Made by a program: the position numbers and the translations under genes
DNA from: Clostridia bacterium
Lineage (GTDB): Bacteria; Bacillota; Clostridia; Oscillospirales; Acutalibacteraceae
Assembly (NCBI GenBank): GCA_017473435.1
Contig: JAFULG010000024.1
Span: forward strand, 1 to 32,290
Reading direction: 5' to 3'
Length of the DNA stretch: 32,290 nucleotides
The notes under the pieces: generated by a model
Databases searched by the model: none
The model's input: only the letters and a program-made list of their open reading frames with translations
Told to the model about the DNA's origin: nothing
Shown: piece after piece, positions 1 to 32,290 of the stretch
Layout of the letters: every line of letters begins with the position of its first letter
How positions within the stretch are numbered: the first letter of the stretch is position 1

Positions 1-22
1 AATAACTTTCAAATAATGCCAT
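1..22 (-). CDS. GGGtGRT protein, first 7 codons only (runs off the left edge)
   Basis: Reading leftward from the ATG at 22-20, the sequence gives M-A-L-F-E-S-Y and then leaves the window. The reading is nearly the same as the start of the 37-297 ORF (M-A-L-F-E-N-Y), and it has the same upstream Shine-Dalgarno (GGAGG on the minus strand near 30-36), because both lie in a duplicated block. I infer that this is the start of a full-length GGGtGRT protein, the usual downstream partner of the Fe-S scaffold gene at 312-1004. The N-to-S change and the next codon show that the two copies are not identical. Only seven codons are visible, so completeness cannot be judged. Confidence 0.55.
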
Positions 23-75
23 GTCCGTTTACCTCCTTATTCCTTACGGGGATCGATATACTTAGCAGCATCAGC
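7..75. repeat. 69-bp direct repeat, left copy
   Basis: This stretch is identical to 282-350, an offset of 275 bp. On the minus strand it holds the last 12 codons of an ORF (A-D-A-A-K-Y-I-D-P-R-K-E, stop), the intergenic Shine-Dalgarno and the first codons of a GGGtGRT gene. Identity stops on the left at about position 6, where bases differ inside the coding sequence, and on the right at 75, where one copy continues into GGGtGRT codons and the other into scaffold codons. Confidence 0.95.
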
Positions 76-297
76 AGCCTTCGTGCAGCCCTTCTTGATT
101 GCGATAGCGCAACCAACTGTGTAAGCCCACTTTGCATTTTCGAATGCGATAGGCTGTGTTTCTTCTACAATTTTATAGGGATCAATGCCTTTTTCAGCAC
201 AGATATCCTTACATTCTTCAACTGAAGAAATACCGTATTCCTTAAGAACAGCAAGAATGTTGTCAATTCTTCTTGCATAGTTTTCAAATAATGCCAT
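37..297 (-). pseudogene. Truncated GGGtGRT protein with a scaffold-protein tail (86 aa)
   Basis: The N-terminal ~74 residues (start M-A-L-F-E-N-Y, later AYTVGCAIAIKKGCTKAADAA) match my knowledge of the GGGtGRT family, about 330 residues long and of unknown biochemistry, encoded next to Fe-S scaffold proteins in Clostridia. Here it stops after 86 residues. The last 12 residues (ADAAKYIDPRKE) are the same as the C-terminus of the scaffold protein encoded just upstream. This is what a tandem duplication through the shared bases coding for A-D-A-A would produce. The frame is open and has a good Shine-Dalgarno, so a short peptide could be made, but it lacks most of the family, including the region that gives it its name. 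Assembly error is an alternative. Confidence 0.75.
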
Positions 298-350
298 GTC
301 CGTTTACCTCCTTATTCCTTACGGGGATCGATATACTTAGCAGCATCAGC
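282..350. repeat. 69-bp direct repeat, right copy
   Basis: Partner of 7-75. On the minus strand it covers the last codons of the Fe-S scaffold gene, its stop, the Shine-Dalgarno and the first codons of the truncated GGGtGRT ORF. It marks the upstream end of the 275-bp duplicated unit. Confidence 0.95.
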
Positions 351-1004
351 GAATCTGCCGTAAGTACCCATAGCCTTGTTGTAAGCTGTTGTGGGATCGT
401 CGCCCTTCTTGATGAAGTCTGTCATCTTGCCGAGGGATACGAATTCATAGCCGATAACCTGATCGTCATCGTCAAGAGCCATTCTTGTAACATAGCCTTC
501 TGCCATTTCAAGGTAACGAACGCCCTTAACCTTTGTGCCGTACATTGTACCAACCTGTGAACGGAGACCCTTACCGAGGTCTTCAAGGCCTGCACCGATG
601 AGAAGACCGTCTTCTGAGAAAGCGGACTGGCTGCGGCCGTATACGATCTGAAGGAAGAGCTCTCTCATAGCTGTGTTGATAGCGTCACAGACAAGGTCTG
701 TGTTAAGAGCCTCGAGGAGAGTCTTACCGGGGAGGATTTCACTTGCCATAGCTGCTGAGTGAGTCATACCTGAGCAGCCGATTGTTTCAACGAGAGCTTC
801 CTCGATGATACCGTTCTTTACGTTGAGGGAAAGCTTACAAGCGCCCTGCTGAGGAGCACACCAGCCCACACCGTGTGTGAAAGCGGAGATGTCCTTGATT
901 TCATAAGCCTTAGTCCACAGACCTTCCTGAGGAATGGGTGCGGGGCCATGGTTCGGTCCTTTTTTGACCATACACATTTGTTCAACTTCATGTGAATAAT
1001 TCAT
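312..1004 (-). CDS. Iron-sulfur cluster assembly scaffold protein (NifU/IscU-like, GGGtGRT partner), 230 aa
   Basis: The protein has the IscU/NifU-type Fe-S scaffold fold in the variant that is paired with GGGtGRT proteins. Visible marks are the Cys-containing segment G-W-C-A-P-Q-Q-G-A-C-K-L (about residues 47-58), the V-E-T-I-G-C-S-G-M-T-H segment (about 72-82) with a second conserved Cys, and V-C-D-A-I-N-T-A-M-R-E-L-F around 103-115. By family knowledge it would bind nascent Fe-S clusters; the exact recipient is unknown. The start has AAAGGAG 12 bases upstream. The gene has its own promoter (1060-1088) and is followed after 14 bp by the disrupted GGGtGRT gene. Fe-S demand from the hydrogenase operon in the same window fits the role, but a direct link is inference. 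Confidence 0.88.
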   Translation of the reverse strand: MNYSHEVEQMCMVKKGPNHGPAPIPQEGLWTKAYEIKDISAFTHGVGWCAPQQGACKLSLNVKNGIIEEALVETIGCSGMTHSAAMASEILPGKTLLEALNTDLVCDAINTAMRELFLQIVYGRSQSAFSEDGLLIGAGLEDLGKGLRSQVGTMYGTKVKGVRYLEMAEGYVTRMALDDDDQVIGYEFVSLGKMTDFIKKGDDPTTAYNKAMGTYGRFADAAKYIDPRKE

Positions 1005-1059
1005 GATGTTCGTTTGCTCCTTTCGGATTTTATTATTGGTTTAGTTTTTACCGCTTAAT

Positions 1060-1088
1060 ATAATAACAAATTTTTTGACCCGTTTCAA
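1060..1088 (-). promoter_or_regulatory. Sigma-70-type promoter of the Fe-S scaffold gene
   Basis: On the minus strand TTGAAA (1088-1083) is followed after 17 bp by TATTAT (1065-1060). The start codon at 1004 lies about 55 bp downstream, with a Shine-Dalgarno in between. Confidence 0.65.
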
Positions 1089-1205
1089 TAGTGAAAGCAT
1101 ATTTTTTTGGAATAATGTTATTATTTTTTTGGATAATGGATAGTTATACAATGTAGCGCCGACCAATGGTCGGCTTGTTGCCGATATAACAACGCCAAAA
1201 TAAAA

Positions 1206-1237
1206 GGCGGTGCATAGCTTTTACGCAACGCACCGCC
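1206..1237 (-). terminator. Hairpin GGCGGTGC/GCACCGCC, probable minus-strand terminator
   Basis: Two 8-base arms (1206-1213 and 1230-1237) pair perfectly around a 16-base loop. On the minus strand the stem is followed by TTTTATTTT, so it could end transcription from the symporter gene upstream (1443-2993), although it lies over 200 bp past the stop. Another hairpin-prone stretch (GCCGACC/GGTCGGC) lies just left of it at about 1158-1174. The rest of 1005-1442 holds no gene that I can support. Confidence 0.5.
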
Positions 1238-1270
1238 AAAATCACCATGGATTAGTCTTTTTCATCCGAA

Positions 1271-1298
1271 GACAGAGAACCGTCCCCTGTCTTTTTTT
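1271..1298 (+). repeat. REP-like palindrome (GACAG…CTGTC) followed by a T run
   Basis: A 21-base near-palindrome containing AGAACCGTCCCCTGTC ends in seven T residues. I recall very similar short motifs being dispersed in many copies through Clostridia genomes, often associated with IS200-like REP transposases. No transposase is present here. It could also act as a plus-strand terminator. Confidence 0.5.
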
Positions 1299-1350
1299 AA
1301 ATATTAACACACTTGACAGTTACAGTCAATCGTTTTTCCAAAAGAAGCAA

Positions 1351-1374
1351 ACACCGCCTTTTTCAAGACGGTGT
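1351..1374. terminator. Hairpin ACACCG…CGGTGT past the symporter gene
   Basis: Arms ACACCG (1351-1356) and CGGTGT (1369-1374) pair, with an inner CTT/AAG extension. It lies about 70 bp past the stop of the minus-strand symporter gene, next to the palindromic repeat at 1376-1437. The flanking T run is weak on either strand, so a terminator role is uncertain. Confidence 0.35.
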
Positions 1375-1375
1375 A

Positions 1376-1437
1376 ATTGTTTTATCGCTCGCCGCGGGGC
1401 GTTACTTTTTTTGTAAAAAAAGTAACCAAAAAACTTT
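1376..1437. repeat. Dispersed palindromic repeat, half-length copy C
   Basis: This stretch holds TTTATCGCTCG, a GC-rich link, then a perfect 12-bp stem (GTTAC plus T7 at 1401-1412; A7 plus GTAAC at 1415-1426) and an end block AACCAAAAAACTTT. The order and sequence match the right half of the fuller copy at 6893-7070. The outer end lies only 5 bp from the stop codon of the minus-strand symporter gene, the same placement as the other two copies. The left half is missing or replaced. Confidence 0.75.
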
Positions 1438-1442
1438 AAATT

Positions 1443-2993
1443 TTACTGTTTCCCTACTGCCTTTGCAATTTCATCAAGGCTCTGCTGTCTTCTTTCCTCA
1501 AGCGCCTTTGTAATCTCCTTATGCTTCTTACCCGAAAGCTTGTAGAAAAACATCGGAATAATAGATAATACCGAGAAAGCTGCAGGGAAAATCGCAAACA
1601 TATAAATAAGGCTCTTTTTAGCCTCTATCGGCATAAGCTCGGGAGTGTCCGCAAACTTTGTGTAGCCGATGTAAACGAGGAAAAGGTTAGTCATATATGT
1701 GGTGCAGTTGTTGATGATTCTCGAAAGTGTACCCTTGAGTGCGCTTACCGTAGCCTCATTTCTCTCACCGAAGGTATATTCACCGTAGTCGTAAACCGCC
1801 ATCTGAATAAGTCCGGGAATGGTGTTGTAGAAGCCCGTTGTAAGACCGTGAAGTGCATACCAGAAAACAACCACTATAAAAATATGCTGCGGAGTCCTCT
1901 CCTCATAGGGATAAACGGAAAAGAACATTGCAAAATAGCAGACTGCCGTGCCAACCCTCATACCAATGTAAAGAATTTTGTCATCCACCCATCTGCGGAT
2001 AATAGGGGCAAGAAAAAGTGAAATACCCGTTGTTACAAATGAGGCAAGGGATGCAACGGAAAGAAGTGCCGCATAGTTGCCGTCAGTATAGTTGTAGGTA
2101 AACTCTATCGGAGTACCTTCAAATAAGGTAATATGGAAGGTTTCCGTTCTGAAGCAGGCTATGAAGGCATAGGTCATAAGGCTGTAGCCTATGCCGAAGC
2201 CGATGCCGAGAATTTCGGAAATCATATAAAGGAGAAGAGGCTTGTTTTTGATAATCTTACCGTAAACCTCACGGAGCTTCGGTGTTTCAACAACGGGAGG
2301 CTCTGCAATTCTCTCCTTAGTAACAACAATGTTCCAGAAGGCAAGAGGAATTGAGGCAACAACCACAAAGCTGTAGCTGTAGAAGTATCTCTCTGCCTCG
2401 GAAAGATTCGGCAGGAGCATAGGAAGGAAAGCGGCAATGTATGTACCCGTTGAGCCGATAGCTGAGCCGAGGATACTGTCCATTGCGGCAATATAGCCAC
2501 GCTCAAGATTGTTCGTAGTTCTTCTTGCATTAAGTGCGGTAAGTGCCGCATTGTAGAAGGTACTGAAGGCATCGTTAAGGAAATAAAGGCTTACAAGCCA
2601 GATAACCTTGAAGGTGTCACCCGCCTCGGGGAAGAACTGCTTAATCGGCAGGGTCTGCAGAATAAGCACAAGATTAAAGGGCACGAGCATCATCATTATC
2701 CACGGCTTGAAGCGTCCCCATTGACCGAAGCTTCTGCGACTTTTATCAAGAAAGCTCGACACGATAACGTCGTTTGCAATATCCCAGAAGCCGAGAACAA
2801 ATATAATCGTGCTGTAGGTTGCAAAAGCGCCCTCGCTCAGTCCCAGGAAGGTTGATGCAACAAGAGCTCCGAAGAAGCCCGACATTGCACTGTAAACCCT
2901 TGATACAGCCGTACTTGAACCGTAGGCAACATATTCCTTGACGGTAATTTTTTCGTTAACGTCTGTTGCGATATTATTCTTAATCTTAATCAC
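1443..2993 (-). CDS. GPH/MFS-family sugar:cation symporter (516 aa from GTG)
   Basis: A polytopic membrane protein of about 12 hydrophobic helices resembling the glycoside-pentoside-hexuronide (MelB-type, MFS_2) symporters. The N-terminal helix pair is followed by an F-W-D-I-A-N-D stretch with a nearby R-R-S-F-G-Q-W-G-R-F-K-P-W loop, the hallmark aspartates and the short Arg-rich loop of that family. The substrate cannot be read from sequence. The longest frame begins with an ATG at 3026, but that has no Shine-Dalgarno and overlaps the upstream lipoprotein gene; a GTG at 2993 (M-I-K-I-K-N-N) is preceded by GGAAGG and starts 11 bp after the lipoprotein stop, so I prefer it. It is probably cotranscribed with the lipoprotein gene. 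The C-terminus is a charged cytosolic tail. Confidence 0.85.
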   Translation of the reverse strand: MIKIKNNIATDVNEKITVKEYVAYGSSTAVSRVYSAMSGFFGALVASTFLGLSEGAFATYSTIIFVLGFWDIANDVIVSSFLDKSRRSFGQWGRFKPWIMMMLVPFNLVLILQTLPIKQFFPEAGDTFKVIWLVSLYFLNDAFSTFYNAALTALNARRTTNNLERGYIAAMDSILGSAIGSTGTYIAAFLPMLLPNLSEAERYFYSYSFVVVASIPLAFWNIVVTKERIAEPPVVETPKLREVYGKIIKNKPLLLYMISEILGIGFGIGYSLMTYAFIACFRTETFHITLFEGTPIEFTYNYTDGNYAALLSVASLASFVTTGISLFLAPIIRRWVDDKILYIGMRVGTAVCYFAMFFSVYPYEERTPQHIFIVVVFWYALHGLTTGFYNTIPGLIQMAVYDYGEYTFGERNEATVSALKGTLSRIINNCTTYMTNLFLVYIGYTKFADTPELMPIEAKKSLIYMFAIFPAAFSVLSIIPMFFYKLSGKKHKEITKALEERRQQSLDEIAKAVGKQ

Positions 2994-3004
2994 AATGCCA
3001 CCGT

Positions 3005-3685
3005 TTAACCTTCCGTTCCGTTCCATTTATAGGGAGGGTAAAGATTGACTTTGAAATAATTATCAATCACCCATCTGCCGTTTTCGTAAACAAAATCTAC
3101 GCTCTCGGTATTATATCTGTAGGGATCCTCATCAGCTGAAACCATATTACTGAAATCACTTTTCAGCGTAATATTGAAGCTTACACGGTCCTCACCCTCA
3201 GAAACAAGCTCAGCCTTTGTTTCGTCCAATATGTTTGTAGGCATCGCATCTCCGGCTACAAAGCAATGATGGTAAAGCTTACCGTCCTTTTCAACGTAAA
3301 CGCCCTCAATAAGGCTGTCGATAAGAGCCTCGGAGAAATATCCGCTCAGGTGCTTTTTAAGCGCCCCTTTGGAGTTGATTGTTTCGTGGTTTATTCTGTA
3401 ATAAAAGTCATATTCGTTATCCCCGGTAAAAAAGTCCGACCTGTCCCAATAATCGTTATAAAAGGTCAGCCATATTTTAGCCTCGGTATAAGCCTTATTA
3501 AAGCTATTGGCGGCTTCCTGAGCTGTCAGCTCCGGTTTAGCCTTTGTTGTAGGCTCAGTTGAGGTTATTTCTGTTATAGGTTCGGTTGTGCTCTGACTTA
3601 CATCCGAGTTCTCGTTATTACTTGCACAAGCGACAAGAGCAACGAGCATAAGACAAGTAAAAAGCAACACAGTGATTTTTTTCAT
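3005..3685 (-). CDS. Lipoprotein, NTF2/IseA-like domain possible (226 aa)
   Basis: The N-terminus is a lipoprotein signal: M-K-K, a hydrophobic core and the lipobox L-V-A-C with the lipidated Cys at residue 20. A Ser/Thr/Glu-rich linker (about 22-50) leads to a globular domain of about 170 residues. That domain has the look of small extracytoplasmic domains annotated in Clostridia as NTF2-like or IseA-type DL-endopeptidase inhibitors (F-N-K-A-Y-T-E-A, L-K-K-H-L-S-G-Y-F, the ending N-G-R-W-V-I-D-N-Y), but I cannot separate these. It probably sits outside on the membrane. It has a good promoter at 3718-3747 and is followed after 11 bp by the symporter gene, so the two may be an operon. A functional link is not obvious. 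Confidence 0.7.
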   Translation of the reverse strand: MKKITVLLFTCLMLVALVACASNNENSDVSQSTTEPITEITSTEPTTKAKPELTAQEAANSFNKAYTEAKIWLTFYNDYWDRSDFFTGDNEYDFYYRINHETINSKGALKKHLSGYFSEALIDSLIEGVYVEKDGKLYHHCFVAGDAMPTNILDETKAELVSEGEDRVSFNITLKSDFSNMVSADEDPYRYNTESVDFVYENGRWVIDNYFKVNLYPPYKWNGTEG

Positions 3686-3717
3686 ATTCTCTCCCCTTTA
3701 GATTTTTTCACCAAAAT

Positions 3718-3747
3718 ATAATAACATACGCACACTTAAACTGTCAA
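3718..3747 (-). promoter_or_regulatory. Promoter of the lipoprotein/symporter operon
   Basis: TTGACA (3747-3742) and TATTAT (3723-3718) are separated by 18 bp on the minus strand, about 30 bp before the start codon at 3685, which has AAAGGGGAG as Shine-Dalgarno. Confidence 0.7.
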
Positions 3748-3755
3748 GGATATAT

Positions 3756-3797
3756 AAAAAAAGCACAGGATGAAATTAAACAAATTTACATCCTGTG
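3756..3797 (-). terminator. Rho-independent terminator of the feo operon
   Basis: On the minus strand CACAGGATG (3797-3789) pairs with CATCCTGTG (3772-3764) across a 16-base loop, followed by seven T residues. It lies just past the stop of the Cys-rich small protein gene and separates the feo operon from the lipoprotein promoter. Confidence 0.85.
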
Positions 3798-3803
3798 TAC
3801 TGT

Positions 3804-3995
3804 TCACATTTTTTTACCGTTATTTTCGGGTGCTTTACCGCAAACACCCTGACTCGGACAGCCCGAGCATCCGCCACAGCAGCCTTTTCCGCTTTTCCTG
3901 TCCTTTCTTATTTTCATAAATGCAAGAACAAGCACAAGAATAAGTACAGCGGAAACAATAATTGTTCCTGCATTCTGAGTTAAAAATTCAAGCAT
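3804..3995 (-). CDS. FeoB-associated Cys-rich membrane protein (63 aa)
   Basis: A single N-terminal transmembrane helix (about residues 8-27, G-T-I-I-V-S-A-V-L-I-L-V-L-V-L-A-F) is followed by a basic stretch and the Cys cluster C-C-G-G-C-S-G-C-P…V-C-G. This is the architecture of the small FeoB-associated Cys-rich family. Its job is not settled; it is thought to help FeoB in ferrous iron transport, possibly in place of FeoC. The frame can start at a GTG (4004), but the ATG at 3995 has AAGGTG six bases upstream, partly overlapping the feoB stop codon, so I prefer it. The tight spacing indicates translation coupled to feoB. Confidence 0.88.
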   Translation of the reverse strand: MLEFLTQNAGTIIVSAVLILVLVLAFMKIRKDRKSGKGCCGGCSGCPSQGVCGKAPENNGKKM

Positions 3996-4005
3996 AATAA
4001 TCACC

Positions 4006-6153
4006 TTACTTTATTTTTGACGGTTTTCTTACAGCAAGATAAACAAGCCCTGCAAGAACAGCGGCTGCACACACAACGCCTGCTATATTAAGCTTACCCG
4101 TAAAGGCGCTTCCGAACTGATAAACCATAAGAGAAACCGCATAAGCGAAGGCACACTGATAGCCTATGGCAAAAGCCGACCATTTGAAATTATTCATTTC
4201 CCTTCTTATTGCGCCCATTGCCGCAAAACAGGGAGCACAAAGAAGATTGAACACAAGGAAGGAATAGCCCGAAACGGGAGTAAACAAGGCTCTCATTCCC
4301 AGCCAGATTTCATTTCCAGCCTCAGAAACCTCTGCATTGCCCATAAGAACACCGAAGGTAGATACGATATTTTCCTTTGCAATAAGACCCGTAAGAGCTG
4401 CAACGGCACTCTGCCAGTTTCCGAAGCCTAAGGGTGTAAACATCCAGGCGAAAAGACTGCCGATTTTAGCAAGAACGGAATTATTGAGATTATCTATCAT
4501 ACCAAAGCTGCCGTCCTCAAAGCCGAAGGACTGCAAGAACCAGAGAACAACCGTTGAAAGAAGAATTACAGTACCTGCCTTTTTTATGAAGGACCAGCCT
4601 CTTTCCCAGGTTGAGCGCAGAACATTTCTCGCAGGAGGCATATGATAAGGCGGAAGCTCCATTACAAAAGGTGCCTCTTCGCCGAGGAAGGGCTTTGTCT
4701 TTTTAAGAATAAGTCCCGACACCATAACCGCCGCCGCACCAAGGAAGTAAGCGCTCGGAGCAACCCATTCAGCACCACCGAAGAGCGCACCTGCAATCAT
4801 TGCAATTACGGGAAGCTTTGCCGAGCAGGGAATAAAGGAGGTTGTGATAATTGCCATTTTACGGTCACGGTCGCTTTCAATGGTTCTTGAAGCCATAATA
4901 CCGGGCACGCTACAGCCTGTTCCCACAATCATAGGAATGAAGGACTTGCCCGAAAGACCGAATTTTCTGAAAAGCTTATCAAGCACAAAGGCAATTCTTG
5001 ACATATATCCGCAGCCCTCAAGGAAGGCAAGGAATAAAAACAGTACAAATATCTGGGGTACAAAGCCTAAAACAGCGCCTACTCCGCCTATTATACCGTC
5101 AAGAATAAGTGACTGCAGCCAACCGGCACAGTTGAGCTCATTAAGCAAGGCCTCAACAATAACGGGAACACCTGCAAAGCTTCTGCCGAAAAGCTCAAAG
5201 CCCTCGCCGAAAACACCGTCGTTCATAAAATCCGTCATCCACGTGCCGACGGTTGAAACTGAGATATAATAGATAAGAAAAATTACAACAGCAAAAATAG
5301 GAAGAGCAAGGAAACGGTCGGTCAGCACCCGGTCTATTTTATCGGAAAGCGTAAGGCCGTTTTTGTTCTTTTTTCTGTAACAGTCAGAAAGAATTCTTGC
5401 TACATAGTTGTATCTTTCGTTTATGATAATGCTTTCGGAATCATCGTCAAACTCTTCCTCAACATGAATAATGTCCTTTTCAATGTGCAAGAGGATATCA
5501 CCCTTCAGACTGAAACGCTCGATAATTCTGCTGTCACGTTCAAAAAGCTTTACAGCATACCATCTCTGCTCCTCATCGGGAAGCTCATGTAAAATAGCTT
5601 CTTCAATATGTGCAAGGGCATGCTCAACCTCACCCGAAAAATTATGCTGAGGAATTTTCCGGCCCTTTTCAGCTACTTTTTTAATCTGTTCAACAGCTTC
5701 ATCAAGTCCTGTTTCCTTCAAAGCAGAAATCTCAACTATAGGACAGCCCATATGTATACTGAGCTTTTCAATATCAATTCTGTCACCGTTCTTTTCAACA
5801 ACATCCATCATATTGATGGCAATTACAACGGGGATACCAAGCTCAGTAAGCTGACTTGTAAGATAAAGATTTCTTTCAAGGTTTGTACCGTCAACAAGGT
5901 TAAGAATTGCGTCAGGCTTTTCGTCAACGAGATATTTTCTCGCAACTACCTCTTCAAGAGTATAAGGAGAAAGAGAATAAATACCGGGAAGGTCAACAAC
6001 GGTAATGTCTCCGTCCTTCTTTACCTTGCCCTCCTTTTTTTCAACCGTAACGCCGGGCCAGTTTCCCACAAACTGATTTGAACCGGTAAGAGCATTGAAG
6101 AGAGTAGTTTTACCGCAGTTGGGATTTCCCGCAAGTGCAACCTTTATTTTCAT
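4006..6153 (-). CDS. feoB: Ferrous iron transport protein B (FeoB), 715 aa
   Basis: The N-terminal G domain shows every expected motif: G1 GNPNCGKT (about 9-16), G3 DLPG (about 55), G4 N-M-M-D (about 115) and G5 S-A-L-K-E-T-G. A regulatory helical part follows, then a membrane part with the two FeoB Gate motifs (T-G-C-S-V-P-G-I-M-A-S-R-T and P-C-S-A-K-L-P-V) and about ten helices. It imports Fe2+ across the inner membrane, driven or gated by GTP binding. The start is taken at the ATG overlapping the feoA stop (TGATG) with GAGGAGG upstream; a GTG one codon earlier is less likely. Length is typical. The gene lies between feoA and the Cys-rich partner, a complete iron-uptake operon. Confidence 0.97.
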   Translation of the reverse strand: MKIKVALAGNPNCGKTTLFNALTGSNQFVGNWPGVTVEKKEGKVKKDGDITVVDLPGIYSLSPYTLEEVVARKYLVDEKPDAILNLVDGTNLERNLYLTSQLTELGIPVVIAINMMDVVEKNGDRIDIEKLSIHMGCPIVEISALKETGLDEAVEQIKKVAEKGRKIPQHNFSGEVEHALAHIEEAILHELPDEEQRWYAVKLFERDSRIIERFSLKGDILLHIEKDIIHVEEEFDDDSESIIINERYNYVARILSDCYRKKNKNGLTLSDKIDRVLTDRFLALPIFAVVIFLIYYISVSTVGTWMTDFMNDGVFGEGFELFGRSFAGVPVIVEALLNELNCAGWLQSLILDGIIGGVGAVLGFVPQIFVLFLFLAFLEGCGYMSRIAFVLDKLFRKFGLSGKSFIPMIVGTGCSVPGIMASRTIESDRDRKMAIITTSFIPCSAKLPVIAMIAGALFGGAEWVAPSAYFLGAAAVMVSGLILKKTKPFLGEEAPFVMELPPYHMPPARNVLRSTWERGWSFIKKAGTVILLSTVVLWFLQSFGFEDGSFGMIDNLNNSVLAKIGSLFAWMFTPLGFGNWQSAVAALTGLIAKENIVSTFGVLMGNAEVSEAGNEIWLGMRALFTPVSGYSFLVFNLLCAPCFAAMGAIRREMNNFKWSAFAIGYQCAFAYAVSLMVYQFGSAFTGKLNIAGVVCAAAVLAGLVYLAVRKPSKIK

Positions 6154-6380
6154 CACTTAACCTCCTCAACCTCAATCAAATCAGCGTCAGCCTTTCGCAA
6201 GGACAGCTCATAGCCTCTTACAAAAAGCTCCATCGGATCACCGAGAGGCGCAACCTTTCTTACGTAAATTTCAACACCCTTGGTAATACCCATATCCATT
6301 ATGCGCCGTCTTATTCCGCCTTCGCCGTTTACTCTTATTACCTTAGCCCTTTTGCCTACCTTTATATCCTTAAGTGTCAT
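6153..6380 (-). CDS. feoA: Ferrous iron transport protein A (FeoA), 75 aa
   Basis: A small SH3-like FeoA protein. It shows the typical G-E-G-G-I-R-R-R-I-M-D-M-G-I-T-K-G segment (about 20-36) and the following V-A-P-L-G-D-P-M-E-L, both hallmarks of the family. It is cytosolic and thought to bind and modulate FeoB. The start codon has AAGGGG nine bases upstream. Its stop overlaps the feoB start (TGATG), so the two are translationally coupled. Transcription should begin at the consensus promoter at 6460-6488 and be repressed through the paired operator-like sites at 6402-6452. Confidence 0.96.
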   Translation of the reverse strand: MTLKDIKVGKRAKVIRVNGEGGIRRRIMDMGITKGVEIYVRKVAPLGDPMELFVRGYELSLRKADADLIEVEEVK

Positions 6381-6401
6381 AGTTTAACCCCTTTTTAATA
6401 A

Positions 6402-6417
6402 GTTAGCTTAAACTAAC
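6402..6417. promoter_or_regulatory. Metal-regulator operator-like palindrome 1 (GTTAG-N6-CTAAC)
   Basis: GTTAGCTTAAACTAAC is an imperfect palindrome between the feo start site and the feoA start codon. The GTTAG…CTAAC arms resemble sites of DtxR/IdeR-type iron repressors. A second copy lies 35 bp away, centre to centre. Confidence 0.6.
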
Positions 6418-6436
6418 TCTTTAGTCTGAAAAATCA

Positions 6437-6452
6437 GTTAGCTTTCACTAAC
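6437..6452. promoter_or_regulatory. Metal-regulator operator-like palindrome 2 (GTTAG-N6-CTAAC)
   Basis: GTTAGCTTTCACTAAC begins seven bases downstream of the -10 box of the feo promoter, so it covers the expected transcription start. A bound repressor would block RNA polymerase. The arms are identical to those of the site at 6402-6417. Confidence 0.65.
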
Positions 6453-6459
6453 CTCATAT

Positions 6460-6488
6460 ATTCTATTAAATAATCGCCCTTTTGTCAA
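6460..6488 (-). promoter_or_regulatory. Promoter of the feoA-feoB operon
   Basis: TTGACA (6488-6483), a 17-bp spacer and TAGAAT (6465-6460) on the minus strand form a near-consensus housekeeping promoter, about 80 bp before the feoA start codon. Confidence 0.8.
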
Positions 6489-6583
6489 GCATTTTTTCAA
6501 TTTTTTCCATTTTCACGAAAATAGGCTTTCGCAAAGAAATAAAATATGTTATTATTGTAAAAAAATGAAAGGCGGAAATCGTT

Positions 6584-6880
6584 ATGATAAAGCATATGAT
6601 AATCTGGAAGATAAAAGACGATTGCGAAAGCAAGGAGCTTGTAAAGGAAAATGTAAAAAGAGAGCTTGAGGCCCTCAAAGGTAAAATTGAAGGTCTTCTT
6701 GAAATGCACATCATTACTGATGCCCTCCCCTCCTCTGCAGGTGATCTTATGATGGACTCACTTTTTGAAAGTGAGGAAGCTCTCAAGGCTTATCAGAAGC
6801 ATTCACTTCATCAGCACGTGGCAAACACCTTTGTAAGACCGAATATGTGTCAGAGGCTGTCGCTGGATTATGAGATATGA
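6584..6880 (+). CDS. Dabb-family (stress-responsive alpha/beta barrel) protein, 98 aa
   Basis: This 98-residue protein fits the dimeric Dabb ferredoxin-like fold: start M-I-K-H-M-I-I-W-K-I-K, a middle Leu/Glu-rich helix (E-L-E-A-L-K-G-K-I-E-G-L-L), then D-L-M-M-D-S-L-F-E-S-E-E-A-L-K-A-Y-Q-K-H and H-Q-H-V-A-N-T-F-V-R-P. The opening K-H-x-I/V-x-W and the Y-x-x-H-x-x-H pattern are typical of the family. Most Dabb proteins have no assigned function; some are cyclases or heme-related enzymes. It is a lone gene with a start preceded by AAAGGCGG. It is read divergently from the feo operon and convergently towards the secreted protein at 7085-9184, with a palindromic repeat in between. Confidence 0.82.
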   Translation: MIKHMIIWKIKDDCESKELVKENVKRELEALKGKIEGLLEMHIITDALPSSAGDLMMDSLFESEEALKAYQKHSLHQHVANTFVRPNMCQRLSLDYEI

Positions 6881-6892
6881 GAGTAAAAAAGA

Positions 6893-7070
6893 AAAGTTCT
6901 TATGGTTACTTTTTTCAAGAAAAGTAACACCCGACCGGCGAGGTCATAAAATATTTTTTCACTAAAAGCTAAGGTCACGGAAATGAAAAACCGTGACCTT
7001 TTGTTGTTTTTGTTATATTTATCGCTCGGCGCGTGCCGTTCTTTCTTGTAAGAAAGAACCAAAGAACTTT
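6893..7070. repeat. Dispersed palindromic repeat, full copy A (about 178 bp)
   Basis: The element starts with AAAGTTCTT and ends with AAGAACTTT, so it has inverted ends. Inside are, in order: a GTTACTTTT/AAAAGTAAC stem (6905-6928), the motif CCCGACCGGCGAGGTC (6930-6945), a perfect 10-bp stem AAGGTCACGG/CCGTGACCTT (6971-7000) followed by T-rich sequence, TTTATCGCTCGGCGC, and a perfect 10-bp stem GTTCTTTCTT/AAGAAAGAAC (7038-7059). It fills the gap between two convergent genes. The copy at 15593-15757 is the same element in the opposite orientation, and 1376-1437 is a half copy. It has no ORF. It could be a MITE-like or BIME-like element that works as a two-way terminator. Confidence 0.85.
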
Positions 7071-7084
7071 ACTTGTCTTTTTAA

Positions 7085-9184
7085 TCACACCATTTTTGCC
7101 CTGAACCTTATCTCATTATAAGGGCCTAAAACATATCCGCCGTCGACCTTTTTATATGCCCTTACGGCAAAAGTATAATAAACACCGTAAGTAAGGTTTG
7201 AAAGCTGGACTCCGCTGTCCGTCGCTTTATAATTTCCGAGCTTCTGATAGCCGGTATTGTCACTTCTGAAATAAACAGCATAGCCTTCAGCGCCGTCAAC
7301 CTTTGTCCATCTGATTTTTGCTCCGAGATTTTTAACATCAGTTGCGCTGATTTTTGGTGCAGCCGGAAGAGTTGCTGTTCTGATTTCTCTGTAATCGCCC
7401 CAGACAGTACCTACAGATGTTACTGTAAAAGGTCTTACCGCCATAATAAAGGTTCTTCCGTTGCCGAGATTATTATAAGTAACCTGCGTTTCCTTTAATG
7501 TCGTAACCTCTCTCCAGCCTGAAGCTGTCTTATTATATATTCTGTATCCGTCTGCATTTTTTACCGCCGGCCACTGAAGCTTTATCGACGAAAGCGTAGT
7601 CGTCGCTGTCACCTTTGAGGGCGGAAGAGTCTTTGTTGCCGCGGTAAGTTCCGTGTAAGTAGCTGCCCAGGTTACCTTTTGTCCCGATACGCTGTAGGCT
7701 CTTATTGCAAAGCCATAGGTGTTACCTGCAGTAAGACCCGAAACCGTGTATGTTGTTTTTGTCGCAGAACCCAGAGACTGCCAGGCAGTTCCGTTTTTCT
7801 TAAAAATTCTGTAACCTGTTGCACCGGGCACAGCCGTCCAGGTAAGAGCTATTGAATTACGTGTCGAGGCTTGTGTAACCTTTGCCGTTCTTCCCAGCTC
7901 ACCTTTTTTGCTTACGGTAAAATGCACCGTATTTCCGACAGTTTTTGAAAAAGCATTTTTAGAAATTATCTTTATTGAATAATTACCGGGGTCAAGCGAA
8001 ACCTTTCCCGAGGTAACCGTCATATTGCGGTAAGCCCTGAAAAGCTTTCCGCCCGAATATATTTCCGCATCAAAGCTTGTGGTGTATTTACCCTTCGTCC
8101 AGGAAAGCGTAACCGAGCCCACACCGCCCTGAGCTTTTATCACTGAAACCTCGGGAGGCTGTTCCTTTTTCAGGGTAAACAGCTTACCGTCAGAAGCGGC
8201 TTTGTAAGCCGAGGTGATATTCACATCGCTCTGCACCGTAAGAACTCCCGTACCGCTTTCATTTGAAAGGTAAAGCTTTGTACCTGAGCCGTAAAAAGAC
8301 CAGAGCTGATTTTTTAAATTCGCCTGAACGGCAACGGAAACCTTATTATCCGCTCCGAGAGCAAGAGCCTTTGAGTCAGCACAGCTTACAATTTTATATG
8401 AGCCGTCAGACTGTCTCGTAAAGCTCCACACCTGGTAGGCGTTAGCGCTGTACGCCTTCATTACAGCTTTTCCGTTTTCATTCGTAAGAGCCTTTCCCGT
8501 TTTTGTGTTGACGATTGCTCCGTAAAAGCTGTTACCCTGATTTGATTTAACTTCAATATTTTTCCAGTTTGTATCAGCAGAAATCTTATCGTAGTTGCTT
8601 GCGCGGACATAATAGTCAATATCCGCAATATACAGCTCTCTGCCCCAGCTGATTTCACAGTTTCCCTTACCGTTTTCATCACCAACATTACATTCAACAA
8701 CGGTACACTTTAATCCGCTGACGGAAAGCACAACCGCCGAATGAGTATCATTTTTGATACGTATAAGGTCACCGGGCTTAATATCCCAAAGTCTTTTATC
8801 CGTCTCGCTGAGTGTAGATGCCCTCTCACCGAAAATTTTGTAAAAGAGCATAGACGCAAAGCCGTGACACTGATAACCGCTGTCAAAATAATTACAGTCC
8901 CAGCCACCGACAGGCGTTGTTGTATCATGGTCGGAGCAAGGAGTTTTTGTAACGCTGTAAGCATACTTTTCATCCAATTTATTAAGTATGCTTTCGAGCT
9001 TATCGGAATTTGATTTTACCTGATGATTCCAGTAATAACCGTCAGGAAAATCCCTTTTCAGCTTTTCAAGACGCATTTCAATTCCGTTTGCCGCAAAGCT
9101 GTCAAAGGAGGTAAGCGGAGCTGCTGTAAGCAGGATAACTGCAACAAGAAAAGCAGATATTAACTTTTTAAGGATAAGCTTCAT
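7085..9184 (-). CDS. Secreted CHAP/amidase-like protein with lectin-like and FN3 domains (699 aa)
   Basis: A Sec signal peptide (residues 1 to about 32, cleavage near S-F-A-A) is followed by a papain-like domain (about 35-200). It has a putative catalytic Cys in G-Y-Q-C-H-G-F-A (C106), a His in N-D-T-H-S-A-V-V (H148) and the C-terminal V-E-C-N strand, with I-K-P-G-D-L-I-R in between. This pattern is CHAP/NlpC-like, so peptidoglycan or peptide cleavage is likely but unproven. Residues about 210-345 hold repeats around Q-V-W-S-F and N-Q-L-W-S-F, as in ricin-type beta-trefoil lectins. From about 347 to the end lie an immunoglobulin-like and three FN3 modules, each with A-x-G-Y-x-I/V. There is no sorting signal. 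It lies downstream of a structured spacer and has no clear promoter. Confidence 0.8.
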   Translation of the reverse strand: MKLILKKLISAFLVAVILLTAAPLTSFDSFAANGIEMRLEKLKRDFPDGYYWNHQVKSNSDKLESILNKLDEKYAYSVTKTPCSDHDTTTPVGGWDCNYFDSGYQCHGFASMLFYKIFGERASTLSETDKRLWDIKPGDLIRIKNDTHSAVVLSVSGLKCTVVECNVGDENGKGNCEISWGRELYIADIDYYVRASNYDKISADTNWKNIEVKSNQGNSFYGAIVNTKTGKALTNENGKAVMKAYSANAYQVWSFTRQSDGSYKIVSCADSKALALGADNKVSVAVQANLKNQLWSFYGSGTKLYLSNESGTGVLTVQSDVNITSAYKAASDGKLFTLKKEQPPEVSVIKAQGGVGSVTLSWTKGKYTTSFDAEIYSGGKLFRAYRNMTVTSGKVSLDPGNYSIKIISKNAFSKTVGNTVHFTVSKKGELGRTAKVTQASTRNSIALTWTAVPGATGYRIFKKNGTAWQSLGSATKTTYTVSGLTAGNTYGFAIRAYSVSGQKVTWAATYTELTAATKTLPPSKVTATTTLSSIKLQWPAVKNADGYRIYNKTASGWREVTTLKETQVTYNNLGNGRTFIMAVRPFTVTSVGTVWGDYREIRTATLPAAPKISATDVKNLGAKIRWTKVDGAEGYAVYFRSDNTGYQKLGNYKATDSGVQLSNLTYGVYYTFAVRAYKKVDGGYVLGPYNEIRFRAKMV

Positions 9185-9204
9185 TTTATCTGTCCTTCCC
9201 TATG

Positions 9205-9285
9205 CATTGAGGTTAAACCTACCACCGCTTACGCGCCCCCTCCCTTTCAGGGTAGGTGTCAGACCTTACGGTCTGCGGATAGGTT
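9205..9285 (-). other. Structured intergenic element between kinase and secreted protein genes
   Basis: Most of the 108-bp gap folds. CAGACC (9260-9265) and GGTCTG (9270-9275) make a six-base hairpin whose minus-strand loop is GTAA, a GNRA-type tetraloop. Next to it ACCTACC (9217-9223) and GGTAGGT (9251-9257) can close a GC-rich part containing CCCTGAAAGGG and GCGTAAGC. There is no T run, so it is not a normal terminator. It may be a dispersed REP-like repeat, an RNA-stability element or a regulatory leader; only one copy was seen here. Confidence 0.5.
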
Positions 9286-9292
9286 CTCCGTT

Positions 9293-10870
9293 TTACTTAA
9301 CAAGGCACGCTGCCTTTTCGGCCTCAAGACCTGCCTTGTAACGTTCAAGATAAGCGTTAAAGCCGTCTGTTTCTTCCTTTTCAGGAGAAACGGTGATACA
9401 TTCAGCACCCTTGAAGGCGGTTACCTTAAGGAAATCCTCAAGACTTTCACCGTTTTTCTTTATGCTGTAAAGAGCAAGAAGAGCCATACCGTAAGGTCCG
9501 CCCTCTCCTGCTGTTTTCATTACAGATACAGGAGCTCCGAGCGCCGCTGCAGTAATGCTCTGTCCTACACGAGGATAGATATAATATCCGCCGTGGCCGT
9601 AAAGCTCGTCAAGCTCAACCTTTTCTTCTCTGAGCAAATCCATTCCCATTTTAAGTGAAGCCATCGCAGAATAAAGAAGATTACGGCTGAAGTCAGCAAA
9701 GCTCAGCTTGCTGTCAGGAGTGCGAAGAAACAAGGGTCTGCCCTCTGCAAGTCCCGTAACAGGCTCGCCGGAATAATAGTTATAGCTGACAAGTCCGCCG
9801 CAATCATTTTCTCCCTGCTGCGACATTTCATATATAAGGTCAAAAATCTTACCCTTTTTAGTGTCAACGCCGAGAATACCGGCAAACTCGTGAAGAAGTG
9901 TTGCCCAGGCGTTGATATCACTTGTGCAGTTATTGCAATGCACCATTGCAACGGGCTTACCCGTAGGAGTAGTTACCATATCAATTTCCGGATAAACCTT
10001 TGAAAGCATTTTTTCAAGTACAATCATGGCAAATACCGATGTACCTGCAGAGATGTTACCGGTCTTTTCTCTTACGCTGTTGGTAGCTGTCATACCCGTA
10101 CCCGCATCGCCCTCGCAGGGAGCAAAGGGAACACCTGCCTTGAATTCACCGCTTTCGTCAAGCAGCAAGGCACCCTTTTCGGTAAGATAGCCTGCATTGT
10201 CACCTGCAACAAGCACAGAGGGAACAATATCTGTAAGCTTATATGAGAAGCCTTCCTTTGCGGTAAGCTCATCAAATTTTGCCGCCATTTTTTCGTCGTA
10301 GCAGTTCTTTTCGCTGTCAATAGGGAAAATACCCGAGGCTTCACCGATACCTACGGCATTTACACCCGTAAGCATATAATGAATATATCCTGCAAGGGTT
10401 GTAACATAGCGTACGGAGGAAACATGCTTCTCCTTTGACAGAATTGCCTGATAAATATGTGCACTCGTCCAGCGCTGAGGAATGTTGAAGTCAAGCTCCT
10501 TTGTAAGCTTCTCTGCCGCCTCAGCGGTGGTTGTATTTCTCCATGTCCTGAAGGGTACAAGAAGCTGACCCTTTTCGTCAAAAGCAAGATAGCCGTGCAT
10601 CATACCTGAAATACCGATTGCACCTGTTGTTGTAAGAGCGCAACCGTATTTTTCCTTTACATCCGCCTTAAGATTTTTAAAGCAGGTACGCAGAGCCTCG
10701 TGAATGAGGTCAAGTGAATAAGTCCAGTAGCCGTCAACAAGCTTGTTTTCCCATTCAAAGCTGCCACTTGCAACAGGAAGGCAGTTTTCATCTATAAGAA
10801 CAGCCTTTACTCTTGTTGAGCCGAATTCAATACCTAACGCAGTCTTACCTGCCGTGATAATATCTTTCAT
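9293..10870 (-). CDS. araB: FGGY-family carbohydrate kinase, likely L-ribulokinase (525 aa)
   Basis: The N-terminal actin-like ATPase motif L-G-I-E-F-G-S-T-R-V-K (about 12-22) and the FGGY segments I-G-I-S-G-M-M-H-G-Y (about 86-95), P-F-R-T-W-R-N-T and G-T-S-V-F-A-M are present, with the C-terminal G-H-G-G-Y-Y-I-Y-P and A-G-E-G-G-P-Y-G-M-A-L nucleotide-binding segments. By general similarity it might be called a xylulokinase-type protein. The araA gene ends only 9 bp upstream and its stop overlaps this gene's Shine-Dalgarno (AAGGTG), so phosphorylation of L-ribulose is the most likely reaction. The araB symbol rests on context; D-xylulose as substrate cannot be excluded. No araD or araR gene is in view. 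Confidence 0.85.
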   Translation of the reverse strand: MKDIITAGKTALGIEFGSTRVKAVLIDENCLPVASGSFEWENKLVDGYWTYSLDLIHEALRTCFKNLKADVKEKYGCALTTTGAIGISGMMHGYLAFDEKGQLLVPFRTWRNTTTAEAAEKLTKELDFNIPQRWTSAHIYQAILSKEKHVSSVRYVTTLAGYIHYMLTGVNAVGIGEASGIFPIDSEKNCYDEKMAAKFDELTAKEGFSYKLTDIVPSVLVAGDNAGYLTEKGALLLDESGEFKAGVPFAPCEGDAGTGMTATNSVREKTGNISAGTSVFAMIVLEKMLSKVYPEIDMVTTPTGKPVAMVHCNNCTSDINAWATLLHEFAGILGVDTKKGKIFDLIYEMSQQGENDCGGLVSYNYYSGEPVTGLAEGRPLFLRTPDSKLSFADFSRNLLYSAMASLKMGMDLLREEKVELDELYGHGGYYIYPRVGQSITAAALGAPVSVMKTAGEGGPYGMALLALYSIKKNGESLEDFLKVTAFKGAECITVSPEKEETDGFNAYLERYKAGLEAEKAACLVK

Positions 10871-10879
10871 AACAGCACC

Positions 10880-12379
10880 TTATTTCTTCATAAGTGAATA
10901 GTACATATCATTGAGCTTAAGCTCACGCTTGAAGTCGGAAATATTGGTATTCTTTCCGATTACGATTGCTTCAATGCCCATTGCCTCTGCCCAGGCTACC
11001 ATCTGATCGCTTGTAAGGTCATAAGAAAAGGCTGTATGATGAGCGCCGCCGGCAAGAGTCCAGGCTTCAATACCTGTGTAGAAATCCGGCTTGGGCACCC
11101 AGAAATTAGTTGCCGTGGGAAGTGAAGGCATTTCCTTTTCTGTCTTTATGCAGTCAACCTCATTGATGATAAGACGGAAGCGGTTACCAAGATCAACAAG
11201 TGAGCAGGCAATACCCTCGCCCTGCTTTGAGGTAAATACAAGTCTTGCAGGGTCTTCTCTTTCGCCCATTGAAAGAGGCTTACACTTAACGGAGATTTTA
11301 CCGTCTGCGATTGAGGGGCAGATTTCAAGCATATGAGCCTGAAGAATGCCTTCCTTTCCGGGAACAAGGTTATATGTATAGTCCTCGAGCATAGATGTAC
11401 CCTTTGCATCCTTTTTGCCCTCGGTCATAATCTTCATAAGTCTTACCATTGCGGCAACCTTCCAGTCACCCTCTGCTCCGAAGCCGTAGCCCTTTTCCAT
11501 AAGGCGCTGAATTGCAAGACCGGGAAGCTGCTTCAATGCACCGAGATCACCGAAGTGAGTAACAATAGCCTGATAGTTCTTCTCCTTAAGGAAACGCTCA
11601 AAGCCAAGCTCAATCTGTGCCTGAACCTCAACGTGACGACGGAACTCTGCAGCATCTCTGCCTTCAAGGAGCATTTCATACTTCTCGTAATACTCGTCTG
11701 TAAGAGCCTTGGTATCGGAAGCTGAAACAGCATCAACCGCCTCAGCGATTTCGTTTACGGGGTAAGCATCAATTTCCCAGCCGAACTTAAGCTGTGCTTC
11801 AACCTTGTCGCCCTCGGTAACGGCAACGTTACGCATATTATCAGCAACACGCATAACACGGATGTGGCTGCTTTCGATGATACCAACAGCTGTACGCATC
11901 CAGGTTGCAATTTTTTCCTGAACCGCCTTCTGAGACCAGTGACCTACAACAATTTCACGGGCAATACCCATACGTGAAAGAATGTGAGCATATTCTCTGT
12001 CTCCGTGGGCTGACTGATTTTCATTCATGAAATCCATATCGATTGTATCATAAGGGATTTCCATATTATACTGTGTATTGAAATGAAGAAGCGGCTTTCT
12101 GTATTCCTGATGACCTAAAATCCAGCTCTTTGCAGGAGAGAAGGTGTGCATCCAGGTGATAACACCGGCGCACTCATCATCAATATTTGCCTCATTGAAG
12201 GTTTTTCTGATAAGCTCGTTTGTGATAAGGGTAGGCTTCCAGATAATTTCAAAGGGAAGAATACCGCTTGCGTTAAGCTCTTTTACAATAGCCTGTGAGT
12301 GTTCTGCTACGTGAGCAAGACATTCGTTACCGTAAAGGTCCTGTGAGCCTGTGCAGAACCAGAATTTATATGCTTTCAT
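10880..12379 (-). CDS. araA: L-arabinose isomerase (499 aa)
   Basis: The full-length AraA fold is evident: start M-K-A-Y-K-F-W-F-C-T-G-S-Q-D-L-Y-G, the I-T-W-M-H-T-F-S-P-A-K-S-W-I segment around 80-93, F-G-A-E-G-D-W-K near residue 303 (metal-binding Glu), L-E-D-Y-T-Y-N-L-V-P-G near 330, Q-A-H-M-L-E-I-C-P, and G-G-A-H-H-T-A-F-S near 445. It converts L-arabinose to L-ribulose with Mn2+ in the cytosol. Two ATGs are possible; the second (12379) is eight bases from AAGGAGG and gives the usual family N-terminus, so the first (12385, M-K) is rejected. It is the first gene of an araA-kinase operon with its own promoter (12418-12446). Confidence 0.97.
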   Translation of the reverse strand: MKAYKFWFCTGSQDLYGNECLAHVAEHSQAIVKELNASGILPFEIIWKPTLITNELIRKTFNEANIDDECAGVITWMHTFSPAKSWILGHQEYRKPLLHFNTQYNMEIPYDTIDMDFMNENQSAHGDREYAHILSRMGIAREIVVGHWSQKAVQEKIATWMRTAVGIIESSHIRVMRVADNMRNVAVTEGDKVEAQLKFGWEIDAYPVNEIAEAVDAVSASDTKALTDEYYEKYEMLLEGRDAAEFRRHVEVQAQIELGFERFLKEKNYQAIVTHFGDLGALKQLPGLAIQRLMEKGYGFGAEGDWKVAAMVRLMKIMTEGKKDAKGTSMLEDYTYNLVPGKEGILQAHMLEICPSIADGKISVKCKPLSMGEREDPARLVFTSKQGEGIACSLVDLGNRFRLIINEVDCIKTEKEMPSLPTATNFWVPKPDFYTGIEAWTLAGGAHHTAFSYDLTSDQMVAWAEAMGIEAIVIGKNTNISDFKRELKLNDMYYSLMKK

Positions 12380-12417
12380 TTTCATTTCCTCCTTGAATGT
12401 TAAAATTCATCATTATA

Positions 12418-12446
12418 ATAATAACATTTTATTTTTAGGGTGTCAA
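12418..12446 (-). promoter_or_regulatory. Promoter of the araA operon
   Basis: TTGACA (12446-12441), a 17-bp spacer and TATTAT (12423-12418) on the minus strand lie about 40 bp before the araA start codon. Confidence 0.75.
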
Positions 12447-12480
12447 TGAAAATGCTGTTAAAAAGACAAGAGCTGATTTT

Positions 12481-12492
12481 CGACAGTTGTCG
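12481..12492. promoter_or_regulatory. Perfect 12-bp palindrome CGACAGTTGTCG in the araA/esterase spacer
   Basis: CGACA and TGTCG flank GT inside the 247-bp divergent spacer, 35 bp upstream of the araA -35 box. A dimeric regulator or activator could bind here. It does not look like the AraR site I know from Bacillus. On the esterase side a TATAAT lies at 12574-12579 without a good -35 box. Confidence 0.4.
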
Positions 12493-12626
12493 TTATTTTG
12501 AAGTTTAAGCAACATTTAATAATTCTTTGTTGTTTATTTACAAGTAATTTACAATTGGTAGTTTTGCTTTTAATATAATGTTAATGAATATTACACAGTT
12601 TTTTACAATAAACCGGAGAAATTTTT

Positions 12627-13637
12627 ATGAAAAACAGACCTAAAAAAACAAAAACAGTCATAATTAGTCTTATCAGCTGTGCAGCTCTCGTTGTCCTCGG
12701 ACTTCACCTTGTCTCTCACCTTTATTATCACCGCTCGCTAATGGCATCCTTTGCCGAATGGTATATGATGGTGATTGACCGTGATGCGATTTATTCCGAC
12801 AGTGACGAATACCGTGAAAATCTTGAAATCCGCAGAGAGGACAACCTTAAGGATCAGAGTATTCCCGCAGGCGTTCATATAGACATTCCCTACACCTTTG
12901 AGCACGAATACGGTATGCAGGTTTACTATTTCAACAGGGACTGTCTTAAGGAAAACGACACCATTCTCCTTTACATACCCGGCGGCGGATATCTCAACCC
13001 TCCTCTTAAGTATCATTGGAAGCTGATAAACGCTCTCTCGCAGAAAACGCAATGCACCGTTGTAATGCCCATTTATCTCAAGGTGCCTAATCACACAGCT
13101 GACCAGGCATACAAGGCAATGATTGATTTCTATAAGGATCTCTCCTCACGCGAGGGAATTAACAGAATCGTTATCTCCGGTGACTCCTCAGGCGGCGGAA
13201 TGAGCCTTGTGCTTTCACAGATTCTCCGCGACGATTATCCCGATCTGCTTCAACCCGAAGAGCTTATTCTCATTGCTCCCTGGATGGACGTATCAATGGA
13301 TAATGAGCATATCTGCGAATATGAACCCGTTGATCCTATGCTTGACATTTACGGTGCAAAAGAAATCGGCAAAATGTGGGCAGGCGAAAGAGATGTTCAC
13401 GATCCCATGGTAAGTCCGATTTACGGTACATTTGAGAATCTCGGTCACATTACTCTTTTCATAGGCACCAGAGATATGCTCTGTCCCGACTGCCTTGAGT
13501 TTTCCGATATCCTTAACGAAAAGGGTATAGAACATACACTTGTTGTAAAAGAAGGTCTTGATCATCCCTATCCTCTTTTTCCCACTCCCGAGGCAAAAGA
13601 AGCACAGCAGATGATGATTGACATTATTAACGGCTGA
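12627..13637 (+). CDS. Membrane-anchored alpha/beta hydrolase (HSL-type esterase), 336 aa
   Basis: A basic start and one hydrophobic helix (about 10-32) suggest a signal anchor, so the catalytic domain would face outside. The hydrolase part shows Y-I-P-G-G-G-Y (about 116-122, the HGGG-like oxyanion motif with Pro in place of His), the nucleophile elbow G-D-S-S-G-G (S187), a later I-G-T-R-D-M-L-C-P (acid region) and E-G-L-D-H-P-Y-P near the C-terminus with the catalytic His. This fits the hormone-sensitive-lipase family of carboxylesterases, which remove acyl groups from small esters or acetylated sugars; the substrate is unknown. It starts after GGAGAAATTTTT. It stands alone, divergent from araA and followed by a strong hairpin. 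Confidence 0.85.
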   Translation: MKNRPKKTKTVIISLISCAALVVLGLHLVSHLYYHRSLMASFAEWYMMVIDRDAIYSDSDEYRENLEIRREDNLKDQSIPAGVHIDIPYTFEHEYGMQVYYFNRDCLKENDTILLYIPGGGYLNPPLKYHWKLINALSQKTQCTVVMPIYLKVPNHTADQAYKAMIDFYKDLSSREGINRIVISGDSSGGGMSLVLSQILRDDYPDLLQPEELILIAPWMDVSMDNEHICEYEPVDPMLDIYGAKEIGKMWAGERDVHDPMVSPIYGTFENLGHITLFIGTRDMLCPDCLEFSDILNEKGIEHTLVVKEGLDHPYPLFPTPEAKEAQQMMIDIING

Positions 13638-13671
13638 TTTTTTCTTTGTTTTTTCATAATTTCCTCAACGG

Positions 13672-13695
13672 CAGGCTTACCTTCGGGTAAGCCTG
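13672..13695 (+). terminator. Hairpin terminator with UUCG tetraloop
   Basis: A perfect 10-bp stem CAGGCTTACC/GGTAAGCCTG encloses TTCG, an extra-stable tetraloop. The following sequence (TCACTCTTTA) is only weakly T-rich, so termination may be partial. It ends the esterase gene and precedes the next promoter. Confidence 0.7.
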
Positions 13696-13722
13696 TCACT
13701 CTTTATGAATGCAAAATTTCTC

Positions 13723-13751
13723 TTGCAAAAATCTTCAAGTAAGTGTACAAT
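13723..13751 (+). promoter_or_regulatory. Promoter of the IolB-like gene
   Basis: TTGCAA (13723-13728), 17 bp, TACAAT (13746-13751). The start codon at 13784 has AAAGGAG upstream. Confidence 0.6.
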
Positions 13752-13783
13752 AATAAAGATATCAGAAAAGGAGTGTGTCTTAA

Positions 13784-14557
13784 ATGTTTGAACAGCTCAG
13801 CTTTAATGAAAACGGAGTCAAAACTCTTTGTGAAATCGGCAAGCTTCATCCCGAAATGATGATGACTATCCGCGTTAAAAAATTCAATAAAAACGAAACC
13901 TTTACCCTTTCAAGCGACAGCCTTGAAACTGCCTTTCTTATTTTAAAAGGAGAGGCTGAAATAAGCTGGTGCGGTAAAACAGAAAAAATCTTCCGCGAAA
14001 GCCCCTTTGTAAAAAAGCCCTTCTGTCTCCACGTACCCGGAAACACCGAGGTCAGCATAACCGCTTTTGCCGAAGGCACGGAAATTCTTATTCAGCAGAC
14101 AGAAAATGACAGAGACTTTGCTCCTGTTTTCTACACTCCAGACGATGTGCTTTATCAGCATTTTGGTGAGGGTCAGTATGACGGCACGGCCTACAGAATC
14201 TGCTCAACAGTCTTTGACTATGACAATGCACCCTATTCAAATATGGTTCTCGGTGAGGTATTCAATCAGCCCGGAAGATGGTCAAGCTACCCTCCCCATC
14301 ACCACCCTCAGCCCGAGGTTTATTACTATCAGTTCGACAAGCCTCAGGGCTTCGGTGCCTGTTTTATCGGTGACAACGTATTCAAAAGCGTTGAAGGCTC
14401 AGCCTGTTACATCACCGATGGCTACGACCACCAGCAGGTTGTTGCACCCGGCTATGAGATGTGTTACATCTGGATGATCCGCCACCCCGAGGGTGACCCC
14501 TGGTACAAGACCTCACGCTTCTATGCCAAGGAGCATGAGTGGCTTGCAAATTTATAA
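13784..14557 (+). CDS. iolB: 5-deoxy-glucuronate isomerase-like protein (IolB/KduI cupin family), 257 aa
   Basis: A two-cupin protein matching the IolB family. The metal-binding core W-S-S-Y-P-P-H-H-H-P-Q-P-E-V-Y-Y-Y (about 165-181) supplies the His cluster and Glu, followed by P-Q-G-F-G and later D-G-Y-D-H-Q-Q-V-V-A-P-G-Y-E-M-C-Y-I-W-M-I-R, the ending typical of IolB. IolB isomerises 5-deoxy-D-glucuronate in myo-inositol breakdown. No other iol gene is in the window; the protein might serve a different uronate, or the pathway may be elsewhere. The gene has its own promoter and its stop is 23 bp before the TPR/membrane protein gene, which suggests an operon. I am confident of the family, less so of the substrate. 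Confidence 0.8.
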   Translation: MFEQLSFNENGVKTLCEIGKLHPEMMMTIRVKKFNKNETFTLSSDSLETAFLILKGEAEISWCGKTEKIFRESPFVKKPFCLHVPGNTEVSITAFAEGTEILIQQTENDRDFAPVFYTPDDVLYQHFGEGQYDGTAYRICSTVFDYDNAPYSNMVLGEVFNQPGRWSSYPPHHHPQPEVYYYQFDKPQGFGACFIGDNVFKSVEGSACYITDGYDHQQVVAPGYEMCYIWMIRHPEGDPWYKTSRFYAKEHEWLANL

Positions 14558-14580
14558 TACAAAGCAAAAAGAGGATTTAA

Positions 14581-15594
14581 ATGAACAACACAGAAACCAC
14601 ACCCTTCGTTACGGAAGCTTCACTTTTAAAAAGAGTACAGGTATTCCTCGAGGACGGCGAATTTGACCGTGCCGACGAATACTGCGAAAGAGTGCTCGAT
14701 ATGAACGTTGAAAACGGCGAGGCTTATCTTTATAAGCTTCTCGCCTCGCTCAGGCTTACAAAAAAGCAGGAGCTTTCAGACCTTAATGAGCCCTTTGACA
14801 GTGAAGCGTCCTATGCAAAAATTATGCGCTACGGCAATGCACAGCTGAAAAAAGAGATTGCAGACATAAACGCTTCTATTATCGCAAGGCTTGAAGAAGC
14901 CGAAAAAAAAGCTATGCTTGAAAAAGGCTTACAGCTTGCAGAAGATGACAGCGTTGCTTCCCTCGCTGAGGCTTACCGTATTTTTACCCGTGCTGATAAC
15001 ACTGAAAAAGCAGAGGAATGCAAGGCTAAAATTGAACAGCTTTACGATGAAAACTATAACCGTCTGTTTATGCTCGCAAAGGAAAAAGAGCAGGCAATAA
15101 ACGACCTTAAGTATCAGAACAGCACAGACCTTGCCGAAAGGGAGGACTATGACCGGTACATAAAGGAAAACCACGGCAAAAAGGTATTTGATTACTCCCT
15201 GCTTGTTGCAATATGTGTGTGCATCACCTGCATTGTGCTTGCCGCTGTAAACGTACGCAACTTTTTCCTTGCAACGGAGCTTTCGCTTAAAACAGCCGCT
15301 CTCTGCTTCTTCACACGTATTCTCCCCGCCTTCCCCATCACCTGGGTCAGCACGGTTTTAAGCTTTATTATTTCAAAGAAAATTGTTAAAAAGCAAAAGA
15401 AAAACCTGCTCGAGGATATCGGCACGGCGGCTGACCGAGCAAGAGAAATCGCGGGCAAGGTCGGCAGAGCAGAAAGCGAAACCCTTATGCTTCAGAAGGA
15501 GCTTGACGAGGCGCTTGAAGCGCTCCGTAAGCTTAATGCGGAGTATGATGTTTTTCTTGCAGAAAAGGAAAAAGAGAACATTTCACAAGCTTAA
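14581..15594 (+). CDS. TPR/coiled-coil membrane protein of unknown function (337 aa)
   Basis: I do not recognise a named family. The N-terminal ~60 residues look like a TPR-type helix pair (R-V-Q-V-F-L-E-D-G-E-F-D-R-A-D-E-Y-C-E-R-V-L-D). A second TPR-like helix pair with A-Y-R-I-F-T-R-A-D-N-T-E-K-A-E-E-C-K lies around 130-150. Charged, helical sequence leads to two membrane helices (about 203-225 and 240-270), then a basic stop and a coiled coil to the end. Similar tandem TPR plus membrane proteins occur in gut Clostridia, often with a zinc ribbon that is absent here. Start has AGAGG upstream. It follows the IolB-like gene by 23 bp, and its stop codon lies within the first bases of the repeat at 15593-15757. 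Confidence 0.7.
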   Translation: MNNTETTPFVTEASLLKRVQVFLEDGEFDRADEYCERVLDMNVENGEAYLYKLLASLRLTKKQELSDLNEPFDSEASYAKIMRYGNAQLKKEIADINASIIARLEEAEKKAMLEKGLQLAEDDSVASLAEAYRIFTRADNTEKAEECKAKIEQLYDENYNRLFMLAKEKEQAINDLKYQNSTDLAEREDYDRYIKENHGKKVFDYSLLVAICVCITCIVLAAVNVRNFFLATELSLKTAALCFFTRILPAFPITWVSTVLSFIISKKIVKKQKKNLLEDIGTAADRAREIAGKVGRAESETLMLQKELDEALEALRKLNAEYDVFLAEKEKENISQA

Positions 15595-15757
15595 AGTTCT
15601 TTACAAGAAAGAACGGCTTGCGCCGAGCAATAAAAACAATAAAATACGTTAAAAGGTCACGGTTTTCCGTGACCTTTACTTTTGAGTGACATCTGTTTCG
15701 CGACCTCGCCGGTCGGGCGTTACTTTTCTTGTAAGAAAAGTAACACAAAAGAACTTT
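15593..15757. repeat. Dispersed palindromic repeat, copy B (165 bp, inverted relative to copy A)
   Basis: Its reverse complement follows the copy at 6893-7070 block by block: AAAGTTCTT end, GTTACTTTT/AAAAGTAAC stem (15719-15744), CCCGACCGGCGAGGTC, AAGGTCACGG stem with TTTT loop (15653-15676), GCTCGGCGC and the GTTCTTTCTTGTAA end. The left end has lost about nine bases of its stem. It begins on the last bases of the stop codon at 15594 and ends 11 bp before the stop of the convergent reductase gene. Confidence 0.88.
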
Positions 15758-15767
15758 GCTTATTTAA

Positions 15768-16784
15768 TTACAGCAGCTCATCAAAATACTTTATATTAGC
15801 TTTCTCCGCCTTGAGCTTGCCTTCCTGAATTTTCTTGATAATCTCAACGATTCTGTCATTGATAGGTGTGGGCACACCGTACTTTCTGCCGAATTCACAT
15901 ACAACGCCGTTGATTGCATCAACCTCGCAGGGCTTGCCCTTCTTGAGGTCCTGAAGCATTGAAGGCTCAATAAGCCTGTGCTTTTTCATCGCAACAGGAA
16001 GAAGTAATGTGCCGAAGGTACGCTTCAATGCGCCCTTATAATAGAACAGACCTACAATGTTCTTGCCCTGAACGGGAGCAAACTCTGTACCCGAAGCGTG
16101 ACCTACATCTATGCACTCCTTCATACAGCGGATTGCAACCTTCTGAGCAGCCTTATCCTCGGAAACGTCACCGAAAACACCGCCCACTACAGTACCGAGA
16201 CCTGAGAAGGTAGCGTTGATGAGAAGCTTTGACCAACGTGCGCCCATAAGGTTTGTTTCCTCGTGTACGGGACACATATATTCAAGGAGCTTTTTAACGG
16301 TGTTGAACTGCTCGTCGGTGATACCCTTCATCTTGCCCATATGGAAGGAAAGGCTGTCCTTTTCACTTGTAAGCTCGCAAACACCGGGCTCGATAAGTGC
16401 TGCGCCCCATTCAACTGCACAGCCCATTGTGTGGTCCTCACCGATAATTTCGGCAATACCCGGCTCGGGAATACCGTTCTGAAGTGTTACAATAACACCC
16501 TTTTCTGAAAGGAAAGGCTTGAGGAAGGTAACAACATCCTTATTGAAAAGCTGTTTTGTAAGAAGGATGATAACGTCATATTCGCCTGACATTTCATCGG
16601 GAGTGATAGCTTTTACAGGAACGGTCATTTCAACTGTGCCAGTAATTTTTGCACCCTTTTCGTTAAGTGCGGCAACATGAGACTTATTGCGGTTAACAAG
16701 CTCAACCTCACCACCGTTTTTTGTAATGAAGGCACCGAGCACCGTACCGAGGGAGCCTGCACCGTAGATTGCATATTTGCCCAT
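15768..16784 (-). CDS. 2-dehydropantoate 2-reductase family (ApbA/PanE) protein, 338 aa
   Basis: The Rossmann motif Y-G-A-G-S-L-G-T (7-14) binds NADPH, and the family segment A-R-W-S-K-L-L-I-N-A-T (K186, N190) carries the catalytic Lys and Asn. The substrate-helix motif C-E-V-D-A-I-N-G-V-V-C-E-F-G-R-K-Y-G-V-P-T-P-I-N-D is near the C-terminus. The prototype, PanE, reduces ketopantoate to pantoate in coenzyme A synthesis. At 338 residues it is longer than typical PanE (about 300) and many paralogues act on other 2-oxo acids, so panE is not assigned. No panB or panC is nearby. The start has AAGGAGAG at a good distance and the promoter is at 16823-16851. Confidence 0.85.
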   Translation of the reverse strand: MGKYAIYGAGSLGTVLGAFITKNGGEVELVNRNKSHVAALNEKGAKITGTVEMTVPVKAITPDEMSGEYDVIILLTKQLFNKDVVTFLKPFLSEKGVIVTLQNGIPEPGIAEIIGEDHTMGCAVEWGAALIEPGVCELTSEKDSLSFHMGKMKGITDEQFNTVKKLLEYMCPVHEETNLMGARWSKLLINATFSGLGTVVGGVFGDVSEDKAAQKVAIRCMKECIDVGHASGTEFAPVQGKNIVGLFYYKGALKRTFGTLLLPVAMKKHRLIEPSMLQDLKKGKPCEVDAINGVVCEFGRKYGVPTPINDRIVEIIKKIQEGKLKAEKANIKYFDELL

Positions 16785-16822
16785 AGTTTTCTCTCCTTAT
16801 GCGTATTTTTTGTTACAAGCTG

Positions 16823-16851
16823 ATTTTATCACGATATGTTCAATATTTCAA
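16823..16851 (-). promoter_or_regulatory. Promoter of the ketopantoate-reductase-like gene
   Basis: TTGAAA (16851-16846), 17 bp, TAAAAT (16828-16823) on the minus strand, about 40 bp before the start codon. Confidence 0.65.
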
Positions 16852-16885
16852 GTGAAATCTGACAATAATATTCACGGTGATAAAA

Positions 16886-18175
16886 ATGAAATCCTTATGG
16901 CTTAACGACAACACTCTTTCTCAGTTTCCCGCCCTTCACGGTGAACATAAAACCGACGTGCTCATCATAGGCGGAGGTCTTTGCGGAATACTCTGTGCAT
17001 ATGAAATGCATAAGCTCGGTGTAAACTATATGCTCCTTGAGTCAGAAAGAATCTGCCGCAAAACAAGCGGTAACACCACGGCAAAGATAACCTCTCAGCA
17101 CGGACTGATTTATGCCGATATTTTGAAAAAATACGGCTGTGAGGCGGCGGCAAAATACTACCTCATAAATCAGAGGGCAATTGAAAAGTATGCCGGATTA
17201 AGTGAGCGTACAGAATGTGGCTTTGAAAGAAAGGACAACTTTATTTACAGCCTTTCCGACGAAAAAAAGCTTGACGATGAAATGGACGCCCTTGAAAAAA
17301 TCCGAGCAAAGGCTATGCTCTACCCTTCCCTTTCCGCTTTGCCCTTTGATGTACTCGGTGCGGTAAAATTCCCTGACCAGGCACAGTTTAACCCCGTTAA
17401 ATTTGTCACGGCAATTTCAAAAAATATGCATATTTACGAAAGCTCCCGTGTGCTCGGCTTTGACGGTAAAACCTATTACGGCAAGGATTTCAAAGTCACG
17501 GCAAATAAAGTTATAGTCGCAACCCATTTCCCCATATTCAACAAACACGGCGGCTTTTCCCTTAAGCTTTATCAGCACCGCTCCTATGTCATCGCCCTCA
17601 AAAATGCGGGCAAGCTCAACGGTATGTATCTTGACGAAAATGAAAAAGGTCTCTCCTTCCGCAATCAGGGAGAATATCTGCTTCTCGGCGGAGGCTCCCA
17701 CCGCACGGGCAAAAACGGCGGTAATTGGAAGGAGCTGAGAAAAAAGGCAAAGCGGCTTTACCCCGAAAGCGAGGAGGCGTTTCATTGGGCGGCACAGGAC
17801 TGCATGAGCCTTGACGGTCTGCCCTATATCGGGCAATACTCAAAAAGAACGCCCGACCTTTTTGTTGCTACGGGCTTCAACAAATGGGGTATGAGCCTTT
17901 CTATGGTATCGGCTATGATTTTAAAGGACCTCGTTTTCGGCAAAGCAAACGATTATGCCGATATTTTCTCCCCGTCAAGAACAATGCTCCACCCGCAGCT
18001 TGCCGTCAACGCTCTTGAAGCAACGGTAAGCCTTATCACACCTACAAAGCCGAGGTGTCCGCACCTTGGCTGCGCGCTTAAATGGAATAAGGATGAGCAC
18101 AGCTGGGACTGCCCTTGCCACGGGTCGAGACTTGATGAGGGCGGAAAGGTGCTTGAAGGACCTGCGAATGAGTAG
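16886..18175 (+). CDS. FAD-dependent oxidoreductase with C-terminal Rieske domain (429 aa)
   Basis: The DAO-type FAD-binding start V-L-I-I-G-G-G-L-C-G-I-L (about 25-36 from the chosen ATG) and the S-E-R-I-C-R-K-T-S-G-N-T-T-A-K-I-T loop place it with glycine-oxidase-like flavoproteins. The last 40 residues form a Rieske [2Fe-2S] domain, with C-P-H-L-G-C … W-D-C-P-C-H-G-S-R supplying both Cys-x-His ligand pairs. The reaction is not known for this two-domain class. The frame opens at GTG 16877, but the ATG at 16886 follows GGTGAT at a proper distance and is preferred. It is divergent from the reductase gene and ends at the shared terminator 18199-18233. The C-terminus (G-P-A-N-E) looks slightly short compared with relatives. 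Confidence 0.85.
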   Translation: MKSLWLNDNTLSQFPALHGEHKTDVLIIGGGLCGILCAYEMHKLGVNYMLLESERICRKTSGNTTAKITSQHGLIYADILKKYGCEAAAKYYLINQRAIEKYAGLSERTECGFERKDNFIYSLSDEKKLDDEMDALEKIRAKAMLYPSLSALPFDVLGAVKFPDQAQFNPVKFVTAISKNMHIYESSRVLGFDGKTYYGKDFKVTANKVIVATHFPIFNKHGGFSLKLYQHRSYVIALKNAGKLNGMYLDENEKGLSFRNQGEYLLLGGGSHRTGKNGGNWKELRKKAKRLYPESEEAFHWAAQDCMSLDGLPYIGQYSKRTPDLFVATGFNKWGMSLSMVSAMILKDLVFGKANDYADIFSPSRTMLHPQLAVNALEATVSLITPTKPRCPHLGCALKWNKDEHSWDCPCHGSRLDEGGKVLEGPANE

Positions 18176-18198
18176 GAGAAAAAAGGTCAAGGCTATGC

Positions 18199-18233
18199 AA
18201 AAGCGGTCGGGATTCGATGTCCCGACCGCTTTT
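18199..18233. terminator. Bidirectional terminator (14-bp stem)
   Basis: AAAAGCGGTCGGGA (18199-18212) pairs perfectly with its complement at 18220-18233 around a 7-base loop, with A run before and T run after. It lies between the convergent FAD-Rieske and beta-mannosidase genes and should stop both. Confidence 0.9.
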
Positions 18234-18294
18234 ATGCTATGTTCACAATTATATCTTTTGCATTGCCGTTCCTGTGCCGTTATCAACGACCTGG

Positions 18295-20832
18295 TTATTT
18301 GTTAAGGCTTTTTTTGCCGTAATAAATAAACTGTCCGATTGAGTCGGGCCTTACCAAAAGCTTTACTCTTGCCGCAAGGTCATAAAGCTTGCTCTTTACG
18401 GGCACAACATCGTTTGCACACATAAGCGAGAAGCTTTCAAGCTGCTGTCTCTCATCAAGCTTTTCGTCGATTTTCATTGTAACCGTTCTGCTCTCACCGG
18501 GGAGAAGGTCAAAATAGTTATCGGAAAGAGGAAGCATTGAAAGACTGCTTTCAACACGTACAAGTCTTGCAAAGCGGTCGCTCTTTACGGTGACTGCGAT
18601 TTCGCCGTCCTTAGCCTCGGCTGTAAGCTTCATTTCGGGCTTTGTGAGTTTAAGCTCCTTTTCAGGCTTGAAGAGATAGGTCTTTTCATTGATGAGCTTA
18701 CCGTTTTTGTAAAGCTCTGCCTTTACACCGATGCGTGAAAGGTCAAAGTGACGTGCAAGCTGCTTTTCGTAAAGAGTGAAGCACTCGTAATTTTCAAGGG
18801 CGTCAACCTCAAAGTCACGGCTCTTTTCCTGTAAAATACCCTTTTCGAAGTCAAAGATTTTACATTTGAGGGTAAGGCTCTGCTTTTTAGGCTTATCGTT
18901 GAGGATGTAAAGCTTAACCTTGCCGTCCTTATCCTCAATTGAAACAGAAACAGGTGCAAAGAACTGCCTTGCACGGTACTGAAGAGCCTTATAGTTACCG
19001 TAGTAGTCCATACTTGCCCAGGAGCAGACACCCCAGCAATCATTGAACTGCCAGTAAATCGAACCATTGCAGCGACCCTTGTTTCTGCGCCAATGCTCTG
19101 TTGCATCACTGATACATTCGAGCTGAGTTACCTGCGAAAGGTAAATGAGATCCTCAAACTTCTCAGGCAGACGGAAGCGTGATGCAATGTAATAGAGCAT
19201 CTTGTCGTTACCGGAGGAGCACTTCTGATGAGCAAGGAAAACAGGTGAATGAATATCGTAATCCTCTTTTTCCGCAAAGGTGCGTATTGTTTTGATGTCG
19301 GGCAGACTCTCAAAACCGAACTCGCTGCAGAAGCGTGTCATACGCTTACGGTAATACTTCATATTCTGCAGACCGTGCCATACAGCCCAGAGATGGGTGT
19401 CGCCGTAGTTGTCGCCGTCGGTCTCCTTCATATGACCCGTACCGCAGGGTGAGCCGGGAATGAAGGGTGTATCCTCGTCGTATTTTCTGACCTCTTCGGG
19501 GAGGATGTTATAGAAGAAGGTTTCTGTCCATTTGATATATTTCGGGAAGTTGAGCCAGCCCATTGCCATTGCTTCAATTTCATTGTTACCGCACCACAGA
19601 GCGAGTGAGGCATGGTGACGCAGACGCTTGATGTTATACTCAATTTCCTTTTTGACATTGGCAAGGAAGGCTTCGTCAAAGAAGGGATAGGGCTGACAGG
19701 CAAACATAAAGTCCTGCCAAAGAAGAATACCCTTTTCGTCGCAAAGGTCATAAAACTCATCACTCTCATAATAACCGCCGCCCCAGATTCGGAGCATATT
19801 CATATTTGAATAAAGTGCTGTATCAAGAAGATATTCAATATTATCTTTTGTGTAGCGTGTGGGAAGTGAGTCACCGGGAATAAAGTTTGCACCCTTGATG
19901 AAAAGAGGCACACCGTTGAGAATGAAACGGAAGGTCTCGCCGTATTCATCGGGACTTCTGTCAAGCTCAATTGTACGAAGACCGATTTTCTTTTCAAGGC
20001 TGTGGCTTACCTTTCTGCCCTTTTTAAGAGTTGCCTTAACGGTATAAAGAGGCTGATTCTTTTTACCGTTCATTTCATATGTCCACCAGAGAGTGGGATT
20101 TTCAACCCTGAATTCACCCTCAAAGTCCTTAAGCTTCATTTCCTCGCCATAAGGTGAGGTAAGAGTAATTTCAGCCTTTTCGCCCTCATAAAAATCGCCG
20201 TCGAGCTTAACGGAAACGGTAAAGCTTCCGTCCTCATTTTTCTGCTGACGGATTTTCATTTCCTCAATTTTACCCTCACTTCTCATTTCGAGGTAGATGT
20301 CGTCACCTATACCGCTGACAGGAAGCACGGGGCCCCAGTCCCAGCCGAAATGGCATTGAGGCTTACGGATTCGTACAATACCGTTCTGACCGTTAGAGTT
20401 AGGAGGAGTTTTCTCCTTTTCATAACGCTCTTTTACATAATTTACGGGGGTTTCGAAAACTATTTCAAGAAGGTTTTCGCCTACAGCGAGATACTCCTTA
20501 ACGTCGAACTCGTGTGCAATAAAGCAGTTGTCTGCCTCACCGATTTTTTTACCGTTAACTAAGATAGTGCATATTGTATCGAGACGCTTGCAGATAAGCC
20601 TGATTTTTTCAGCCTCAAGCTCTTTAGCAGTAAGCGTAAAGCTTTTTCTGTAAATCCAATCTCTTTCAGCTACCCAATAAACTTCCTTTTCGTTTTCACC
20701 GTAAAAGGGATCCTTGATGATTTTAGCCTCCATAAGGTCAAGGTAATTACACCCGGGTACGGTTGCTTCAAGAGAGTATTCGCCCTTTGTGTCGGCAAGC
20801 TGCCATTTTCCGCAAAGTGATTTGTTAAGCAT
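18295..20832 (-). CDS. Beta-mannosidase, glycoside hydrolase family 2 (845 aa)
   Basis: The sequence reads as a GH2 beta-mannosidase. An N-terminal jelly-roll contains the family motif C-H-F-G-W-D-W-G-P (about 160-168), then an Ig-like domain and the TIM barrel with G-A-N-F-I-P-G-D, R-I-W-G-G-G-Y-Y-E, W-C-G-N-N-E (acid/base Glu about 418) and C-S-E-F-G-F-E-S-L-P (nucleophile Glu about 504). Beta-sandwich domains close the protein. It cleaves terminal beta-mannose from mannan or N-glycan oligosaccharides. There is no signal peptide, so it is cytosolic. The frame is open back to 20889, but the ATG at 20832 has GAGGTGG at the right distance. Its own promoter is at 20866-20894. Confidence 0.93.
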   Translation of the reverse strand: MLNKSLCGKWQLADTKGEYSLEATVPGCNYLDLMEAKIIKDPFYGENEKEVYWVAERDWIYRKSFTLTAKELEAEKIRLICKRLDTICTILVNGKKIGEADNCFIAHEFDVKEYLAVGENLLEIVFETPVNYVKERYEKEKTPPNSNGQNGIVRIRKPQCHFGWDWGPVLPVSGIGDDIYLEMRSEGKIEEMKIRQQKNEDGSFTVSVKLDGDFYEGEKAEITLTSPYGEEMKLKDFEGEFRVENPTLWWTYEMNGKKNQPLYTVKATLKKGRKVSHSLEKKIGLRTIELDRSPDEYGETFRFILNGVPLFIKGANFIPGDSLPTRYTKDNIEYLLDTALYSNMNMLRIWGGGYYESDEFYDLCDEKGILLWQDFMFACQPYPFFDEAFLANVKKEIEYNIKRLRHHASLALWCGNNEIEAMAMGWLNFPKYIKWTETFFYNILPEEVRKYDEDTPFIPGSPCGTGHMKETDGDNYGDTHLWAVWHGLQNMKYYRKRMTRFCSEFGFESLPDIKTIRTFAEKEDYDIHSPVFLAHQKCSSGNDKMLYYIASRFRLPEKFEDLIYLSQVTQLECISDATEHWRRNKGRCNGSIYWQFNDCWGVCSWASMDYYGNYKALQYRARQFFAPVSVSIEDKDGKVKLYILNDKPKKQSLTLKCKIFDFEKGILQEKSRDFEVDALENYECFTLYEKQLARHFDLSRIGVKAELYKNGKLINEKTYLFKPEKELKLTKPEMKLTAEAKDGEIAVTVKSDRFARLVRVESSLSMLPLSDNYFDLLPGESRTVTMKIDEKLDERQQLESFSLMCANDVVPVKSKLYDLAARVKLLVRPDSIGQFIYYGKKSLNK

Positions 20833-20865
20833 AATCCACCTCTGTTTCCTTTTATTTTCCTGTAT

Positions 20866-20894
20866 ATCATAACATTTTACTTTTAACAAGTCAA
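20866..20894 (-). promoter_or_regulatory. Promoter of the beta-mannosidase gene
   Basis: TTGACT (20894-20889), 17 bp, TATGAT (20871-20866) on the minus strand. It supports the start at 20832, because transcription would begin inside the longer upstream frame. Confidence 0.7.
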
Positions 20895-20905
20895 TATCAC
20901 AATTA

Positions 20906-21913
20906 TTATATTAACACTTGCGCACCTACGCCTATATAACTTTTCCCCCGGTTAAGTTCAAGCGGATTGCCTTCCGTATCAAAAAAGCGCAGAGGTGCTG
21001 CCTCGCTTTCCTTCTGCCACATTATTTTTCTTACCGTTCCCATTGTGGCATAGTAGCCGTAACCGCCGTGCCAGTCAAATTCAACAAGGCTTGTACCGTT
21101 ATAGAGAAAAATCTCTGTTTCAAGCAAAATCACATTGGTAAAGGATAGCTGTTCTGTGCTTTTCAGGTCAGAGTGCGGCTGACCGTTGTGACTTTTCAGG
21201 TACTCTTCTATTTCTGCGTCAAAATAAAAATCGCTGAAATAAGATGAAGAGAACTCCGCTGTAAGCTCTGTGCAGGGAGTTTCAAGGCTTATTACTTCAT
21301 CGGCAAAATCAAAGGCAGCTTCGCCAAGACTCTCGTCTCTTTCAGCGGAAAAACCGTACTTTTCAAAAATCTGCTCCATATTTCTTCCCTTCAGATAAAC
21401 GGTATGCTCCGAGGAATAGCTTTCAAGCCTTTCGCTGTCCCTTTCAAAAACAAGGCTGTCGCTCTCCTTGTTGCCGTCTATATAATCTGCACCCAGACGT
21501 TCAAGGGTTGGAGTTGCAAGAGTTTCGTTACTGCCGAAGCAGAAGTAAACCGCATCAAAGCCTTTGGCAAAAATCGGGAAATAATAGCGACAGCTTCTTA
21601 CCGAGCAGACAGAGGGAACCCTTCTGTAATCTCCATAAAGTGCCATCAGCCTTGTTATACCGCCCTCAACGGGAAATTCCATAATAATATCTGCTTCACT
21701 TATTCCGTACTGGGGCAACGAGGCTTCAAGATTATTTACCGTAACGGCAACTGGTCTTGTATAAATATCAGTATCAGCTTCAATCCCTGTGAGGAAATTT
21801 ACCGTTTTTTTCTCATCAGGCTGATTTTCGCTTGCGTACTGCTGTTCAGCTTTTCCGCATCCTCCGAGAAAAACAACAGCTGACATCACAATAAACAGAA
21901 AAATCTTTTTCAT
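20906..21913 (-). CDS. DUF3048 (YerB-like) lipoprotein, 335 aa
   Basis: The lipoprotein signal ends in the lipobox L-G-G-C (about residue 19). The mature part shows the marks of the DUF3048/YerB family: R-P-V-A-V-T-V-N-N, P-Q-Y-G-I-S-E-A-D-I-I-M-E-F, V-E-G-G-I-T-R-L-M-A-L-Y and S-V-R-S-C-R-Y-Y. The second half with F-D-W-H-G-G-Y-G-Y-Y belongs to the C-terminal domain. It should sit outside, attached to the membrane; function unknown. The ATG at 21913 with AAGGTGAG eight bases upstream is preferred over a GTG at 21922. It ends about 75 bp before the mannosidase gene. Confidence 0.88.
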   Translation of the reverse strand: MKKIFLFIVMSAVVFLGGCGKAEQQYASENQPDEKKTVNFLTGIEADTDIYTRPVAVTVNNLEASLPQYGISEADIIMEFPVEGGITRLMALYGDYRRVPSVCSVRSCRYYFPIFAKGFDAVYFCFGSNETLATPTLERLGADYIDGNKESDSLVFERDSERLESYSSEHTVYLKGRNMEQIFEKYGFSAERDESLGEAAFDFADEVISLETPCTELTAEFSSSYFSDFYFDAEIEEYLKSHNGQPHSDLKSTEQLSFTNVILLETEIFLYNGTSLVEFDWHGGYGYYATMGTVRKIMWQKESEAAPLRFFDTEGNPLELNRGKSYIGVGAQVLI

Positions 21914-21987
21914 AAAGTCCACTCACCTTTTCATTGTTTTCCTCATTTTATTACTGCCGTGATAAGAAAAAACGAAAAAAAGGGCAT

Positions 21988-22024
21988 AAAAAAATCCCGA
22001 CCTGCTCATAACGGACAAGTCGGA
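21988..22024 (-). terminator. Terminator of the 47-residue gene
   Basis: On the minus strand CCGACTTG (22023-22016) pairs with CAGGTCGG (22004-21997), one G-T wobble, loop of 11, followed by seven T residues. It is 19 bp past the small gene's stop. Confidence 0.8.
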
Positions 22025-22042
22025 GACTTCAATTTATAAATT

Positions 22043-22186
22043 TTATGCAATACCGAAAAGCTTCTTGAAGAAGTCACCTATAAGAGTAAAAATATAGGTA
22101 AGATCCTCCCAGAACATAAGCACGCCCCAATCGGGTTCTTCAACTACATATGAATCTTCGGGGATTTCAGGTTTCTTTCTGAGCAT
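22043..22186 (-). CDS. Small amphipathic protein of unknown function (47 aa)
   Basis: The protein reads M-L-R-K-K-P-E-I-P-E-D-S-Y-V-V-E-E-P-D-W-G-V-L-M-F-W-E-D-L-T-Y and ends in a helix rich in Phe, Ile and Lys (I-F-T-L-I-G-D-F-F-K-K-L-F-G-I-A). It starts basic, has an acidic middle and a probable membrane-surface helix at the end. I do not know a family for it. It is likely a real gene: AAGGAGG nine bases before the ATG, a perfect TTGACA-17-TATAAT promoter at 22225-22253, and its own terminator at 21988-22024. A second ATG two codons earlier (22192) is only three bases from the Shine-Dalgarno and is less likely. It lies alone between the DUF3048 and MFS genes. Confidence 0.75.
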   Translation of the reverse strand: MLRKKPEIPEDSYVVEEPDWGVLMFWEDLTYIFTLIGDFFKKLFGIA

Positions 22187-22224
22187 TTTCATTTTCCTCC
22201 TTGCAATATTTTATCTGCAGTTAA

Positions 22225-22253
22225 ATTATATACGCATATTAACACTTTGTCAA
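22225..22253 (-). promoter_or_regulatory. Perfect consensus promoter of the 47-residue gene
   Basis: TTGACA (22253-22248), exactly 17 bp and TATAAT (22230-22225) on the minus strand. The -35 box overlaps the stop codon of the upstream MFS gene (TGA at 22252-22250). It is the only promoter in the window that matches both consensus boxes fully. Confidence 0.85.
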
Positions 22254-23428
22254 CATTTTTCTTTTCCGGTAAGCCTCAATGCAAGCAGAAGCATTACGGG
22301 AAAAATAACGGCAAACAGTATACCTTTAGATAATTCTCCGCCGAAGCGAGAGGTAACTGCCCCCACTGCTCCCGGTCCCGTTGTACATCCGAGATCTCCG
22401 AAAAGAGCAAGCAGAGCGAACATCACCGTACCGCCACGCGGGATTTTCTCTGATGCAAGAGAGAAGGTTGCGGGCCACATTATACCAACAGCAAGTCCGC
22501 ACAAGGCACAGCCGAGAAGGGAAAGCCACGCAACAGGAGAAAGTGCCGTTACGAGATAGCATACCACGCATAGAACACCGCTTAAGGTCATAGCCTTTGA
22601 AAGAGAAATTTTATCAGAAAGCCTTGCATAGCCTACCCTTGCAAGACCCATAAGAGCGGCAAAAAGGCAGGGACCGAGCAGATCTCCAACGGTTTTTGAA
22701 ACCTTGAGTCCTGACTCTGCAAAGGCTGACGCCCACTGACTCATTGCAATTTCACTAGCACCAGAGCAGAGCATAAGAAGAGCAAAAGCATAGAACACCT
22801 TTGTTTTTACAAGTCCCTTAACCCCAAGACTTTCGCCCTTTGCAAGAACAGGCGGAATCGGAACGAGAGTGAAATATATTCCGTTAAAAAAAGGTACAAG
22901 TGCCCACATAAAGGCAAGATATCTCCAGCTTTCCCTGCCGAAAATAACAAAGAAAAGCGTAGACAACAACACAACTGCCATCTGTCCCCAACAGTAAAAG
23001 GAGTGAAGCAGACTCATCTGTGCCGATTTTCTTTCTCCGGGGCAGGCTTCCACAATAGGACTTATGATAACCTCTATAAGTCCGCTTCCTATGGCATAAA
23101 CCGTAATAGACAGCAGTATACCCGTATACGGATTAATGATAAAGGGTAATATTCCAAGACCGAAAAGACCTGTTGAAGCGAATACGTGTGCCGTTATAAC
23201 GCACTTTCCGTAGCCGAGACGGTCAACAAAGGTAGTTGATATAAGATCGACAAAAAGCTGAACGCCGAAGTTAACAACAATCAGCAAGGATATTTTCTCA
23301 TATGTCAAATCAAAGCTGTTCTGAATTGTAAGGAAAAGCAGCGGAAGAAAATTATTTATTATTGACTGTACAAAATAACCCGCATAGCAGGCAAAAAAGG
23401 TATGCTTATAATTTTTTAACAGGGACAT
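22250..23428 (-). CDS. MFS transporter (392 aa)
   Basis: A polytopic protein with about 12 membrane helices and the general MFS layout: N-terminal half to about residue 190, a short cytosolic linker (about 195-215), and a second half with G-L-A-R-V-G-Y-A-R-L-S-D-K. The family marker D-R-L-G-Y-G-K in loop 2-3 is present. It resembles the fucose permease-like MFS group in Clostridia, but the substrate is not readable. The frame could start at 23464, but that ATG has no Shine-Dalgarno; the ATG at 23428 has AAAGGCGG upstream. The promoter is at 23479-23507. The small 47-residue gene starts from within its 3' end. Confidence 0.85.
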   Translation of the reverse strand: MSLLKNYKHTFFACYAGYFVQSIINNFLPLLFLTIQNSFDLTYEKISLLIVVNFGVQLFVDLISTTFVDRLGYGKCVITAHVFASTGLFGLGILPFIINPYTGILLSITVYAIGSGLIEVIISPIVEACPGERKSAQMSLLHSFYCWGQMAVVLLSTLFFVIFGRESWRYLAFMWALVPFFNGIYFTLVPIPPVLAKGESLGVKGLVKTKVFYAFALLMLCSGASEIAMSQWASAFAESGLKVSKTVGDLLGPCLFAALMGLARVGYARLSDKISLSKAMTLSGVLCVVCYLVTALSPVAWLSLLGCALCGLAVGIMWPATFSLASEKIPRGGTVMFALLALFGDLGCTTGPGAVGAVTSRFGGELSKGILFAVIFPVMLLLALRLTGKEKC

Positions 23429-23478
23429 AAAAAGGTACCGCCTTTTTTTGAATGCATAGCGCATAATTGTTTTGATTT

Positions 23479-23507
23479 ATAATAGCATAAAGTTTACTTT
23501 GCTTCAA
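23479..23507 (-). promoter_or_regulatory. Promoter of the MFS transporter gene
   Basis: TTGAAG (23507-23502), 17 bp, TATTAT (23484-23479) on the minus strand. It lies back to back with the alkaline phosphatase promoter, the -35 boxes 28 bp apart. Confidence 0.6.
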
Positions 23508-23535
23508 TATTTTTTCAGAATTCAACGTTACAATA

Positions 23536-23564
23536 TTGAAAAAATTAAAAATATAATATATAAT
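23536..23564 (+). promoter_or_regulatory. Promoter of the alkaline phosphatase gene
   Basis: TTGAAA (23536-23541), 17 bp, TATAAT (23559-23564), 33 bp before the start codon at 23598, which has AAAGGAG upstream. No Pho-box-like repeat was evident. Confidence 0.75.
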
Positions 23565-23597
23565 CTGTGTAGCGTTATTCTGAAAGGAGAATAAACT

Positions 23598-24719
23598 ATG
23601 ATTAACAAAATTATTTCAGTATTTATGTCTGTAATTCTTTCTCTTTATGCCGTTGCAGGTCTTACCGCAGGCACAGGCAAGGATTACACCGAGGGCAAAT
23701 ACAAGAACGTTATCCTTATGATCGGTGACGGTATGAGCTTTGAGCATGTTGACGCAACCGAAAAATACAACGAGGTTGACCTTGTAATGAACAATATGCC
23801 CGTTCAGCTCAAAAGCGATATCAACTCCTTCCTTATCCCTGCAACGGACTCTGCCGCAGGCGGTACAGCTCTTGCAACAGGTATGAGAGTATGGATTAAC
23901 TCCGTTGGCATTTACCCCTTTGATCCCTTCTCACCCAACGATATGAACGTACCCATCAGTCTTGGTGAGCTTGTAAAGGCTGACGGCAAGGCAACAGGTG
24001 TTGTTACAACCGATAAGACCTCAGGTGCAACTCCCTCCGACTTCTCGGCACACGTTCTTTCAAGAAGCATGGAAGCTGAAATCTGTGCTGATCAGCTCAA
24101 GAACGGCTTTGACCTTATCTGGGGAGGTAAAACTGACAGCATCAACGAAGAAAATACAGCAGCTAACGGTTGGACTTATATTGACAGCCGCGACGAAATG
24201 AATGCGCTCGAAGCCGGCTCACGCTCCTTCGGTCAGTTCAGCTTTGATGACCTCAAGAACTGCACAGACAAATACAACACCCCTTCAATCTGTGAAATGA
24301 CAGAAAAGGCTATCGATCTTCTCAGCGCTAACGAAAAGGGCTTCTTCCTTATGGTTGAGGGTGCTTGCATTGATAAGTTCTCCCACGATAACGAAATGGA
24401 CGGAGCACTTATGTGCACAGAGGAATTTGATAAGGCTGTTGCCGCAGCACTTGCTTTTGCAGAAGCAGACGGCGAAACTCTTGTTGTTGTAACCGCTGAC
24501 CACGGCACAGGCGGTCTTACCCTTGACAAAAAGACCGGCGAATACAAGTTCACTCACGGCACTCACAACATCTGGGATGTTCCCGTATTCGTTTCCGCAG
24601 AGGATGCAGGCTTCACCTCAGGTAAAGAAATTTCAAACCGTGACATTCCCACACAGCTTGCACGTGTAATGGGCTACGGCAAGGATCAGTTCCCTGCAAC
24701 AATAGCTTCATTGAAATAA
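23598..24719 (+). CDS. Exported alkaline phosphatase (373 aa)
   Basis: A Sec signal peptide (residues 1 to about 24) is followed by a PhoA-type phosphatase. Visible active-site elements are I-G-D-G-M (D44, metal), T-D-S-A-A-G-G-T-A-L-A-T-G (S85, the phosphorylated Ser), E-G-A-C-I-D-K-F-S-H-D-N (E254, D259, H263), T-A-D-H-G-T-G-G (D301, H302) and T-H-G-T-H-N (H320/H323). All metal ligands seem present. It hydrolyses phosphate monoesters outside the membrane. At 373 residues it is on the short side of the family, probably lacking insertions. It is a single gene between its own promoter and a strong terminator. Confidence 0.93.
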   Translation: MINKIISVFMSVILSLYAVAGLTAGTGKDYTEGKYKNVILMIGDGMSFEHVDATEKYNEVDLVMNNMPVQLKSDINSFLIPATDSAAGGTALATGMRVWINSVGIYPFDPFSPNDMNVPISLGELVKADGKATGVVTTDKTSGATPSDFSAHVLSRSMEAEICADQLKNGFDLIWGGKTDSINEENTAANGWTYIDSRDEMNALEAGSRSFGQFSFDDLKNCTDKYNTPSICEMTEKAIDLLSANEKGFFLMVEGACIDKFSHDNEMDGALMCTEEFDKAVAAALAFAEADGETLVVVTADHGTGGLTLDKKTGEYKFTHGTHNIWDVPVFVSAEDAGFTSGKEISNRDIPTQLARVMGYGKDQFPATIASLK

Positions 24720-24740
24720 TTTTAAAACAAATAAAAACTT

Positions 24741-24769
24741 CACCGCTTTGTACAAGGCGGTGTTTTTTT
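24741..24769 (+). terminator. Terminator of the alkaline phosphatase gene
   Basis: CACCGC (24741-24746) pairs with GCGGTG (24757-24762) around an inner partly paired loop, followed by seven T residues. Confidence 0.9.
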
Positions 24770-24927
24770 CAACTTACAATCCCCTTTGCCCGACAAATCT
24801 TTATGCTTACCGCCTTACTTACCGTCCTCAATTCTTATTCCTCTCTGCCCGTCTTTTATCTTAATGGTAATAATGACGAAAAAGTTTTATGTTTTTTGTA
24901 TATAATAGTATGTGGTTTTTGAGTTTT

Positions 24928-24961
24928 AATTGTTGCAAATAAACAATTTTTATGATATCAT
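24928..24961 (+). promoter_or_regulatory. Hydrogenase operon promoter overlapped by a Rex-like palindrome
   Basis: AATTGTT (24928-24934) and AACAATT (24942-24948) form a 21-bp palindrome with a 7-bp spacer. It covers TTGCAA (24933-24938), which with a 17-bp spacer and TATCAT (24956-24961) makes a plausible promoter about 95 bp before the first gene. TTGTT…AACAA is the core of sites bound by the NADH sensor Rex, but the spacing here is one base shorter than usual. A second -10-like TATAAT lies at 24901-24906 without a good -35. In the rest of 24770-25055 I see nothing else. Confidence 0.5.
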
Positions 24962-25055
24962 TTAGTAGTATGGATTGTTATGCAATTTTTGTTTTCGAAA
25001 AAATCGCATAATCCCAAAAGTTAACGAATAATCCGTTAAAAGGAGGAAAAAGTTG

Positions 25056-25550
25056 ATGCTTAAGAAAATCAGCAAAATCCCATTCACCGATTCTCCTGAA
25101 CAGGCAGCAAAACTCGATGCTGTAATTGCCGAATGTACAGGTGATGTCAGTATGCTTATGCATGTAATGCAGGTTGCCCAGGATATCTACGGCTACCTTC
25201 CCTTTGAAATTCAGCAGAAAATCGCAGACGGTATGAATGTACCTCTTGAAAAAGTTTACGGTGTTGCTACATTCTATGCACAGTTTGCCCTTGCACCCAA
25301 GGGTAAATATGCAATCTCCGTCTGCCTCGGTACTGCCTGCTACGTAAAAGGCGCCCAGGAAATTCTCGATGAGCTTTCGGCTCAGCTCGGAATTGAAGCC
25401 GAGGAGTGCACAGCTGACGGCAAATACTCCCTTACAGCCTGCCGCTGTATCGGTGCCTGCGGTCTTGCCCCCGTTATGACCATTAACGACGACGTTTACG
25501 GTAAAATTACCGCCGCAGATGTCAAAGGTATCCTTGCAAAGTACGAATAA
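25056..25550 (+). CDS. hydC: NuoE-like [2Fe-2S] subunit of the bifurcating hydrogenase (HydC), 164 aa
   Basis: A thioredoxin-like [2Fe-2S] protein of the complex I 24-kDa (NuoE) family. The helical N-terminus has Y-G-Y-L-P-F-E-I-Q and V-Y-G-V-A-T-F-Y-A-Q-F; cluster ligands are C90 and C95 (C-L-G-T-A-C) and C131 and C135 (C-I-G-A-C-G-L-A-P). In HydABC-type enzymes this subunit passes electrons between the NADH subunit and the hydrogenase. The ATG at 25056 is ten bases after AGGAGG; a TTG one codon earlier is less likely. It heads the five-gene operon; its stop directly abuts the ATG of the next gene. Naming as hydC follows the operon role, not a direct test. Confidence 0.93.
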   Translation: MLKKISKIPFTDSPEQAAKLDAVIAECTGDVSMLMHVMQVAQDIYGYLPFEIQQKIADGMNVPLEKVYGVATFYAQFALAPKGKYAISVCLGTACYVKGAQEILDELSAQLGIEAEECTADGKYSLTACRCIGACGLAPVMTINDDVYGKITAADVKGILAKYE

Positions 25551-26096
25551 ATGAGAGAGCTTTCACTCAATGTGCTGGACATCGCTCAGAATTCGATTTC
25601 CGCAAAGGCAAGCCTTATTGAAATTGAAATTCTTGAAAGCACAGAAAAAAACGAGCTTTTTATCGGAATTTATGATAACGGCAAGGGTATGACCAAAGAA
25701 CAGCTTGAAGCTGTTCGCGATCCATTTTTCACAACACGCACCACAAGAAAGGTTGGAATGGGCATTCCCCTTTTCAAAATGGCGGCAGAAATGACAGGCG
25801 GACAGCTTGCTATTGAAAGCGAGGTCGGAAAAGGTACAAAGGTAAAAGCCTTTTTCAGAACCGATCATCTGGATTTTACTCCTGTAGGCGATATGACATC
25901 GACTATGTTGACTCTCATTACAATGAATGAAGTGCTTGACTTTGTTTACACAAGGACGGCAGATAATAAATCCTTTACCCTTGACACACGCAGTCTTAAG
26001 GAAATTCTCGGCGGTGTCCCCTTCAGCGAACCCACGATTTCCCTTTGGCTGAGAGATTATATTGAAGAAAACACTAAACAACTTACGGAGGTGTAA
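25551..26096 (+). CDS. Stand-alone HATPase (GHKL) protein of the hydrogenase operon, 181 aa
   Basis: Residues 1 to about 105 form a GHKL ATP-binding domain: N box L-D-I-A-Q-N-S-I-S-A-K-A (9-20), G1 box Y-D-N-G-K-G-M (about 41-47) and G2 box G-M-G-I-P-L-F-K (about 63-70). There is no His-phosphotransfer, sensor or membrane part, so it is not an ordinary sensor kinase. The C-terminal ~75 residues are unassigned. Genes like this are known in clostridial hydrogenase and NuoEF-type operons, but the function is unresolved; a regulatory or assembly role is inference. The ATG abuts the preceding stop, so translation is coupled. Confidence 0.85.
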   Translation: MRELSLNVLDIAQNSISAKASLIEIEILESTEKNELFIGIYDNGKGMTKEQLEAVRDPFFTTRTTRKVGMGIPLFKMAAEMTGGQLAIESEVGKGTKVKAFFRTDHLDFTPVGDMTSTMLTLITMNEVLDFVYTRTADNKSFTLDTRSLKEILGGVPFSEPTISLWLRDYIEENTKQLTEV

Positions 26097-26102
26097 TAAA
26101 TC

Positions 26103-26474
26103 ATGAAAACACTTGAAGAGCTTATGGCTTTGAGAGATGCCGCAAGAGCACAGATGACCACCCGCGACGACTCAGGCGAGGTTACAAGAATTGTTGTAGG
26201 TATGGCTACCTGCGGTATTGCAGCAGGCGCAAGACCTGTTATGAACAAGTTTGTTGAGGAAATTGCAAAGCGCGGTCTCAAAAACGTTACCGTTGCCCAG
26301 ACAGGCTGTATCGGTATGTGTCAGCACGAGCCTATCGCAGAGGTACTTGTCCCCGGTGAAGAAAAGGTGACTTATATTCAGCTCACCGAGGAAAAAGCCG
26401 CCAAAATTATCCTTGAGCATATTGTCAACGGTAAACCCGTTGCAGAATACACAGTAGGCGCACTTAAAAAATAA
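26103..26474 (+). CDS. (2Fe-2S) ferredoxin-domain protein, 123 aa
   Basis: A small thioredoxin-like ferredoxin-fold protein. Visible Cys are at about 37 (M-A-T-C-G-I-A-A-G-A), 69 and 73 (T-G-C-I-G-M-C-Q-H-E-P). Only one Cys is in the first ligand loop, where classic NuoE has two, so three ligands are visible; I believe this is normal for the subfamily in these operons. The likely role is electron transfer or assembly with the hydrogenase complex. It starts six bases after the preceding stop, with GGAGG within the end of the HATPase gene, and is followed after 13 bp by hydB. Confidence 0.85.
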   Translation: MKTLEELMALRDAARAQMTTRDDSGEVTRIVVGMATCGIAAGARPVMNKFVEEIAKRGLKNVTVAQTGCIGMCQHEPIAEVLVPGEEKVTYIQLTEEKAAKIILEHIVNGKPVAEYTVGALKK

Positions 26475-26487
26475 GGAGGAAATCTAA

Positions 26488-28275
26488 ATGTATCGTTCCC
26501 ATGTTCTTGTTTGCGGCGGTACCGGTTGTACCTCCTCAAACTCACAGAAAATCATCGAGACAATGGAAGCCGAAATTAAAGCAAAGGGCCTTGAAAACGA
26601 GGTTCAGGTTATCCGTACCGGTTGCTTCGGTCTTTGCGCATTAGGTCCTATTATGATTGTTTATCCCGAAGGCTGCTTCTATTCAGAGGTTAAGGTTGAG
26701 GATGTTCCCGAAATTGTTGAAGAGCATCTTCTTAAGGGCCGTATGGTCAAGCGCCTTCTTTACAAGGAAACTGTTACTCCCCAGAAAATCAAAGGTCTTA
26801 ACGACACCGATTTCTATAAGAAGCAAAAGAGAGTTGCCCTTCGCAACTGCGGTGTTATCAATCCCGAAGATATCAACGAATACATAGCATATGACGGCTA
26901 TCAGGCTCTTGCAAAATGCCTTACGGAATATACCCCTGAGCAGGTAATCCAGATTGTAAAGGATTCCGGTCTTCGCGGCAGAGGTGGCGGCGGTTTCCCG
27001 ACAGGCCTCAAATGGAGCTTCACGGCAGCTAACAAGGCTGACCAGAAGTATGTTGTATGTAACGCCGACGAGGGCGACCCCGGTGCATTTATGGACCGTT
27101 CCGTACTCGAAGGCGACCCCCATTGCATTATTGAGGCAATGACCATCTGCGGTTATGCCACCGGTGCAACAGAAGGCTATATCTATGTACGTGCCGAATA
27201 TCCCATCGCCGTTGCACGTCTTCAGATTGCCATAAATCAGGCAAAGGATTTAGGTCTTCTCGGCAAGAACATCTTTGATTCTGGCTTTGACTTTGATCTT
27301 CACGTAAAGCTCGGTGCCGGCGCATTCGTATGCGGTGAAGAAACTGCACTTATGACCTCAATCGAAGGCAACCGCGGTGAACCCAGACCCCGTCCCCCCT
27401 ATCCTGCAGTAAAGGGACTTTTCGGTAAGCCCACAACAGAGAACAATGTTGAAACCTTTGCAAATATTCCCACTATCATCCGTGAAGGTGCTGAATACTT
27501 TGCTTCAATGGGTACAGAAAAATCAAAGGGCACAAAGGTATTTGCCCTCGGCGGTAAAATCAAAAACACAGGTCTTGTTGAAATCCCAATGGGTACAACC
27601 CTGCGTGAAATCATCGAGGAAATCGGCGGCGGTATCCCGAACGGTAAAAAGTTCAAGGCTGCTCAGACCGGCGGTCCTTCAGGCGGATGTATCCCCGCTC
27701 ACCTTATGGATACTCCCATCGACTACGATAACCTCACAGCTATCGGCTGTATGATGGGTTCAGGCGGTCTTATCGTTATGGACGAGGATAACTGTATGGT
27801 TGACATTGCGAAGTTCTTCCTCGACTTCACCGTTGACGAAAGCTGCGGCAAGTGTACTCCCTGCCGTATAGGCACAAAGAGACTTCGTGAAATGCTCGAC
27901 AAAATCACCGACGGTAAGGCTACTCTCGAGGATCTTGATAAGCTTGAAGAGCTCTGCAACTACATAAAAGAAAACTCTCTGTGCGGTCTTGGTCAGACTG
28001 CTCCCAATCCCGTACTTGCAACACTCAAATTCTTCCGTGATGAATACATAGCTCACGTTGTAGACAAGAAGTGTCCTGCAGGTGTTTGTAAGAAGCTCCT
28101 CTCCTACACTATTGCAGAGGATAAATGCAAGGGCTGTACCGCTTGCGCAAGAAAATGTCCCGTAGGTGCCATCTCAGGCGCAATCAAGCAGCCTCACACC
28201 ATTGATACAACAAAGTGCATCAAATGCGGTGTCTGCGTAGATACCTGTAAGTTCGATGCTGTCATTAAGAAATAA
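26488..28275 (+). CDS. hydB: NuoF-like NADH/flavin subunit of the bifurcating hydrogenase (HydB), 595 aa
   Basis: Domains in order: a thioredoxin-like [2Fe-2S] part (C9, C14, C46, C50), an FMN/NADH-binding NuoF core with G-R-G-G-G-G-F-P-T-G-L-K-W (164-176) and C-N-A-D-E-G-D-P-G-A-F (191-201), an SLBB region, the N3-type [4Fe-4S] site S-C-G-K-C-T-P-C (C453, C456, C459, C499), and two C-terminal [4Fe-4S] ferredoxin motifs (C547-C557 and C577-C587). This is the usual HydB layout. It is thought to split electrons between NAD(H) and ferredoxin via FMN. Start follows AAGGAGG, and 14 bp separate its stop from hydA. Length and ligands are complete. Confidence 0.95.
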   Translation: MYRSHVLVCGGTGCTSSNSQKIIETMEAEIKAKGLENEVQVIRTGCFGLCALGPIMIVYPEGCFYSEVKVEDVPEIVEEHLLKGRMVKRLLYKETVTPQKIKGLNDTDFYKKQKRVALRNCGVINPEDINEYIAYDGYQALAKCLTEYTPEQVIQIVKDSGLRGRGGGGFPTGLKWSFTAANKADQKYVVCNADEGDPGAFMDRSVLEGDPHCIIEAMTICGYATGATEGYIYVRAEYPIAVARLQIAINQAKDLGLLGKNIFDSGFDFDLHVKLGAGAFVCGEETALMTSIEGNRGEPRPRPPYPAVKGLFGKPTTENNVETFANIPTIIREGAEYFASMGTEKSKGTKVFALGGKIKNTGLVEIPMGTTLREIIEEIGGGIPNGKKFKAAQTGGPSGGCIPAHLMDTPIDYDNLTAIGCMMGSGGLIVMDEDNCMVDIAKFFLDFTVDESCGKCTPCRIGTKRLREMLDKITDGKATLEDLDKLEELCNYIKENSLCGLGQTAPNPVLATLKFFRDEYIAHVVDKKCPAGVCKKLLSYTIAEDKCKGCTACARKCPVGAISGAIKQPHTIDTTKCIKCGVCVDTCKFDAVIKK

Positions 28276-28289
28276 GGAGGTACGTCATA

Positions 28290-30044
28290 ATGGAAAATAT
28301 GCTTAACATTAAAATTAACGGTATGTCCTACAGCGTACCTTACGGCACAAAAATCATTGATGCGGCAAGAATGGCAGGAATTGAAATTCCCACACTCTGC
28401 TTTTTAAAGGAAATTAACGAGATCGGTGCCTGCCGTTTCTGTGTTGTTGAAGTAAAGGGCGCAAGAAGCCTCGTTGCTGCCTGTGTTTATCCGATTGAAA
28501 GAGACGGCACAGAAATCTTTACAAACAGCGAAAAGGTTCGTGCGTCAAGAAGAACCACTCTTGAGCTTATCCTTTCAACTCACGACAGAAAATGTCTTAC
28601 CTGCGTAAGGAGCGGAAACTGTGAGCTTCAGAAGCTCTGCCTTGAATACGGCGTAAGCCAGGCAGACAAGTTTGACGGTGATAAGCCTGTTTACGAGCTT
28701 GACTACTCCGCCGCGCATATGATAAGAGACAACAACAAATGTATTCTCTGCCGCCGCTGTGTTGCCGCTTGCGACAATCAGGGCATCAGCGTTATAGGCG
28801 CAAACGCAAGAGGCATTGACACTCATATCAGCTCAGCTTTTGAGCTTCCTCTCGGTTCAACCTCATGTATCTCCTGCGGTCAGTGTATTGTAAACTGCCC
28901 CGTAGGCGCTATCTATGAAAAGGATGACACCGCAAAGGTATTTGAAGCAATCAACGATCCCGAAAAGTATGTTGTTGTTCAGGCAGCACCTGCAGTAAGA
29001 GCAACCCTCGGCGAGTGCTTCGGTCTTCCCGTAGGTACAGATGTAACAGGCAAGATGTTTGCCGCACTTCGCCGCCTCGGCTTTGACAAGGTTTTCGACA
29101 CCAACTTTGCCGCTGACCTTACAATTATGGAAGAAGCAACAGAGCTTCTCTCTCGCGTAAAGAACGGCGGAGTTCTTCCTATGATCACCTCCTGCTCACC
29201 CGGCTGGATCAAATACTGTGAGCATTACTACCCCACTGAGCTTGATCATCTTTCGACCTGCAAGTCACCTATGCAGATGCAGGGTGCAATTATCAAGAGC
29301 TACTATGCTGAAAAGAACGGCATTGATCCCGAAAAGATTGTTTCTGTTGCAATTATGCCTTGTACAGCAAAGAAATTCGAGTGTGGCAGAGACGACGAAA
29401 GCGCAGCAGGTTATCCCGATGTGGACTATGTTCTTACAACAAGAGAGCTTGGTAGAATGATCAACACCGCAGGAATTAACTTTAACCTCCTTCCTGAAGA
29501 GGATTGTGATGCTCCTCTCGGACAGGGTACAGGTGCCGCTGTTATCTTCGGTGCAACCGGCGGTGTTATGGAAGCCGCTCTTCGTACAGCCGCAGAGGTT
29601 ATTACAGGCGAAGAGCTTGAAAGCCCCGAATTCCACGACGTTCGAGGTATGGAAGGCGTTAAGGAAGCTTCCTACAAGCTTGGTGACCTTGATGTTAAGG
29701 TTGCTATTGCTTCAGGCACAAAGAACGCAAAGGTCCTTATGGATAAGGTAAAGGACGGCACAGCTGATTATACCTTCATTGAAATTATGGGTTGCCCCGG
29801 CGGATGTATCAACGGTGGCGGACAGCCTGTTCAGCCTGCTTCGGTACGCAACTTTGTTGACCTTAAGAGTCTTCGCGCTTCCGCTCTTTACAAGAACGAC
29901 GAAAACCGTCCCCTTCGTAAGAGCCACCTTAACGAGGATGTAAAAACTGTTTATGCCGAATATCTCGGTGAGCCTAACAGCCACAAAGCTCATAAGCTTC
30001 TTCATACAAGCTATGTTGCAAGACCGCTTTTCACAAAGGAATAA
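28290..30044 (+). CDS. hydA: [FeFe] hydrogenase catalytic subunit, HydA (584 aa)
   Basis: The N-terminal [2Fe-2S] domain has C37, C48, C51 and C65; then comes the His-Cys3 [4Fe-4S] site (H98, C102, C105, C111), two [4Fe-4S] clusters (C151-C161 and C193-C203) and the H-cluster domain. H-cluster ligands are in T-S-C-S-P-G-W (C302), M-P-C-T-A-K-K (C358) and G-C-P-G-G-C-I-N-G-G-G-Q-P (C502, C506). It makes or splits H2 in the cytosol. With the NuoE and NuoF partners it fits the trimeric NADH/ferredoxin-coupled group A enzyme. The second residue after C302 is Ser where many relatives have Cys. No HydE, HydF or HydG maturase is in the window. It is the last clear gene of the operon. Confidence 0.96.
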   Translation: MENMLNIKINGMSYSVPYGTKIIDAARMAGIEIPTLCFLKEINEIGACRFCVVEVKGARSLVAACVYPIERDGTEIFTNSEKVRASRRTTLELILSTHDRKCLTCVRSGNCELQKLCLEYGVSQADKFDGDKPVYELDYSAAHMIRDNNKCILCRRCVAACDNQGISVIGANARGIDTHISSAFELPLGSTSCISCGQCIVNCPVGAIYEKDDTAKVFEAINDPEKYVVVQAAPAVRATLGECFGLPVGTDVTGKMFAALRRLGFDKVFDTNFAADLTIMEEATELLSRVKNGGVLPMITSCSPGWIKYCEHYYPTELDHLSTCKSPMQMQGAIIKSYYAEKNGIDPEKIVSVAIMPCTAKKFECGRDDESAAGYPDVDYVLTTRELGRMINTAGINFNLLPEEDCDAPLGQGTGAAVIFGATGGVMEAALRTAAEVITGEELESPEFHDVRGMEGVKEASYKLGDLDVKVAIASGTKNAKVLMDKVKDGTADYTFIEIMGCPGGCINGGGQPVQPASVRNFVDLKSLRASALYKNDENRPLRKSHLNEDVKTVYAEYLGEPNSHKAHKLLHTSYVARPLFTKE

Positions 30045-30062
30045 CAAAAAGGAGAAGACATC

Positions 30063-30466
30063 ATGAACAAAAATCGATTTTATCAGTTGCTCTTACCTTG
30101 ATTTTATGTGTCGCTATTGTTCTTGCTCTTCCTACAGAAGTAAAAGTCAATATTGAAGGAAACTCTCTGCCTGCCGGCCCCGTATCAGGTAGCAGCTCAC
30201 AAACAGCACAGCCGGTTGTCACGACAACCTCTCAGCCCACAACTCAGAAAGCAGCCGATTCAGTTTTTCAGGCTGCACAGAATGTTGCAGATAAGGTTGA
30301 AACCGTTATCACCGGAAACCCCACCGGTAATAAAGAAATTATTGAGCAATACGTTGCTCACCAACACGAAGTCGTTTTGCGCAAAACAAAATATGACCTT
30401 GAAAAGGCAGAAGATAAACACCACATTTTGCTTGGTCTTGTTATTGCACAAAACAACATGCCGTGA
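30063..30466 (+). pseudogene. Frameshifted secreted protein gene ending in a gyrase fragment
   Basis: The gene has AAAGGAG before ATG 30063, but the ATG frame closes after 12 codons. If the A run at 30069-30073 had six instead of five bases, the frame would read M-N-K-K-S-I-L-S-V-A-L-T-L-I-L-C-V-A-I-V-L-A-L-P, a fine signal peptide, and continue into a Thr/Gln/Ser-rich linker and A-Q-N-V-A-D-K-V-E-T-V. That fits a small secreted or lipoprotein-like product. From about residue Y85 of the open frame (30350) the sequence is no longer this gene but gyrase A. Either a homopolymer error or a real frameshift explains the start; a chimeric join explains the end. The position, 18 bp after hydA, suggests the operon's next gene by chance or readthrough. 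Confidence 0.7.
30350..30460 (+). other. DNA gyrase/topoisomerase IV subunit A fragment (about 37 codons)
   Basis: The plus-strand reading Y-V-A-H-Q-H-E-V-V-L-R-K-T-K-Y-D-L-E-K-A, then E-D-K-H-H-I-L-L-G-L-V-I-A-Q-N-N-M, matches the conserved GyrA/ParC stretch (H-x-x-E-V-V-x-R-R-T … L-x-K-A-E-x-R-A-H-I-L-E-G-L-x-I-A). Only about 110 bp of it exist, joined to unrelated sequence at both ends. It has no start of its own. It is best read as a foreign piece from a misassembly or recombination, not a working gene. Confidence 0.8.
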
Positions 30467-32290
30467 AGTCTATCTGTCACAACAAGCTTTGCCTTGCAAA
30501 ATTCATTCAATAATTTATTTATTTCCATCTTTCTATTTTTTCTTGAAATGCTTCTGTCCACAATCGTATCTAAAGCTCTGTATGAGATATTGTTATTACA
30601 ACAATAATTATAAACTATTTCATGCGTATTTGAATGGATTTTCTCTTTATCCATTCTAAAACAACTTACAATACCCTCTCTCTCATATTTTGTCTCATAG
30701 CCTTCAGCGTATAATGCCATATCTGGTGAAAGCAAATTATATTCCATTTTCGAAATATTATCCACAAAAAACCTATAGGAATAGTCTTCTCTATGTATAT
30801 ATAAGATGTTGTCATATTTTTCAAAAAACGCTTTATCCTGCATAACAGAATAAGAAAAATTATCCGAACTATAAAAAAAGCTTTGAGGTAGAAATACCTT
30901 TTTGTTCTCTTGAAAATTATCAATAATTTCTTTCACTCGATTGCTTTCAAGCGTCCATAAATCACCCATAAAACCGCCACCAACAAACAACAATACATCT
31001 TCTGGTGTTAGTTTGCTTTTTATAATATCCTTAGTAGCATCCCACTGCCTTCCTGACACTTCAATAATATCATATTGCTTAAAATATTTTTTCAGGAACT
31101 CAATTGCCTTTTCAGCAAGAATTTGATCTCCAATATTTCCATAATCGGCAGTATTTAGAAGAACTATCCTTCTCTTTTGACTTTGAGTAATATTATTACT
31201 TTTTTTTATAAATTCTTCTCTAGAACCTTGTCTATCATCCGGATACTCCCATATTATCTTTTTTGAGTCGACTCCCCATGAAGTTAGATTTTCAGCAATT
31301 TCGTCAGCCACAGCTTTGCTCTGCACAGCAAGCAAAATCACATCATATTCTTTGTCCAATAATCTTTTAATTGGTTGAACATCATAACCTTCTTTTACAT
31401 AATTATTCCATAAATTATCCACCCAAACAACAAGCTCACAATATTCTCCATTCTTAATTTGTTCAAAATATGACTTTCCTACCCCACCAGCTCCAAACAT
31501 AGCAATTTGGGAGTTTTTCTTTATGGCTCCAAACGGGAATCTAAAAAAAGCCTTACTTGTATACGTAATACGATCACCATACATTTTCTTATAAATATCT
31601 TTTTCTTTCTCTGGTGCATGAGAATATATAGTTCTCAACTTATCCAAAAGAACTCCATATTCACAAGATAATATTTCAGACTTCACCTGTTCAGCTTCTC
31701 TTTCTATTTTTTTCATAATTTCATCAGGTGATTCTATATTCTCTTTTACAAGATTATAGTTTCGCCACAAATTATTGTAATGGCTAACACTCATCTCGTA
31801 ATATTCTTTTATCAAATTATTATCCTTAAAGAACTTACATTTTAGTCTTGATGCTTCAATACTATCCAAGCGCTCTATGGAAAACTTTTTTCCAATTATA
31901 CTATCCGCCCTCTGCAGATACCAATACAAATACTGGTTGCTTATTGCTATTCTTTTTGATTCCCAAAACAACTTATGAGTAGTGTAAGAATCTTCATGTA
32001 TCTTTCCTTCAGGGAATCTTATTTCATCAAAGATATGCCTTCTATACAACTTATTCCATGCAACAATATATCTAACCGACTCAAAACCCATATATGTTTT
32101 TGCCAACATCTCTTTAGGCTCAAAAACGTGAACATATTCAACCTTTTGTGGTGGCAATATGTCCTCTTCACCTCTAACCATCAAAAAATCACACTGAGCT
32201 ATGTCTGCATTATTTTCTTTGCACAATTTTAATAAATAGGACATAAAATATGGATGTAGCATATCATCACTATCAACAAAAGATATATAA
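30358..32290 (-). CDS. Glycosyltransferase/polysaccharide pyruvyltransferase fusion, partial at both ends
   Basis: The frame is open to the right edge. Reading in from it gives Y-I-S-F-V-D-S-D-D-M-L-H, the DxD motif of a GT2 glycosyltransferase, so the real start is outside the window and an ATG at 32262 is not the start. A GT2 C-terminal helical region follows, then a Rossmann-like segment (I-A-M-F-G-A-G-G-V-G-K), then a pyruvyltransferase domain of the CsaB type (N-T-A-D-Y-G-N-I-G-D-Q-I-L-A; V-G-G-G-F-M-G-D-L-W; V-V-T-D-R-L-H-G-M-L-F-C-A-I-T). Homology stops at about 30439; the last ~27 codons are only the antisense of the gyrase fragment, so the true C-terminus is missing. The role is probably surface or teichoic-type polysaccharide synthesis. 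The region is clearly more AT-rich than the rest of the window. Confidence 0.8.
   Translation of the reverse strand, partial: YISFVDSDDMLHPYFMSYLLKLCKENNADIAQCDFLMVRGEEDILPPQKVEYVHVFEPKEMLAKTYMGFESVRYIVAWNKLYRRHIFDEIRFPEGKIHEDSYTTHKLFWESKRIAISNQYLYWYLQRADSIIGKKFSIERLDSIEASRLKCKFFKDNNLIKEYYEMSVSHYNNLWRNYNLVKENIESPDEIMKKIEREAEQVKSEILSCEYGVLLDKLRTIYSHAPEKEKDIYKKMYGDRITYTSKAFFRFPFGAIKKNSQIAMFGAGGVGKSYFEQIKNGEYCELVVWVDNLWNNYVKEGYDVQPIKRLLDKEYDVILLAVQSKAVADEIAENLTSWGVDSKKIIWEYPDDRQGSREEFIKKSNNITQSQKRRIVLLNTADYGNIGDQILAEKAIEFLKKYFKQYDIIEVSGRQWDATKDIIKSKLTPEDVLLFVGGGFMGDLWTLESNRVKEIIDNFQENKKVFLPQSFFYSSDNFSYSVMQDKAFFEKYDNILYIHREDYSYRFFVDNISKMEYNLLSPDMALYAEGYETKYEREGIVSCFRMDKEKIHSNTHEIVYNYCCNNNISYRALDTIVDRSISRKNRKMEINKLLNEFCKAKLVVTDRLHGMLFCAITRPSKMWCLSSAFSRSYFVLRKTTSCW

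What the first reader, a model, noticed from the sequence alone, without database searches (positions are those of the whole stretch)
6893..7070. A modular palindromic repeat family placed at gene 3' ends (copies at 6893-7070, 15593-15757 inverted, 1376-1437 half)
Two long copies share the same order of blocks: inverted AAAGTTCTT ends, GTTAC stem, CCCGACCGGCGAGGTC, AAGGTCACGG stem, GCTCGGCGC, GTTCTTTCTT stem. Both fill convergent gene junctions almost exactly, in opposite orientation; the third touches the stop of another gene. Loops and spacers vary while stems stay paired, which suggests selection for structure. Stem-length differences (a nine-base loss in copy B) suggest ongoing change. It may be a non-autonomous mobile element used as a two-way transcription stop. 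I do not know it as a named family.
Basis: partly seen in the sequence, partly recalled or inferred. Interest (0 to 1): 0.72.

Follow-up and report, generated by a model that had tools for sequence, protein, structure and literature searches.

The report
Folded repeats between stop and terminator
This gut-type bacterium carries well over a hundred copies of a short folded repeat, mostly in one orientation a few bases after a gene's stop codon and before its transcription terminator, and its parts change in step across species, which points to a working structure, probably in RNA, and not to a random repeat.

Summary
The 178-nt "copy" is two halves facing each other across a terminator-like hairpin. 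A covariance model finds 137 good halves in the host genome and 0 to 70 in 18 same-genus relatives (E<=0.01). The box faces the 3' end of a same-strand gene in 121 of 133 cases, median 8 nt after the stop; in other genomes 81 of 86. A terminator-like hairpin follows in 99 of 120, against 24 of 360 shuffles. The core is a covariation-supported pseudoknot. The box tracks the purine arm of stem 1 as a parallel third strand would. No Rfam family reaches its cut-off in the window. Y1 transposases do not track it. Known kin are bacterial intrastrand-triplex (BoxC/PIT) repeats and REPs; pseudoknot, stop-codon polarity and AT-rich pyrimidine design set it apart. Most likely it works as 3'-UTR RNA; that and its function are inferred.

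The parts
6893..6945 (+). Half element 1L (type A): box 6893-6904, stem 1 6905-6928, pseudoknot core 6929-6945; 12 nt after the stop of the + gene 6584-6880
   Evidence: it is one of the 17 boxes that miss the third-strand code (L001)
6971..7000 (.). Terminator-like hairpin AAGGTCACGG..CCGTGACCTT between the two convergent genes
   Evidence: judged by eye, same kind as the hairpins counted
7023..7070 (-). Half element 1R (type B, GGC/GCC variant of helix s1): box 7060-7070, stem 1 7038-7059, core 7023-7037; faces the - gene ending at 7085
15593..15629 (+). Half element 2L, degenerate: 9-nt loss has removed one of the two pyrimidine strands (15593-15614); core 15615-15629 with changed but still paired s1 and s2; its first AA belongs to the stop codon of the gene 14581-15594
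   Evidence: not among the R1 matches
15652..15677 (.). Terminator-like hairpin AAAGGTCACGG..CCGTGACCTTT
   Evidence: judged by eye
15702..15757 (-). Half element 2R (type A): box 15745-15757, stem 1 15719-15744, core 15702-15718; faces the - gene ending at 15768
1386..1437 (-). Solo half element (type B): box 1427-1437, stem 1 1401-1426, core 1386-1400; 5 nt from the stop of the - gene 1443-3026
1351..1374 (.). Terminator-like hairpin ACACCGCCTT..AAGACGGTGT downstream of the solo half

Best explanation
A high-copy, REP-like repeat family that works as a structured module of the mRNA 3' untranslated region. In the sense transcript the order is stop codon, about 8 nt, pyrimidine box, hairpin (stem 1), H-type pseudoknot, about 16 nt, intrinsic terminator. 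The box lies in the deep groove of stem 1 as a parallel third strand (U.A-U, C.G-C) and the pseudoknot packs at its foot. Shown: sequence, polarity, position, following terminator-like hairpin, pseudoknot covariation, box-arm co-variation. Inferred: that it folds so in RNA, and that the fold blocks 3'-to-5' decay of mRNA once the terminator end is trimmed (possibly also slowing the ribosome at the stop codon, as reported for E. coli REPs within 15 nt of a stop). Copies spread or are refreshed between sites by an unknown route, since orthologous sites keep the element but swap subtypes.
For: Polarity 121 of 133 (host) and 81 of 86 (other genomes), within 20 nt of the stop in 105 of 121 and 74 of 81. 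Terminator-like hairpin after 99 of 120, shuffles 24 of 360. Pseudoknot: 63 distinct cores chosen by box and stem (and the anchor CGAG); helix s2 paired 177 of 187 (shuffled mean 133.4, max 148), paired types CGC/GCG 19, CCC/GGG 8, ACC/GGT 6, TGC/GCA 6, TCC/GGA 4, CAC/GTG 3, AGC/GCT 1; helix s1 178 of 189 (mean 164.8, max 173), GCC/GGC in 46 cores and GGC/GCC in 7. Stem 1: 99.3% of cells paired, 7 of 12 pairs changed on both sides. Third strand: coded string at the end of the box in 202 of 219 elements chosen by the pseudoknot; 49 of 64 distinct genome/tract/box combinations, shuffled mean 16.9, max 29 in 2000 shuffles. Sites recur at orthologous genes, 25 of 41 entries, with subtype turnover. 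By the class definitions in PMC4666352 (parts 1-5 of 10 read) the sense strand is a pyrimidine-motif class IV triplex, the kind that paper says also occurs in RNA.
Against: No transcript, probing or decay data were available. Among non-Watson-Crick cells G-U exceeds C-A in stem 1 (8 against 3) but not in the pseudoknot (7 against 9, with 9 A-G), so RNA versus DNA is not decided. 17 of 219 boxes miss the code, and the match test accepts G or C opposite the last G of the arm, although a G there is not a canonical parallel triplet. T-run and A-run lengths are equal in 60 of 84 combinations; 15 of the rest differ by one in the all-A classes. A direct repeat of the 5' arm also scores above chance (z 9.0 against 12.7). 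s2 mismatch types occur too (CGC/GCA in 4 cores, AGC/GCG in 2), and the outer s2 pair is unpaired in 19 of 42 host rows. Shared ancestry of copies inflates all shuffle tests. Energy folding of six sequences gives s1 in three, s2 in two, neither in one, and for two type B halves a nested pairing of GUUC in the box with GAGC. In lineages without the pseudoknot none of 20 copies has its box within 20 nt of a same-strand stop, and 7 of 19 with a gene on the box side face its 5' end. Relatives end two of these genes without the element.
Confidence: 0.45

Rival explanations
1. A selfish REPIN/MITE-like DNA repeat. A single-strand-acting transposase, perhaps encoded elsewhere or lost, recognises the folded DNA strand and places it beside terminators in one orientation; the structure is conserved for recognition and the 3'-end position is where insertions are tolerated.
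For: Copy number 0 to 146 within one genus; 13 gene ends in relatives without it; 13 of 121 copies share the AA of the stop codon, as if inserted at the gene end; paired inverted halves as in REPINs; covariation does not separate DNA from RNA; G015, richest after the host, has 4 Y1_Tnp matches and the host 3.
Against: No half element in the 22 fetched loci around Y1_Tnp matches (two of them overlap; positive control 29 of 30). Y1_Tnp does not track copy number: G003 (42 copies at E<=0.01, 11 at E<=1e-4), G007 (17) and G018 (14) have none, G017 with 0 copies has 3 matches. Sites recur at orthologous genes, 25 of 41 entries against about 14% expected from the share of genome held. Near-fixed polarity to the stop codon.
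Confidence: 0.3
2. A two-way transcription terminator between convergent genes.
For: 76 of 123 halves lie in convergent junctions; the central hairpin of full copies looks terminator-like on both strands.
Against: On the sense strand the half ends in a short GC core that is not followed by a T run; a separate terminator-like hairpin follows in 99 of 120; gene ends without the element still show one in 12 of 13 by eye; 35 of 123 halves are in tandem junctions.
Confidence: 0.1
3. A translation-end regulator: the fold, 8 nt past the stop, slows termination or recycling and lowers output, as reported for E. coli REPs within 15 nt of a stop codon.
For: Stop-to-box distance median 8 nt, quartiles 5.5 and 13.5; the E. 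coli effect is described in PMC12306157 (passages read).
Against: Nothing here measures translation; the Watson-Crick paired part starts only about 11 nt after the start of the box.
Confidence: 0.12

Closest known systems
Potential intrastrand triplex repeats (BoxC / PIT / TM elements; Holder et al. 2015, PMC4666352)
   Same: Short intergenic repeats, tens to over a hundred per genome, that can form hairpin plus third strand on one DNA strand; solo and inverted-pair copies; copy number differs strongly between close relatives.
   Different: The E. [quoted passage not shown] Here the tract is AT-rich, the sense strand is the pyrimidine motif, a pseudoknot is added, and polarity to the stop codon is strong. 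A find for 'pseudoknot' in that paper's main text gave 0.
REP / BIME / REPIN elements
   Same: High-copy extragenic palindromes, solo and in inverted pairs, in convergent and tandem junctions, often close to stop codons (PMC3733652 and PMC12306157: passages read).
   Different: No GTAG or CGTC tag seen at the hairpin foot, no Y1 transposase linked in the loci searched, two interleaved helices beside the hairpin, strong polarity.
RNA triplex elements (ENE of PAN and MALAT1 RNAs; telomerase and SAM-II pseudoknot triplexes)
   Same: U.A-U third strand at or near an RNA 3' end, or a third strand 5' of the pyrimidine arm (recalled, from no call).
   Different: No shared sequence known to me; topology and function here are inferred only.

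Membership tests
BoxC/PIT/TM intrastrand triplex repeats | Third strand, pyrimidine arm and purine arm in one strand, matching by the triplex code | tested here: met
   202 of 219; 49 of 64 distinct combinations against shuffled mean 16.9, max 29
BoxC/PIT/TM intrastrand triplex repeats | GC-rich 9-nt TM-ECO consensus | tested here: not met
   Tracts are AGAAAG, AGAAAAG, AAAAAAG and the like; consensus as given in PMC4666352
BoxC/PIT/TM intrastrand triplex repeats | Physical triplex formation in vitro | not testable with these tools
   needs NMR, CD or probing
REP/BIME/REPIN | High-copy extragenic palindrome, often in inverted pairs | tested here: met
   137 halves, 3 inside a called ORF; 16 neighbour pairs, all inverted
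REP/BIME/REPIN | GTAG or CGTC tag at one end of the palindrome | tested here: not met
   By eye on the aligned halves: the foot has box G before it and GCC or GGC after it; tags as named in PMC3733652 (passages)
REP/BIME/REPIN | Cognate RAYT (Y1_Tnp) gene beside or tracking the repeat | tested here: not met
   No half in 22 Y1 loci; no tracking over the host and 18 relatives of the genus. A lost or distant enzyme is not excluded
Intrinsic terminator | GC-rich hairpin directly followed by a T run | tested here: not met
   The half has none on the sense strand in the loci printed; a separate hairpin follows in 99 of 120
Any Rfam 15 family | Score at or above the family's cut-off | tested here: not met
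   0 matches in the window; in 8 element loci all 23 matches at E<=10 lie below cut-off
3'-UTR RNA stability element | Present in the transcript and delays decay | not testable with these tools
   position fits; no expression data

The most novel reading that the evidence does not exclude
The family is a bacterial RNA triple-helix-plus-pseudoknot cap for mRNA 3' ends, fitted between stop codon and terminator at over a hundred genes and kept by selection at orthologous genes, a bacterial counterpart in kind of the triplex elements that guard some viral and eukaryotic RNA 3' ends.
Probability: 0.3. Interest if true: 0.86.

Novelty: new variant of a known kind. Interest (0 to 1): 0.66.

Why it matters
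If the fold acts in RNA, bacteria have a portable 3'-UTR part built on a major-groove triplex. That would give a testable function to relatives of the BoxC/PIT repeats, for which PMC4666352 reports no promoter or terminator activity and proposes a role in genome instability. The natural variants supply matched third-strand and pseudoknot changes for direct tests. If it is instead mobile DNA, it is a repeat with unusually exact targeting to the gap between stop codon and terminator.

Tried and rejected
Skipping-rope RNA: recalled as a possible match; the paper search gave one unrelated paper and Rfam at E<=10 did not list it for 8 loci. Reading the central AAGGTCACGG hairpin as part of the repeat: rejected, 93 distinct arm strings at 99 sites, though families such as AAGGTCACGG and ACACCG recur. 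RAYT linkage: looked for in the host genome and 29 relatives, not found. A phage source: one pattern scan of viral contigs gave 3 stretches, which lack box and stem by eye. G-U against C-A as a strand test: inconclusive. A first pattern for the second palindrome family was off by one base and gave 1 match; it was redone by script on the held stretches. Class-wide search with R1: 6 of 391 genomes with the host counted, under the tool's stricter filters; in the loci of the other five that I printed I saw no core of this type (by eye). Paper searches for prior description; no title or abstract start in the listings names this family; apart from PMC4666352 (parts 1-5 of 10 and passages), PMC12306157 and PMC3733652 (passages) the papers were seen as listings only.

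Full report
What was checked. All blocks are there. The window is contig C8 of a 2.56-Mb genome in 91 contigs; BLAST with 6893-7070 gives 52 matches in that genome. No Rfam family reaches its cut-off in the window, and in 8 element loci the 23 matches at E<=10 all lie below cut-off.

The unit. Printing 30 loci showed that many sites hold only one half, followed by another hairpin. Extracted halves (46; 45 of them aligned) share one anatomy: a box such as AAAGTTCTTTG, a hairpin of about 9-12 bp with loops such as TACA or TTCA (stem 1), and a GC core. The full 178-nt copy is two halves facing each other across a terminator-like hairpin. The model R1 finds 148 matches at E<=1 in the host genome (150 of 2888 candidates were scored, so this is a lower bound); I used the 137 with at least 36.8 bits. 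Over 30 genomes (the host and 29 relatives) 18 have a match at E<=0.01; in the 18 same-genus relatives counts run from 0 (G004, G011, G014, G017) to 70 (G015), with 146 in the host. The counts depend on the threshold: at E<=1e-4, in 8 genomes searched again, G015 has 53, G006 17, G007 17, G003 11 (42 before) and G009 0 (13 before). In a class-wide draw 6 of 391 genomes, the host included, match at E<=1e-4 under stricter filters.

Position and polarity. Genes were called by ORF and codon usage on 348 kb of host stretches around the copies. Of 137 halves 3 fall inside a called ORF and 1 has no gene on the box side; of the other 133 the box faces the 3' end of a same-strand gene in 121 and not in 12. 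The stop-to-box distance has median 8 nt, and 105 of 121 are within 20 nt. Of 123 with genes on both sides 76 are convergent, 35 tandem and 12 tandem with the element reversed; 6 of those 12 are the second half of a pair; none is divergent. The 16 neighbour pairs within 250 nt all have their core sides facing each other. In the other genomes 99 copies passed the pseudoknot filter, 91 lie outside called genes and 86 have a gene on the box side: 81 face a 3' end and 5 do not; 74 of 81 are within 20 nt. In 13 of 121 host copies the box shares its AA with the stop codon (offset -2), as in the window at 15593.

A separate terminator. In 120 halves that face a 3' end and have 100 nt downstream, a terminator-like hairpin (at least 4 GC pairs, at least 5 T in the next 8) lies within 130 nt in 99, at a median of 16 nt after the core; 3 shuffles of each give 24 of 360. 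The 99 hairpins comprise 93 distinct pairs of arm strings, although families such as AAGGTCACGG and ACACCG recur, and at least one of the 25 printed (C71:56879) is probably part of the opposite half. So the terminator seems to belong to the gene and the half to be an extra module. In relatives, the aldolase gene (8 loci fetched, 5 could be read by the script) and the tryptophan synthase beta-like gene (10 loci fetched, 8 examined and read; four of these are only 70-72% identical and may be paralogs) show no half in the 170 nt printed from the stop on, and a terminator-like hairpin by eye in 12 of these 13. Those relatives have 0 to 17 copies.

The pseudoknot. The core reads GCC N CGC GGC GA GCG or GCC N GACC GGC GA GGTC. 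Helix s1 is GCC with GGC, helix s2 the CGC or GACC with GCG or GGTC; the two interleave. To limit circularity I chose 206 elements by box and stem, found with the anchor CGAG (which fixes one base on each 3' side), and looked at 63 distinct cores: s2 is paired in 177 of 187 cells (3' sides shuffled: mean 133.4, highest 148 of 2000) and s1 in 178 of 189 (mean 164.8, highest 173). Paired s2 types are CGC/GCG 19, CCC/GGG 8, ACC/GGT 6, TGC/GCA 6, TCC/GGA 4, CAC/GTG 3, AGC/GCT 1, and some with G-U; mismatched ones include CGC/GCA 4 and AGC/GCG 2. s1 is GCC/GGC in 46 cores and GGC/GCC in 7. On the host alignment 11 of 19 pairs have changes on both sides, in 82 cells, shuffled mean 28.8; s1 is 98.4% and s2 88.7% paired, the outer s2 pair being open in 19 of 42 rows.

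The third strand. The box is related to the purine arm of stem 1 in parallel: arm AGAAAG with box TCTTTG, AGAAAAG with TCTTTTG, AAAAAAG with TTTTTTG, AGAAAGG with TCTTTGG, AGAAAAAGG with TCTTTTTGG, GAGAAAAGG with CTCTTTTGG. Chosen by the pseudoknot, 202 of 219 elements carry the coded string at the end of the box (G or C accepted opposite the last G); of 64 distinct genome/tract/box combinations 49 do, against a shuffled mean of 16.9 and a maximum of 29 in 2000 shuffles. The 17 misses are printed and include the window copy at 6893. As a longest common string the parallel code exceeds shuffles by 12.7 sd, a direct repeat of the whole 5' arm by 9.0 sd and of its base by 2.5 sd (88 combinations); the run of T equals the run of A in 60 of 84. 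So the parallel code fits best but is not the only relation above chance. Some copies in other families of the class follow the same code without the core, for instance TTTCTTGG with AAAGAAGG in L172 and TCTTTTTGG with AGAAAAAGG in L174 (by eye). Shared ancestry inflates these tests.

RNA or DNA. By the classes given in PMC4666352 (parts 1-5 of 10 read, and passages) the sense strand is a pyrimidine-motif triplex, the kind said there to occur in RNA too, and polarity puts that strand in the transcript. But G-U against C-A is 8 against 3 in stem 1 and 7 against 9 in the pseudoknot, with 9 A-G there (146 distinct elements), which does not decide it. Energy folding of six sequences finds a hairpin at stem 1 in each, s1 in three, s2 in two, neither in one, and for two type B halves a nested pairing with the box; z-scores run from -1.76 to -2.86. 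It cannot score triplex or pseudoknot. In lineages that have box and stem but no core (20 copies, simpler gene calls), none has its box within 20 nt of a same-strand stop; 12 face a 3' end at 68 nt or more, 7 a 5' end, 1 has no gene. So stop-codon placement goes with the pseudoknot.

Spread and retention. Y1_Tnp matches occur in 18 of 30 genomes but do not track the copies: G003, G007 and G018 have copies and no match, G017 has matches and no copy, while G015 and the host have both. None of 22 loci with a Y1 match holds a half (two overlap; positive control 29 of 30). Of 41 G015 entries with a box-facing ORF (one element, in L242, is entered twice) 25 have an ortholog inside the host's element-bearing stretches, which are about 14% of the genome; 19 of these carry a listed element at the 3' end, and the other 6 show a variant, shifted or interrupted one by eye. 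Among the 19 pairs the stem is the same in 5 (random pairing 0.8) and s2 in 8 (random 5.9). Sites are kept while subtypes turn over, by recombination between copies or by repeated arrival at the same genes.

Reading. The anatomy, polarity, position and covariation are shown. That the fold acts in the mRNA, and that it slows 3'-to-5' decay, is inference (0.45). The main rival is a precisely targeted mobile repeat (0.3). The closest known kind is the BoxC/PIT intrastrand-triplex repeat, then REPs; the pseudoknot, polarity and AT-rich pyrimidine design are not in those descriptions as far as I read them. The E. coli REP effect near stop codons is taken from passages of PMC12306157; ENE, MALAT1, telomerase and SAM-II triplexes are recalled.

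Noticed in passing
host stretches, e.g. L021 3' flank; 20 copies: A second palindrome family (AAGTTTTGG, hairpin TCAAGC..GCTTG, often followed by a GC hairpin such as AAGGGGCAAAGCCCCTT) lies within 14 nt after a same-strand stop in 18 of 20 copies in the 348 kb held; in G015 it stands at a site where the host has the pseudoknot element (L081).
   Followed up: partly
host contigs C56, C57, C13, C6, C63, C86: A further repeat of roughly 110-130 nt (ending GGGAACC[AG]CAAGAGG) sits at the foot of stem 1, on either side of the hairpin, in 6 of 8 matches found.
   Followed up: partly
G007 loci L074, L089, L227, L232, L282-L285: In G007 the box and hairpin, with a simple GTCC..GGAC hairpin in place of the pseudoknot, are part of a longer mosaic repeat and often lie near contig ends (8 copies printed from 13 loci).
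   Followed up: partly
G000:C62:15120-15461 (L032) and C45:10341-10669 (L031, L033): Two Y1_Tnp genes of the host: one open but running to the contig end, one broken by stop codons; no half element in the stretch held around either.
   Followed up: yes
window 2-75 and 277-350: A 74-nt direct repeat, 97% identical; each copy spans the 3' end of a minus-strand ORF (37-297 and 312-1004).
   Followed up: no
L200: One match of the box-and-stem pattern in an Ignavibacteria genome, outside Clostridia.
   Followed up: no
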